Source: Candidatus Levyibacteriota bacterium
Lineage (GTDB): Bacteria; Patescibacteriota; Microgenomatia; Levybacterales; UBA12049
Reading direction: 5' to 3'
Length of the DNA: 39,253 nt
Assembly: GCA_016204465.1 (NCBI GenBank)
Contig: JACQKQ010000002.1
Coordinates: 1 to 39,253 of the forward strand
In this document: piece by piece, positions 1-39,253 of the stretch
How positions within the stretch are numbered: the stretch's first letter is position 1
How the letters are laid out: every line of letters starts with the position of its first letter
Notes under the pieces: generated by a model
Told to the model about the DNA's origin: nothing
Seen by the model: the letters and a program-made list of their open reading frames with translations, nothing else
Databases searched by the model: none
Program-made: the position numbers and the translations under genes

Positions 1-24
1 TCGTCCTGAGCGAAGTCGAAGGAC

Positions 25-138
25 CTCTTCCAAAGTACGGTGCTAAACCCAACCCTAGAAAAGGGAAGGATTCGGTTCGTTTGCTCATAAAAGCATACGA
101 GACAAATGCACAACCTCTCTTTTCAGAGAGGTTTTTTT
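25..138 (+). promoter_or_regulatory. 3' part of a putative SAM-I (S-box) riboswitch plus expression-platform hairpin upstream of the met operon; 5' part lies outside the window
   Basis: CAAAGTACGGTGCTAAACCCAACC...(hairpin CCCTAGAAAAGGG)...AAGGATTCGG resembles the SAM-I P3/J3-4/P4/P1 3' segment (GGTGCTAAATCC...); followed by AACCTCTC-TTTTCA-GAGAGGTT-TTTTT hairpin directly before ATG at 139; downstream genes are methionine biosynthesis. Confidence 0.7.
112..138 (+). terminator. intrinsic terminator / SD-sequestering hairpin (attenuator)
   Basis: aacctctcttttcagagaggttttttt, perfect stem with T-run; SD-like GAGAGG forms the 3' arm and ATG follows the T-run. Confidence 0.75.
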
Positions 139-1074
139 ATGAGAAAAAATTCGTTAGCGCAAAAAATCAGAAATAATAAAAGAGTCATTTTGTACGAATT
201 CCTGCCACCTCTTGCAACACTCTCTTTAAGAGACGTTGCTGTTTCGCTGTCAATGTTTTCAGACAGGCTTAAAAAATTTCCTGTTGACGCTGTTAACATT
301 CCCGAAGTCCGCGAAGAAACGCGCGGCGGTGTTCGATCTGCAAAGCAGATTATTAAGCTGGAGCCACGTATTGTCTACAAACGTCTGAAGAAATATTGCG
401 ATGCCGATGTTATTATTAACCGGCCAATCGTCTATTCGCCTTGGAGTGAGCAGTTCTCGTGGCTTTGGGAAACCTACCACACATACGGCGCTAAAAATTT
501 TGTCTTTGTTGGAGGAGAATCAAGCAAAGTGACATATCCTGGCATTTCTGTTGGGGAGGCGGCAAAGAAGGTAACCAGCGAATTAAAAAATGATTTTCCA
601 GAAATTCTTGTTGGCGGCATTATTATCCCAACGCGCAAAAATGAAGTTGCACGCATTGTGCATAAAATAGATATGGGGATCGAATTTTTTACTACACAAA
701 TTCTTTTTGAAACAACGGCAATAAAAAAACTTTTACTTCAACTTTGGGACGAATGTAAAAAAACAAAAAGAAAACCAAAAATGATTTTTTTAAGCTTTGC
801 TCCGGCGACAACTGTTAAGGACATCGAACTTTTGCAGTGGCTGGGTGTCACCATTCCTCAAAAAACGATAAAACAACTACAAACAGGATGGATTGGTATG
901 GGATGGCGGTCTATTGCAATTTGTGAATCTCTTTTGTACGATATCCTGCAATTCGTAAAAAAGGAAAAAATTACCATTCCTATTGGACTAAATGTTGAAC
1001 ATGTGAGCCGGCATAATTTTGAACTGTCGTTTTTGCTGCTCAAAGAATTATCAGAAGGGTATGTATCTTTATGA
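139..1074 (+). CDS. methylenetetrahydrofolate reductase-like (MetF family) protein
   Basis: ORF 106..1074; preferred start ATG 139 (MRKNSLAQ...) after the T-run; TIM-barrel MetF-like pattern (YEFLPP..., FVFVGGESSKVTYPGISVGEA); operon context. Confidence 0.65.
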   Translation: MRKNSLAQKIRNNKRVILYEFLPPLATLSLRDVAVSLSMFSDRLKKFPVDAVNIPEVREETRGGVRSAKQIIKLEPRIVYKRLKKYCDADVIINRPIVYSPWSEQFSWLWETYHTYGAKNFVFVGGESSKVTYPGISVGEAAKKVTSELKNDFPEILVGGIIIPTRKNEVARIVHKIDMGIEFFTTQILFETTAIKKLLLQLWDECKKTKRKPKMIFLSFAPATTVKDIELLQWLGVTIPQKTIKQLQTGWIGMGWRSIAICESLLYDILQFVKKEKITIPIGLNVEHVSRHNFELSFLLLKELSEGYVSL

Positions 1075-2024
1075 CAAACATAGGGTGTTTTATTCACGGT
1101 GTGTATCCTCGTTCAGAGTATTTAGCCAAGACAAGCCGGGATGTTGATCGAAAACGTCTCACGCAACGCGATCTTGTAAAAGCGCAAAAGAAAGATTTTA
1201 CTGATTTTGTTGCGTTGCAAAAAAAGGCTCATTTCTCATTTGTTGAAGATGGAAAACTCTCGTGGCAGGATATTTTTCGTCCGATTGTCGAAACATCCAG
1301 TGGCATTACCGTGGGTTCATTAACACGTTGGTTTGATAACAACAGCTTTTTTAGACAACCCATTTTTGATAGCATTGTGACAATTAACACTAATAAATTA
1401 AAGGATTATTTCCATGCAATAATCCCAATGAAAAAATGGAAAGTAACATTGCCATCTCCGTATTGTTTTGCGAAATTAAGTCTGGGCAAAAACGGGGAAA
1501 CGTTTGAAGATAAACTGCAAAAAGCAACTGTAATTATTGCTTCACTTGTTTCATATCTTTCAAAAAAAGGAGTGTCGCTTGTTCAGCTCAACGAGCCGGC
1601 AATACCATACTATGGTGGGAGCAAATACAATCTCTCTTTATTTACAAAATCAATTGCTCATATTGCAAAACAAAAAGGCGGTGCAAAGCTTGCAGTCCAT
1701 TTCTATTTTGGTGATGCCGCAGCTGCGGTTTGCTCACTTGCTCTCACAAAGAACGTTGACATAGTTGGTATTGATTTCTATAAAACCTCATTATCCGATT
1801 TACCAACTAATGTTTCTTTTGATGTTCTCGCAGGTATTGTAGATGGAAGGAATTCATTGCTAGAAAATAAAACAGCGTTGAGAGCTTTTGTTAAAGAGGC
1901 AATAAAGAAACTTTCACCAAAAAACTTATATATTTCCAATAATTCAGATATGGATTTTTTACCAGAAACAGTTGCTCGACAAAAAGTTGCACTTTTGGGC
2001 GAGGTAACAAAATCACTCAAATAA
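1071..2024 (+). CDS. MetE/UROD-like barrel protein, apparently non-catalytic partner of split MetE
   Basis: VYPRSEYL..., DGKLSWQDIFRP..., TRWFDNNSFFRQP..., QLNEPA; Zn-ligand Cys positions appear replaced (HFYFGD; NNSDMDFLP). Confidence 0.6.
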   Translation: MTNIGCFIHGVYPRSEYLAKTSRDVDRKRLTQRDLVKAQKKDFTDFVALQKKAHFSFVEDGKLSWQDIFRPIVETSSGITVGSLTRWFDNNSFFRQPIFDSIVTINTNKLKDYFHAIIPMKKWKVTLPSPYCFAKLSLGKNGETFEDKLQKATVIIASLVSYLSKKGVSLVQLNEPAIPYYGGSKYNLSLFTKSIAHIAKQKGGAKLAVHFYFGDAAAAVCSLALTKNVDIVGIDFYKTSLSDLPTNVSFDVLAGIVDGRNSLLENKTALRAFVKEAIKKLSPKNLYISNNSDMDFLPETVARQKVALLGEVTKSLK

Positions 2025-2025
2025 T

Positions 2026-3171
2026 ATGATTCGACTAACAACACACGAAATTGGCAGTCTTGCAAAACCCGAGTGGCGCGTCAAAGCAGCCACTGGCAAG
2101 CCCATGACAAAAAAAGATATTAGTGATGCAATCGCCTGGGGAATACGTATTGGTGTTAATTCCAGACCGCTTGTTATGCTGCTTGAGAAAAAAACTTTAA
2201 CGTCCTTTGACCGAGACGAAATAAAACATTGGGCATCCGTCTATGCATTAAAAATGCTTGAAAAAGCAGGGCTTGATGTCGTGTACGACGGCGAACAGCA
2301 GCGAAGCGAAATGTATCAGTACGCGGTGAATAGATCGTCCGGCTTTGTCTTCAGAGGTCTAGTGCGTTCATTTGACAACAAATATTACCAAAAAGCAGCC
2401 TGTGTTGGAAAACCAAAAATTAAAAAACCCTGGCACGTTGAGGAATTGGAGTATTTAAAGAAAATGACCACCAAACAAATAAAAATTCCCATAACCGGTG
2501 CATATACCATTGCCGCTTGGTCGTTTGACGAGTACTACAGTAAAAAAGCAGCAAGTCTTGGGAGTAAACAGGCGCTGCGAAGTAAAGAGAAAGCTAGACG
2601 GCAGTTTGTCCTTGACATTGCCCGCTATCTCATTCACCCAAATATTAAAATGCTTTTGGAAAAAGGCGCAACGTGGATTCAAATAGACGAACCGGCCGCA
2701 ACGACAATTCCGTCGGAAGTGCCGCTTTTTGTCGAATCATTTAATGAATCGGTTAAAGACTTAAAGGGGCAGTTTAGCGTGCATATTTGCTACTCGGACT
2801 ATCGCTTACTTTTTCCTCACATCAAAAAAATGGAAAACTGCAGCCAATACGCGTTAGAGCTTTCAAACCGCGACTCACGGACTCTTGGGACAAAAGAAGG
2901 GGAGCGGCCGGGGTATGAAATCTTATCGTGGTTTAGAAAATACAAGATTCCCTCTCGCATTGGGCTTGGCGTCACCGACATCCACACGGATTTTTTGGAA
3001 TCGCCGGAGCTTGTAAGAGATCGCATTCTGTACGCGGTACGCGTTTTACAAGATCCAAAACTTATTAATCCAACACCGGACTGCGGACTTAGAACCCGCA
3101 CGTGGGAAGTGGCATTTAAGAAATTACAGGCAACAGCACAAGGCGCGCGACTGGCGGAAAAAGTATTATAA
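2026..3171 (+). CDS. cobalamin-independent methionine synthase catalytic-domain (core-MetE-like) protein
   Basis: QIDEPA, HICYSDY and PTPDCGLRTR carry the His/Cys/Cys zinc-ligand pattern; GLGVTDIHTD. Confidence 0.75.
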   Translation: MIRLTTHEIGSLAKPEWRVKAATGKPMTKKDISDAIAWGIRIGVNSRPLVMLLEKKTLTSFDRDEIKHWASVYALKMLEKAGLDVVYDGEQQRSEMYQYAVNRSSGFVFRGLVRSFDNKYYQKAACVGKPKIKKPWHVEELEYLKKMTTKQIKIPITGAYTIAAWSFDEYYSKKAASLGSKQALRSKEKARRQFVLDIARYLIHPNIKMLLEKGATWIQIDEPAATTIPSEVPLFVESFNESVKDLKGQFSVHICYSDYRLLFPHIKKMENCSQYALELSNRDSRTLGTKEGERPGYEILSWFRKYKIPSRIGLGVTDIHTDFLESPELVRDRILYAVRVLQDPKLINPTPDCGLRTRTWEVAFKKLQATAQGARLAEKVL

Positions 3172-3212
3172 AAATTGCATACGGAGCGGTTGGGAGGGAA
3201 TCGACCAAATAT

Positions 3213-4391
3213 ATGAAGAAAAAAAGAACGTTTCGATTTGCATATCCGAATGGCCATGAGTTTATCAAGGCTTACAAAAGGCAAGATGAAAATGCGTATA
3301 GAAATGACGCTTTCTATTTTCGTGGTGGTTCAAAAAATCTTGCCGATGTGGAAGATAAAATAGCAAAACTTGTTGATGTGGAAAAAGGCAATCTCTGTTT
3401 AACAACATCGGGGATGTCTGCGGTCATAACTGTTCTTGAGATTGCAAATCTAAAAACTGGTAGTATTGTTGTTCATGGGAAAATAGCATATGGACAAATT
3501 TACAATTATATAGATATTGATTTAAGGCAAAGAGGAGTTATCCCAGTAGAAGTTGATGCAGGAAGTGTCGATGCTATCGAAAGCACATTAAAAAAGGTAG
3601 CACTGAAATATGGAAATGATGCCATTAAAATTATTTTTCTTGAAACCATTGGAAATGGACCAGAAACACCGGTGTTAGATATCGAGAGATTTCTTTCTCT
3701 TTCATTACTTCAGAAATTAAATCCACTTATTGTTTTTGATAACACGCTTCCTACAAATTCTATTGTGTCTTTATCACAGTATGTAAAAGAATCAAAATTA
3801 AGAATTGTTGGTTTAGAAAGTACAACAAAGTTTTACCTTTTTAATCAAGATTTGGGAGGCTTCATTTTTACTTATCGGAATGATCTATTAAATGTATTGC
3901 TTACTAAGAGAAAACGAATAGGTGCAACTCCGGGGCCATCTTTAATTGAGAAGTACAATGCTTTTTTGCCCAAAAATAAAAAACAGTTTGATAAAAAGAA
4001 TTGGAGTATAATGAAAAACACAATGATTATTGCGAAAGCATGTAGTCAGGCAACGGGAACTGATCAGAAGATTATTATTTCATATCCAAATTTGTCTTCA
4101 CATCAAAATTATACATATGCAAACAAACATTTTAAAAATGGCTGTTTACCTGTGTTGTTTATTACAGCTACGAAAGATGCTCCTTTTTCTTCAGAGCAGC
4201 TTTTTTACAAATTAGAAAAGAGTGGAGCATTTACAGATATGGTTTTTACTGAAAGCTTTGGTTTTTCTAAAACAGGAGTATCATATGCATCTCGATATAA
4301 TGGATATATACGAATTGCAGGTGGGCGCGAGAAGCTGCAAGAGGTAAAGAAAATAGGAGAGAGAATAAAAATAGCATTATCAAGCATATGA
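3213..4391 (+). CDS. divergent Cys/Met-metabolism PLP-dependent enzyme (transsulfuration family)
   Basis: TSGMSAVITVLE, VFDNTLPTNS, ESTTKFYLFNQDLGG (PLP Lys region, altered from SATKYxxGHSD). Confidence 0.65.
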   Translation: MKKKRTFRFAYPNGHEFIKAYKRQDENAYRNDAFYFRGGSKNLADVEDKIAKLVDVEKGNLCLTTSGMSAVITVLEIANLKTGSIVVHGKIAYGQIYNYIDIDLRQRGVIPVEVDAGSVDAIESTLKKVALKYGNDAIKIIFLETIGNGPETPVLDIERFLSLSLLQKLNPLIVFDNTLPTNSIVSLSQYVKESKLRIVGLESTTKFYLFNQDLGGFIFTYRNDLLNVLLTKRKRIGATPGPSLIEKYNAFLPKNKKQFDKKNWSIMKNTMIIAKACSQATGTDQKIIISYPNLSSHQNYTYANKHFKNGCLPVLFITATKDAPFSSEQLFYKLEKSGAFTDMVFTESFGFSKTGVSYASRYNGYIRIAGGREKLQEVKKIGERIKIALSSI

Positions 4392-5545
4392 AGTTTACAA
4401 CAAAAGCAATCCATGTTGGCAATACCCCTAATTTCAAAGCTGGTGGGACTGGCGATGTTATTGTTCCAATTCACCTTTCAACAACGTTTGCTCGGAAACG
4501 AGTCTATGCACCGACTGCTGGTTATGACTACTCACGCAGTGGTAACCCAACAAGACATGCATTGGAAAAAAATCTCGCAAGTCTTGAGCATGGAAAATAT
4601 GCATTTGCCTATGCATCAGGATTAGCAGCAATAACAAACGTTCTGCTTCTTTTAAAACCAGGAGATCACGTCATTGGTATCGATAATCTCTATGGAGGAA
4701 CGTACAGACTTTTTTCTCAAGTTTTTGCGCAGTGGGGGATACAACTTTCGCTTGTTAATTTTACCGATGGAGATTCGCTTGTAAACTACATTCGGCCAAA
4801 CACAAAGTGTATTTGGCTTGAATCGCCAACCAATCCGTTATTAAAAATTGTCGATCTAAAATCGGTGAGTACAATTGCCAAAAAGAAAGGAATTTTAACG
4901 GTCATTGATAACACATTTGCAACACCGTGTTGGCAGCAGCCCCTCGATTTAGATATAGATATTGTTATTCATTCTGCGACAAAATACTTAGGAGGACATA
5001 GCGATGTTACTGCAGGTTGCGTCATTACTAAAAACAAAACGCTTGGAAAAAGACTTGGATTTTTGCAAAATGCAGTTGGTGCAATTTTGTCTCCTTTTGA
5101 TAGCTATGCTCTTTTAAAAGGAATAAAAACATTATCAGTTCGCATGGAAAAACATGGAAAAAATACAAAAGAAGTTGTTGCATTTCTTTCTAAACACAAA
5201 AAGATAAAAAAAATATATTACCCTGGACTTTTGTCTCACCCTCAACATGCTATAGCAAAAAAGCAAATGCAGGGCTTTGGCGCAATGGTTTCTTTTGAGC
5301 TACATGGAACAATTCAAACAGCGATTACATTTATGGAATCCTTAAAACTTATTCATATTGCAATTAGTCTTGGTGCAGTTGAGTCGCTCATCGAGCATCC
5401 TGCATCTATGACGCACGCATCTGTACCAAAAAAGGAACGTGAAAAGTGTGGTTTATTCGATACTTTAATTAGATTGTCCGTTGGAATTGAGGATGTGGAC
5501 GATATAATCGCAGATCTTTCTCAAGCCTTAAAAAAGGCAAATTAA
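4388..5545 (+). CDS. cystathionine gamma-synthase/lyase-type PLP enzyme
   Basis: YDYSRSGNPTRHALE, DNTFATPCWQQPLDLDIDIVIHSATKYLGGHSDVTAG. Confidence 0.9.
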   Translation: MKFTTKAIHVGNTPNFKAGGTGDVIVPIHLSTTFARKRVYAPTAGYDYSRSGNPTRHALEKNLASLEHGKYAFAYASGLAAITNVLLLLKPGDHVIGIDNLYGGTYRLFSQVFAQWGIQLSLVNFTDGDSLVNYIRPNTKCIWLESPTNPLLKIVDLKSVSTIAKKKGILTVIDNTFATPCWQQPLDLDIDIVIHSATKYLGGHSDVTAGCVITKNKTLGKRLGFLQNAVGAILSPFDSYALLKGIKTLSVRMEKHGKNTKEVVAFLSKHKKIKKIYYPGLLSHPQHAIAKKQMQGFGAMVSFELHGTIQTAITFMESLKLIHIAISLGAVESLIEHPASMTHASVPKKEREKCGLFDTLIRLSVGIEDVDDIIADLSQALKKAN

Positions 5546-6633
5546 ACCTCAATAATTTCTCTTGGCGATTTTGTGAGAAGGCGCGTGCTTGACTCTTTGA
5601 GTACCACGAGGTCCTCAACCCTCACTCCGCCTACTCCTGGAAGATAGATCCCCGGTTCAATGGAGAACACCATACCTTCTTTCAGTTCATCTTTAGAACG
5701 TGGGCCAAGGCGCGGGGATTCGTGCACTTCAAGGCCAATGCCATGGCCAAGACTATGAGGAATTGTTGGATAACCTTGTTGTTCTATGTATGTTCGAGCG
5801 ACACTATCTACTTCTGAAGCTTTTACAGATGATTGCTTCATTGCTATATTGTTCAATTGTTGGATTGCTTTTTGTTGCGCTTCGAAAACTGTGTTGTACA
5901 TTTTTTTGAATTCTGCATTTGCAGAACCAAAAAAAACAGTCCGCGTCATGTCAGAGCAGTAGTTGTTCAACTTGACCCCGAAATCCAAAAGAACAATCGT
6001 GTTTCGTGTGTCGAGTTTCGTGTTACCTGTCTGGTGATGGGGAATTGACGAGTTCTTGCCAAATGCGACAATTGTCGGAAATGAAAGTTCTGCGCCATTT
6101 TTTTTAACAAACATTTCGATCGCAAACGCCAGTTCCCGTTCGGACATTCCCTTTTTGATTTTATTTAAAATGAAAGAAAACGTTTTATCTGCTAACTGAC
6201 AAGCTTTCTCAATAGTATCTATTTCACTTTTTTCTTTAATAGCACGGAAGGAGTCTATACTATAATGATATGTATTATTATAGTATTTTATTAAACGCTT
6301 ATATTCCGAAACAGACAGATTATCTTCTTCAATACCAAGGCGTTTAATAGTATACTTTTTTCTCAACATTTTGAAAATTGCATCGAGCGAATTGGTTACT
6401 GTTCGTTCGATCAGTGTAATATGGGGGATGTGTATGGCAACTGCTTCGGAGTAACGACCGTCTGTGATTACAAATTGTTCGGTTTTTGTAATAAGCAAAA
6501 ATGCTTCGCGCTGGACATTTGAAAAATTTGAGTAACCGGTGAGGTACGTAATGTTGGGGATGGAGGAGACGAGGGCTGCGTCAAGTTGGTTTTTCGATAG
6601 TTCATCCTTAACCTTTTGTAAACGTATCTTCAT
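5542..6633 (-). CDS. M24 family Xaa-Pro aminopeptidase
   Basis: LLDFGVKLNNYCSDMTRTVFFG, HSLGHGIGLEVHESPRL, GMVFSIEPGIYLPGVGGVRVEDLV. Confidence 0.92.
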   Translation of the reverse strand: MKIRLQKVKDELSKNQLDAALVSSIPNITYLTGYSNFSNVQREAFLLITKTEQFVITDGRYSEAVAIHIPHITLIERTVTNSLDAIFKMLRKKYTIKRLGIEEDNLSVSEYKRLIKYYNNTYHYSIDSFRAIKEKSEIDTIEKACQLADKTFSFILNKIKKGMSERELAFAIEMFVKKNGAELSFPTIVAFGKNSSIPHHQTGNTKLDTRNTIVLLDFGVKLNNYCSDMTRTVFFGSANAEFKKMYNTVFEAQQKAIQQLNNIAMKQSSVKASEVDSVARTYIEQQGYPTIPHSLGHGIGLEVHESPRLGPRSKDELKEGMVFSIEPGIYLPGVGGVRVEDLVVLKESSTRLLTKSPREIIEV

Positions 6634-6639
6634 GTAAAT

Positions 6640-6738
6640 TGATCTAATTGCTCTAATTATTCTAATTGACCTAAATAATTTAGAAAATTAAAAATTGGGA
6701 TTTGATTAGATCAATTAGAAATTAGGAATTAGAAATTT
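6640..6738. repeat. AT-rich inverted/tandem repeat (CTAATT-type units)
   Basis: TGATCTAATTGCTCTAATTATTCTAATTGACC ... GATTAGATCAATTAGAAATTAGGAATTAGAAATT. Confidence 0.6.
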
Positions 6739-6739
6739 A

Positions 6740-7474
6740 TTATTGTTCTTTCGCGCTTGGCGTTGCTGCTTTTACGTTTGGTTGCTTGGTTTTTATTGCT
6801 GGGTTTTTAGGAATGTCGGGGAGGCGAAGAACACGCGAAGCTGCGATGCGGTTTTTATCTGCTTTACTTTCATACCCTGTAATAGAAACGCGCTGCCCAA
6901 CAGTAATTTTGGAAAACCCAGACCGTTCAAGCATATCTTCTTCGCTATTGTACGTAAGCGAGCGTGTTGAAGTTTCAAAATCAATGGTATACGTATCACT
7001 TTTTCCAGCGACAGTGAATGCAAAGTTTTGCGCATCTATATCGGTGACAACACCATGGAGAAAAACAGGCAATACGACCACACCAACAAACCGGGCGAGC
7101 AAGCGTTTTGACTCCTTGTTATGCAGACCTAAAATCCCTATAGTTGTACCTTTAGTGATATCTGAAATCCCAAAAGATTCTTTGGCTGAGGGAGAAGAAA
7201 ATTTTGTAAGCTCGTCAACGTCAACGAAACGGTCTTTTTCGTGAATATCTTTGATGGTAAGCTGCGTGCCAGAGACATCTGTAACTTTACCAATTATACT
7301 TCTTCGTTCTACCAGCTTAAGCTGTGCAACCCGAGAGGCAATGCGCTCTTTTAGTTCACTTACCTGGTCGCTTAAGTCTTTGGTAGGTAGGGGCGTTGGG
7401 GTTGCAGCGTTAATACCAAAAGTAAAAAGAAAAAAGAATAAAGCAAAAAGAATAAAAACGTTTACTTTTTTCAT
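6740..7474 (-). CDS. secreted hypothetical protein with OB/DUF5666-like repeats
   Basis: N-terminal signal (MKKVNVFILFALFFFLFTFGINA); repeated GxVTDVxxxxLTI / GVVTDIDAQNFAFTV units. Confidence 0.55.
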   Translation of the reverse strand: MKKVNVFILFALFFFLFTFGINAATPTPLPTKDLSDQVSELKERIASRVAQLKLVERRSIIGKVTDVSGTQLTIKDIHEKDRFVDVDELTKFSSPSAKESFGISDITKGTTIGILGLHNKESKRLLARFVGVVVLPVFLHGVVTDIDAQNFAFTVAGKSDTYTIDFETSTRSLTYNSEEDMLERSGFSKITVGQRVSITGYESKADKNRIAASRVLRLPDIPKNPAIKTKQPNVKAATPSAKEQ

Positions 7475-7478
7475 TTAT

Positions 7479-7904
7479 CTAGAAATTCTCTGCTGAGTAG
7501 GTTATTGTTCTTGCATCTTGGATTTCTTCTCCTGTTGGAGCAATTGAGATAATATCAATAAGGTTTTGCCCGTCTTCAATAGTGACTGTCACGGAAAAGC
7601 TCCCGTTTTTTGCAGGTCTTACAACTTCTTGCGTTATGGTTGTCGAGATAATAATTGTTGCATTTGGAATGGTTTTTCCCGAAACTTTGACAGTTTTTGC
7701 GTCAATGACATCTTCGTCTGTTGGTTCATCGATAATTAGAAAAAGAGAAGATTTTGGGGTTGACGTTGGAGAAGTTTTTGTGATGGTTGCAGTTTGCGTT
7801 AGAGAGACAGTTTTACTTTTTTGGTAGAAGTAAAATGCAACGCCGGCAACAAACAGTCCTATTGCTATTGCAATAAACGAAATGACAACTTTTTCCGTCT
7901 TCAT
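7479..7904 (-). CDS. membrane-anchored Ig-like domain hypothetical protein
   Basis: internal Met MKTEKVVISFIAIAIGLFVAGVAFYF (TM) then beta-rich PTDEDVIDAKTVKVSGKTIPNATIIIS. Confidence 0.5.
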   Translation of the reverse strand: MKTEKVVISFIAIAIGLFVAGVAFYFYQKSKTVSLTQTATITKTSPTSTPKSSLFLIIDEPTDEDVIDAKTVKVSGKTIPNATIIISTTITQEVVRPAKNGSFSVTVTIEDGQNLIDIISIAPTGEEIQDARTITYSAENF

Positions 7905-7981
7905 GGCTTTTGTAGCGATAATCTTAAAGTAAAAGATAACCCTTGTCAAGAAATGTCAGGTTTGCTAGGATGTAGTCTACT

Positions 7982-8512
7982 ATGGAAATTACGCTTCTTG
8001 CTCAATCATCTATACGAATAAAAGGAAAAAAGGGAACACTTGTCGTCAATCCCTCATCGGACATAAAAGGGAAAGTGGCAGCAGATGCAATTCTGCTTAC
8101 CATACCGAAAGCACCGATTGTAGCGAATAAGCTGGAAGGGAGCAGAGTTACGATAATGGGCGTTGGCGAGTACGAAGTTTCGGGTATAAAGATCACAGGG
8201 CACCAAAGCAATAATGCGATTGTCTACCAAATCGCTGTTGATCAAACACACGTGCTCTTGGGCAAGGTGAGTGCGATTGAACGCGTGAAAGACAAGTTCC
8301 AGGGTGCGCATGTTGTTGTTTTGGAAGCCGATGCAATTTGTGACGAGGCAACATTGGCAACGCTTGAGCCCGCCGCCGCGGTCTTTTTTGGAGAAAAAAC
8401 AAATGAAATAAAGTTAGCAATGCATCATGCAGGTCACCCAACAACAAAATACCAAACAACAACAATAACTGATACAGCTGCAAAAGAAATGGAATTAATA
8501 TGGCTAATGTAA
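7982..8512 (+). CDS. metallo-beta-lactamase-fold-like protein (degenerate)
   Basis: MEITLLAQSSIRIKGKKGTLVVNP...; resembles the N-terminus of short MBL-fold hydrolases; upstream TTGTCA-N17-TAGGAT. Confidence 0.5.
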   Translation: MEITLLAQSSIRIKGKKGTLVVNPSSDIKGKVAADAILLTIPKAPIVANKLEGSRVTIMGVGEYEVSGIKITGHQSNNAIVYQIAVDQTHVLLGKVSAIERVKDKFQGAHVVVLEADAICDEATLATLEPAAAVFFGEKTNEIKLAMHHAGHPTTKYQTTTITDTAAKEMELIWLM

Positions 8513-9855
8513 AATATATTAAGGTTCCACCGCACAACGAAGACGCGGAAACAAGCGTGTTGGGCGCGTTGTTTATAGATAAAAACGCCGTCCACAGTGT
8601 TTCTGAATTCCTTACATCAAAAGATTTCTATAGCGATAGAAACAATGTTATTTATGAAGTTATGCAAACACTTTCGCAAGAGGGAAAACCGATTGATATT
8701 CTTACAGTCACAGATCAACTTAAAAAAAAGAAAGTTTACGACAAAATTGGCTCAGCATACCTTGCAGACCTTGTTAACGCAGTGCCAACCGCTGCAAATG
8801 TTCTGGAATACGCGATGCTTATTAAGGAAGCGGCAACCAAGCGATCACTTATTACTGCAGGTTCTGAAATAGCCGAAATCTCATTTAAGGAAGACAGAGA
8901 CATTAAGGAAATACTGGATAAAGCGCAGTCTTCGATTTTTTCTATTGCACAGGGCTACATACACAAAGGGTTTCTGCCTATAAAACAAATACTTGCAGAA
9001 AGTCTTGACCGCATTGATGAATTACACAAGAAAGGTCATTCTGGAGTTAGGGGCGTGCGCACAGGATTTGTTGACTTGGATACGTTCCTGTCAGGTATGC
9101 AGGAGTCTAACCTTTTGATACTTGCAGCAAGGCCAGGGCAGGGAAAAACCGCAATGGCGGTTAATATTGCGCAGTTTGTCGCGGTTTCCGAAAAACTTCC
9201 CGTGGGGATTTTCTCGCTTGAGATGAGCCAGGAGGAATTAGTTGATCGTCTTTTAGTGGGGCAGGCAGATGTTGATGCATGGAAATTAAAAACAGGGAGG
9301 TTGTCGGAAAGCGATTTTAGCAAACTCTCCGAAGCAATGGGTATTCTGGCGGACGCAAAGATTTTTATTGACGATACCCCAGGGCTTTCAATCTCTGAAA
9401 TGCGCACCAAAGCAAGACGACTGCAGCTTGAGCATGACGTTCGGCTTATTCTTGTTGACTATTTGCAGTTGGTTGATCCTGGGAAACGGTACGACAATCG
9501 CGTACAAGAGGTATCTATTGTTTCACAACAGCTTAAAAACCTTGCTCGCGAGTTAAAAATACCAGTGCTTGCCATTTCGCAGCTTTCGCGAGCTGTCGAG
9601 CATAGGGGAGAGAAAAAACCACAGCTTGCGGATCTTCGCGAAAGCGGTGCAATCGAGCAGGATGCAGACGTTGTTATGTTTTTATATCGAAGCGACGACG
9701 TTTACACGCAGACTATGCCGATGAAACTGCTTATCGCCAAACACCGAAACGGTCCTGTTGGCGAAATTGAATTGCTTTTTCGGGGTGATAGGGTACGGTT
9801 TTACAATGTCGAAAAGAAACGAGAAGACATCTTGCATGCACCAACTCTTTCTTGA
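8500..9855 (+). CDS. dnaB: replicative DNA helicase DnaB
   Basis: PHNEDAETSVLGALF, AARPGQGKTAMAVNIA, FSLEMSQEELVDRLL, LILVDYLQLV, LADLRESGAIEQDADVVMFLYR. Confidence 0.97.
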   Translation: MANVKYIKVPPHNEDAETSVLGALFIDKNAVHSVSEFLTSKDFYSDRNNVIYEVMQTLSQEGKPIDILTVTDQLKKKKVYDKIGSAYLADLVNAVPTAANVLEYAMLIKEAATKRSLITAGSEIAEISFKEDRDIKEILDKAQSSIFSIAQGYIHKGFLPIKQILAESLDRIDELHKKGHSGVRGVRTGFVDLDTFLSGMQESNLLILAARPGQGKTAMAVNIAQFVAVSEKLPVGIFSLEMSQEELVDRLLVGQADVDAWKLKTGRLSESDFSKLSEAMGILADAKIFIDDTPGLSISEMRTKARRLQLEHDVRLILVDYLQLVDPGKRYDNRVQEVSIVSQQLKNLARELKIPVLAISQLSRAVEHRGEKKPQLADLRESGAIEQDADVVMFLYRSDDVYTQTMPMKLLIAKHRNGPVGEIELLFRGDRVRFYNVEKKREDILHAPTLS

Positions 9856-9894
9856 TTACAACTTTGAAATTATGTATCATGTATTATATATGAA

Positions 9895-9940
9895 CCCGCC
9901 GTCGTTAAAACTTTGGCGGGCGAAGCCACGTCAGACGTGG
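9895..9940. repeat. paired hairpin repeat between dnaB and the Pro-rich ORF
   Basis: CCCGCCgtcgttaaaactttGGCGGG and CCACGTCaGACGTGG. Confidence 0.6.
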
Positions 9941-9961
9941 TGAAGGGAGGTGATAGATAGA

Positions 9962-10222
9962 ATGGATAATCAAAACCCACAGCAACCCGGACAACAACCT
10001 CCAGTTCCGCCAGCCGGCGGACCAGGAGGCGGCATGCCTGGCGGCATACAAGAGCCTCAAGTTCCAACATCGCCACCTAGCACGCCACCAGCAGAGGTTC
10101 CTTCGTCACAAGTGCCGCCAACACCTCCGCCAGCCGGCGGACCAGGTGATGGTGGACCTACCTCGCCAAGTGATGGCGGGCAGTCAGGTGGCGGAATGCC
10201 GCAGCCAGGGAATGTTGCGTAA
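9962..10222 (+). CDS. small Pro/Gly-rich low-complexity protein
   Basis: strong SD GGGAGGTGAT 8 nt before ATG; MDNQNPQQPGQQPPVPPAGGPGGG...; internal duplicated CCGCCAGCCGGCGGACCAGG. Confidence 0.65.
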   Translation: MDNQNPQQPGQQPPVPPAGGPGGGMPGGIQEPQVPTSPPSTPPAEVPSSQVPPTPPPAGGPGDGGPTSPSDGGQSGGGMPQPGNVA

Positions 10223-10249
10223 ATCCGGCAACAATTTCGGAAACTCGTT

Positions 10250-10295
10250 ACAATTAAACTAACACCTTGACAGTGTTAGTTTAATTGTGTATGCT
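10250..10295 (+). promoter_or_regulatory. FTR1 promoter embedded in a 16-bp perfect dyad (putative operator)
   Basis: ACAATTAAACTAACAC-CTTGACA-GTGTTAGTTTAATTGT; loop is -35 TTGACA, 17-nt spacer, -10 TATGCT, ATG 6 nt later. Confidence 0.75.
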
Positions 10296-10301
10296 TAGCT
10301 C

Positions 10302-11111
10302 ATGTTCTCCTCCGGGCTTATTACTTTCCGCGAAACGCTTGAAGCAGTACTTGTTGTCGGGATTGTCCTAACTTTCCTTGCAAAAACAAATCAGCATATT
10401 TTTAAAAAATTTGTCTGGCGGGGCGTTGGCGCTGGGATACTCATTGCAGTTTTACTCGCTTTTGTCCTCGAGATGTTCTTCGGTGGGCTCACTGGTAAAA
10501 CAGAAGAACTATTCGAAGGTGTGCTTATGTTTGTTACCGCAGGTTTTTTAACCTGGATGATTTTGTGGGTGCACAAGCAAAAAGACGTTGCAAAAAAGAT
10601 TAAACAACGGGTTGCCCTTCATGCAGAAAAGGGATATGGACTTGGGATTTTTATTCTTGTTGCTTCATCGGTATTTCGCGAGGGGACAGAAACGGCTCTT
10701 TACCTTAAAGCAAGCAGTCTTGTTGGAGGGTCAAACCAACTAATTGGCGCACTTGTGGGCATAGGAGTTGCTCTTATCTTAGGATTTGCACTTTTTCGTT
10801 TTGCCCTTAATGTCAATTTATCAATGGTTTTTAGCATAACGAGCGTCTTTTTGCTTCTTTTTGCAGCAGGACTTGTTTCGCACGGCGTCCACGAATTCCA
10901 GGAAGCAGGCTTGCTGCCTATTTTCTCATCCGATCCGCTCTTGAATGTTTCAAATATCCTAGATCACAAAAGCACATTTGGAAGCTTCTTACGTGTGCTC
11001 TTTGGTTACACAAGTAAACCAACAATTTTAGAGGCGCTTTCTTACGGAGGTTACATGCTTTTTATTATGTGGCTTAAGAAAAAGACAGACGCTCTTTTTA
11101 CTGTTACTTAA
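10302..11111 (+). CDS. FTR1-family iron permease
   Basis: GLITFRETLEAVLVVGIVL and SSVFREGTETALYLKA (RExxE motifs), multiple TM helices. Confidence 0.88.
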   Translation: MFSSGLITFRETLEAVLVVGIVLTFLAKTNQHIFKKFVWRGVGAGILIAVLLAFVLEMFFGGLTGKTEELFEGVLMFVTAGFLTWMILWVHKQKDVAKKIKQRVALHAEKGYGLGIFILVASSVFREGTETALYLKASSLVGGSNQLIGALVGIGVALILGFALFRFALNVNLSMVFSITSVFLLLFAAGLVSHGVHEFQEAGLLPIFSSDPLLNVSNILDHKSTFGSFLRVLFGYTSKPTILEALSYGGYMLFIMWLKKKTDALFTVT

Positions 11112-11539
11112 ATAAGCCGAAGTGAAATAAAAGAGAAGAGCAATGCAATAATATAGAGTAGTGGGACCTCAAGCTTACCAAAACGAACCCAAGGATGAAA
11201 CGTTACAAATTTTGAGTTAAATTCCGATAGCTTTACCGCAGGATTTACAACATACCACATAAAATCTTCAATAACGAGTCCAGAGAAGTAGGCGCTTGCG
11301 ATAATGCCAAAAAGTTTTCTGTCCCATCCGTAGATGACAAAAGGAAGCGACAAAAGAAGCGGAAACATAATAAAAAAGAGGTAGAAGTGGTATGCAGGCA
11401 AAGAATACTTTCCAAAAAACCGAATCTTCCATCCTAGCTTTTTTCTATCCCATGCATTTCTGCCCTCCACATACGCCTCCCAAAAAGAGGTTGCAATCAT
11501 CGCAGCATAAATAATGGAAAAAATAAGCACTGTTTTCAT
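11108..11539 (-). CDS. hypothetical membrane protein
   Basis: complete ORF, 3-4 hydrophobic segments, convergent with FTR1 gene. Confidence 0.55.
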   Translation of the reverse strand: MKTVLIFSIIYAAMIATSFWEAYVEGRNAWDRKKLGWKIRFFGKYSLPAYHFYLFFIMFPLLLSLPFVIYGWDRKLFGIIASAYFSGLVIEDFMWYVVNPAVKLSEFNSKFVTFHPWVRFGKLEVPLLYIIALLFSFISLRLI

Positions 11540-11651
11540 AATTGCTCACATAGGGAGAATAAGAACACATGATTATGAAAAGCTCAAAAGGACGTAAGAA
11601 ATAGGAAAGAGCAAGAGTGGACTATTTTCGTAAAAATTTTTACCCCTTGAT

Positions 11652-11668
11652 TCGCCTGAGGCGGATTT
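11652..11668. repeat. short palindromic dispersed repeat (ATTCGCCTGAGGCGGAT)
   Basis: near-perfect palindrome followed by T-run, intergenic. Confidence 0.55.
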
Positions 11669-11692
11669 TTCGGGGCGGACGCTTTTCAAATC

Positions 11693-12343
11693 CTAATAAG
11701 ATTGAAGAACAATTTCTAAAGCTTTTAGCATATCCTCTTTTTTAATAAGCTGTTTATTCACTCTATCAAAATCCGGAATAAGTTCTATTGCCTCTTCTGT
11801 ACACGCAGTGTGAACAAATAGATAGGGAATTGTTAGTTGCTTTTTCTTCATTTCAATTAGAGTTCGGTATATCCAACTATTGCATGAATATTGCCCTACG
11901 TCATCTGATATTGTTGAATCAAAAGGAATATGTTCTCTTGCAAAGAGCTCTTGCATTTTTTCTATATCCCAAAACGATAAGTCAGCTTGAATTTGCTCTT
12001 TTTCTGGTTGTGATGGATTTAGTGGCTGATTATTTTCAGAGGGAGAAAGATATTTTTCGTTATATATCCAGTTTGTTCCAGACCTTTCTAAGCGAAAGCC
12101 TTTTACTTCCGAAGCCATACCAAAGGAGATAATCACATCAGCATTTATTTCTTGGGCTTTTCTTACAATTGTTTCTCCATGATTTTCCTTTCCCTCTGGG
12201 AGAAGCACAACTGAGGGAAATACTAAAGAGTAAATTTCGTGTCCTGCAATTACTTTGCTATCAGCAGATAATGCTAACCATTTAGTTGGATTGGTTATAT
12301 ATTTTCCAAATGTTTCTGAACCGGTGATAATTGCTTTCTTCAT
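11693..12343 (-). CDS. pyroglutamyl-peptidase I-like (C15) protein
   Basis: MKKAIITGSETFGKY..NPT, GFRLERSGTNW, DDVGQYSCNSWIYRTL (Cys nucleophile), FVHTACTEE (His); TATAAT 7 nt before ATG. Confidence 0.8.
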   Translation of the reverse strand: MKKAIITGSETFGKYITNPTKWLALSADSKVIAGHEIYSLVFPSVVLLPEGKENHGETIVRKAQEINADVIISFGMASEVKGFRLERSGTNWIYNEKYLSPSENNQPLNPSQPEKEQIQADLSFWDIEKMQELFAREHIPFDSTISDDVGQYSCNSWIYRTLIEMKKKQLTIPYLFVHTACTEEAIELIPDFDRVNKQLIKKEDMLKALEIVLQSY

Positions 12344-12504
12344 TGGTTTAATTATACACAATTCACCTTGTTTTACCCAATCGGTTTTGCTGTATTGATA
12401 TTGATTTTAATACAACGTGGGGATTTTTATGGCCGTCTTGGACAAGTCCTCACGGATTTGAGTTCACCAGCGAGGCCATTGAAGTTTTTGTTCTTTCCTC
12501 TAGA

Positions 12505-12524
12505 CCTGCCTGCCGGCAGGCAGG
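12505..12524. repeat. 20-bp perfect palindrome CCTGCCTGCCGGCAGGCAGG
   Basis: seen directly; resembles the dispersed palindrome common in CPR genomes. Confidence 0.9.
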
Positions 12525-12545
12525 GGCGAACAGGTAAATTTTTGC

Positions 12546-12590
12546 GTCACAGTCAAACGTGACTGCCGCGTTTGACGCGGCGTTTTTCTT
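12546..12590 (+). terminator. double hairpin ending in T-run, putative terminator or dispersed repeat
   Basis: GTCACagtcaaacGTGAC then GCCGCGtttgaCGCGGCGTTTTT. Confidence 0.5.
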
Positions 12591-12645
12591 TTGCCTCCCG
12601 AGGAATCTCAGGATTGTTCGAATGGATAGTACGGTATGAGAATAT

Positions 12646-12836
12646 TTAGATTGCAACTACCAGATTATCTTTCTTTTTTGCCTGTTCAACTTCCTCATCA
12701 GTAATTTTTAAGCCTTTCCAAATGCCAATTAAAAGACCCTTTTTTGCCCTTTTTTATCCGCCTTTTTGACGAGTTTTTTAAGGCCCCCCAATTCTTTTTC
12801 CAACTGTTCAATTCTTATGTGAATTTGCCCGTTCAT
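12646..12836 (-). pseudogene. frameshifted small antitoxin-like protein (coiled coil + 'GIWKGLKITDEEVEQAKK')
   Basis: ATG at 12836: MNGQIHIRIEQLEKELGGLKKLVKKADKKGQKRVF* ; one extra A in CAAAAAAGGG restores ...KKGLLIGIWKGLKITDEEVEQAKKKDNLVVAI*; TATAAT 8 nt upstream of ATG. Confidence 0.6.
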
Positions 12837-12905
12837 AGAAAATAATTATACCACAAAATCACAAAAAAAATCTGGTTCTCCCAGAGGCCGTCGCCTCCAT
12901 TAGAG

Positions 12906-12990
12906 TAGCCGAGGAGGGAGTCGAACCCTCATGACCTTTTGGGTCACACGCTCTTGAGGCGTGCGCGTCTGCCAGTTCCGCCACCCGGCC
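12906..12990 (-). tRNA. tRNA-Leu (anticodon CAA), no encoded CCA
   Basis: acceptor GGCCGGG/CTCGGCT, anticodon stem-loop CACGC-CTCAAGA-GCGTG, long variable arm, T-arm GAGGG-TTCGACT-CCCTC. Confidence 0.95.
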
Positions 12991-13055
12991 CCATCGTATT
13001 GCAGCTTTGCAATTTGTACTCTTATATTATATACTTTTCCGATATTCACATCAAT

Positions 13056-15590
13056 ATGAAACGTAAAAAAAGCGCTTTTCGGTTGCCTGTGCATGTTACT
13101 CCAACCAGATATGAAATTATGCTCAAGCCAGATTTAGAAGGATTTACGTTTGAAGGAGAGGAGACGATAGAGCTTTCAATAAATAAATCTACAAAAGAAA
13201 TTACTCTCCATGCAGTTGAGCTTGATATCGAAAGCGCAGAATTTATTCATGGATCAAAAGAAACATGGGCTGGAGAAATTGCCTACAATACAAAAAACGA
13301 AACCGCAACCTTCGCCTTTCCAAAGCGCATACAAAAAGGAAAAGGGAAATTAAGGCTTACATTCAGAGGAATTCTTAATGACAAGATGGTTGGGTTTTAC
13401 AAGAGTCGATACGGATTGTCCGGGCAAGAGCGCTTTTTAGCAACAACGCAGTTTGAAGCAACCCACGCCAGGCGCGCATTCCCAAGTTTTGACGAGCCGC
13501 ATCAAAAAGCAATTTTTGACATAACGCTTATTGTGCCGTCCCACACAACGGCAATCTCAAATACGTTTGAGATTGAGTCAAAAGAGCACGAAGCCGGCTA
13601 CAAAATTGTCAAATTTGCGCCAACGCCAAAGATGTCAACGTATCTTTTGGCATTTATTGTTGGTGAGTTTGAATATATCGAGAAAAAGACAAAAGAGGGA
13701 ATTTTGGTTCGTGTGTTTGTGACGCCTGGAAAAAAAGAACAAGCAACATTTGCGCTTGATACAGCATGCAAATTATTATCATTTTACAATGACTACTTTG
13801 GCATACAATACCCGCTTCCAGTTTTAGACCTTATCGCAATTCCTGATTTTTCCCACGGCGCGATGGAGAATTGGGGAGCTGTGACGTACCGCGAGTCAAC
13901 TCTTTTGGTTGACGAGGCGCAGACGACTCTTCGGGAAAAGCAATGGATTGCGATGGTGATTGCCCACGAGTTGGCACACATGTGGTTTGGAAACCTTGTG
14001 ACTATGCGATGGTGGACACACCTTTGGCTTAACGAAGGGTTTGCGTCGTTTATTGAATACGTTGCCATAGACAATGTCTTCCCAGAGTGGCACATTTGGA
14101 CGCAGTTTGTGTATTTGGAGCAGGGGATTGCCCTTAGGCTCGATGGACTGCAAAACACCCATCCAATCGAAATAGAGGTGCATCACCCGGATGAAATAAG
14201 CGAAATTTTTGACAAAGTAAGCTACTCAAAGGGTGCATCGGTAATCAGAATGCTATCTGAATATCTCGGACCAATAATATTCCAAAAAGGCTTGCAGCAT
14301 TACCTTGTAAAACACCAGTACAGCAATGCAGAAACGCAAGATTTGTGGAAATCCCTTGAAGAAGTTTCCGGAAAACCGGTTACAAAAATTATGCAAAACT
14401 GGACAGGGAAGCCCGGCTACCCCGTCATTTCAGTAAGGAAAAAGGGTGATCAACTTCATCTCACCCAGCAGCGTTTTATTACAACAATGCAGAAAGTTAA
14501 GAAAAAGAAAGACAATACGCTCTGGTCAATTCCGCTGGAAGACCATCTCATGACAAAAAAAACCATGGATCTGCCAAAACCAAAAGACCGTTTTGTAAAA
14601 ATGAACGTAGGCGAGCATAGTTTCGTTCGCATCGGCTACGCATCAAAGCTCCTTTCATTGTTGCAAGGTGCGGTTTCTCAAAAGCAATTACCGCCACCTG
14701 ATAGACTCGGTATTGCCCGCGACGCATTTGATCTTTCGTTTGCCGGCAAAACGTCTATCTCTCATGCGTTACTACTGCTTCAAAGCTATAAGAAAGAAGA
14801 CAATTACATTGTCTGGGCGCAAATAGTAACAGCATTATCGCATCTCACAACACTGCTTGCAGATGAGCCGTTTTTCGAAAACTTCCAAGCGTACTGCCGA
14901 AGCATACTTTCACCAATTGCGAAAAAAGTCGGTTGGGAGAAGAAGCAAAATGAAGACCACTTCACAACACTGCTTCGAAGTTTAGTACTTTACCATTTTG
15001 GGACAAATAAAGCTACAGAAACAATTAAAAAAGCACAGTCGCTTTTCCCATTAGCAATAAAAGGCAGCATTGATGCTGATTTGGAAAGCGTTGTTTTTAA
15101 TCTCGCCGCAGAAAATGGGGGAGAGAAGGAGCATGAAATACTGATCAATACATATAAAAAAACGATGCTTCATCAGCGAAAAGATCGGATAGCGTCGGCA
15201 CTTGGAAAATTCAAAAGTGAATCATTGCTTTTAAAAACCCTTGCGTTTTCTCTTTCAAAAGACGTGCGGTCGCAGTCAACCATTGGCATTTTGCACTCGG
15301 TATGGGGAAACCCGCAGGGCCGCAATGGTGCGTGGGATTTTGTGCAAAACCATTGGAAAACATTTCACGAGCGCTATATGGCAGGACATATGCTATCCCG
15401 GCTCATTCAAGCAGCAGATTCGTTTACCACAATAGAAAAGGCAAGAGAGATAAAAAACTTTTTTGACAAAAATAAGACTCCTGGAACCAAGCGGACTGTT
15501 TTGCAGGTACTCGAGCAGATTACATCAAATGCGCTCTTTCTTACCACAAATCGAAAAGAGCTCGCAAAATTTCTTCGTAAGGCAAGATAA
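13056..15590 (+). CDS. pepN: M1 family aminopeptidase N
   Basis: HGAMENWGAVTYRE, HELAHMWFGNLVTMRWW...LNEGFASF; start placed at MKRKKSAFRLP. Confidence 0.95.
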   Translation: MKRKKSAFRLPVHVTPTRYEIMLKPDLEGFTFEGEETIELSINKSTKEITLHAVELDIESAEFIHGSKETWAGEIAYNTKNETATFAFPKRIQKGKGKLRLTFRGILNDKMVGFYKSRYGLSGQERFLATTQFEATHARRAFPSFDEPHQKAIFDITLIVPSHTTAISNTFEIESKEHEAGYKIVKFAPTPKMSTYLLAFIVGEFEYIEKKTKEGILVRVFVTPGKKEQATFALDTACKLLSFYNDYFGIQYPLPVLDLIAIPDFSHGAMENWGAVTYRESTLLVDEAQTTLREKQWIAMVIAHELAHMWFGNLVTMRWWTHLWLNEGFASFIEYVAIDNVFPEWHIWTQFVYLEQGIALRLDGLQNTHPIEIEVHHPDEISEIFDKVSYSKGASVIRMLSEYLGPIIFQKGLQHYLVKHQYSNAETQDLWKSLEEVSGKPVTKIMQNWTGKPGYPVISVRKKGDQLHLTQQRFITTMQKVKKKKDNTLWSIPLEDHLMTKKTMDLPKPKDRFVKMNVGEHSFVRIGYASKLLSLLQGAVSQKQLPPPDRLGIARDAFDLSFAGKTSISHALLLLQSYKKEDNYIVWAQIVTALSHLTTLLADEPFFENFQAYCRSILSPIAKKVGWEKKQNEDHFTTLLRSLVLYHFGTNKATETIKKAQSLFPLAIKGSIDADLESVVFNLAAENGGEKEHEILINTYKKTMLHQRKDRIASALGKFKSESLLLKTLAFSLSKDVRSQSTIGILHSVWGNPQGRNGAWDFVQNHWKTFHERYMAGHMLSRLIQAADSFTTIEKAREIKNFFDKNKTPGTKRTVLQVLEQITSNALFLTTNRKELAKFLRKAR

Positions 15591-15750
15591 TTTGTGGAGC
15601 ACTAACTGATAGCGTCGATAGTAATGCATATTGGAGAAAACTTAAACAAAGGCTCAAAGAAGAAGGCAGTAAGGTCGTGACATTTTGTCACGGACTGAAA
15701 TTGGAAGCTCAAGACGGTAAAAGATATGAAACTGACTGTGCCAACACGAA
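15591..15750 (+). pseudogene. fragment of phage antirepressor / BRO-N (DinD-like) protein
   Basis: frame reads ICGALTDSVDSNAYWRKLKQRLKEEGSKVVTFCHGLKLEAQDGKRYETDCANTK, truncated at both ends, directly after the pepN stop. Confidence 0.75.
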
Positions 15751-15841
15751 ATGCTATTTAGCCTATTTAGCCACTATTTGCCAAAAAGAGGAAGAATTAA
15801 GCTATTTTCGTAGCTTTGGCAAAGGACTACTCTTGGACCTA

Positions 15842-17002
15842 CTAATTTTTCCTACTCTTGTGAGGCGGTTTTGCCTTTAAGTCCTCCCAAAATGGATCTG
15901 TTAGTGGGTTTTCAACTAGTCCTTTCTTGATTGCTGGGAGATCGATCTCCTCTGCTACTGGATTCCTCGACAGCGTTGCTTCTTTAAATTCAGGAAACTT
16001 TCCATAAAAATCTGTCATGACAAGGGCATACTCATATGCGCCCCATGGTTTTAAGACCGGTTCTGTTAACCTTAAAAAGATAATTACTGCTTTTTTATCT
16101 TCGTCCGATAGTTCTCCCCTTCGATCCAGTAAAGCTATTACAAGAGAATTGACTGCAGATCGAAACTCTTCTTGGACGGAATCTCTCCAATACTCTTCCG
16201 AGACGTTTGCTTTGACTAACTCTGGTAATCTTATAGACATAGCAAGCGATATTGCTGCTTCTTTGGGAGATAGCCTTTTGCAAGCACGAGCAAGCTCTTT
16301 AAATGCCTCAATCGATTTGACTTCTGACATTATTTCTAAAAATGGTTTTCCTCCTAGTCCGTATAATAATTCGCTATGGTTGTTATACAAATTGCGTAGA
16401 GAGCTAGCAACACGAGATTCATACCAGTTGACTTGTCTTCTTTCTGCAAATGCAGAAGAACCACTTTTATACGCTGACAACATATTTGTAAAAAGTGCTT
16501 GAAAAGCCCCCTCTTCTTGCGCTGTGAGCGCTTGTTTTCCATCTCTCACAACATCTCTTTTTAGTATAAGATCAGCTACATCAAGAGCAATATCAGGACG
16601 TATAAACAGGTTGTTTTCTCCGTTTTTAATATTTTCTGGTGGATTACTTAATACCTCATTGAACACATTTAATGATTGTTCAAGCGTTCCGCGTTCTACC
16701 ATATACCAAAAAGCGGGTCTTGCTTTTCTAAAATCTGTCCCACTTCCATTAAGTGTTGCGACCAGTTGTTCATCAGTAAATTGTTCATCTTCCCTTCGAG
16801 TTGTCTCAAGCCAGCCCTCGAAGCAGTTTCCAAGCCGAATAGTATGTCTTTTTAGATTCATGTCGTGAAATTTCTCTGAGAAACTAAAAATAGTTGGTGG
16901 TTCTGGCGGTGGAGTAGGTTCTTTTCGAGCAGGACCTTTCAAAATGAACTTTCGAAGTCTACCAAGGAATCCTCTTTCTGGTGATGATCCTTCTGGTGGC
17001 AT
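15842..17002 (-). CDS. hypothetical protein, helical repeat-like
   Basis: 386-aa complete ORF with Pro-rich N-terminus; no family recognised. Confidence 0.6.
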   Translation of the reverse strand: MPPEGSSPERGFLGRLRKFILKGPARKEPTPPPEPPTIFSFSEKFHDMNLKRHTIRLGNCFEGWLETTRREDEQFTDEQLVATLNGSGTDFRKARPAFWYMVERGTLEQSLNVFNEVLSNPPENIKNGENNLFIRPDIALDVADLILKRDVVRDGKQALTAQEEGAFQALFTNMLSAYKSGSSAFAERRQVNWYESRVASSLRNLYNNHSELLYGLGGKPFLEIMSEVKSIEAFKELARACKRLSPKEAAISLAMSIRLPELVKANVSEEYWRDSVQEEFRSAVNSLVIALLDRRGELSDEDKKAVIIFLRLTEPVLKPWGAYEYALVMTDFYGKFPEFKEATLSRNPVAEEIDLPAIKKGLVENPLTDPFWEDLKAKPPHKSRKN

Positions 17003-17093
17003 AAGAAAATTATACTACATTTTACATGTGGTTGCCAGCGCTTCATATAGCACGCCGCGCAAAACGCTCTGCGGCGTCCAACCACATCTATTC

Positions 17094-17123
17094 TTGCAAA
17101 CACAAAGTGCAGTAGTATACAAT
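17094..17123 (+). promoter_or_regulatory. efp promoter, leaderless architecture
   Basis: TTGCAA-N18-TACAAT, ATG 6 nt downstream. Confidence 0.6.
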
Positions 17124-17129
17124 AGTGCA

Positions 17130-17684
17130 ATGATTAACGTTACTGATTTGCGCGCTGGGACAATTTTTGAAGACGAAGGGCAGATTTTTCAGGTGCTTTC
17201 TTACGAACACATTAAAATGGGGCGGGGAAGCGCTAATATTAAAGTGAAAGTAAAAAATATCAAAACCGGCGCGACAACAGAGAAAAGTTTTATCAACGGA
17301 GCAAGAGTTGACAGCGTCAACCTTTACAAAAAAGATATGCAATTTTTGTATAAAGATGGAGACACGTGCTACTTTATGGATACGGTAAGTTTTGAGCAGA
17401 TGGAAATTCCCCTTCCAAAACTTTCTGGCCATGTGTACCTAAAAGAAGGTATGAATTTTTCGATTAGTTTTTTGGAAGGGGATCCGCTCTCTTTAGCCCT
17501 GCCGCCGAAAATGGAATTTACGGTGAGCGCCGCCGCGCCGTCCCTTCGGGGAAACTCGGCAACAAACATTTACAAGGATGCGGTATTGGAGAATGGATTA
17601 AAAACAAAAGTGCCGTTATTTATTAAAGAAGGAGACACTGTCCGCATTGATACTCGAGACGGGTCTTACAGCGAAAAGGTCTAA
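17130..17684 (+). CDS. efp: elongation factor P
   Basis: MINVTDLRAGTIFEDEGQIFQVLSYEHIKMGRGSANIKVK...; GDTVRIDTRDGSYSEKV; start at 17130 rather than the longer ORF. Confidence 0.95.
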   Translation: MINVTDLRAGTIFEDEGQIFQVLSYEHIKMGRGSANIKVKVKNIKTGATTEKSFINGARVDSVNLYKKDMQFLYKDGDTCYFMDTVSFEQMEIPLPKLSGHVYLKEGMNFSISFLEGDPLSLALPPKMEFTVSAAAPSLRGNSATNIYKDAVLENGLKTKVPLFIKEGDTVRIDTRDGSYSEKV

Positions 17685-18913
17685 TGTGTATGAACAGCCT
17701 GCTTTTACGCACGCTTTCTATCCGGCCGTTTTCCTTCCTCATAATTGCTGAAATTTGTTCGCAGATGGCAATGAATATGCTGCATTTTGTTCTCATTGTT
17801 GTTGTCTATGAGTTGACCCACTCAAACACCGCTGTTGCAGGAGTAGTTTTAGCTCTTACAACTCCGGCTATTTTTTTTGGAATACCCGCGGGAGCTTATG
17901 TTGACCGGCAGAGTAAAAAAACAATTTTACTTTACACAAACATTTTTCGCATGCTACTTCTTATTCCGTTTATCTTTTTTAGCACGGTGCTTGCGCTTGT
18001 ATACCTGTTGGCATTCTGCATTGCCGTTATCGCGCAGTTTTTTATTCCCGCAGAAACACCAATGATTCCTATCCTTGTAAAAAAACAATTTCTTCTTCCC
18101 GCAAATGCCTTGTTTGGCATGGGGCTGTATGGTTCGGTGCTTACCGGATATGCGCTTACCGGACCGCTTCTTATACTTTTGGGAAAAAACAACATCTTCA
18201 TCTTTCTCTCCGTTCTTTTTTTGATTGCGTCAATTTTTATTTGGCTTATTAAAGTACCCAAACATCAAGAAATAATTGAAAAAAAACGAAACAATACCAG
18301 CATTGATATTCGAGGTGAAGTGAAGACTGCGTTTTCCTTCATTGTTAAAACGCAAGGAGTCTATCGGTCACTTTTCCTTCTCACACTCTCGCAAATACTT
18401 ATTTTTATTTTTGCCGTCATCGGCCCTGAATACGCAGTTAAGGTTTTGGGTATTACCGTTAGCGAATTCCCTTTGTATTTTGCTTCTCCCGCAGCGCTTG
18501 GGATGGTAGCGGGTTCTTTTCTTATAGGTAATTTCTTACATCGAATTTCTAAAACTTCCCTTGCCACCGTTGGTGTTTTTCTTTCCGGTTTTGGCATCTT
18601 ACTTTTGCCGTTTGGAGTAAAAACAGGGTTGAAAAATGTATACGACATCGTGGCACTTTCATTTATGCTTGGGATAGCGAATGCGTTTGTTTTTGTTCCT
18701 TCAAACACGATTCTACAAGAAGAAACGGCAGAGGAGATTCGCGGAAAAGTGTACGGGGCGCTCAACGCCTTGGTTGGTATCTTCTCGCTTATTCCGATTC
18801 TTATTGTCGGGGTGTTGGCAGATTTTTTCGGCGTAACAGCGGTGCTTGTTGTTATAGGCATCCTTATTCTTCTGTTTGGCGTTATTCGCGTACTTTTACA
18901 TAGAGGTAGGTAA
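17684..18913 (+). CDS. MFS transporter
   Basis: ~12 TM helices, YELTHSNTAVAGVVLALTTPAIFFGIPAGAYVDRQSKK. Confidence 0.85.
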   Translation: MCMNSLLLRTLSIRPFSFLIIAEICSQMAMNMLHFVLIVVVYELTHSNTAVAGVVLALTTPAIFFGIPAGAYVDRQSKKTILLYTNIFRMLLLIPFIFFSTVLALVYLLAFCIAVIAQFFIPAETPMIPILVKKQFLLPANALFGMGLYGSVLTGYALTGPLLILLGKNNIFIFLSVLFLIASIFIWLIKVPKHQEIIEKKRNNTSIDIRGEVKTAFSFIVKTQGVYRSLFLLTLSQILIFIFAVIGPEYAVKVLGITVSEFPLYFASPAALGMVAGSFLIGNFLHRISKTSLATVGVFLSGFGILLLPFGVKTGLKNVYDIVALSFMLGIANAFVFVPSNTILQEETAEEIRGKVYGALNALVGIFSLIPILIVGVLADFFGVTAVLVVIGILILLFGVIRVLLHRGR

Positions 18914-18920
18914 AACACAT

Positions 18921-19592
18921 ATGGATGTTTCAGTTATTATTCTTATTAGTTCACTTTTGATTTTTCTCTACGTGCTTTACGTGTTTGTAAGCGATGATTA
19001 CGTCTTGCTTCGCAAAAATGTTCCTCATGAAAAAATATTTGACGGAGCATTTATTACTGTTTTTTCCGGAATGTTTGGCGCGCGACTTTTATATGTAGTT
19101 TCCAACTATGATTCTGGGTTTCTCAACCCGCTTGTTTTTCTCCTATTTACGTATTTTCCAGGATTGATGCTTACCGGCGGCATTATTTTTTCGATAGTGA
19201 CCCTTTACTTATTTACCAAGCGCAAGAAGTATCCTGTTGGTCGAATATTTGATTTGTTTGCACTTGCAGCATTGCCGGCAATTGCCCTTGGTATAGGTTT
19301 GTACGGCTTACAGGTTGTGTCCGTAATTTTTTTAGCTCTGTTTTTTGTATTACGAAACATATTTTTTAAAAAGGGAATGAGAGATGGAAGTGTTGCTGCA
19401 ATCGCAATATTGTTCTTTTCTTTTAGCTTGCTTGTTGTAAGAGTAGTTACATTTTTCAAAGAGCCGGTAAAGATACTGGGAATTGAAGTAATACTCTTGC
19501 TGCTAATGCTTATTGGAGCAATTCTTTTTTTAGTTCGATACGAAAAATTGTTAATATATTTTCCAACATTTTTGTCCAATAAAAAGCAGTAA
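18921..19592 (+). CDS. Lgt-like (prolipoprotein diacylglyceryl transferase-related) membrane protein
   Basis: DGAFITVFSGMFGARLLYVV..., FPGLMLTGGIIF..., FDLFALAALPAIALGIGL; full Lgt signature not verified. Confidence 0.55.
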   Translation: MDVSVIILISSLLIFLYVLYVFVSDDYVLLRKNVPHEKIFDGAFITVFSGMFGARLLYVVSNYDSGFLNPLVFLLFTYFPGLMLTGGIIFSIVTLYLFTKRKKYPVGRIFDLFALAALPAIALGIGLYGLQVVSVIFLALFFVLRNIFFKKGMRDGSVAAIAILFFSFSLLVVRVVTFFKEPVKILGIEVILLLLMLIGAILFLVRYEKLLIYFPTFLSNKKQ

Positions 19593-19597
19593 ACGTT

Positions 19598-20389
19598 ATG
19601 GAGCCGCATGTAATTTACGAGGATGACAATCTACTTGTTATCAATAAACCATCTGGTATGACGGTTAATCGTGCCGATACGACAAGGGGAGAAGAGACGG
19701 TGCAGGAATGGGCAGAAGACTATTTAAAAATCCGAAATCCGAAATCCGAAGCACGAAACAAATCTAAAATTACAAATTCAAATGACCAAAATAGTTTCGA
19801 ATTTCGAGATTCGAATTTCGAATTTTCCCGCAGGGCGGGGATCGTGCATCGGCTTGATAAGGAGACGTCGGGGATACTCCTCATCGCAAAAACACCCGAG
19901 GCGTTTGCCAATTTGCAGACGCAATTTAAAGAGCGAAAAGTGAAAAAGACATACATTGCGCTTGTGCATGGAACACCAATTGAACAAGAAGGGCAGATAC
20001 GGGTGCCGGTTGGCAGACTGCCTTGGAATCGGAAGCAATTTGGTGTTGTCGCAGGCGGCCGTGATGCGGTGACGAGATTTAGAAGAATTAGGAATTATGA
20101 ATTAGGAATTATGAATAAAAAAGAAAAATTGACGCTTGTAGAACTCTATCCGGAGACGGGAAGAACTCATCAAATCAGAGTTCACTTAAAATATATCGGC
20201 CACCCGATTGTCAGTGACGAGTTGTACGCCGGCCGAAAAACAGCACGGGCAGACCGAAAAATGCTTCCCCGCCTTTTTTTGCACGCGGCAAAAATTTCAT
20301 TTTTCCACCCAAAAAACGGAGAGGTGATAACGCTTAAAAGTCCGTTGCCATCAGAACTGCTGGGGTTTCTTGCTTTGTTGCGGGGTTGA
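19598..20389 (+). CDS. RluA/RluD-family pseudouridine synthase with two in-frame repeat insertions
   Basis: VINKPSGMTVNRAD, AGIVHRLDKETSGILLIAKT, GRTHQIRVHLKYIGHPIVSD. Confidence 0.93.
   Translation: MEPHVIYEDDNLLVINKPSGMTVNRADTTRGEETVQEWAEDYLKIRNPKSEARNKSKITNSNDQNSFEFRDSNFEFSRRAGIVHRLDKETSGILLIAKTPEAFANLQTQFKERKVKKTYIALVHGTPIEQEGQIRVPVGRLPWNRKQFGVVAGGRDAVTRFRRIRNYELGIMNKKEKLTLVELYPETGRTHQIRVHLKYIGHPIVSDELYAGRKTARADRKMLPRLFLHAAKISFFHPKNGEVITLKSPLPSELLGFLALLRG
19726..19826. repeat. dispersed repeat inserted in the RluA-family gene (AAATCCGAAATCCGAAGCACGAAACAAAT...)
   Basis: encodes IRNPKSEARNKSKITNSNDQNSFEFRDSNFEF, absent from canonical RluA proteins; ends in TTTCGAATTTCGAGATTCGAATTTCGAA. 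Confidence 0.85.
20085..20116. repeat. 14-bp tandem repeat (GAATTAGGAATTAT x2) inside the RluA-family gene
   Basis: encodes RNYELGIMN. Confidence 0.85.
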
Positions 20390-20402
20390 TTTATTTATTG
20401 GG

Positions 20403-20434
20403 TTATTGGTAGTATTGGTAGTATTGGTAGTATT
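20403..20434. repeat. 9-bp tandem repeat (TTGGTAGTA, ~3.3 copies)
   Basis: ttattggtagtattggtagtattggtagtatttt. Confidence 0.9.
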
Positions 20435-20448
20435 TTCAAGGTGAATAT

Positions 20449-20589
20449 ATGGGAAGCTTTGGAGGATTTTACAAAGGCGAAAAAAGGAAAGCGAAAAAAG
20501 GAAAAGAAAAAGGGACAGTGGTAGGTTATTCTAATAAGCCGACTTTTACTCTTCCTGAAATTATTGTAAAAAAGCGAAAAGACTATTAA
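20449..20589 (+). CDS. small basic protein (46 aa), not in the supplied ORF track
   Basis: MGSFGGFYKGEKRKAKKGKEKGTVVGYSNKPTFTLPEIIVKKRKDY*; SD-like AAGGTGA upstream; resembles a short conserved CPR protein as I recall it. Confidence 0.65.
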   Translation: MGSFGGFYKGEKRKAKKGKEKGTVVGYSNKPTFTLPEIIVKKRKDY

Positions 20590-20600
20590 AGATATCCCAC

Positions 20601-21437
20601 ATGACAAGTACTCGCAGGCCAAAAAGTCTTGAGAATGGGAAAAGCTTGAAATTGCTCCTTTTCTTTTGCGTTGGAATAGTTATTATTATTGGAGTTTCTC
20701 TATTTGTAAAAATCGCTAATATTGCTTCACTTAGCTTGTTTGACGGAAAACATCGCTTAACTATAGTAATTGATACAGCGCCTGCTTACATTCTCTCATT
20801 TTCGCCAGAAGATCGCTCAATTTTAGTTGCAAGCATAACCTCAAAAAGGCAAATAGAGGCAAAAAAAATCGGCCAAAAACTTAAGATTCCCGTTGACGCG
20901 ACAGTATCGTACCGCTTTAAGCAAGGAGAAAATATTGATGCACAGCTTTTTTTAATGCTTACTCGGTATGCCTCCCTTAAGACAGAACTTACTGTTTTTG
21001 ATATTATTAGGCTGTGGTGGTTTGCCAAGTCCGCTCCCAAACACGCAGTGATAAGAACAGATATTATAGTACCTGGGGTAGAAGAAAACCATATAAACGA
21101 ACCGCAATATCTTACAGAGAAAACTTCCCGCCTATTTACAGATGCAGCTTTGGCCGAGGAGAAGTTGAGTGTTGAGGTAGTCAACGCAACAGGGGAATCA
21201 GGTTTTGGCGCGCGGCTTGCAAAATTTGTTTCGCACATGGGAGGAAATGTAATTCTTGTGACAACTGCGGATACTATTGCAAGCACGTCAGGTATTGCCT
21301 ATTATGGAGAAAAAAGTTACACGCTTTCTCGGTTTGAGAAGATACTATCAGTTTCAAGCAGCCAATTGCATATTCCGGGAATTGCCGATATTGTTATAAC
21401 ACTTGGGAGAGATAGCGTAGGAAAGGATATATTCTAA
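20601..21437 (+). CDS. LytR C-terminal domain protein, membrane anchored
   Basis: N-terminal TM; LSVEVVNATGESGFGARLAKFVSHMGGNVILV...IAYYG. Confidence 0.75.
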   Translation: MTSTRRPKSLENGKSLKLLLFFCVGIVIIIGVSLFVKIANIASLSLFDGKHRLTIVIDTAPAYILSFSPEDRSILVASITSKRQIEAKKIGQKLKIPVDATVSYRFKQGENIDAQLFLMLTRYASLKTELTVFDIIRLWWFAKSAPKHAVIRTDIIVPGVEENHINEPQYLTEKTSRLFTDAALAEEKLSVEVVNATGESGFGARLAKFVSHMGGNVILVTTADTIASTSGIAYYGEKSYTLSRFEKILSVSSSQLHIPGIADIVITLGRDSVGKDIF

Positions 21438-21451
21438 AGGATAGAAAACAC

Positions 21452-21655
21452 ATGGATATCCCATTTATTATTGCTGTTCTTTTGGTTATTTCGTTTCTTT
21501 GGGCGATTTTGAGTTTGCACGAACTGCAAAAAGATGAACGGCTGCACAAAAAAGTAAAAAAGGAGCTTTTAGCAAATAGGATTATTTTTCAAAGTGAAGC
21601 TGATCATTCAGCTTCTAGAACTTCTTCTCCAGCTGAATCCGATTCGCCATTATAG
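21452..21655 (+). CDS. small single-TM protein
   Basis: MDIPFIIAVLLVISFLWAILSLHELQK...; 3' end overlaps the convergent TPR gene. Confidence 0.5.
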   Translation: MDIPFIIAVLLVISFLWAILSLHELQKDERLHKKVKKELLANRIIFQSEADHSASRTSSPAESDSPL

Positions 21656-22302
21656 AAGTTTTTGGGCATTGTGTGTTTAACTTTTTCTCCTGAGACAAAT
21701 GATGGTTGGTTCTTAAATCGAGCGGAACGTTTTATTTCGCGGATAAAGATGACTACTCGGCGATGCTCAACGGATTTAATATATGCCTCATAGTCATTGC
21801 CTCCATTGATAAATTTAATAAGCCTTTTTCCGATGTCGTCTGGAAACATACCGACATACAAGCCTTTTTCGTCGCAGACAAAGATTCTTAATCGTTTAAT
21901 GCGCAGGTAAAGCGGTTCTGCTGCCATGAGGGTGCTAATGATTTTAGGTTCTGCAATGTTTACGAGTTCAACAATTTTCGTTTTTCCGCTTTCTTCCAAA
22001 AAGAGCGTATCTTTAGTATTGACAATGTGAAATGCTTGCCGGTAGCCGTTTGCCTTGGGTACGCTTGAGAGGCGCTTGAGGTTTTTTAATGCAATAGGAT
22101 TTTGCGAGTCAAGTTTTAATACCTTAATATATGTACTTTTTGCTTCCTTTATTTTGCCACAGACTGTAAAAGCAAATGCTAGGCGATTGAGCGCTTCGAT
22201 GTCACTTGGGTTTTCTTTTAATAACTGTCTATTGAGCAAAATTGCGCTGTTCCAGTTTCCTGTAAGGGCAGTTTGGATAGCCTGGTCTTTAAGCGGTGTC
22301 AC
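21604..22302 (-). CDS. TPR-repeat protein
   Basis: ALTGNWNSAILLNRQLLKENPSDIEALNRLAFAFTVCGKIKEAKSTYIKVLKLDSQNPIALKNL. Confidence 0.8.
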   Translation of the reverse strand: MTPLKDQAIQTALTGNWNSAILLNRQLLKENPSDIEALNRLAFAFTVCGKIKEAKSTYIKVLKLDSQNPIALKNLKRLSSVPKANGYRQAFHIVNTKDTLFLEESGKTKIVELVNIAEPKIISTLMAAEPLYLRIKRLRIFVCDEKGLYVGMFPDDIGKRLIKFINGGNDYEAYIKSVEHRRVVIFIREIKRSARFKNQPSFVSGEKVKHTMPKNFYNGESDSAGEEVLEAE

Positions 22303-22336
22303 AATTTGAGATTGGTCTAAATTCTACAAGGCTTTA

Positions 22337-22365
22337 TTGCAAAAGTCAAGGGATAGGAATATAAT
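22337..22365 (+). promoter_or_regulatory. yebC promoter
   Basis: TTGCAA-N17-TATAAT. Confidence 0.7.
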
Positions 22366-22368
22366 TAG

Positions 22369-22435
22369 GTACCACGAGTACCACAGGGAGAACAAAAGCT
22401 CGTGATACGCGTGGTACTTTTGATACCCGTGGTAC
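22369..22435. repeat. GTAYCACG-type inverted repeat in the yebC 5' leader
   Basis: GTACCACGAGTACCACAGGGAG...CTCGTGATACGCGTGGTACTTTTGATACCCGTGGTAC followed by T-run. Confidence 0.85.
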
Positions 22436-22444
22436 TTTTTTCTT

Positions 22445-23182
22445 ATGTCTGGTCATTCAAAGTGGGCGCAGATTAAACGTCAAAAAGGAGTAGCAGATCT
22501 TAGGCGCGGCCAAACATTTACAAAAATTGCAAACACTATTACTATAGCTGTGAGAGATGGGGGTGGTATTTCTGATCCAAATCAAAACTTTCGGCTGCGC
22601 CTTGCAATAGAAAAAGCACGAGAAGTTAACATGCCAAAAGAAAATGTATCTCGTGCAATTGACCGTGCCCTGGGAAAAGGGGAGAAGGACAAGGAGGTTA
22701 CGCAGGTTAATTACGAAGGGATTGGTCCACAAGGCGGCGCTATTATAGTGGAGGCAGTTACCGATAACAAACAGCGAAGCCAAAACGAGATTCGAAACAT
22801 CATGGAGAAGTATGGTATTACAATGGTTGCCCCAGGCAGTACTGCATACCTGTTTGCAAAACGTGGGGTAATTACTATAAAACGAAACGGCAAGTCTATT
22901 GATGATTTATTTACAATAGCTGAGGAGGCTGGCGGGCAGGACATCGAAGAAGCAGGGGATGATCTGCTAATTTATACACAGCCGCATGACCTTGCAAAAG
23001 TTCGGCAAAGATTGCAAGAGAGTATTACTGTTGCGGATACAAAGCTTTCCCTTATTCCGACAATAAATGTTGTGCTAAAAGAAACAGACGCGGCGCGCAT
23101 GCTTTTGGCACTGCGCCTTCTTGAAAATCTAGACGATGTGCAAGAAGTTTATACCAATATTATATTCCCCGATACAGATTAA
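22445..23182 (+). CDS. yebC: YebC/PmpR-family transcriptional regulator
   Basis: MSGHSKWAQIKRQKGVADLRRGQTFTKIANTI... Confidence 0.97.
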   Translation: MSGHSKWAQIKRQKGVADLRRGQTFTKIANTITIAVRDGGGISDPNQNFRLRLAIEKAREVNMPKENVSRAIDRALGKGEKDKEVTQVNYEGIGPQGGAIIVEAVTDNKQRSQNEIRNIMEKYGITMVAPGSTAYLFAKRGVITIKRNGKSIDDLFTIAEEAGGQDIEEAGDDLLIYTQPHDLAKVRQRLQESITVADTKLSLIPTINVVLKETDAARMLLALRLLENLDDVQEVYTNIIFPDTD

Positions 23183-23219
23183 GAACAAAAAATATACTCA
23201 CTATTTTAAATAGAGTAAC

Positions 23220-24080
23220 ATGCAGGTTAAAACTACCATTTCCAGATTTTTTAAGAACAATCTTCGCCGAAGAGCAGAAGTAAGAAGTGGATTTGCATGG
23301 GTAATATCCTTCTTGCAGGGAAAAAGACAGCGATATATTATTGCAGTTTGCTTTTTAACCGCTTTGCTTTATTTCTCTTCTTGGTTTCGATTGGGTCAGT
23401 CCGGTTTTATTGCATCTTTTTTCTTAGGGCTTGCCACAGGCGCGCTCTTTTTTATCGCTAATTTTCAGGATATCCGCGGCAGTTTTTCAATTTCACTTTT
23501 TGTCTTGCCATTTTTCTACAGTTTTTCTTGCGGAATTTTTTACTCCTTGGTACCCGATAGAATGCTTACAAGAATTATTATGACATCGTTTTATGGGCTT
23601 GGATTGTACTCCCTTTTTTTGAGCCAAAATATCTTTACAGTTGCTTCCATTCGGACGATTGCGCTTTTGGCATCGGCTAAAACCGTATCGCTTGTGCTGA
23701 CTATTATTTCGTACTTTTTTCTCATTAACGTAACGTTTTCTTTACATACCCAACTTATTACATCGGGTGCGCTAGTTTTTGCTGCGTCGTTTTTTTTGAT
23801 ACATCACTCCTTGTGGGTTAGAACGCTTAATCCATTACCAATAGCAAACGTTCTTTGGACTACTACGTTAGCATCTGTTATGCTTGAGATCGGGCTTATT
23901 ATGTGGTTTTGGCCAAGTTCTCCCACTATTGTTGCTCTATTTTTAACCGGTATTTTTTATACGATTGTTGGTCTTACAGGCGTTTGGTTTGAGAAACGGC
24001 TCTTCCGATCGGTGCTTTGGGAATATATTTGGGTTTCCATCACAGTTTTTTTTATTTTACTCCTTTTTACCTCTTGGTAG
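23220..24080 (+). CDS. hypothetical multi-pass membrane protein
   Basis: complete ORF, many hydrophobic segments. Confidence 0.65.
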   Translation: MQVKTTISRFFKNNLRRRAEVRSGFAWVISFLQGKRQRYIIAVCFLTALLYFSSWFRLGQSGFIASFFLGLATGALFFIANFQDIRGSFSISLFVLPFFYSFSCGIFYSLVPDRMLTRIIMTSFYGLGLYSLFLSQNIFTVASIRTIALLASAKTVSLVLTIISYFFLINVTFSLHTQLITSGALVFAASFFLIHHSLWVRTLNPLPIANVLWTTTLASVMLEIGLIMWFWPSSPTIVALFLTGIFYTIVGLTGVWFEKRLFRSVLWEYIWVSITVFFILLLFTSW

Positions 24081-24099
24081 GAGCAAAGACAAGAGAAGG

Positions 24100-25318
24100 G
24101 GAGAGAGGTGTGATTATTACTCACCAGACGGTGCGGGGATATACTTTGATATAGTAACAAATGTAAGAAATATTATAGGACTTATTCGCAAAGCTAGCTG
24201 TTTGCTGCTAAATGTGGATAACTCTAATTTTCACAAGGGTTGAAGCTGAATTTTCACAGCCCTGAAGAGAATGAAGGGTAAGCTCCGTTGTTTGGTTGCT
24301 AGTCTCATTGGTTTTTAAGTCTTTAGCAAACGACCAAAAGGTAAAGTCTAATAGCCTCCATCGCGTCCTGCTCGGGAATAGTGTTGCTAATTATTGCATC
24401 TGACTGAAAAAAATACGAATAACGGTTACGCCGTAAGCAACTGTGAGTTGAGGCTGAAAAAATACGTTTAGATTGATTTGATAGTCTAAACTTAACATAA
24501 TTAGGCATTAGGCTTCTTGAAAGTGCACCGTTATAAATTCCGCCGTCCGCCAACTGGCGTAGCGGATTGAAGCTAAAATAAGTAAATTAGATTGATTTTA
24601 CGACCTAAACGAATGATTCGTCTTACTTGTGGGCGAGCGCCTTCTCCAAAACAATAAGTGGTAAAAAAATTATATGGGAATTGCGTATATATGTATGCTA
24701 CAAAAAGTCATGTGCGGCGGGTTTTACCCAAAGAGCAGACTTCTCCCACAAAATCCCATTAAGATATAAAAAACAACAAGGAAAACCCAGAGAAGTAAAA
24801 ATGATTACGTCGTACAATAATACTTTTACGACGTCGGGTGGCCAAACTCTAGGGGGAGGGGTTCTTTTATGCGGCCTTCTGCGTCAGCATTAATGAAAAA
24901 ATTTTAAATTCCTAGGAACTTCAGCTACTCTAAGGGTTTTGATACCCGATTCTTGGATAATACGGCTTGTCCCCTACTATGGGATTTTATCTGTAACCCT
25001 ACGGAAGAATTTCGTGTCACAGGATTGTACTTCGTGAACCAGCGTGATATCTTGCGTTTCTGCGTGCGACATAGCATTTCGTTTGCTGACCCATGTTTAC
25101 GAACGCAGGTTCAAATTTTCCTCTGTCATTTCGAAATAAAAACCCGGCCCAGGGTTATGTTTCTAGTCCTGCGTTGCTGATCCGCCCTCAATAATTTAAT
25201 GTTTCCTTTAACAGCAAGCGCGACAGGAGAGCTGCGGCCGCGACAGGTACAGTAAGCTGCAATCCTTGTTCTCTTGCTGAGGAAACTCGGTGCGCAGCCC
25301 GGCCTAGGTTTGTCAAGT
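24100..25318. other. ~1.2 kb block with no convincing CDS; possible structured noncoding RNA(s) or decayed region
   Basis: only short ORFs without recognisable families; several hairpins (GTTTAGA...TCTAAAC; ACGTCGTA...TACGACGT) and an imperfect ~45-nt direct repeat. Confidence 0.4.
25134..25156 (-). terminator. putative intrinsic terminator for the transaldolase transcript
   Basis: minus strand AACCC-TGGGCC-GGGTTTTTATTT. Confidence 0.55.
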
Positions 25319-26242
25319 TCACACAAGAATTGATTTCCAATCCTCTGCAAAACGGAGAATGCCTTTATCGGTAAGCGGATGGCGGATGTTAAGTTTGTCA
25401 GTCGTAAGCAGGTGGAAGAAGGCATCCTCTGTTGCTGTTGGGAGAAGATGGTGCGGGATTTCCCATTTTGGCAGATCGGATAAGGAAGCTGCGTACTGTT
25501 GGGTATCGAGTTTTTCGCGCTCTTCAGATTTAAGCGTAAACCATTCTTTATATACTGTTGCCGGTGCGGTAAGGAGTTCAACTTCTGCATTTATGCCTCG
25601 CTTTATATGCGATGTACTTCTTACTGATGCTTCAAGCATCCAAACCTTTCGGCCCTGCGGGAATGTGAAGTTAAGCTTCTGTTTCATAACCATGGATTGC
25701 TCAACCAGCTCCATACCATCAACTCCGCTATCATCGAGCCTGCCAACAAACGGCGATACAAACGGCGGCCATCCGCTGAATGAATTAATAGGACCGTAAG
25801 TTTGCTGGATAATTTCTTCATGCAGACAAATCGCAAAAATCTGTTCAAGCGAAAACACAAGCGTGTTGTTGGTTAAGATGCCGTCTTTTCGTAAAACGCT
25901 TCGTGCCTTAAAGCCTTCAATATTAGTTGGAATCTTTACGACAATTCGCTTGTCCCAGGCCGCAAAGTCTCTTCCTTGCGAAATCATCTCTTTGGCTGTT
26001 GTTATTTCGTCTGCATACACTTCAACAGAAACGGCGCCGGGAACAATTTTTAGGATTTCAAGTGCAATTTCTTTCTGAAGCGCAATAGCCTCATCCTGGG
26101 TAATCTTTTTACTCGATATTGTCTTTGCAATCAGCGTGGGATTAGTTGTTGAACCCCACAATTCTTGGCCTTTTTGCTTGGCAAGGCTTGAAATCTCGCG
26201 GTACTCGTCTGGATCGCCGCTGTCAAGAAGAAATCGCGTCAC
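25319..26242 (-). CDS. transaldolase family protein
   Basis: FLLDSGDPDEYREI, GSTTNPTLI, VVKIPTNIEG, NNTLVFSLEQ, SPFVGRLDD; preferred GTG start at 26242 (TTGATT-N17-TATAAT-N7-GTG). Confidence 0.85.
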   Translation of the reverse strand: MTRFLLDSGDPDEYREISSLAKQKGQELWGSTTNPTLIAKTISSKKITQDEAIALQKEIALEILKIVPGAVSVEVYADEITTAKEMISQGRDFAAWDKRIVVKIPTNIEGFKARSVLRKDGILTNNTLVFSLEQIFAICLHEEIIQQTYGPINSFSGWPPFVSPFVGRLDDSGVDGMELVEQSMVMKQKLNFTFPQGRKVWMLEASVRSTSHIKRGINAEVELLTAPATVYKEWFTLKSEEREKLDTQQYAASLSDLPKWEIPHHLLPTATEDAFFHLLTTDKLNIRHPLTDKGILRFAEDWKSILV

Positions 26243-26321
26243 GTGTTTTATTATATTGCTATTAACTTTTATAATCAACAAGAAAGATGTATAATCTTTC
26301 TGCCTGCTGCTTTAAGAAGAT

Positions 26322-27761
26322 ATGGTAGCTCTAGAACGTCGTTTTCTACCTAGAATGCGCCTTAGGGAGCCGGTTCCCGCTTCTGCCTCTCCCGATTTAT
26401 CAAACGTCTACCATCACCCAGTATTTGATCATAATATAACATCAGGGACAGTTACGACAAAAGGTCGCCCAAGCAGAGTTTGGACTCTTGATAGCAGGCT
26501 GCTTGCAGTTTTAGAGGAAAATGTGAATCGTGTTGTTGCTGTAGGAGATCTTAAAATAAGAACTGGCCGGTTAGGTTCGCCGCGACCTCCAAAAGAAGGC
26601 ATTCATAGACTCCGTATGGCAATAGGAGATCTGGAGAACCCAAAAGTTATAGTTACAGTTCCTAGGCAAGGATACATGCTTGTTGATGAGGAGATGCCCA
26701 AACACGATATATACGTTTATCCTGGAATTAATGGTTTTCCCGGTTATGTGCACGATCCAAATCGCAGCACTGTAGAGATAGAAGGAAAAACCAATAATCT
26801 TAATCCTACGGAGAACAGATTACTTTGCTTACTTGAGAAAACACCGAATAGACTGGTTTCTGATTCCAGTATTTTAAAAAATGTATTTGGTTTAGATGGC
26901 ACAGCAGATAGATTCGATCTGGGTTTAATTAAAGTTCATATGAGTCATCTACGAGCAAAGATTAGACCTAGTCATATAAATGGTTCTTTTGGAGAAGTTA
27001 TAACAAGAATAAAGGAGAGTGGTTATCGGCTGAATGACCCAAGCCGCTTAAAAGACAAGTCTAGCTCTGCTGAACTACCGGAGTGGGTTTATGTGCATCC
27101 GGCTTGGACGCATTATCCCGAGCGAGATAGCGTTGAGGTTAAGGGAGAAAACATTTTTCTAACACCTAGAGAAAATGCGCTGCTTTACATACTTGAAGAG
27201 AGCCCAAATAGATTAGTTACAAAGAAAGTAATTGGAGAACGACTCATCGAACTTGGGTTAGATATATCTACTGATATAAAGACATATATTTATCATTTGC
27301 GTAGGAAGTTAGAACCAGGTAATGTAAAGGGTAAGCCCCAATTTCTTTTAGGCGTAAAAGGAGGGTTTGTGCTTGTTGATCCAACGAAGCCGAAAGAGGA
27401 ACCGAAGTGGTCTTTTGTACACCCGGGGTTAGACGGGTGGCCTGGATATAAGTATGATTCTAATAGCCGCATTGTTTCGGTAGAAGGCATAGAAACTTGT
27501 TTAACGCCTATGCAGAATCTTATTTTGACTAGACTTCAAGGGTTACCCGGTATAGTTATAGCGCACGATTCTTTCCTTGATGATGTACTGGATACTTTTG
27601 GTAGAAGAGATGGTGTTGGGATATTAAAGCCATATATAGCTCGATTAAACGCAATACTAAATCCAGAGCATAAATTCGGACAACCACGCTTTATTATTTC
27701 GATTCCTGGTGTTGGTTACGTGCTTCGTAGCGCTCCCAAGAGTTACCAGGCGAGATATTGA
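26322..27761 (+). CDS. tandem four-unit winged-helix (PhoB/OmpR Trans_reg_C-like) protein without receiver domain
   Basis: four units each ending in a PhoB-like helix plus wing hairpin (IHRLRMAIGD..VPRQGYMLVD; VHMSHLRAKIRP..IKESGYRLND; IYHLRRKLEP..VKGGFVLVD; IARLNAILNP..IPGVGYVLRS); units 2-4 start with a Y/W-x-Y/F-V-[H/Y]P motif. Confidence 0.8.
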   Translation: MVALERRFLPRMRLREPVPASASPDLSNVYHHPVFDHNITSGTVTTKGRPSRVWTLDSRLLAVLEENVNRVVAVGDLKIRTGRLGSPRPPKEGIHRLRMAIGDLENPKVIVTVPRQGYMLVDEEMPKHDIYVYPGINGFPGYVHDPNRSTVEIEGKTNNLNPTENRLLCLLEKTPNRLVSDSSILKNVFGLDGTADRFDLGLIKVHMSHLRAKIRPSHINGSFGEVITRIKESGYRLNDPSRLKDKSSSAELPEWVYVHPAWTHYPERDSVEVKGENIFLTPRENALLYILEESPNRLVTKKVIGERLIELGLDISTDIKTYIYHLRRKLEPGNVKGKPQFLLGVKGGFVLVDPTKPKEEPKWSFVHPGLDGWPGYKYDSNSRIVSVEGIETCLTPMQNLILTRLQGLPGIVIAHDSFLDDVLDTFGRRDGVGILKPYIARLNAILNPEHKFGQPRFIISIPGVGYVLRSAPKSYQARY

Positions 27762-27830
27762 CGTCGGAAAAGAAGTGTGATTAACTGATTATGCGACGAA
27801 AAAATCTTTTTTATCTTGCAAGGCCTCGCC

Positions 27831-27859
27831 TTGCGAAGCTGGAGATTACGTCGTAGAAT
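27831..27859 (+). promoter_or_regulatory. recombinase gene promoter, leaderless architecture
   Basis: TTGCGA-N17-TAGAAT, ATG 6 nt downstream. Confidence 0.6.
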
Positions 27860-27865
27860 ATTTAT

Positions 27866-28801
27866 ATGATCACTTCCCTGCCCGAACTTATAAACCAGTT
27901 TTTGGAATACTTAGAAATCGAGCGAAACTGCTCAAAGCTTACCATCCGTGACTACAGGCACTACCTTACTACTTTTGCCAAGTGGTATTCCCCTGCTGTT
28001 GGAAAATCAATCGAAAATTTAGACATAGCGGCTGTCAGGAAGTACCGCGTGTATTTAGCCAATCGGGCCGACGAGAAAGGGATGACTCTAAAGCGCATTA
28101 CCCAAAATTACTACGTTATTGCACTGCGCTCGTTCCTTAGATTCTTGCTCAAAAACGACTATAAAACGCTTGAGCCGTCAAAAATCGATTTGCCAAAAGC
28201 CGAAAGCCGCTCGCTTAAGTTTTTAGAGCGCGAGCAAATCGAGCGGCTTGTTACGTCGGTTGATACATCCAAAGAAGAAGGAATTAGAGATAGGGCAATT
28301 TTAGAGATGCTCTTTTCAACCGGTCTTCGTGTTTCGGAGCTTGTAAAACTAAACCACGGACAGCTTAACATTGACAGGCGCGAGTTTGGAGTTATTGGTA
28401 AAGGAGGACGGGCAAGAGTTGTTTTTATTTCCGAGCGGGCGGCTTTGTGGCTTAAGAAATATTTAAGCGAGCGAAAGGATCAGTTTAAACCCTTATTCAT
28501 TCGTTATTCAGGAGCAGTTTTGGAGGAAAACAACGGAGAGAAAATGAGGCTAACTGCCAGAAGCGTTGAGCGGATTGTGAAAAAGTATGTGCGGCGTGCT
28601 CGCCTACCGGTTGATGCAACGGTACATACACTTCGCCATTCGTTCGCTACAGATCTTCTTTCAAACGGCGCAGATTTGCGCTCGGTCCAAGAAATGCTGG
28701 GACACAAGAACATCGCCACCACGCAAATCTACACGCACATTACAAACCGCCAACTGCGTGAGGTACACAAGGCATTTCATAGCGGCAATAAAAAGAATTA
28801 A
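27866..28801 (+). CDS. XerC/D-like tyrosine recombinase
   Basis: MLFSTGLRVSELVKL, HTLRHSFATDLLSNGADLRSVQEMLGHKNIATTQIYTH. Confidence 0.93.
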   Translation: MITSLPELINQFLEYLEIERNCSKLTIRDYRHYLTTFAKWYSPAVGKSIENLDIAAVRKYRVYLANRADEKGMTLKRITQNYYVIALRSFLRFLLKNDYKTLEPSKIDLPKAESRSLKFLEREQIERLVTSVDTSKEEGIRDRAILEMLFSTGLRVSELVKLNHGQLNIDRREFGVIGKGGRARVVFISERAALWLKKYLSERKDQFKPLFIRYSGAVLEENNGEKMRLTARSVERIVKKYVRRARLPVDATVHTLRHSFATDLLSNGADLRSVQEMLGHKNIATTQIYTHITNRQLREVHKAFHSGNKKN

Positions 28802-28859
28802 ACCGAAGCCTGTTTTAGTAAAAGTTAGCAAGCTACAGATGGAGATTGTCAATAAGCCG

Positions 28860-29606
28860 TTATCTTGTTTCGTAGGAGAGGGTGATGGTTATTTGCACGG
28901 TGTTTTCCCCGGGGGTGATGTTGGTTTCTGTTTTCTGATCTGTTGCCGGCGCACTAAGTTCTAATCCTCGATACAGTAATGGCTCTTGGACAAAACCTTC
29001 TTGCACATCAACGATTCTTCCAAGCCGTAAACCTGCTAAGGATGCCAAGCTTTGCGCTTTTTCTTTGGCAATGTTGATAGCTTCTTTGCGTGCTTGTTCT
29101 TGAAGATTTTTTCGTTCATTATCGTCTAGTGAAAAGGAAATACCGCCAACCATATTTGCGCCGTTTTGCGTAATAAGATCAACCACGGCATTTATTTTGT
29201 CAATCGGTTTTACTTTTACATTTATTTGCTGCGTCACGGTATAGCCGCGAATGGTGTTTCGTCCTGCGTTGTAATCGTAGTCCGGGTATAAGGAGTAGTT
29301 TGTAGTCTTAATATCTTTTTCCGCAATTCCCTGCTTTTTGAGTTCATCAAGTATAGTATTGATTGCAGTATTCACCTGCGTTTGCGCATCGGCGATTCGT
29401 GACGATGTTTTTGTGACTCCGAAAGATAAATCTGCTTGGTTTGGTACGGCAGTTGCTTTGCCCTCGCCTGTTACTTTAAAAAGGTCTGTTTTTGTTGTCT
29501 GTATGCTCGTTACCGAAAACGGGATAGCTCCAAAGAGCTTTGTGTAGAGCAAGAAACCAAGGAAGATAAAAAGAATTGTGAATAAAGGTGTTTTTAACAC
29601 TCCCAT
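28860..29606 (-). CDS. SIMPL (DUF541) domain protein
   Basis: TGEGKATAVPNQADLSFGV, GYTVTQQINVKVKPIDKINAVVD, AREAINIAKEKAQSLASLAGLRLG-like C-terminus. Confidence 0.88.
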   Translation of the reverse strand: MGVLKTPLFTILFIFLGFLLYTKLFGAIPFSVTSIQTTKTDLFKVTGEGKATAVPNQADLSFGVTKTSSRIADAQTQVNTAINTILDELKKQGIAEKDIKTTNYSLYPDYDYNAGRNTIRGYTVTQQINVKVKPIDKINAVVDLITQNGANMVGGISFSLDDNERKNLQEQARKEAINIAKEKAQSLASLAGLRLGRIVDVQEGFVQEPLLYRGLELSAPATDQKTETNITPGENTVQITITLSYETR

Positions 29607-29630
29607 GTACTATTACATTACCATAGATAA

Positions 29631-30706
29631 TTAATCAGCGCAAGGCACGGGGAAAATTATTCGGCCTGATCCCTTAGCAACAGATATACCTTTTCCATCC
29701 TCAAAGACTTTTTTACCGCGCAGTATTACTCTTCTAACCTTGCCCTTTACACGCCAGTTGGCAAATGGCGACCAGCCGCATTTGGTGTAAAGCTTGCGAT
29801 TTTCTATCGTGTATGAAATGCTTTGATCTACTTCGATATGGGTATTTGGGTCGGTTTGGCAGCCAAAAATGCGAGCAGGGTTTGTTACGCAAAGGCGGAC
29901 GATGTCATCAATGTTTAGTCGCTTTTCCCAAACTGCAGTGAGCAGCAAAGGCAATGTTGTTTCAAGACCCGTAACCCCAAAGGTGGTTTCGAGTTTTTCT
30001 TTTCTTGTATGTGGGGCGTGGTCGGATTCGACAACGTCAATTGCTTTAAGATTTTTCCAAAGAAAGTCAACGTCTTTTCTTTTCGCAAGCGGCGGTTTCA
30101 TTTTTCCAAACGGACCTAATACATTCGCGTCATGTTCGGTTAGAAATAAATGGTGCGGGGTAACACCGCAGGAGATTGGGAGTCGACTTTCCTTTTCCCG
30201 TAAAATTAGCGCCAAATCAGCCTGAGTGCTAACGTGGCAAACGTGGACGTTTTGTTTTGTTTCTTTCACAACATCCAAAACACTCCGAAGACTCTCGTTT
30301 TCTGCATGGACAAGGATTGGTAAATGCCGAACAGTTTTACCCCAGGCGCTAAAGATGCTTTTAAGTTTATTTTTGTTAATAAGGAGGTTTCCCGTTGTTT
30401 GATTAAGGTAGAGTTTTAGACCGAACACCTTATCAACGACTTTTGGAAACTCGTTGAGGTTATCCCCCATCGAGCCAAAGTAAAACCCGACATCTGCGAC
30501 AATACTGCCTTTTGCAATTGCAATTTTTTCCTTCAGTAGTTGTTCGGTAGTAATTGCTATTTTATTGTTCGGCATGTCCAAGATTGTAGTAAACCCGCCG
30601 CTTAGGGCAGCAGTTGTGCCAGAGAAAAAGTCTTCTTTGTGAGTTTGCCCCGGATCGCGAAGATGCACATGCGGGTCTATTAATCCCGGCAGTCTAAAAA
30701 GCGCCA
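29631..30706 (-). CDS. pyrC: dihydroorotase
   Basis: GLIDPHVHLRDPGQTHKEDFFSGTTAALSGGFTTILDMPN; ESDHAPHTRKEK; start placed at MALFRLPGLIDPHVH. Confidence 0.92.
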
Positions 30707-30788
30707 TACTCCCTGCTATTCTAGCACATGCTATTAAAAATGCACTATTGACAAAGATTATCACCATGATACTATTGAACATAGACCT

Positions 30789-31136
30789 ATGATGGATGCT
30801 GCTAAAAATGCAAAGACCGTAGGGTTCCTTCTGATTATCTTCGGAGCGTTTAGCGCTTTTACAGGAATTTTTGATCTTCTAAAGTTTCAAGATGTTATCG
30901 CAACAATTTCATTTGCTATGGCAATAGGAATACTTGCAATTGGAATTGGCCTTCGAAAAACGAAGTTATCGGCAGTGTATGGGCTTGGCATCTATGCGTT
31001 AGTACGATTAGCTCTAATTATTTATAGCGCAACCGTAGAGGGCGCTGGAGTTGGAGGGGTTGGATTAATTGATTTAATAATCTTTTCAGTATTGTTCTTC
31101 TGGCTTTATTCCGCAAAAAACAAGTTTTCCAAATAG
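30789..31136 (+). CDS. hypothetical membrane protein (115 aa)
   Basis: complete ORF, 4 hydrophobic segments; TTGACA-containing promoter in the divergent region with pyrC. Confidence 0.55.
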   Translation: MMDAAKNAKTVGFLLIIFGAFSAFTGIFDLLKFQDVIATISFAMAIGILAIGIGLRKTKLSAVYGLGIYALVRLALIIYSATVEGAGVGGVGLIDLIIFSVLFFWLYSAKNKFSK

Positions 31137-31168
31137 TTCCTTAGGCCATATTTTGTTATAATCTCCTT

Positions 31169-31246
31169 GTGAGCTTTGTTGACCCATCAGTCATTATCAA
31201 TGAGCAGACGCCGGTGTATCCGGGGGATGCTGCTCAAAAAAATTGA
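31169..31246 (+). pseudogene. 5' remnant of a cyclase-family (kynurenine formamidase-like) gene
   Basis: GTG-start frame MSFVDPSVIINEQTPVYPGDAAQKN* resembles the N-terminus of cyclase-family proteins (IDLSVPINEKTPVYPGDP); TATAAT 6 nt upstream. Confidence 0.6.
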
Positions 31247-31272
31247 TCAAACTTTCCACTCAGTCTCCAACT

Positions 31273-31303
31273 CGACGGCTCCCCCGCGCGGGTAGTTGCG
31301 GAA
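31273..31303. repeat. direct repeat copy 1 flanking the TA module
   Basis: CGACGGCTCCCCCGCGCGGGTAGTTGCGGAA; 26/31 identical to copy 2. Confidence 0.85.
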
Positions 31304-31350
31304 ATTAAATAGAACGGTAATGATATAATAAACAAACAAATTTTGATCAC

Positions 31351-31380
31351 TTGACTTATATATCAAATTTGATATATAAT
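31351..31380 (+). promoter_or_regulatory. TA promoter overlapped by a 24-bp perfect palindromic operator
   Basis: TTGACT-N18-TATAAT; palindrome TTATATATCAAATTTGATATATAA at 31356..31379; ATG 4 nt after the -10. Confidence 0.8.
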
Positions 31381-31384
31381 ATCT

Positions 31385-31741
31385 ATGGAATTTGAAATTG
31401 TCTTTTATAAGGACAAACACGGTAAAAGTCCTATTGAGGAGTTTTTGATAGAGTTGATCGAAAGTAATCGTATACTTGTTACCAAAACTCGACAAGCGAT
31501 TACTAAATTAAGATATAGAATTTATCACAAAGAACCTTTATCAAAACATCTCGAACAAGGATTATGGGAGTTGCGGGTTAAATCAGAAACAAACATATTA
31601 AGAATTGTTTATACGTTTCGGAAGGGACAAATAATTATACTTTTACACGTATTTATTAAAAAACAACAAAAAACGCCAGTAAACGATTTAGAAATTGCAA
31701 GAAAAAGATTAAGAGAAATAAGACTAAAGGAGGCAAATTGA
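31385..31741 (+). CDS. RelE/HigB-type (Gp49-like) toxin
   Basis: MEFEIVFYKDKHGKSPIEEFL...LWELRVKSETNILRIVYTFRKGQIIILLHVFIKKQQKTP. Confidence 0.88.
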   Translation: MEFEIVFYKDKHGKSPIEEFLIELIESNRILVTKTRQAITKLRYRIYHKEPLSKHLEQGLWELRVKSETNILRIVYTFRKGQIIILLHVFIKKQQKTPVNDLEIARKRLREIRLKEAN

Positions 31742-32046
31742 CTATGAAGAGACGAAAAGATGATTTAGATAGATTAACAGAAAAATTGCTTAAACGGGAT
31801 CCTTCTCTAAAAGAAGAATTCGAAAAGGCGGATCAGGCGTGGGATATTGCGTTTCAGATTTATGATTTGCGCAAAAAATCAGGGCTTACCCAAACCCAGC
31901 TTGCCAAATTGGTTCGGACAAGGCAAGCAAATATCTCTCGCATCGAATCAGCGGACTATACAGGATATACACTTAAAACTTTGGAGAAAGTCACTAAGGC
32001 ATTGAAGGCGAGATTAGAAGTAAAGATTGTTCCTGCAAGCCTCTAG
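31738..32046 (+). CDS. HigA-type XRE-family antitoxin
   Basis: IYDLRKKSGLTQTQLAKLVRTRQANISRIES HTH; overlaps the toxin by 4 nt. Confidence 0.9.
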   Translation: MTMKRRKDDLDRLTEKLLKRDPSLKEEFEKADQAWDIAFQIYDLRKKSGLTQTQLAKLVRTRQANISRIESADYTGYTLKTLEKVTKALKARLEVKIVPASL

Positions 32047-32048
32047 TT

Positions 32049-32079
32049 TGACGGCTCCCCGACACGCGTAGTTGCGGAA
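32049..32079. repeat. direct repeat copy 2 flanking the TA module
   Basis: TGACGGCTCCCCGACACGCGTAGTTGCGGAA. Confidence 0.85.
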
Positions 32080-32089
32080 GTGATGTAAA

Positions 32090-33019
32090 TTATTCTGGTC
32101 TTTGGGGGGTGATGACGATTTTTTTGCTCATCAAAGAAACCTTATAAATTGCAAAGAGTAGCAAGAGGGCGCCGATTGTTTGGGTCGTACTCAAAGTCTT
32201 TTGAAAAAACACAAAGTCAATTATTACTGCCGAGAGCGGCCATGTTAACTCACATATTGCCGATACAGATGCAGGCGTTCGCTTGAGTCCATAATAGTAA
32301 ATAAAGAGCGCAACCATGCCGGTTGAGAGCGCGATTGCTCCGAGAGTTAGCCACTGTGTTTGCGAAAGACTTGTCAATGCTTCTTGCTGATTAAAGACGA
32401 ATACGAAGAAAAAGCCTAACACTGCTGCGAGTCCAAATCGGAGTCCTGTCGCGACAACTGTTGGGAGTTGCAGTAAAACATATCGGCTGAACGCAGTTGA
32501 CGAGCCCCAACAAAACGCTGCTAAGACGGCAAAAGCGGCGGCAATTGCCGTTCCCTGCCCAGTTTCCAAGTTCACTTTCAAATCCGGAAACGACACCATG
32601 TATGCGCCGCTTAGGGCGATCGCAACGTATAAAACAAAGATCTTTTTTACATGTTCTTTTAATAATAGCCACGCGAAAAAGACAACAAATAAGGGTTGAA
32701 GCTGTTGCAAAAGAACAACAACCGAGAATTGGATAAACTGAATTTTTCCAAGCGCTGCGGTGTAAAAGTAGGTGCCTAAAATGCTGCTCAACAATGTAAT
32801 CCACGCAAACGCACCCCAAGCTTTTTGTTTAATCTTTTTTATTTTTGCAATGTGGGGAATAAGAAGCGGCAAAAGTAAAATAAAGCCGATGAGGTGTTCG
32901 TACGTAACAACAACCATTGGCGGCAAAACGTAGAGGCTTCGTCGAAGCAGGCCGTCAAGGCTCCACAAGAAGGCGGCGAGGATGATAAAGGCAGGACCAA
33001 ACGAACGTAGTTTGTTCAT
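32090..33019 (-). CDS. EamA/DMT-family transporter, candidate riboflavin (RibN-like) importer
   Basis: 10-TM DMT pattern (AAFLWSLDGLLRR..., AFCWGSSTAFSRYVL); directly downstream of an FMN riboswitch. Confidence 0.85.
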   Translation of the reverse strand: MNKLRSFGPAFIILAAFLWSLDGLLRRSLYVLPPMVVVTYEHLIGFILLLPLLIPHIAKIKKIKQKAWGAFAWITLLSSILGTYFYTAALGKIQFIQFSVVVLLQQLQPLFVVFFAWLLLKEHVKKIFVLYVAIALSGAYMVSFPDLKVNLETGQGTAIAAAFAVLAAFCWGSSTAFSRYVLLQLPTVVATGLRFGLAAVLGFFFVFVFNQQEALTSLSQTQWLTLGAIALSTGMVALFIYYYGLKRTPASVSAICELTWPLSAVIIDFVFFQKTLSTTQTIGALLLLFAIYKVSLMSKKIVITPQRPE

Positions 33020-33022
33020 ATA

Positions 33023-33138
33023 CTTCTTCTATCCCGACTTTACGGTCGCTTCTGGAGTTCCACCAGATCGTTCCTTCGAATATTCTCAGGATCGTGGAGT
33101 TTAACCACCGATTAGAGATTTACACTCTACCCCGAAGT
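33023..33138 (-). ncRNA. FMN riboswitch (RFN element)
   Basis: minus strand CTTCGGGGTAGAGTGTAAATCTCTAATCGGTGGT...AACTCCACGATCC...GATCTGGTGGAACTCCAGAAGCGACCGTAAAGTCGGGATAGAAGAAG matches the conserved RFN segments in order. Confidence 0.93.
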
Positions 33139-33328
33139 TAATATAAGAATAGCAGACAACTGACGTGATTTGCAAGTAGCAATTTTTTATAGAACAGGAG
33201 CATTCCAAAGTCTGAAAAATGCGGAAAGCGGCGTTACGATATGTTGCCGAGAAACGCGTTCATAGTAATCAGCAATCTTATCTAAAAGCTTGAGAATTGG
33301 GATTTTGGGAAATACTACATTTAGTGTC

Positions 33329-33363
33329 GGTTCCGGGAATGGAACCGCCCGAAGCTTTCGGGC
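33329..33363. repeat. two adjacent hairpin repeats
   Basis: GGTTCC-gggaat-GGAACC and GCCCGAA-gct-TTCGGGC. Confidence 0.8.
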
Positions 33364-33451
33364 AGATGATGTAATCATGTGTTCATACTAGAGCTTTTTA
33401 TTAAGAACAAACAGAGAAATACGTAAGAAGTATGCAAGAGCGTAAACTGCC

Positions 33452-36400
33452 TCAAGAGCAGTATTCATCCCAGGATTTGATAGCAAGGTCGGAGAGTTTT
33501 TTTGTCGTTATCGCTTTGACAAATAATTTTGCTTTTTGGCGGTTGGTATAAATAGGAATATTGTGGTCTATTGCTGCACGGCGGATGGTGTAGTGATCGG
33601 TTTCGTCTTTAGGGTGGGCTGTTTCTACCAAATTAATTGTCAAATCAATTTTACCTTTTTGAAAGTAATCGAGGACGTTTGGAAACTGGTGCTCAAAGAT
33701 TTTATGCAGTTTTATTGCTTTTACGCCGTTCTCTATTAGAAATTGTGCCGTTTTTTCGGTTGCATAGATTGGGAGTTTAAGTTTTGGCAGCAATTTTGCT
33801 GCCTCTAAAAAACGCTCTTTATTTTCGTTTCCGCCAAGGCTTACAAAAATGCCTTTTTTGGGAATTTTGCCGCCAACTGCCAGCTCGCCTTTTAAGAACG
33901 CTTCTTCCGTGTCTTCTCCAAAACTTGCAACCTCTCCTGTTGAACTCATTTCAACGTGGAGTACCGGGTCGGATCCTGTTAGCCTAGCAAAGGAAAACTG
34001 CGAGACTTTGACGGCTACGAACGGCAATTGCTTCACTACTGCATTGTTCGATTGTTTTCCGAAGAAAGCATCAACTGCGAGTTCGATAAAATCTACACCA
34101 GTAACCTTGGAGATAAACGGAAACGTGCGCGAGGCGCGAAGGTTAATTTCAATCACAGAAACGTTGTCCTCTTTTGCCAAAAATTGGATATTAAAGGGGC
34201 CATTAATGCGAAATTCGTTTGCTAATTTACGGCCAATTTCTTCGATTCTTTTTTTGGTCGCTTCAGTTAGCTTTTGCGGGGGCAAAACAATTGTTGCGTC
34301 GCCTGAATGCACACCTGCGTTTTCTATGTGTTCTGAAATTACTGATGCAACAATTGCGCCGTTTTGCGCAACAGCATCAAGCTCGATTTCTTTTGCTTCT
34401 TCGATAAATTTTGAAATCGTCACCGGATATTCTTTGGAAATATGCGCGACATCTTTAACAAACTCTATTAACTCTTCATAGTTGTGACATACGCGCATCA
34501 TCGTACCAGATAACACATACGACGGCCGTAAAAGAACTGGATACTGCACTTTTTTACAAAACTGCAGAGCTTTTTCTAAATCGGTAAATTTATCCCATGA
34601 TGGTTGCTCAACACCAATCTCATCAAGTAATTTTGAAAACTTATTCCTATCCTCTGCCCTGTCAATGTTAGCTGGATCTGTCCCCAAAATATGCGCGCCG
34701 TAGTCTTTGAGTGCATTTGCCCGATTGTTGGGTGTCTGGCCACCAACCGAAACAATAACGCCAAAAGGATTTTCAAAATCATAAACGTCGGCAATGCGTT
34801 CAAACGTTAGTTCCTCAAAATAAAGACGATCTGAAATATCGTAATCTGTTGAAACAGTTTCTGGGTTGCAGTTGATAATAATTGATTGCTTGCGGTTTTT
34901 TTTTACTTGTTGCACTGTTGCAACACTTGTCCAATCAAACTCAACAGAGGAGCCAATGCGATATGGGCCAGAGCCCAAAACAACAATCCCCTTTTTTCCA
35001 GCTGGTTTTATATCGTTGTGACTGCCATTATAAGTAAGGTAAAGATAGTTGGTTTTTGCGGGAAACTCGCCGCCTAGGGTATCAATCTGAAATACCGATG
35101 GGATAATACCGTAAGACTTTCTTAATTTACGAACTGCAAGCTCTGACTGTCCTGTAAGCACAGCTATTCGTTTGTCCGAACAACCAAGTTGCTTAAGTTG
35201 CAAAAGGGTAGCTTTCGGAATCGTATTGTTCGAGCTTGTCGAGAACGATTTACCAGATGAACTTCTCGATGCGTTTCGCTTACTCGAAGAATATAATCTT
35301 ACTAGTTCATTCTCTTTATCAACAATGTTTTTGATGCGGTGTAAAAACCACGGGTCAATACCTGTTTTTTTGTAGATTTCTTCGATGCTTATCCCTTTCT
35401 TTATTGCATGTGATATTGCAAAAACTCTTTTCGGCGTGGGAGTTGTTGCCGATTGCTCAATTGTTTCATTGTTTTTAAAAAAGACGTTGCTTGTTACTCC
35501 CTCTATTTTTATATCAAGCATACGGATTGCTTTTTGCAGGGCTTCCTCAAATGTCCGGCCAACACCCATGACTTCGCCAACCGATTTCATACTCGTGCCA
35601 ATGCGCTCGTTGGCGCCTTTAAACTTTTCGATATCCCACCTAGGAATTTTCACAACTATATAATCAAGCGCGGGTTCAAAACACGACTGCGTTATGCGGG
35701 TAACTTTATTTTTAATTTCGGTAAGGTTTTTGCCTATGGCGAGTTTTGCTGCAACATAAGCTAGAGGATAGCCTGTTGCTTTTGAGGCAAGAGCCGAGCT
35801 TCGCGAAAGCCGAGCATTCAACTCGATAACGAAATAATCAAGAGTACCACGGGTATCAAGGGTATCACGGGTACCACGGGGAGAGGGATCGTTTTTTTCT
35901 TCCCCTGTGATACTCGTGGTACTTGTGGTACTCGTGATACTTTTCGAATGGGGGTTTAGGGCAAATTGGACGTTACACTCTCCAACAATCTTAAGACTCC
36001 GTACGATCTTTATCGCAACTTGGCGAAGATAGTGGTACTCAAAATTAGTAAGAGTTTGACTTGGAGCAACGACTATTGATTCACCTGTATGGATACCAAG
36101 CGGATCCATATTCTCCATGTTACACACTGTTATACAGTTATCGTCTTTATCTCGAACGACCTCGTACTCAACTTCCTTAAAATGGTGGAGATACTGTTCA
36201 ATCAAAATTTGATTTACAAATGACAAGGCTTTTGTTGCAATCTTTTCAAGCTCCGCTTCGTTTCTTGCAATGCCGCTCCCCTGCCCGCCTAAGGCAAACC
36301 CGGAGCGAACCATTATTGGGTAACCAATGTTTTGCGCAATTTTCTTTGCCCCAAAGACAGTTGTTGCGGTTTTACTTAATGGCGTTGGGATGTCAAGCTT

Positions 36401-36805
36401 TCGAAGATGCGTCGTAAACAAATCACGATCTTCAGAAAGTTGAATTGCTTCAATCGGCGTTCCTAAAATCGCAACGTTATGTTTTTTAAGAACGCCTTTT
36501 TTATACAGCGTAAGTCCGCAGTTAAGAGCTGTTTGTCCCCCAAAAGACAAGAGAATTCCATCTGGTTTCTCTTTTGCGATTACCTTCTCAACAAAATAAT
36601 CATTGACTGGCAGAAAATAGACTGTGTCGGCAAGTAGTTTTGAGGTTTGGACGGTTGCGATGTTTGGGTTTACCAAAATCGTTTTAATCCTCTCCTCTTT
36701 TAGAGCCTTAATCGCTTGCGAGCCGGAGTAATCAAATTCTCCAGCCTCACCAATCTTCAGGGCACCGGACCCGAGTATTAATACTTTGTTTAATTTCTTG
36801 TTCAT
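33452..36805 (-). CDS. carB: carbamoyl-phosphate synthase large subunit with in-frame repeat insertions
   Basis: LILGSGALKIGEAGEFDYSGSQAIKAL, NARLSRSSALASKATGYPLAYVAAKLAIG, VLGSGPYRIGSSVEFDW. Confidence 0.96.
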   Translation of the reverse strand: MNKKLNKVLILGSGALKIGEAGEFDYSGSQAIKALKEERIKTILVNPNIATVQTSKLLADTVYFLPVNDYFVEKVIAKEKPDGILLSFGGQTALNCGLTLYKKGVLKKHNVAILGTPIEAIQLSEDRDLFTTHLRKLDIPTPLSKTATTVFGAKKIAQNIGYPIMVRSGFALGGQGSGIARNEAELEKIATKALSFVNQILIEQYLHHFKEVEYEVVRDKDDNCITVCNMENMDPLGIHTGESIVVAPSQTLTNFEYHYLRQVAIKIVRSLKIVGECNVQFALNPHSKSITSTTSTTSITGEEKNDPSPRGTRDTLDTRGTLDYFVIELNARLSRSSALASKATGYPLAYVAAKLAIGKNLTEIKNKVTRITQSCFEPALDYIVVKIPRWDIEKFKGANERIGTSMKSVGEVMGVGRTFEEALQKAIRMLDIKIEGVTSNVFFKNNETIEQSATTPTPKRVFAISHAIKKGISIEEIYKKTGIDPWFLHRIKNIVDKENELVRLYSSSKRNASRSSSGKSFSTSSNNTIPKATLLQLKQLGCSDKRIAVLTGQSELAVRKLRKSYGIIPSVFQIDTLGGEFPAKTNYLYLTYNGSHNDIKPAGKKGIVVLGSGPYRIGSSVEFDWTSVATVQQVKKNRKQSIIINCNPETVSTDYDISDRLYFEELTFERIADVYDFENPFGVIVSVGGQTPNNRANALKDYGAHILGTDPANIDRAEDRNKFSKLLDEIGVEQPSWDKFTDLEKALQFCKKVQYPVLLRPSYVLSGTMMRVCHNYEELIEFVKDVAHISKEYPVTISKFIEEAKEIELDAVAQNGAIVASVISEHIENAGVHSGDATIVLPPQKLTEATKKRIEEIGRKLANEFRINGPFNIQFLAKEDNVSVIEINLRASRTFPFISKVTGVDFIELAVDAFFGKQSNNAVVKQLPFVAVKVSQFSFARLTGSDPVLHVEMSSTGEVASFGEDTEEAFLKGELAVGGKIPKKGIFVSLGGNENKERFLEAAKLLPKLKLPIYATEKTAQFLIENGVKAIKLHKIFEHQFPNVLDYFQKGKIDLTINLVETAHPKDETDHYTIRRAAIDHNIPIYTNRQKAKLFVKAITTKKLSDLAIKSWDEYCS
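35213..35292. repeat. dispersed repeats inserted in carB (TTGTTCGAGCTTGTCGAGAACGA ... TTCTCGATGCGTTTCGCTTACTCGAAGAA)
   Basis: encodes SSSKRNASRSSSGKSFSTSSNNTIPKA between otherwise CarB-like sequence. Confidence 0.7.
35844..35940. repeat. GTAYCACGG-type tandem/inverted repeat inserted in carB
   Basis: GTACCACGGGTATCAAGGGTATCACGGGTACCACGGGGAG ... CCCCTGTGATACTCGTGGTACTTGTGGTACTCGTGATAC; encodes ITSTTSTTSITGEEKNDPSPRGTRDTLDTRGTLD. Confidence 0.9.
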
Positions 36806-36818
36806 GTACTGGCCCGAA

Positions 36819-37976
36819 TTAGGAATAAGGAATTATATTCGTTATTCGTTTGATTTTTTCTAAGAAAAAGTCAAAAATCCACTCCGTGTCGGTTGGACCG
36901 GGGCAGGCTTCGGGGTGGAATTGTACAGACATGATTGGTTTTTTGGTGTGAATAATCCCTTCGTTTGAGCCGTCGTTGGCATTGGTAAACCAAGGTTTGA
37001 ATCCCTGTGGAATTTTATAGACTTCAAACCCATGATTTTGCGTTGTAATGTAGCATCTTTTTGATCCTTCCATAATACACGGTTGATTTTGGCTTCGGTG
37101 GCCATACTTGAGTTTTCGCGTATCGCCTCCGGCTGCAAGCGCGAGTAACTGGTGGCCAAGGCAGACACCTAATATTGGTAAACCTATTTTAAAAGCTTTT
37201 TTTAAAGTCCGAATCGTGACGCCTGCCATTTTTGGATCTCCCGGACCGTTGGAAACGACAAGCGCGTCGAATTCTAATTTGTCATTCCGAACTTGTTTCG
37301 GAATCCCATTTGGATTGAGATTCTGAAACGAGTTCAGCATGACATTCGTGGTATTGGAGAAAGGGTCGAAGTTCCAGGGAATTGTGATCACTTTTACTCC
37401 TCTTTTTACCAACGAGCGAGCGATGTTTTCTTTTGCCCCGCAGTCAATAAGGATAATGCTCTTTTTGCCTCGAAAGGCGTCCCCTTTTGAGGCAAACTTT
37501 TTTTCTTTTACCTTTTTTGTTGATACCTTCGCGACGAGATTTTCTTTGTTTGGATCGTAGAGCGCAACATCTTTATCAATCACAATCTTACCAAGCATGG
37601 TTCCTTTTGTTCGGATTTTTTGTATGAGTAGTCGAGTATCGGATATTGCAAGCGCTGGGATGTTTTCGTCTTTAAGCCACTGACTAAGAGAACGTTTGCT
37701 TTGAAAATGTGACGGTGTGTCGTTATACGTTGAGACAATAATGCCGGACGTTTGGATTTTTTCCGACTCCAAAAATCGTTTATCTGGTACGCCGTAGTTG
37801 CCAATCAAAGGATACGTAAAAATAAGAATCTGGCCTAGGTACGATGGGTCGGTTATGCTCTCCGGATACCCAACCATGCCGGTTGAAAATACCACCTCGC
37901 CGGCTCTACTCTTGGGAGCACCAAAACTGACACCTTCAAATGTCGAACCATCCTCAAAAACTAATTGTCCATGCAT
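36819..37976 (-). CDS. carA: carbamoyl-phosphate synthase small subunit with in-frame repeat insertion
   Basis: FEGVSFGAPKSRAGEVVFSTGMVGYPESITDPSYLGQI, GVCLGHQLLALAAGG, VQFHPEACPGPTDTEWIFDFFL. Confidence 0.96.
   Translation of the reverse strand: MHGQLVFEDGSTFEGVSFGAPKSRAGEVVFSTGMVGYPESITDPSYLGQILIFTYPLIGNYGVPDKRFLESEKIQTSGIIVSTYNDTPSHFQSKRSLSQWLKDENIPALAISDTRLLIQKIRTKGTMLGKIVIDKDVALYDPNKENLVAKVSTKKVKEKKFASKGDAFRGKKSIILIDCGAKENIARSLVKRGVKVITIPWNFDPFSNTTNVMLNSFQNLNPNGIPKQVRNDKLEFDALVVSNGPGDPKMAGVTIRTLKKAFKIGLPILGVCLGHQLLALAAGGDTRKLKYGHRSQNQPCIMEGSKRCYITTQNHGFEVYKIPQGFKPWFTNANDGSNEGIIHTKKPIMSVQFHPEACPGPTDTEWIFDFFLEKIKRITNIIPYS
37281..37343. repeat. 63-nt dispersed repeat with 25-bp imperfect terminal inverted repeats inside carA
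   Basis: GTCATTCCGAACTTGTTTCGGAATC ... GATTCTGAAACGAGTTCAGCATGAC (21/25 arm match); 21 codons = VMLNSFQNLNPNGIPKQVRND. Confidence 0.92.
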
Positions 37977-37984
37977 ATTTATAA

Positions 37985-38117
37985 AAAATCCGAAATTCGA
38001 TTATTGAAACTACAATTAATTTCTATGTATTTCGCGTCAGCGAATCTCTACAAATATCTGATATTCATAGATATTCATTGAGATTAATAGAAATAAATTG
38101 TTTCGAGCTTCGGATTT
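37985..38117. repeat. large imperfect inverted repeat between pyrB and carA
   Basis: AAATCCGAAATTCGA...CAATTAATTTCTAT ... TAATAGAAATAAATTG...TTCGAGCTTCGGATTT; end matches the rluA-family insert (AAATCCGAAGCNCGAAACA). Confidence 0.75.
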
Positions 38118-39078
38118 ACTTTATTTTTCCTAAAACAAGCGCGAGTAAGGCCATCCGTACATACATTCCGTTTCGTACTTGCGAGCGAAGATACAAAGCG
38201 CGTTTGTCTTCGTCGACGTCTGTTTCAATTTCTCCAACCCTTGGCAAGGGATGCATAAGAATAAGATCCTTGTTGCCGTATGCTGAAAGTAACCGTTTGC
38301 TAAGGATAAACTTGTTTTTTACTTTCTCATAGTCAGCCAGAGAAGAAAACCGTTCCTTTTGCACCCGTGTCCAATACCAAAAATGCGCGTTTTTGGGAAT
38401 ATCTTCTTCTTTTTCTATTTGGATAAGGGTAATGCCGCTTGCTGCAAAATCGTTGTAGTCTTCTTTTGCAAGTTGCAATGCTTTCGGTGAAAGAAGGTAT
38501 GCTGTAATTCCCTTGTAATGCGAGAGTCCTCTAAGCAACGATTTCACGGTTCGGCCATTGAGCATATCGCCGGCGAAAACACCGATTAAGTTATCAAGGT
38601 GGTGAAACTTTTCATAAATGGTATACAAATCAAGTAATGCTTGCGTTGGATGCTCGCCAATTCCGTCTCCAGCATTGATAACTGGTACAAAGGCAGCAAT
38701 ATCTGCTGCTTTTAGCGCGGCGCCTTTTTCTGGGTGACGGATGACAAGCGCATTACTGTAGGATTCGAATACTCGAATGGTATCTTCGAAACTCTCTCCT
38801 TTCGATACAGATGAGAACACTTGTGGATTAATGATATCAACTGTTTGTCCCCCAAGTCGCTTAATTGCCGCCGAGAAAGAGCCGAACGTTCGTGATGAAG
38901 GTTCGTAAAAAAGAAGTGTTGTAATAGTTCCATGTAACAGATTTGAACCTTTCGCTTTTTTCGCAAGCGATGACATTTCTGATGCAAGTGTAAAAAGTTT
39001 TTGAAGAGAGTGGGGATCGAATTGGCGAAGAGAAACAATATCTTTCCCTTTGAAGTTGCCGTTAATGTGCGCTAGCAT
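38116..39078 (-). CDS. pyrB: aspartate carbamoyltransferase catalytic subunit
   Basis: FYEPSSRTFGSFSAAIKRLGG, IRHPEKGAA, GDGIGEHPTQALLDLYTI, LMHPLPRVGEI; TTGACA-N17-TAAACT upstream. Confidence 0.95.
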   Translation of the reverse strand: MLAHINGNFKGKDIVSLRQFDPHSLQKLFTLASEMSSLAKKAKGSNLLHGTITTLLFYEPSSRTFGSFSAAIKRLGGQTVDIINPQVFSSVSKGESFEDTIRVFESYSNALVIRHPEKGAALKAADIAAFVPVINAGDGIGEHPTQALLDLYTIYEKFHHLDNLIGVFAGDMLNGRTVKSLLRGLSHYKGITAYLLSPKALQLAKEDYNDFAASGITLIQIEKEEDIPKNAHFWYWTRVQKERFSSLADYEKVKNKFILSKRLLSAYGNKDLILMHPLPRVGEIETDVDEDKRALYLRSQVRNGMYVRMALLALVLGKIK

Positions 39079-39139
39079 TCTTGGGATTTAGTTTACTGGC
39101 TATAGTCATTTTTGTCAATAATGTAAAAAATACTATTAC

Positions 39140-39253
39140 ACCAAAATAGAAATGTCACTCTCTACCAAAATAGAAACGTCCCCTTTGTAAAAACGCAAAA
39201 TTCTTCTAAGATGCAGTTCTGTATGCGTCTATGGGGATTAAACTTACCCAACA
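39140..39253 (+). mobile_element. left end of an IS-like element (partial, runs off the window)
   Basis: direct repeats ACCAAAATAGAAATGTC (39140) and ACCAAAATAGAAACGTC (39164), 24-nt period, resembling transposon termini; possible transposase start MGIKLTQ at 39231. Confidence 0.55.

Follow-up and report, generated by a model that had tools for sequence, protein, structure and literature searches.

The window analysed here, a stretch of 39,253 nucleotides, belongs to an 881 kb genome of 50 contigs whose host is a member of Candidatus Levybacteria (Microgenomates, Patescibacteria). Part of the window is occupied by a gene for an unusual winged-helix protein, which sits between a divergent transaldolase-family gene and a gene for a tyrosine recombinase. 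The features of this locus are as follows.

24140-24240 and 24567-24612: non-coding blocks conserved across 42 loci, lying upstream of dif
24807-24834, forward strand: dif-like site, a 28 bp near-palindrome with an 11-6-11 layout (ACGTCGTACAA-TAATAC-TTTTACGACGT), near the left edge of the variable interval
24834 (dif) to 27866 (xer): variable interval
25319-26281, reverse strand: transaldolase-family protein (PF00923, E 1e-36), divergent from the tandem winged-helix gene and 40 bp away from it
26268-26295, forward strand: promoter-like TTTATA-16-TATAAT from a consensus scan, in and beside the 40-bp divergent space
26322-27761, forward strand: tandem winged-helix gene; 479 aa with a predicted pI of 9.4, arranged as four PhoB/OmpR-type winged-helix units lacking a receiver
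27788-27797, reverse strand, and 27850-27859, forward strand: half-dif elements, GTCGYANAAT, upstream of xer
27866-28801, forward strand: Xer-type tyrosine recombinase (PF00589, E 6.7e-43), the next gene downstream

The order of genes around this locus is shared across the Levybacteria, running from a tetratricopeptide-like gene through yebC, a membrane gene and the variable interval to xer, a SIMPL gene and pyrC. Both flanks are conserved, and the content of the dif-xer interval varies in nearly every genome; it may hold GH18-like genes, transaldolase-family genes, other genes or genes of unidentified product, or winged-helix genes (the same interval in L020, L021 and L036-L075). It is possible that this variable spot was made by Xer-mediated or terminus-linked recombination. 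The Xer protein itself is 71-84% identical to the Xer proteins of the same bacterial family; its named relatives are Candidatus Levybacteria or Levyibacteriota, more distant ones belonging to further Microgenomates groups, among them Gottesmanbacteria and Shapirobacteria, and its matches to the NCBIfam XerD, XerC and XerA models fall below the equivalog cut-offs. A second tyrosine recombinase is encoded in the same genome (G000:C39:30824-31294), so the window's Xer need not be the only recombinase of the system. A search of Rfam over positions 20000-30000 returned no match. Elsewhere in the window we observed related GTACCACGGGT repeats before yebC and within carB, and the rluD-like and carA frames have translations that look repetitive. 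These short repeat-derived stretches, which lie partly in coding frames (22403-22439, 35837-35942, ~19725-19825 and, in carA, ~37250-37345), recall cases of repeat elements that have inserted within genes.

With up to three mismatches allowed, the dif-like site was found in 58 of the 73 genomes of the bacterial family, and the reversed control gave 0 matches. It is single-copy in all but two of the matching genomes (G064 and G034, with two each), lies upstream of xer in the same orientation in the fetched loci with xer on the forward strand, and is also present in Gottesmanbacteria and Shapirobacteria. In one genome that is a single contig (G066) the site maps at ~116 degrees relative to dnaA, and some 160-210 kb separate it from the change in GC skew, as computed from evenly spaced stretches. 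This position is unlike that in E. coli and near the values of 122-144 degrees reported for archaeal dif (PMC5357621). Recombinases linked to their own site are known from streptococci (XerS) and some archaea (XerA) (PMC5357621). The 28-bp site is therefore likely to be dif; the 11-6-11 layout and the linkage to xer make a strong case by sequence and linkage, and the position in G066 makes a weaker one by map.

Elements resembling half of this site recur immediately upstream of the recombinase gene. Within one mismatch, RYGTCGYANAAT occurs in the 150 bp before xer in 62 of 74 loci, against 1.25 expected. We considered whether GTCGYANAAT could be a general promoter -10 motif and found no support for this: the genome holds 22 copies compared with 15 for the reversed control, and four of the 22 cluster inside the 3.3 kb around dif and xer. 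As judged from sequence, the half-dif elements suggest that Xer may regulate its own expression. The conserved blocks upstream of dif contain TGATATAGTTTGATATAGT, a DnaA-box-like TGTGGATAA with TTTTCAC, and TTTAGATTGAT..TCTAAAC, the last of which has a diverged second copy at 24448-24491. Our full-text literature search returned no open-access paper that combines a dif site, Xer and Patescibacteria.

The tandem winged-helix gene is an unbroken frame of 479 codons, with numerous stops on the opposite strand. Its product had been described in a preliminary description as four tandem PhoB-type units without a receiver, and the present analysis confirmed this. The Pfam family Trans_reg_C (PF00486) matches four stretches of the protein, with a whole-protein E value of 1.4e-28 and a score of 99.2 bits (cut-off 26.2). 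When each unit is scanned alone the E values are 2.6e-4, 5.8e-10, 2.4e-8 and 3.8e-3 for units 1 to 4, so that units 2 and 3 exceed the Pfam cut-off singly and units 1 and 4 fall below it. The coordinates of the units are given below.

26400-26696, forward strand: unit 1, residues 27-125, with recognition-helix region KEGIHRLRMAIG and wing VTVPRQGYMLVDE (family profile 87 bits)
26703-27047, forward strand: unit 2, residues 128-242, with a loop of six residues inserted where the first strand lies (YPGINGFPGYVHDP)
27081-27389, forward strand: unit 3, residues 254-356 (family profile 109 bits)
27405-27740, forward strand: unit 4, residues 362-473, with a loop insert like that of unit 2 (HPGLDGWPGYKYD; family profile 94 bits)

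Smith-Waterman comparison of every unit with every other gave z values of 5.1-31.8, beyond every one of 200 shuffles for all pairs. Unit 1 is the most diverged of the four, as had been noticed earlier, and the identity of the other units to unit 2 is 27-40%. A family unit profile matches all four units at 87-109 bits, its training set including the protein's own units. Alignments were made at the unit level, MAFFT having slipped between units on the multi-unit proteins. The first 26 residues are without a recognisable fold.

The fold of the units was assessed by structure prediction. The AlphaFold2 model of the full protein has a near-expected order of strands and helices in all four units at a mean pLDDT of 58, and its confidence is useful for units 3 (~70-89) and 4 (mostly 70-80) only; unit 1 appears in it, at low confidence, as a sheet, three helices and a hairpin. 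Run alone with 14 related units, unit 2 gave a model with a pLDDT of 90.7 and a pTM of 0.85, in which we observed the N-terminal sheet, the three helices including the recognition helix and the C-terminal hairpin that are typical of PhoB. The top 50 Foldseek matches in the PDB were all of the PhoB/OmpR type and included DNA complexes of PhoB, PhoP, RpaA, RstA and ToxR. Among the matches to unit 2 were RpaA, PhoP, CovR and PhoB (1gxp), together with RstA (4nhj) at a TMt of 0.83. The winged-helix assignment, made initially from the translation, is thus borne out in the predicted structures as a PhoB/PhoP/RpaA fold.

A motif of the form HPGxxGWPGYxYD, which leads into some of the units, had been suspected of being a small additional module. 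This proved not to be so. VYVHPAWTHYPERDSVEV aligns onto KLSVDNLELDPESHIVKR of ordinary response-regulator domains from Levybacteria, in register with beta-1 and beta-2, and corresponds to the first two strands of the N-terminal sheet. Many units of the family read H-x-x-F-x-Y/F at this position. In units 2 and 4 this position is extended by six residues (GLDGWP and GINGFP among the two), and in the unit-2 model the insert forms a loop between regular strands.

From residue 27 onwards the protein consists of the four effector units and short linkers, as seen by Pfam, the family profile and AlphaFold2. Pfam gave no match to a receiver domain with a phospho-acceptor aspartate, nor to a BTAD domain of the SARP type after a winged helix, and nothing besides PF00486 scored above its cut-off; no sensor part and no transmembrane segment with periplasmic domain of the ToxR/CadC type were recognised in the Pfam, profile and AlphaFold2 results. 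Among the NCBIfam response-regulator equivalogs the best score was 60 bits, to the MtrA model (cut-off 300) and from the effector part alone. A viral or plasmid origin was considered and rejected, as no relative was found among viral contigs or plasmids and the single PHROG match covers the winged-helix part.

What might such a protein do? Response regulators of the ordinary kind rely on phosphorylation of the receiver to join two effector domains head to tail on direct repeats ~11 bp apart. For PhoP, a tandem dimer sits on direct repeats of 7 bp separated by 4 bp and contacts DNA through the effector domain alone, and the authors discuss an extension to trimers and tetramers (PMC4832192). We hypothesise that the covalent chain of four domains imitates, on direct-repeat DNA, a PhoB oligomer already assembled head to tail. 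With four effector domains in one chain cooperativity would be built in, so that phosphorylation would not be needed and the site would be read constitutively; the chain would bind a multi-repeat site at all times, or be controlled by its own abundance. We therefore favour, with a probability of roughly 0.55, an orphan one-component regulator that binds DNA independently of phosphorylation through four fused PhoB/OmpR effector domains. The four PF00486 matches, the PhoB-type structure, the DNA-bound relatives found by Foldseek, the conserved arginine and glycine described below and the predicted pI of 9.4 all speak for a DNA-binding regulator. What the analysis shows directly is the four domains, their fold class, the lack of any recognised receiver or sensor and the position in the genome; DNA binding, cooperativity, constitutive action and local targets are inferences.

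The regulator could repress or activate, most simply at the neighbouring divergent promoters; of the candidate targets, the promoter region between the gene and the transaldolase gene is the simplest, but it shows only a weak periodicity signal. A scan for fourfold repeats with a period of 10-12 bp near the gene, dif and xer gave no repeat that stayed significant once the number of tests was taken into account, which counts against the favoured reading. The best candidate, with a period of 10 at 26260, was equalled in 2 of 30 whole-region shuffles and is made up in part of two TATAAT boxes; a pair of TATAATC copies 20 bp from each other (26270 and 26290) forms a weak candidate periodic site, and the promoter consensus scan overall was not above chance. 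The long direct-repeat target proposed at the outset is plausible by analogy with PhoB and PhoP, and the repeat scan contributes to it one weak candidate.

The core arginine of the recognition helix and a glycine in the wing are conserved in nearly all of the 16 family units. The Leu-Arg core is present in units 1-3, while in unit 4 an asparagine takes the place of the arginine; the wing is variable, and unit 3 is not basic, although the protein as a whole is. Differences among the recognition helices suggest, at the level of sequence, that the units may read different sub-sites or that some may only hold the chain together, and the features of units 3 and 4 imply that not all four need bind DNA. 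The same substitution, the variable wing and the lack of basic character in unit 3 would also fit units that have lost DNA binding altogether and serve as a scaffold for protein interactions. We regard this as very improbable given the Leu-Arg core in three of the units, the basic character of the whole protein and a fold shared with DNA-bound relatives.

Relatives of one to three units occur in a few other Levybacteria, several of them at the same locus, and among the matches listed only the window's genome and one other had chains of three or four units. This second genome (G017; named record Levybacteria RIFCSPHIGHO2_02_FULL_37_13, L082) encodes a three-unit protein of 428 aa and a second array of 2+1 units that is split by an in-frame TAG and reaches up to xer, its last ORF stopping 3 bp before the xer frame opens. 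The TAG lies between units 2 and 3 of this array (L020, 10845-10847) and either separates two genes or reflects a recent nonsense mutation. Two-unit and one-unit proteins are found in G016, a single-unit protein immediately before xer in G040 (L158, identical to L142), and in G073 and G079 xer is preceded by truncated single units. Receiver-less single-unit relatives lie elsewhere in the genome in G064, G160 and G169, and in the latter two, which are other genomes of the class, they adjoin an ndk-like gene. In several relatives a helical-looking N-terminal region precedes the first unit. The unit profile gave no further multi-unit members among the strong matches listed for a sample of 374 genomes of the class and an overlapping one of 380 of the phylum; G017 lay outside the class sample, and the result is not a census. 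A tree of the units was too weakly resolved to tell the order of duplication and species split.

This variation in unit number, from four in the window's genome through three and 2+1 in G017 and 2+1 in G016 to one in G040 and truncated remnants in G073 and G079, together with the differing gene content of the interval, is consistent with a second explanation. The protein may be cargo of a recombination-prone dif-xer spot, a regulator unrelated to Xer whose units are gained and lost by unequal recombination and which is decaying in some lineages. The window's copy is less easily accounted for in this way, since an intact frame of 479 codons and a fold signature kept in all four units despite their low identity argue for selection. 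We consider the cargo explanation possible and clearly less probable than that of a fused regulator.

The position of the gene raised the question of whether it is a partner of Xer. Linkage to xer, noted in the preliminary description, holds in part. Homologues lie between dif and xer in G016, G017 and G040, as in the window, and one-unit remnants precede xer in G073 and G079, and other genes are there in most xer loci of the bacterial family. An accessory or architectural protein bound close to dif or to the xer promoter, where it organises the DNA for recombination or sets the level of Xer, would have a precedent in ArgR and PepA, the accessory DNA-binding proteins at the plasmid Xer site cer (PMC5357621). 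Both the 3-bp spacing in G017 and the conserved blocks and half-sites around dif and the xer promoter would suit such a role. However, dozens of genomes that lack such a protein have dif together with the conserved blocks and the half-sites before xer, and the related single-unit proteins beside the ndk-like gene sit away from this module. Most related genomes do without the tandem gene, of which some keep remnants; the gene is therefore not generally required, which also weighs against the favoured reading. As unrelated genes (GH18-like, transaldolase and others) fill the interval in most genomes, a variable spot fits better than a functional partner. A role at Xer/dif is poorly supported, given that most genomes with the same dif-xer module are without the protein, and we think it unlikely. 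More doubtful still is a specific form of the idea, in which a covalent PhoB-type tetramer reads a long direct-repeat site near dif/xer and regulates Xer/dif in Microgenomates, as a recombination-control factor specific to this lineage, having arisen from an orphan response-regulator effector whose domain was multiplied.

Few DNA-binding modules are as common in bacteria as the PhoB-type effector domain, whose mode of action is usually put down to dimerisation driven by the receiver. A natural fusion of four, with relatives of one to three units in sister genomes, would allow the contribution of the receiver to be tested directly, and would also show how far head-to-tail assembly extends. Separately, the dif-like site, the half-sites at the xer promoter and the variable interval offer an entry to chromosome dimer resolution in Patescibacteria.

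Several known architectures can be compared with the fused regulator that we favour. Widespread in these genomes, at about 1-2 per genome, are proteins of ~440-480 aa in which an NTPase-like part is followed by one C-terminal PhoB-type winged helix (L023-L028 and L033, in G035, G001, G004, G029, G017, G019 and G064). They share with our protein an orphan PhoB-type domain and a similar length, but have a single winged helix and a different architecture. A protein of 450 aa in G008, from the same bacterial family (L022, 4120-5469, reverse strand), has by eye a receiver-like N-terminal region and then two PhoB-type winged helices. It likewise carries more than one such domain per chain, and differs in its receiver-like region, in the scores of its winged helices with the family profile (35-54 bits) and in its location away from the dif-xer locus. 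ToxR, CadC and SARP/AfsR, the first two of which were among the Foldseek matches, likewise have a PhoB-type winged helix without a receiver. These proteins combine one winged helix with a membrane/periplasmic or a BTAD/TPR part, of which no counterpart was recognised in the 479-aa protein. With the OmpR/PhoB response regulators (PhoB, PhoP, RpaA, CovR and YycF/VicR) the effector fold is held in common; in contrast to their one effector domain per chain, the protein described here carries four, and no receiver.
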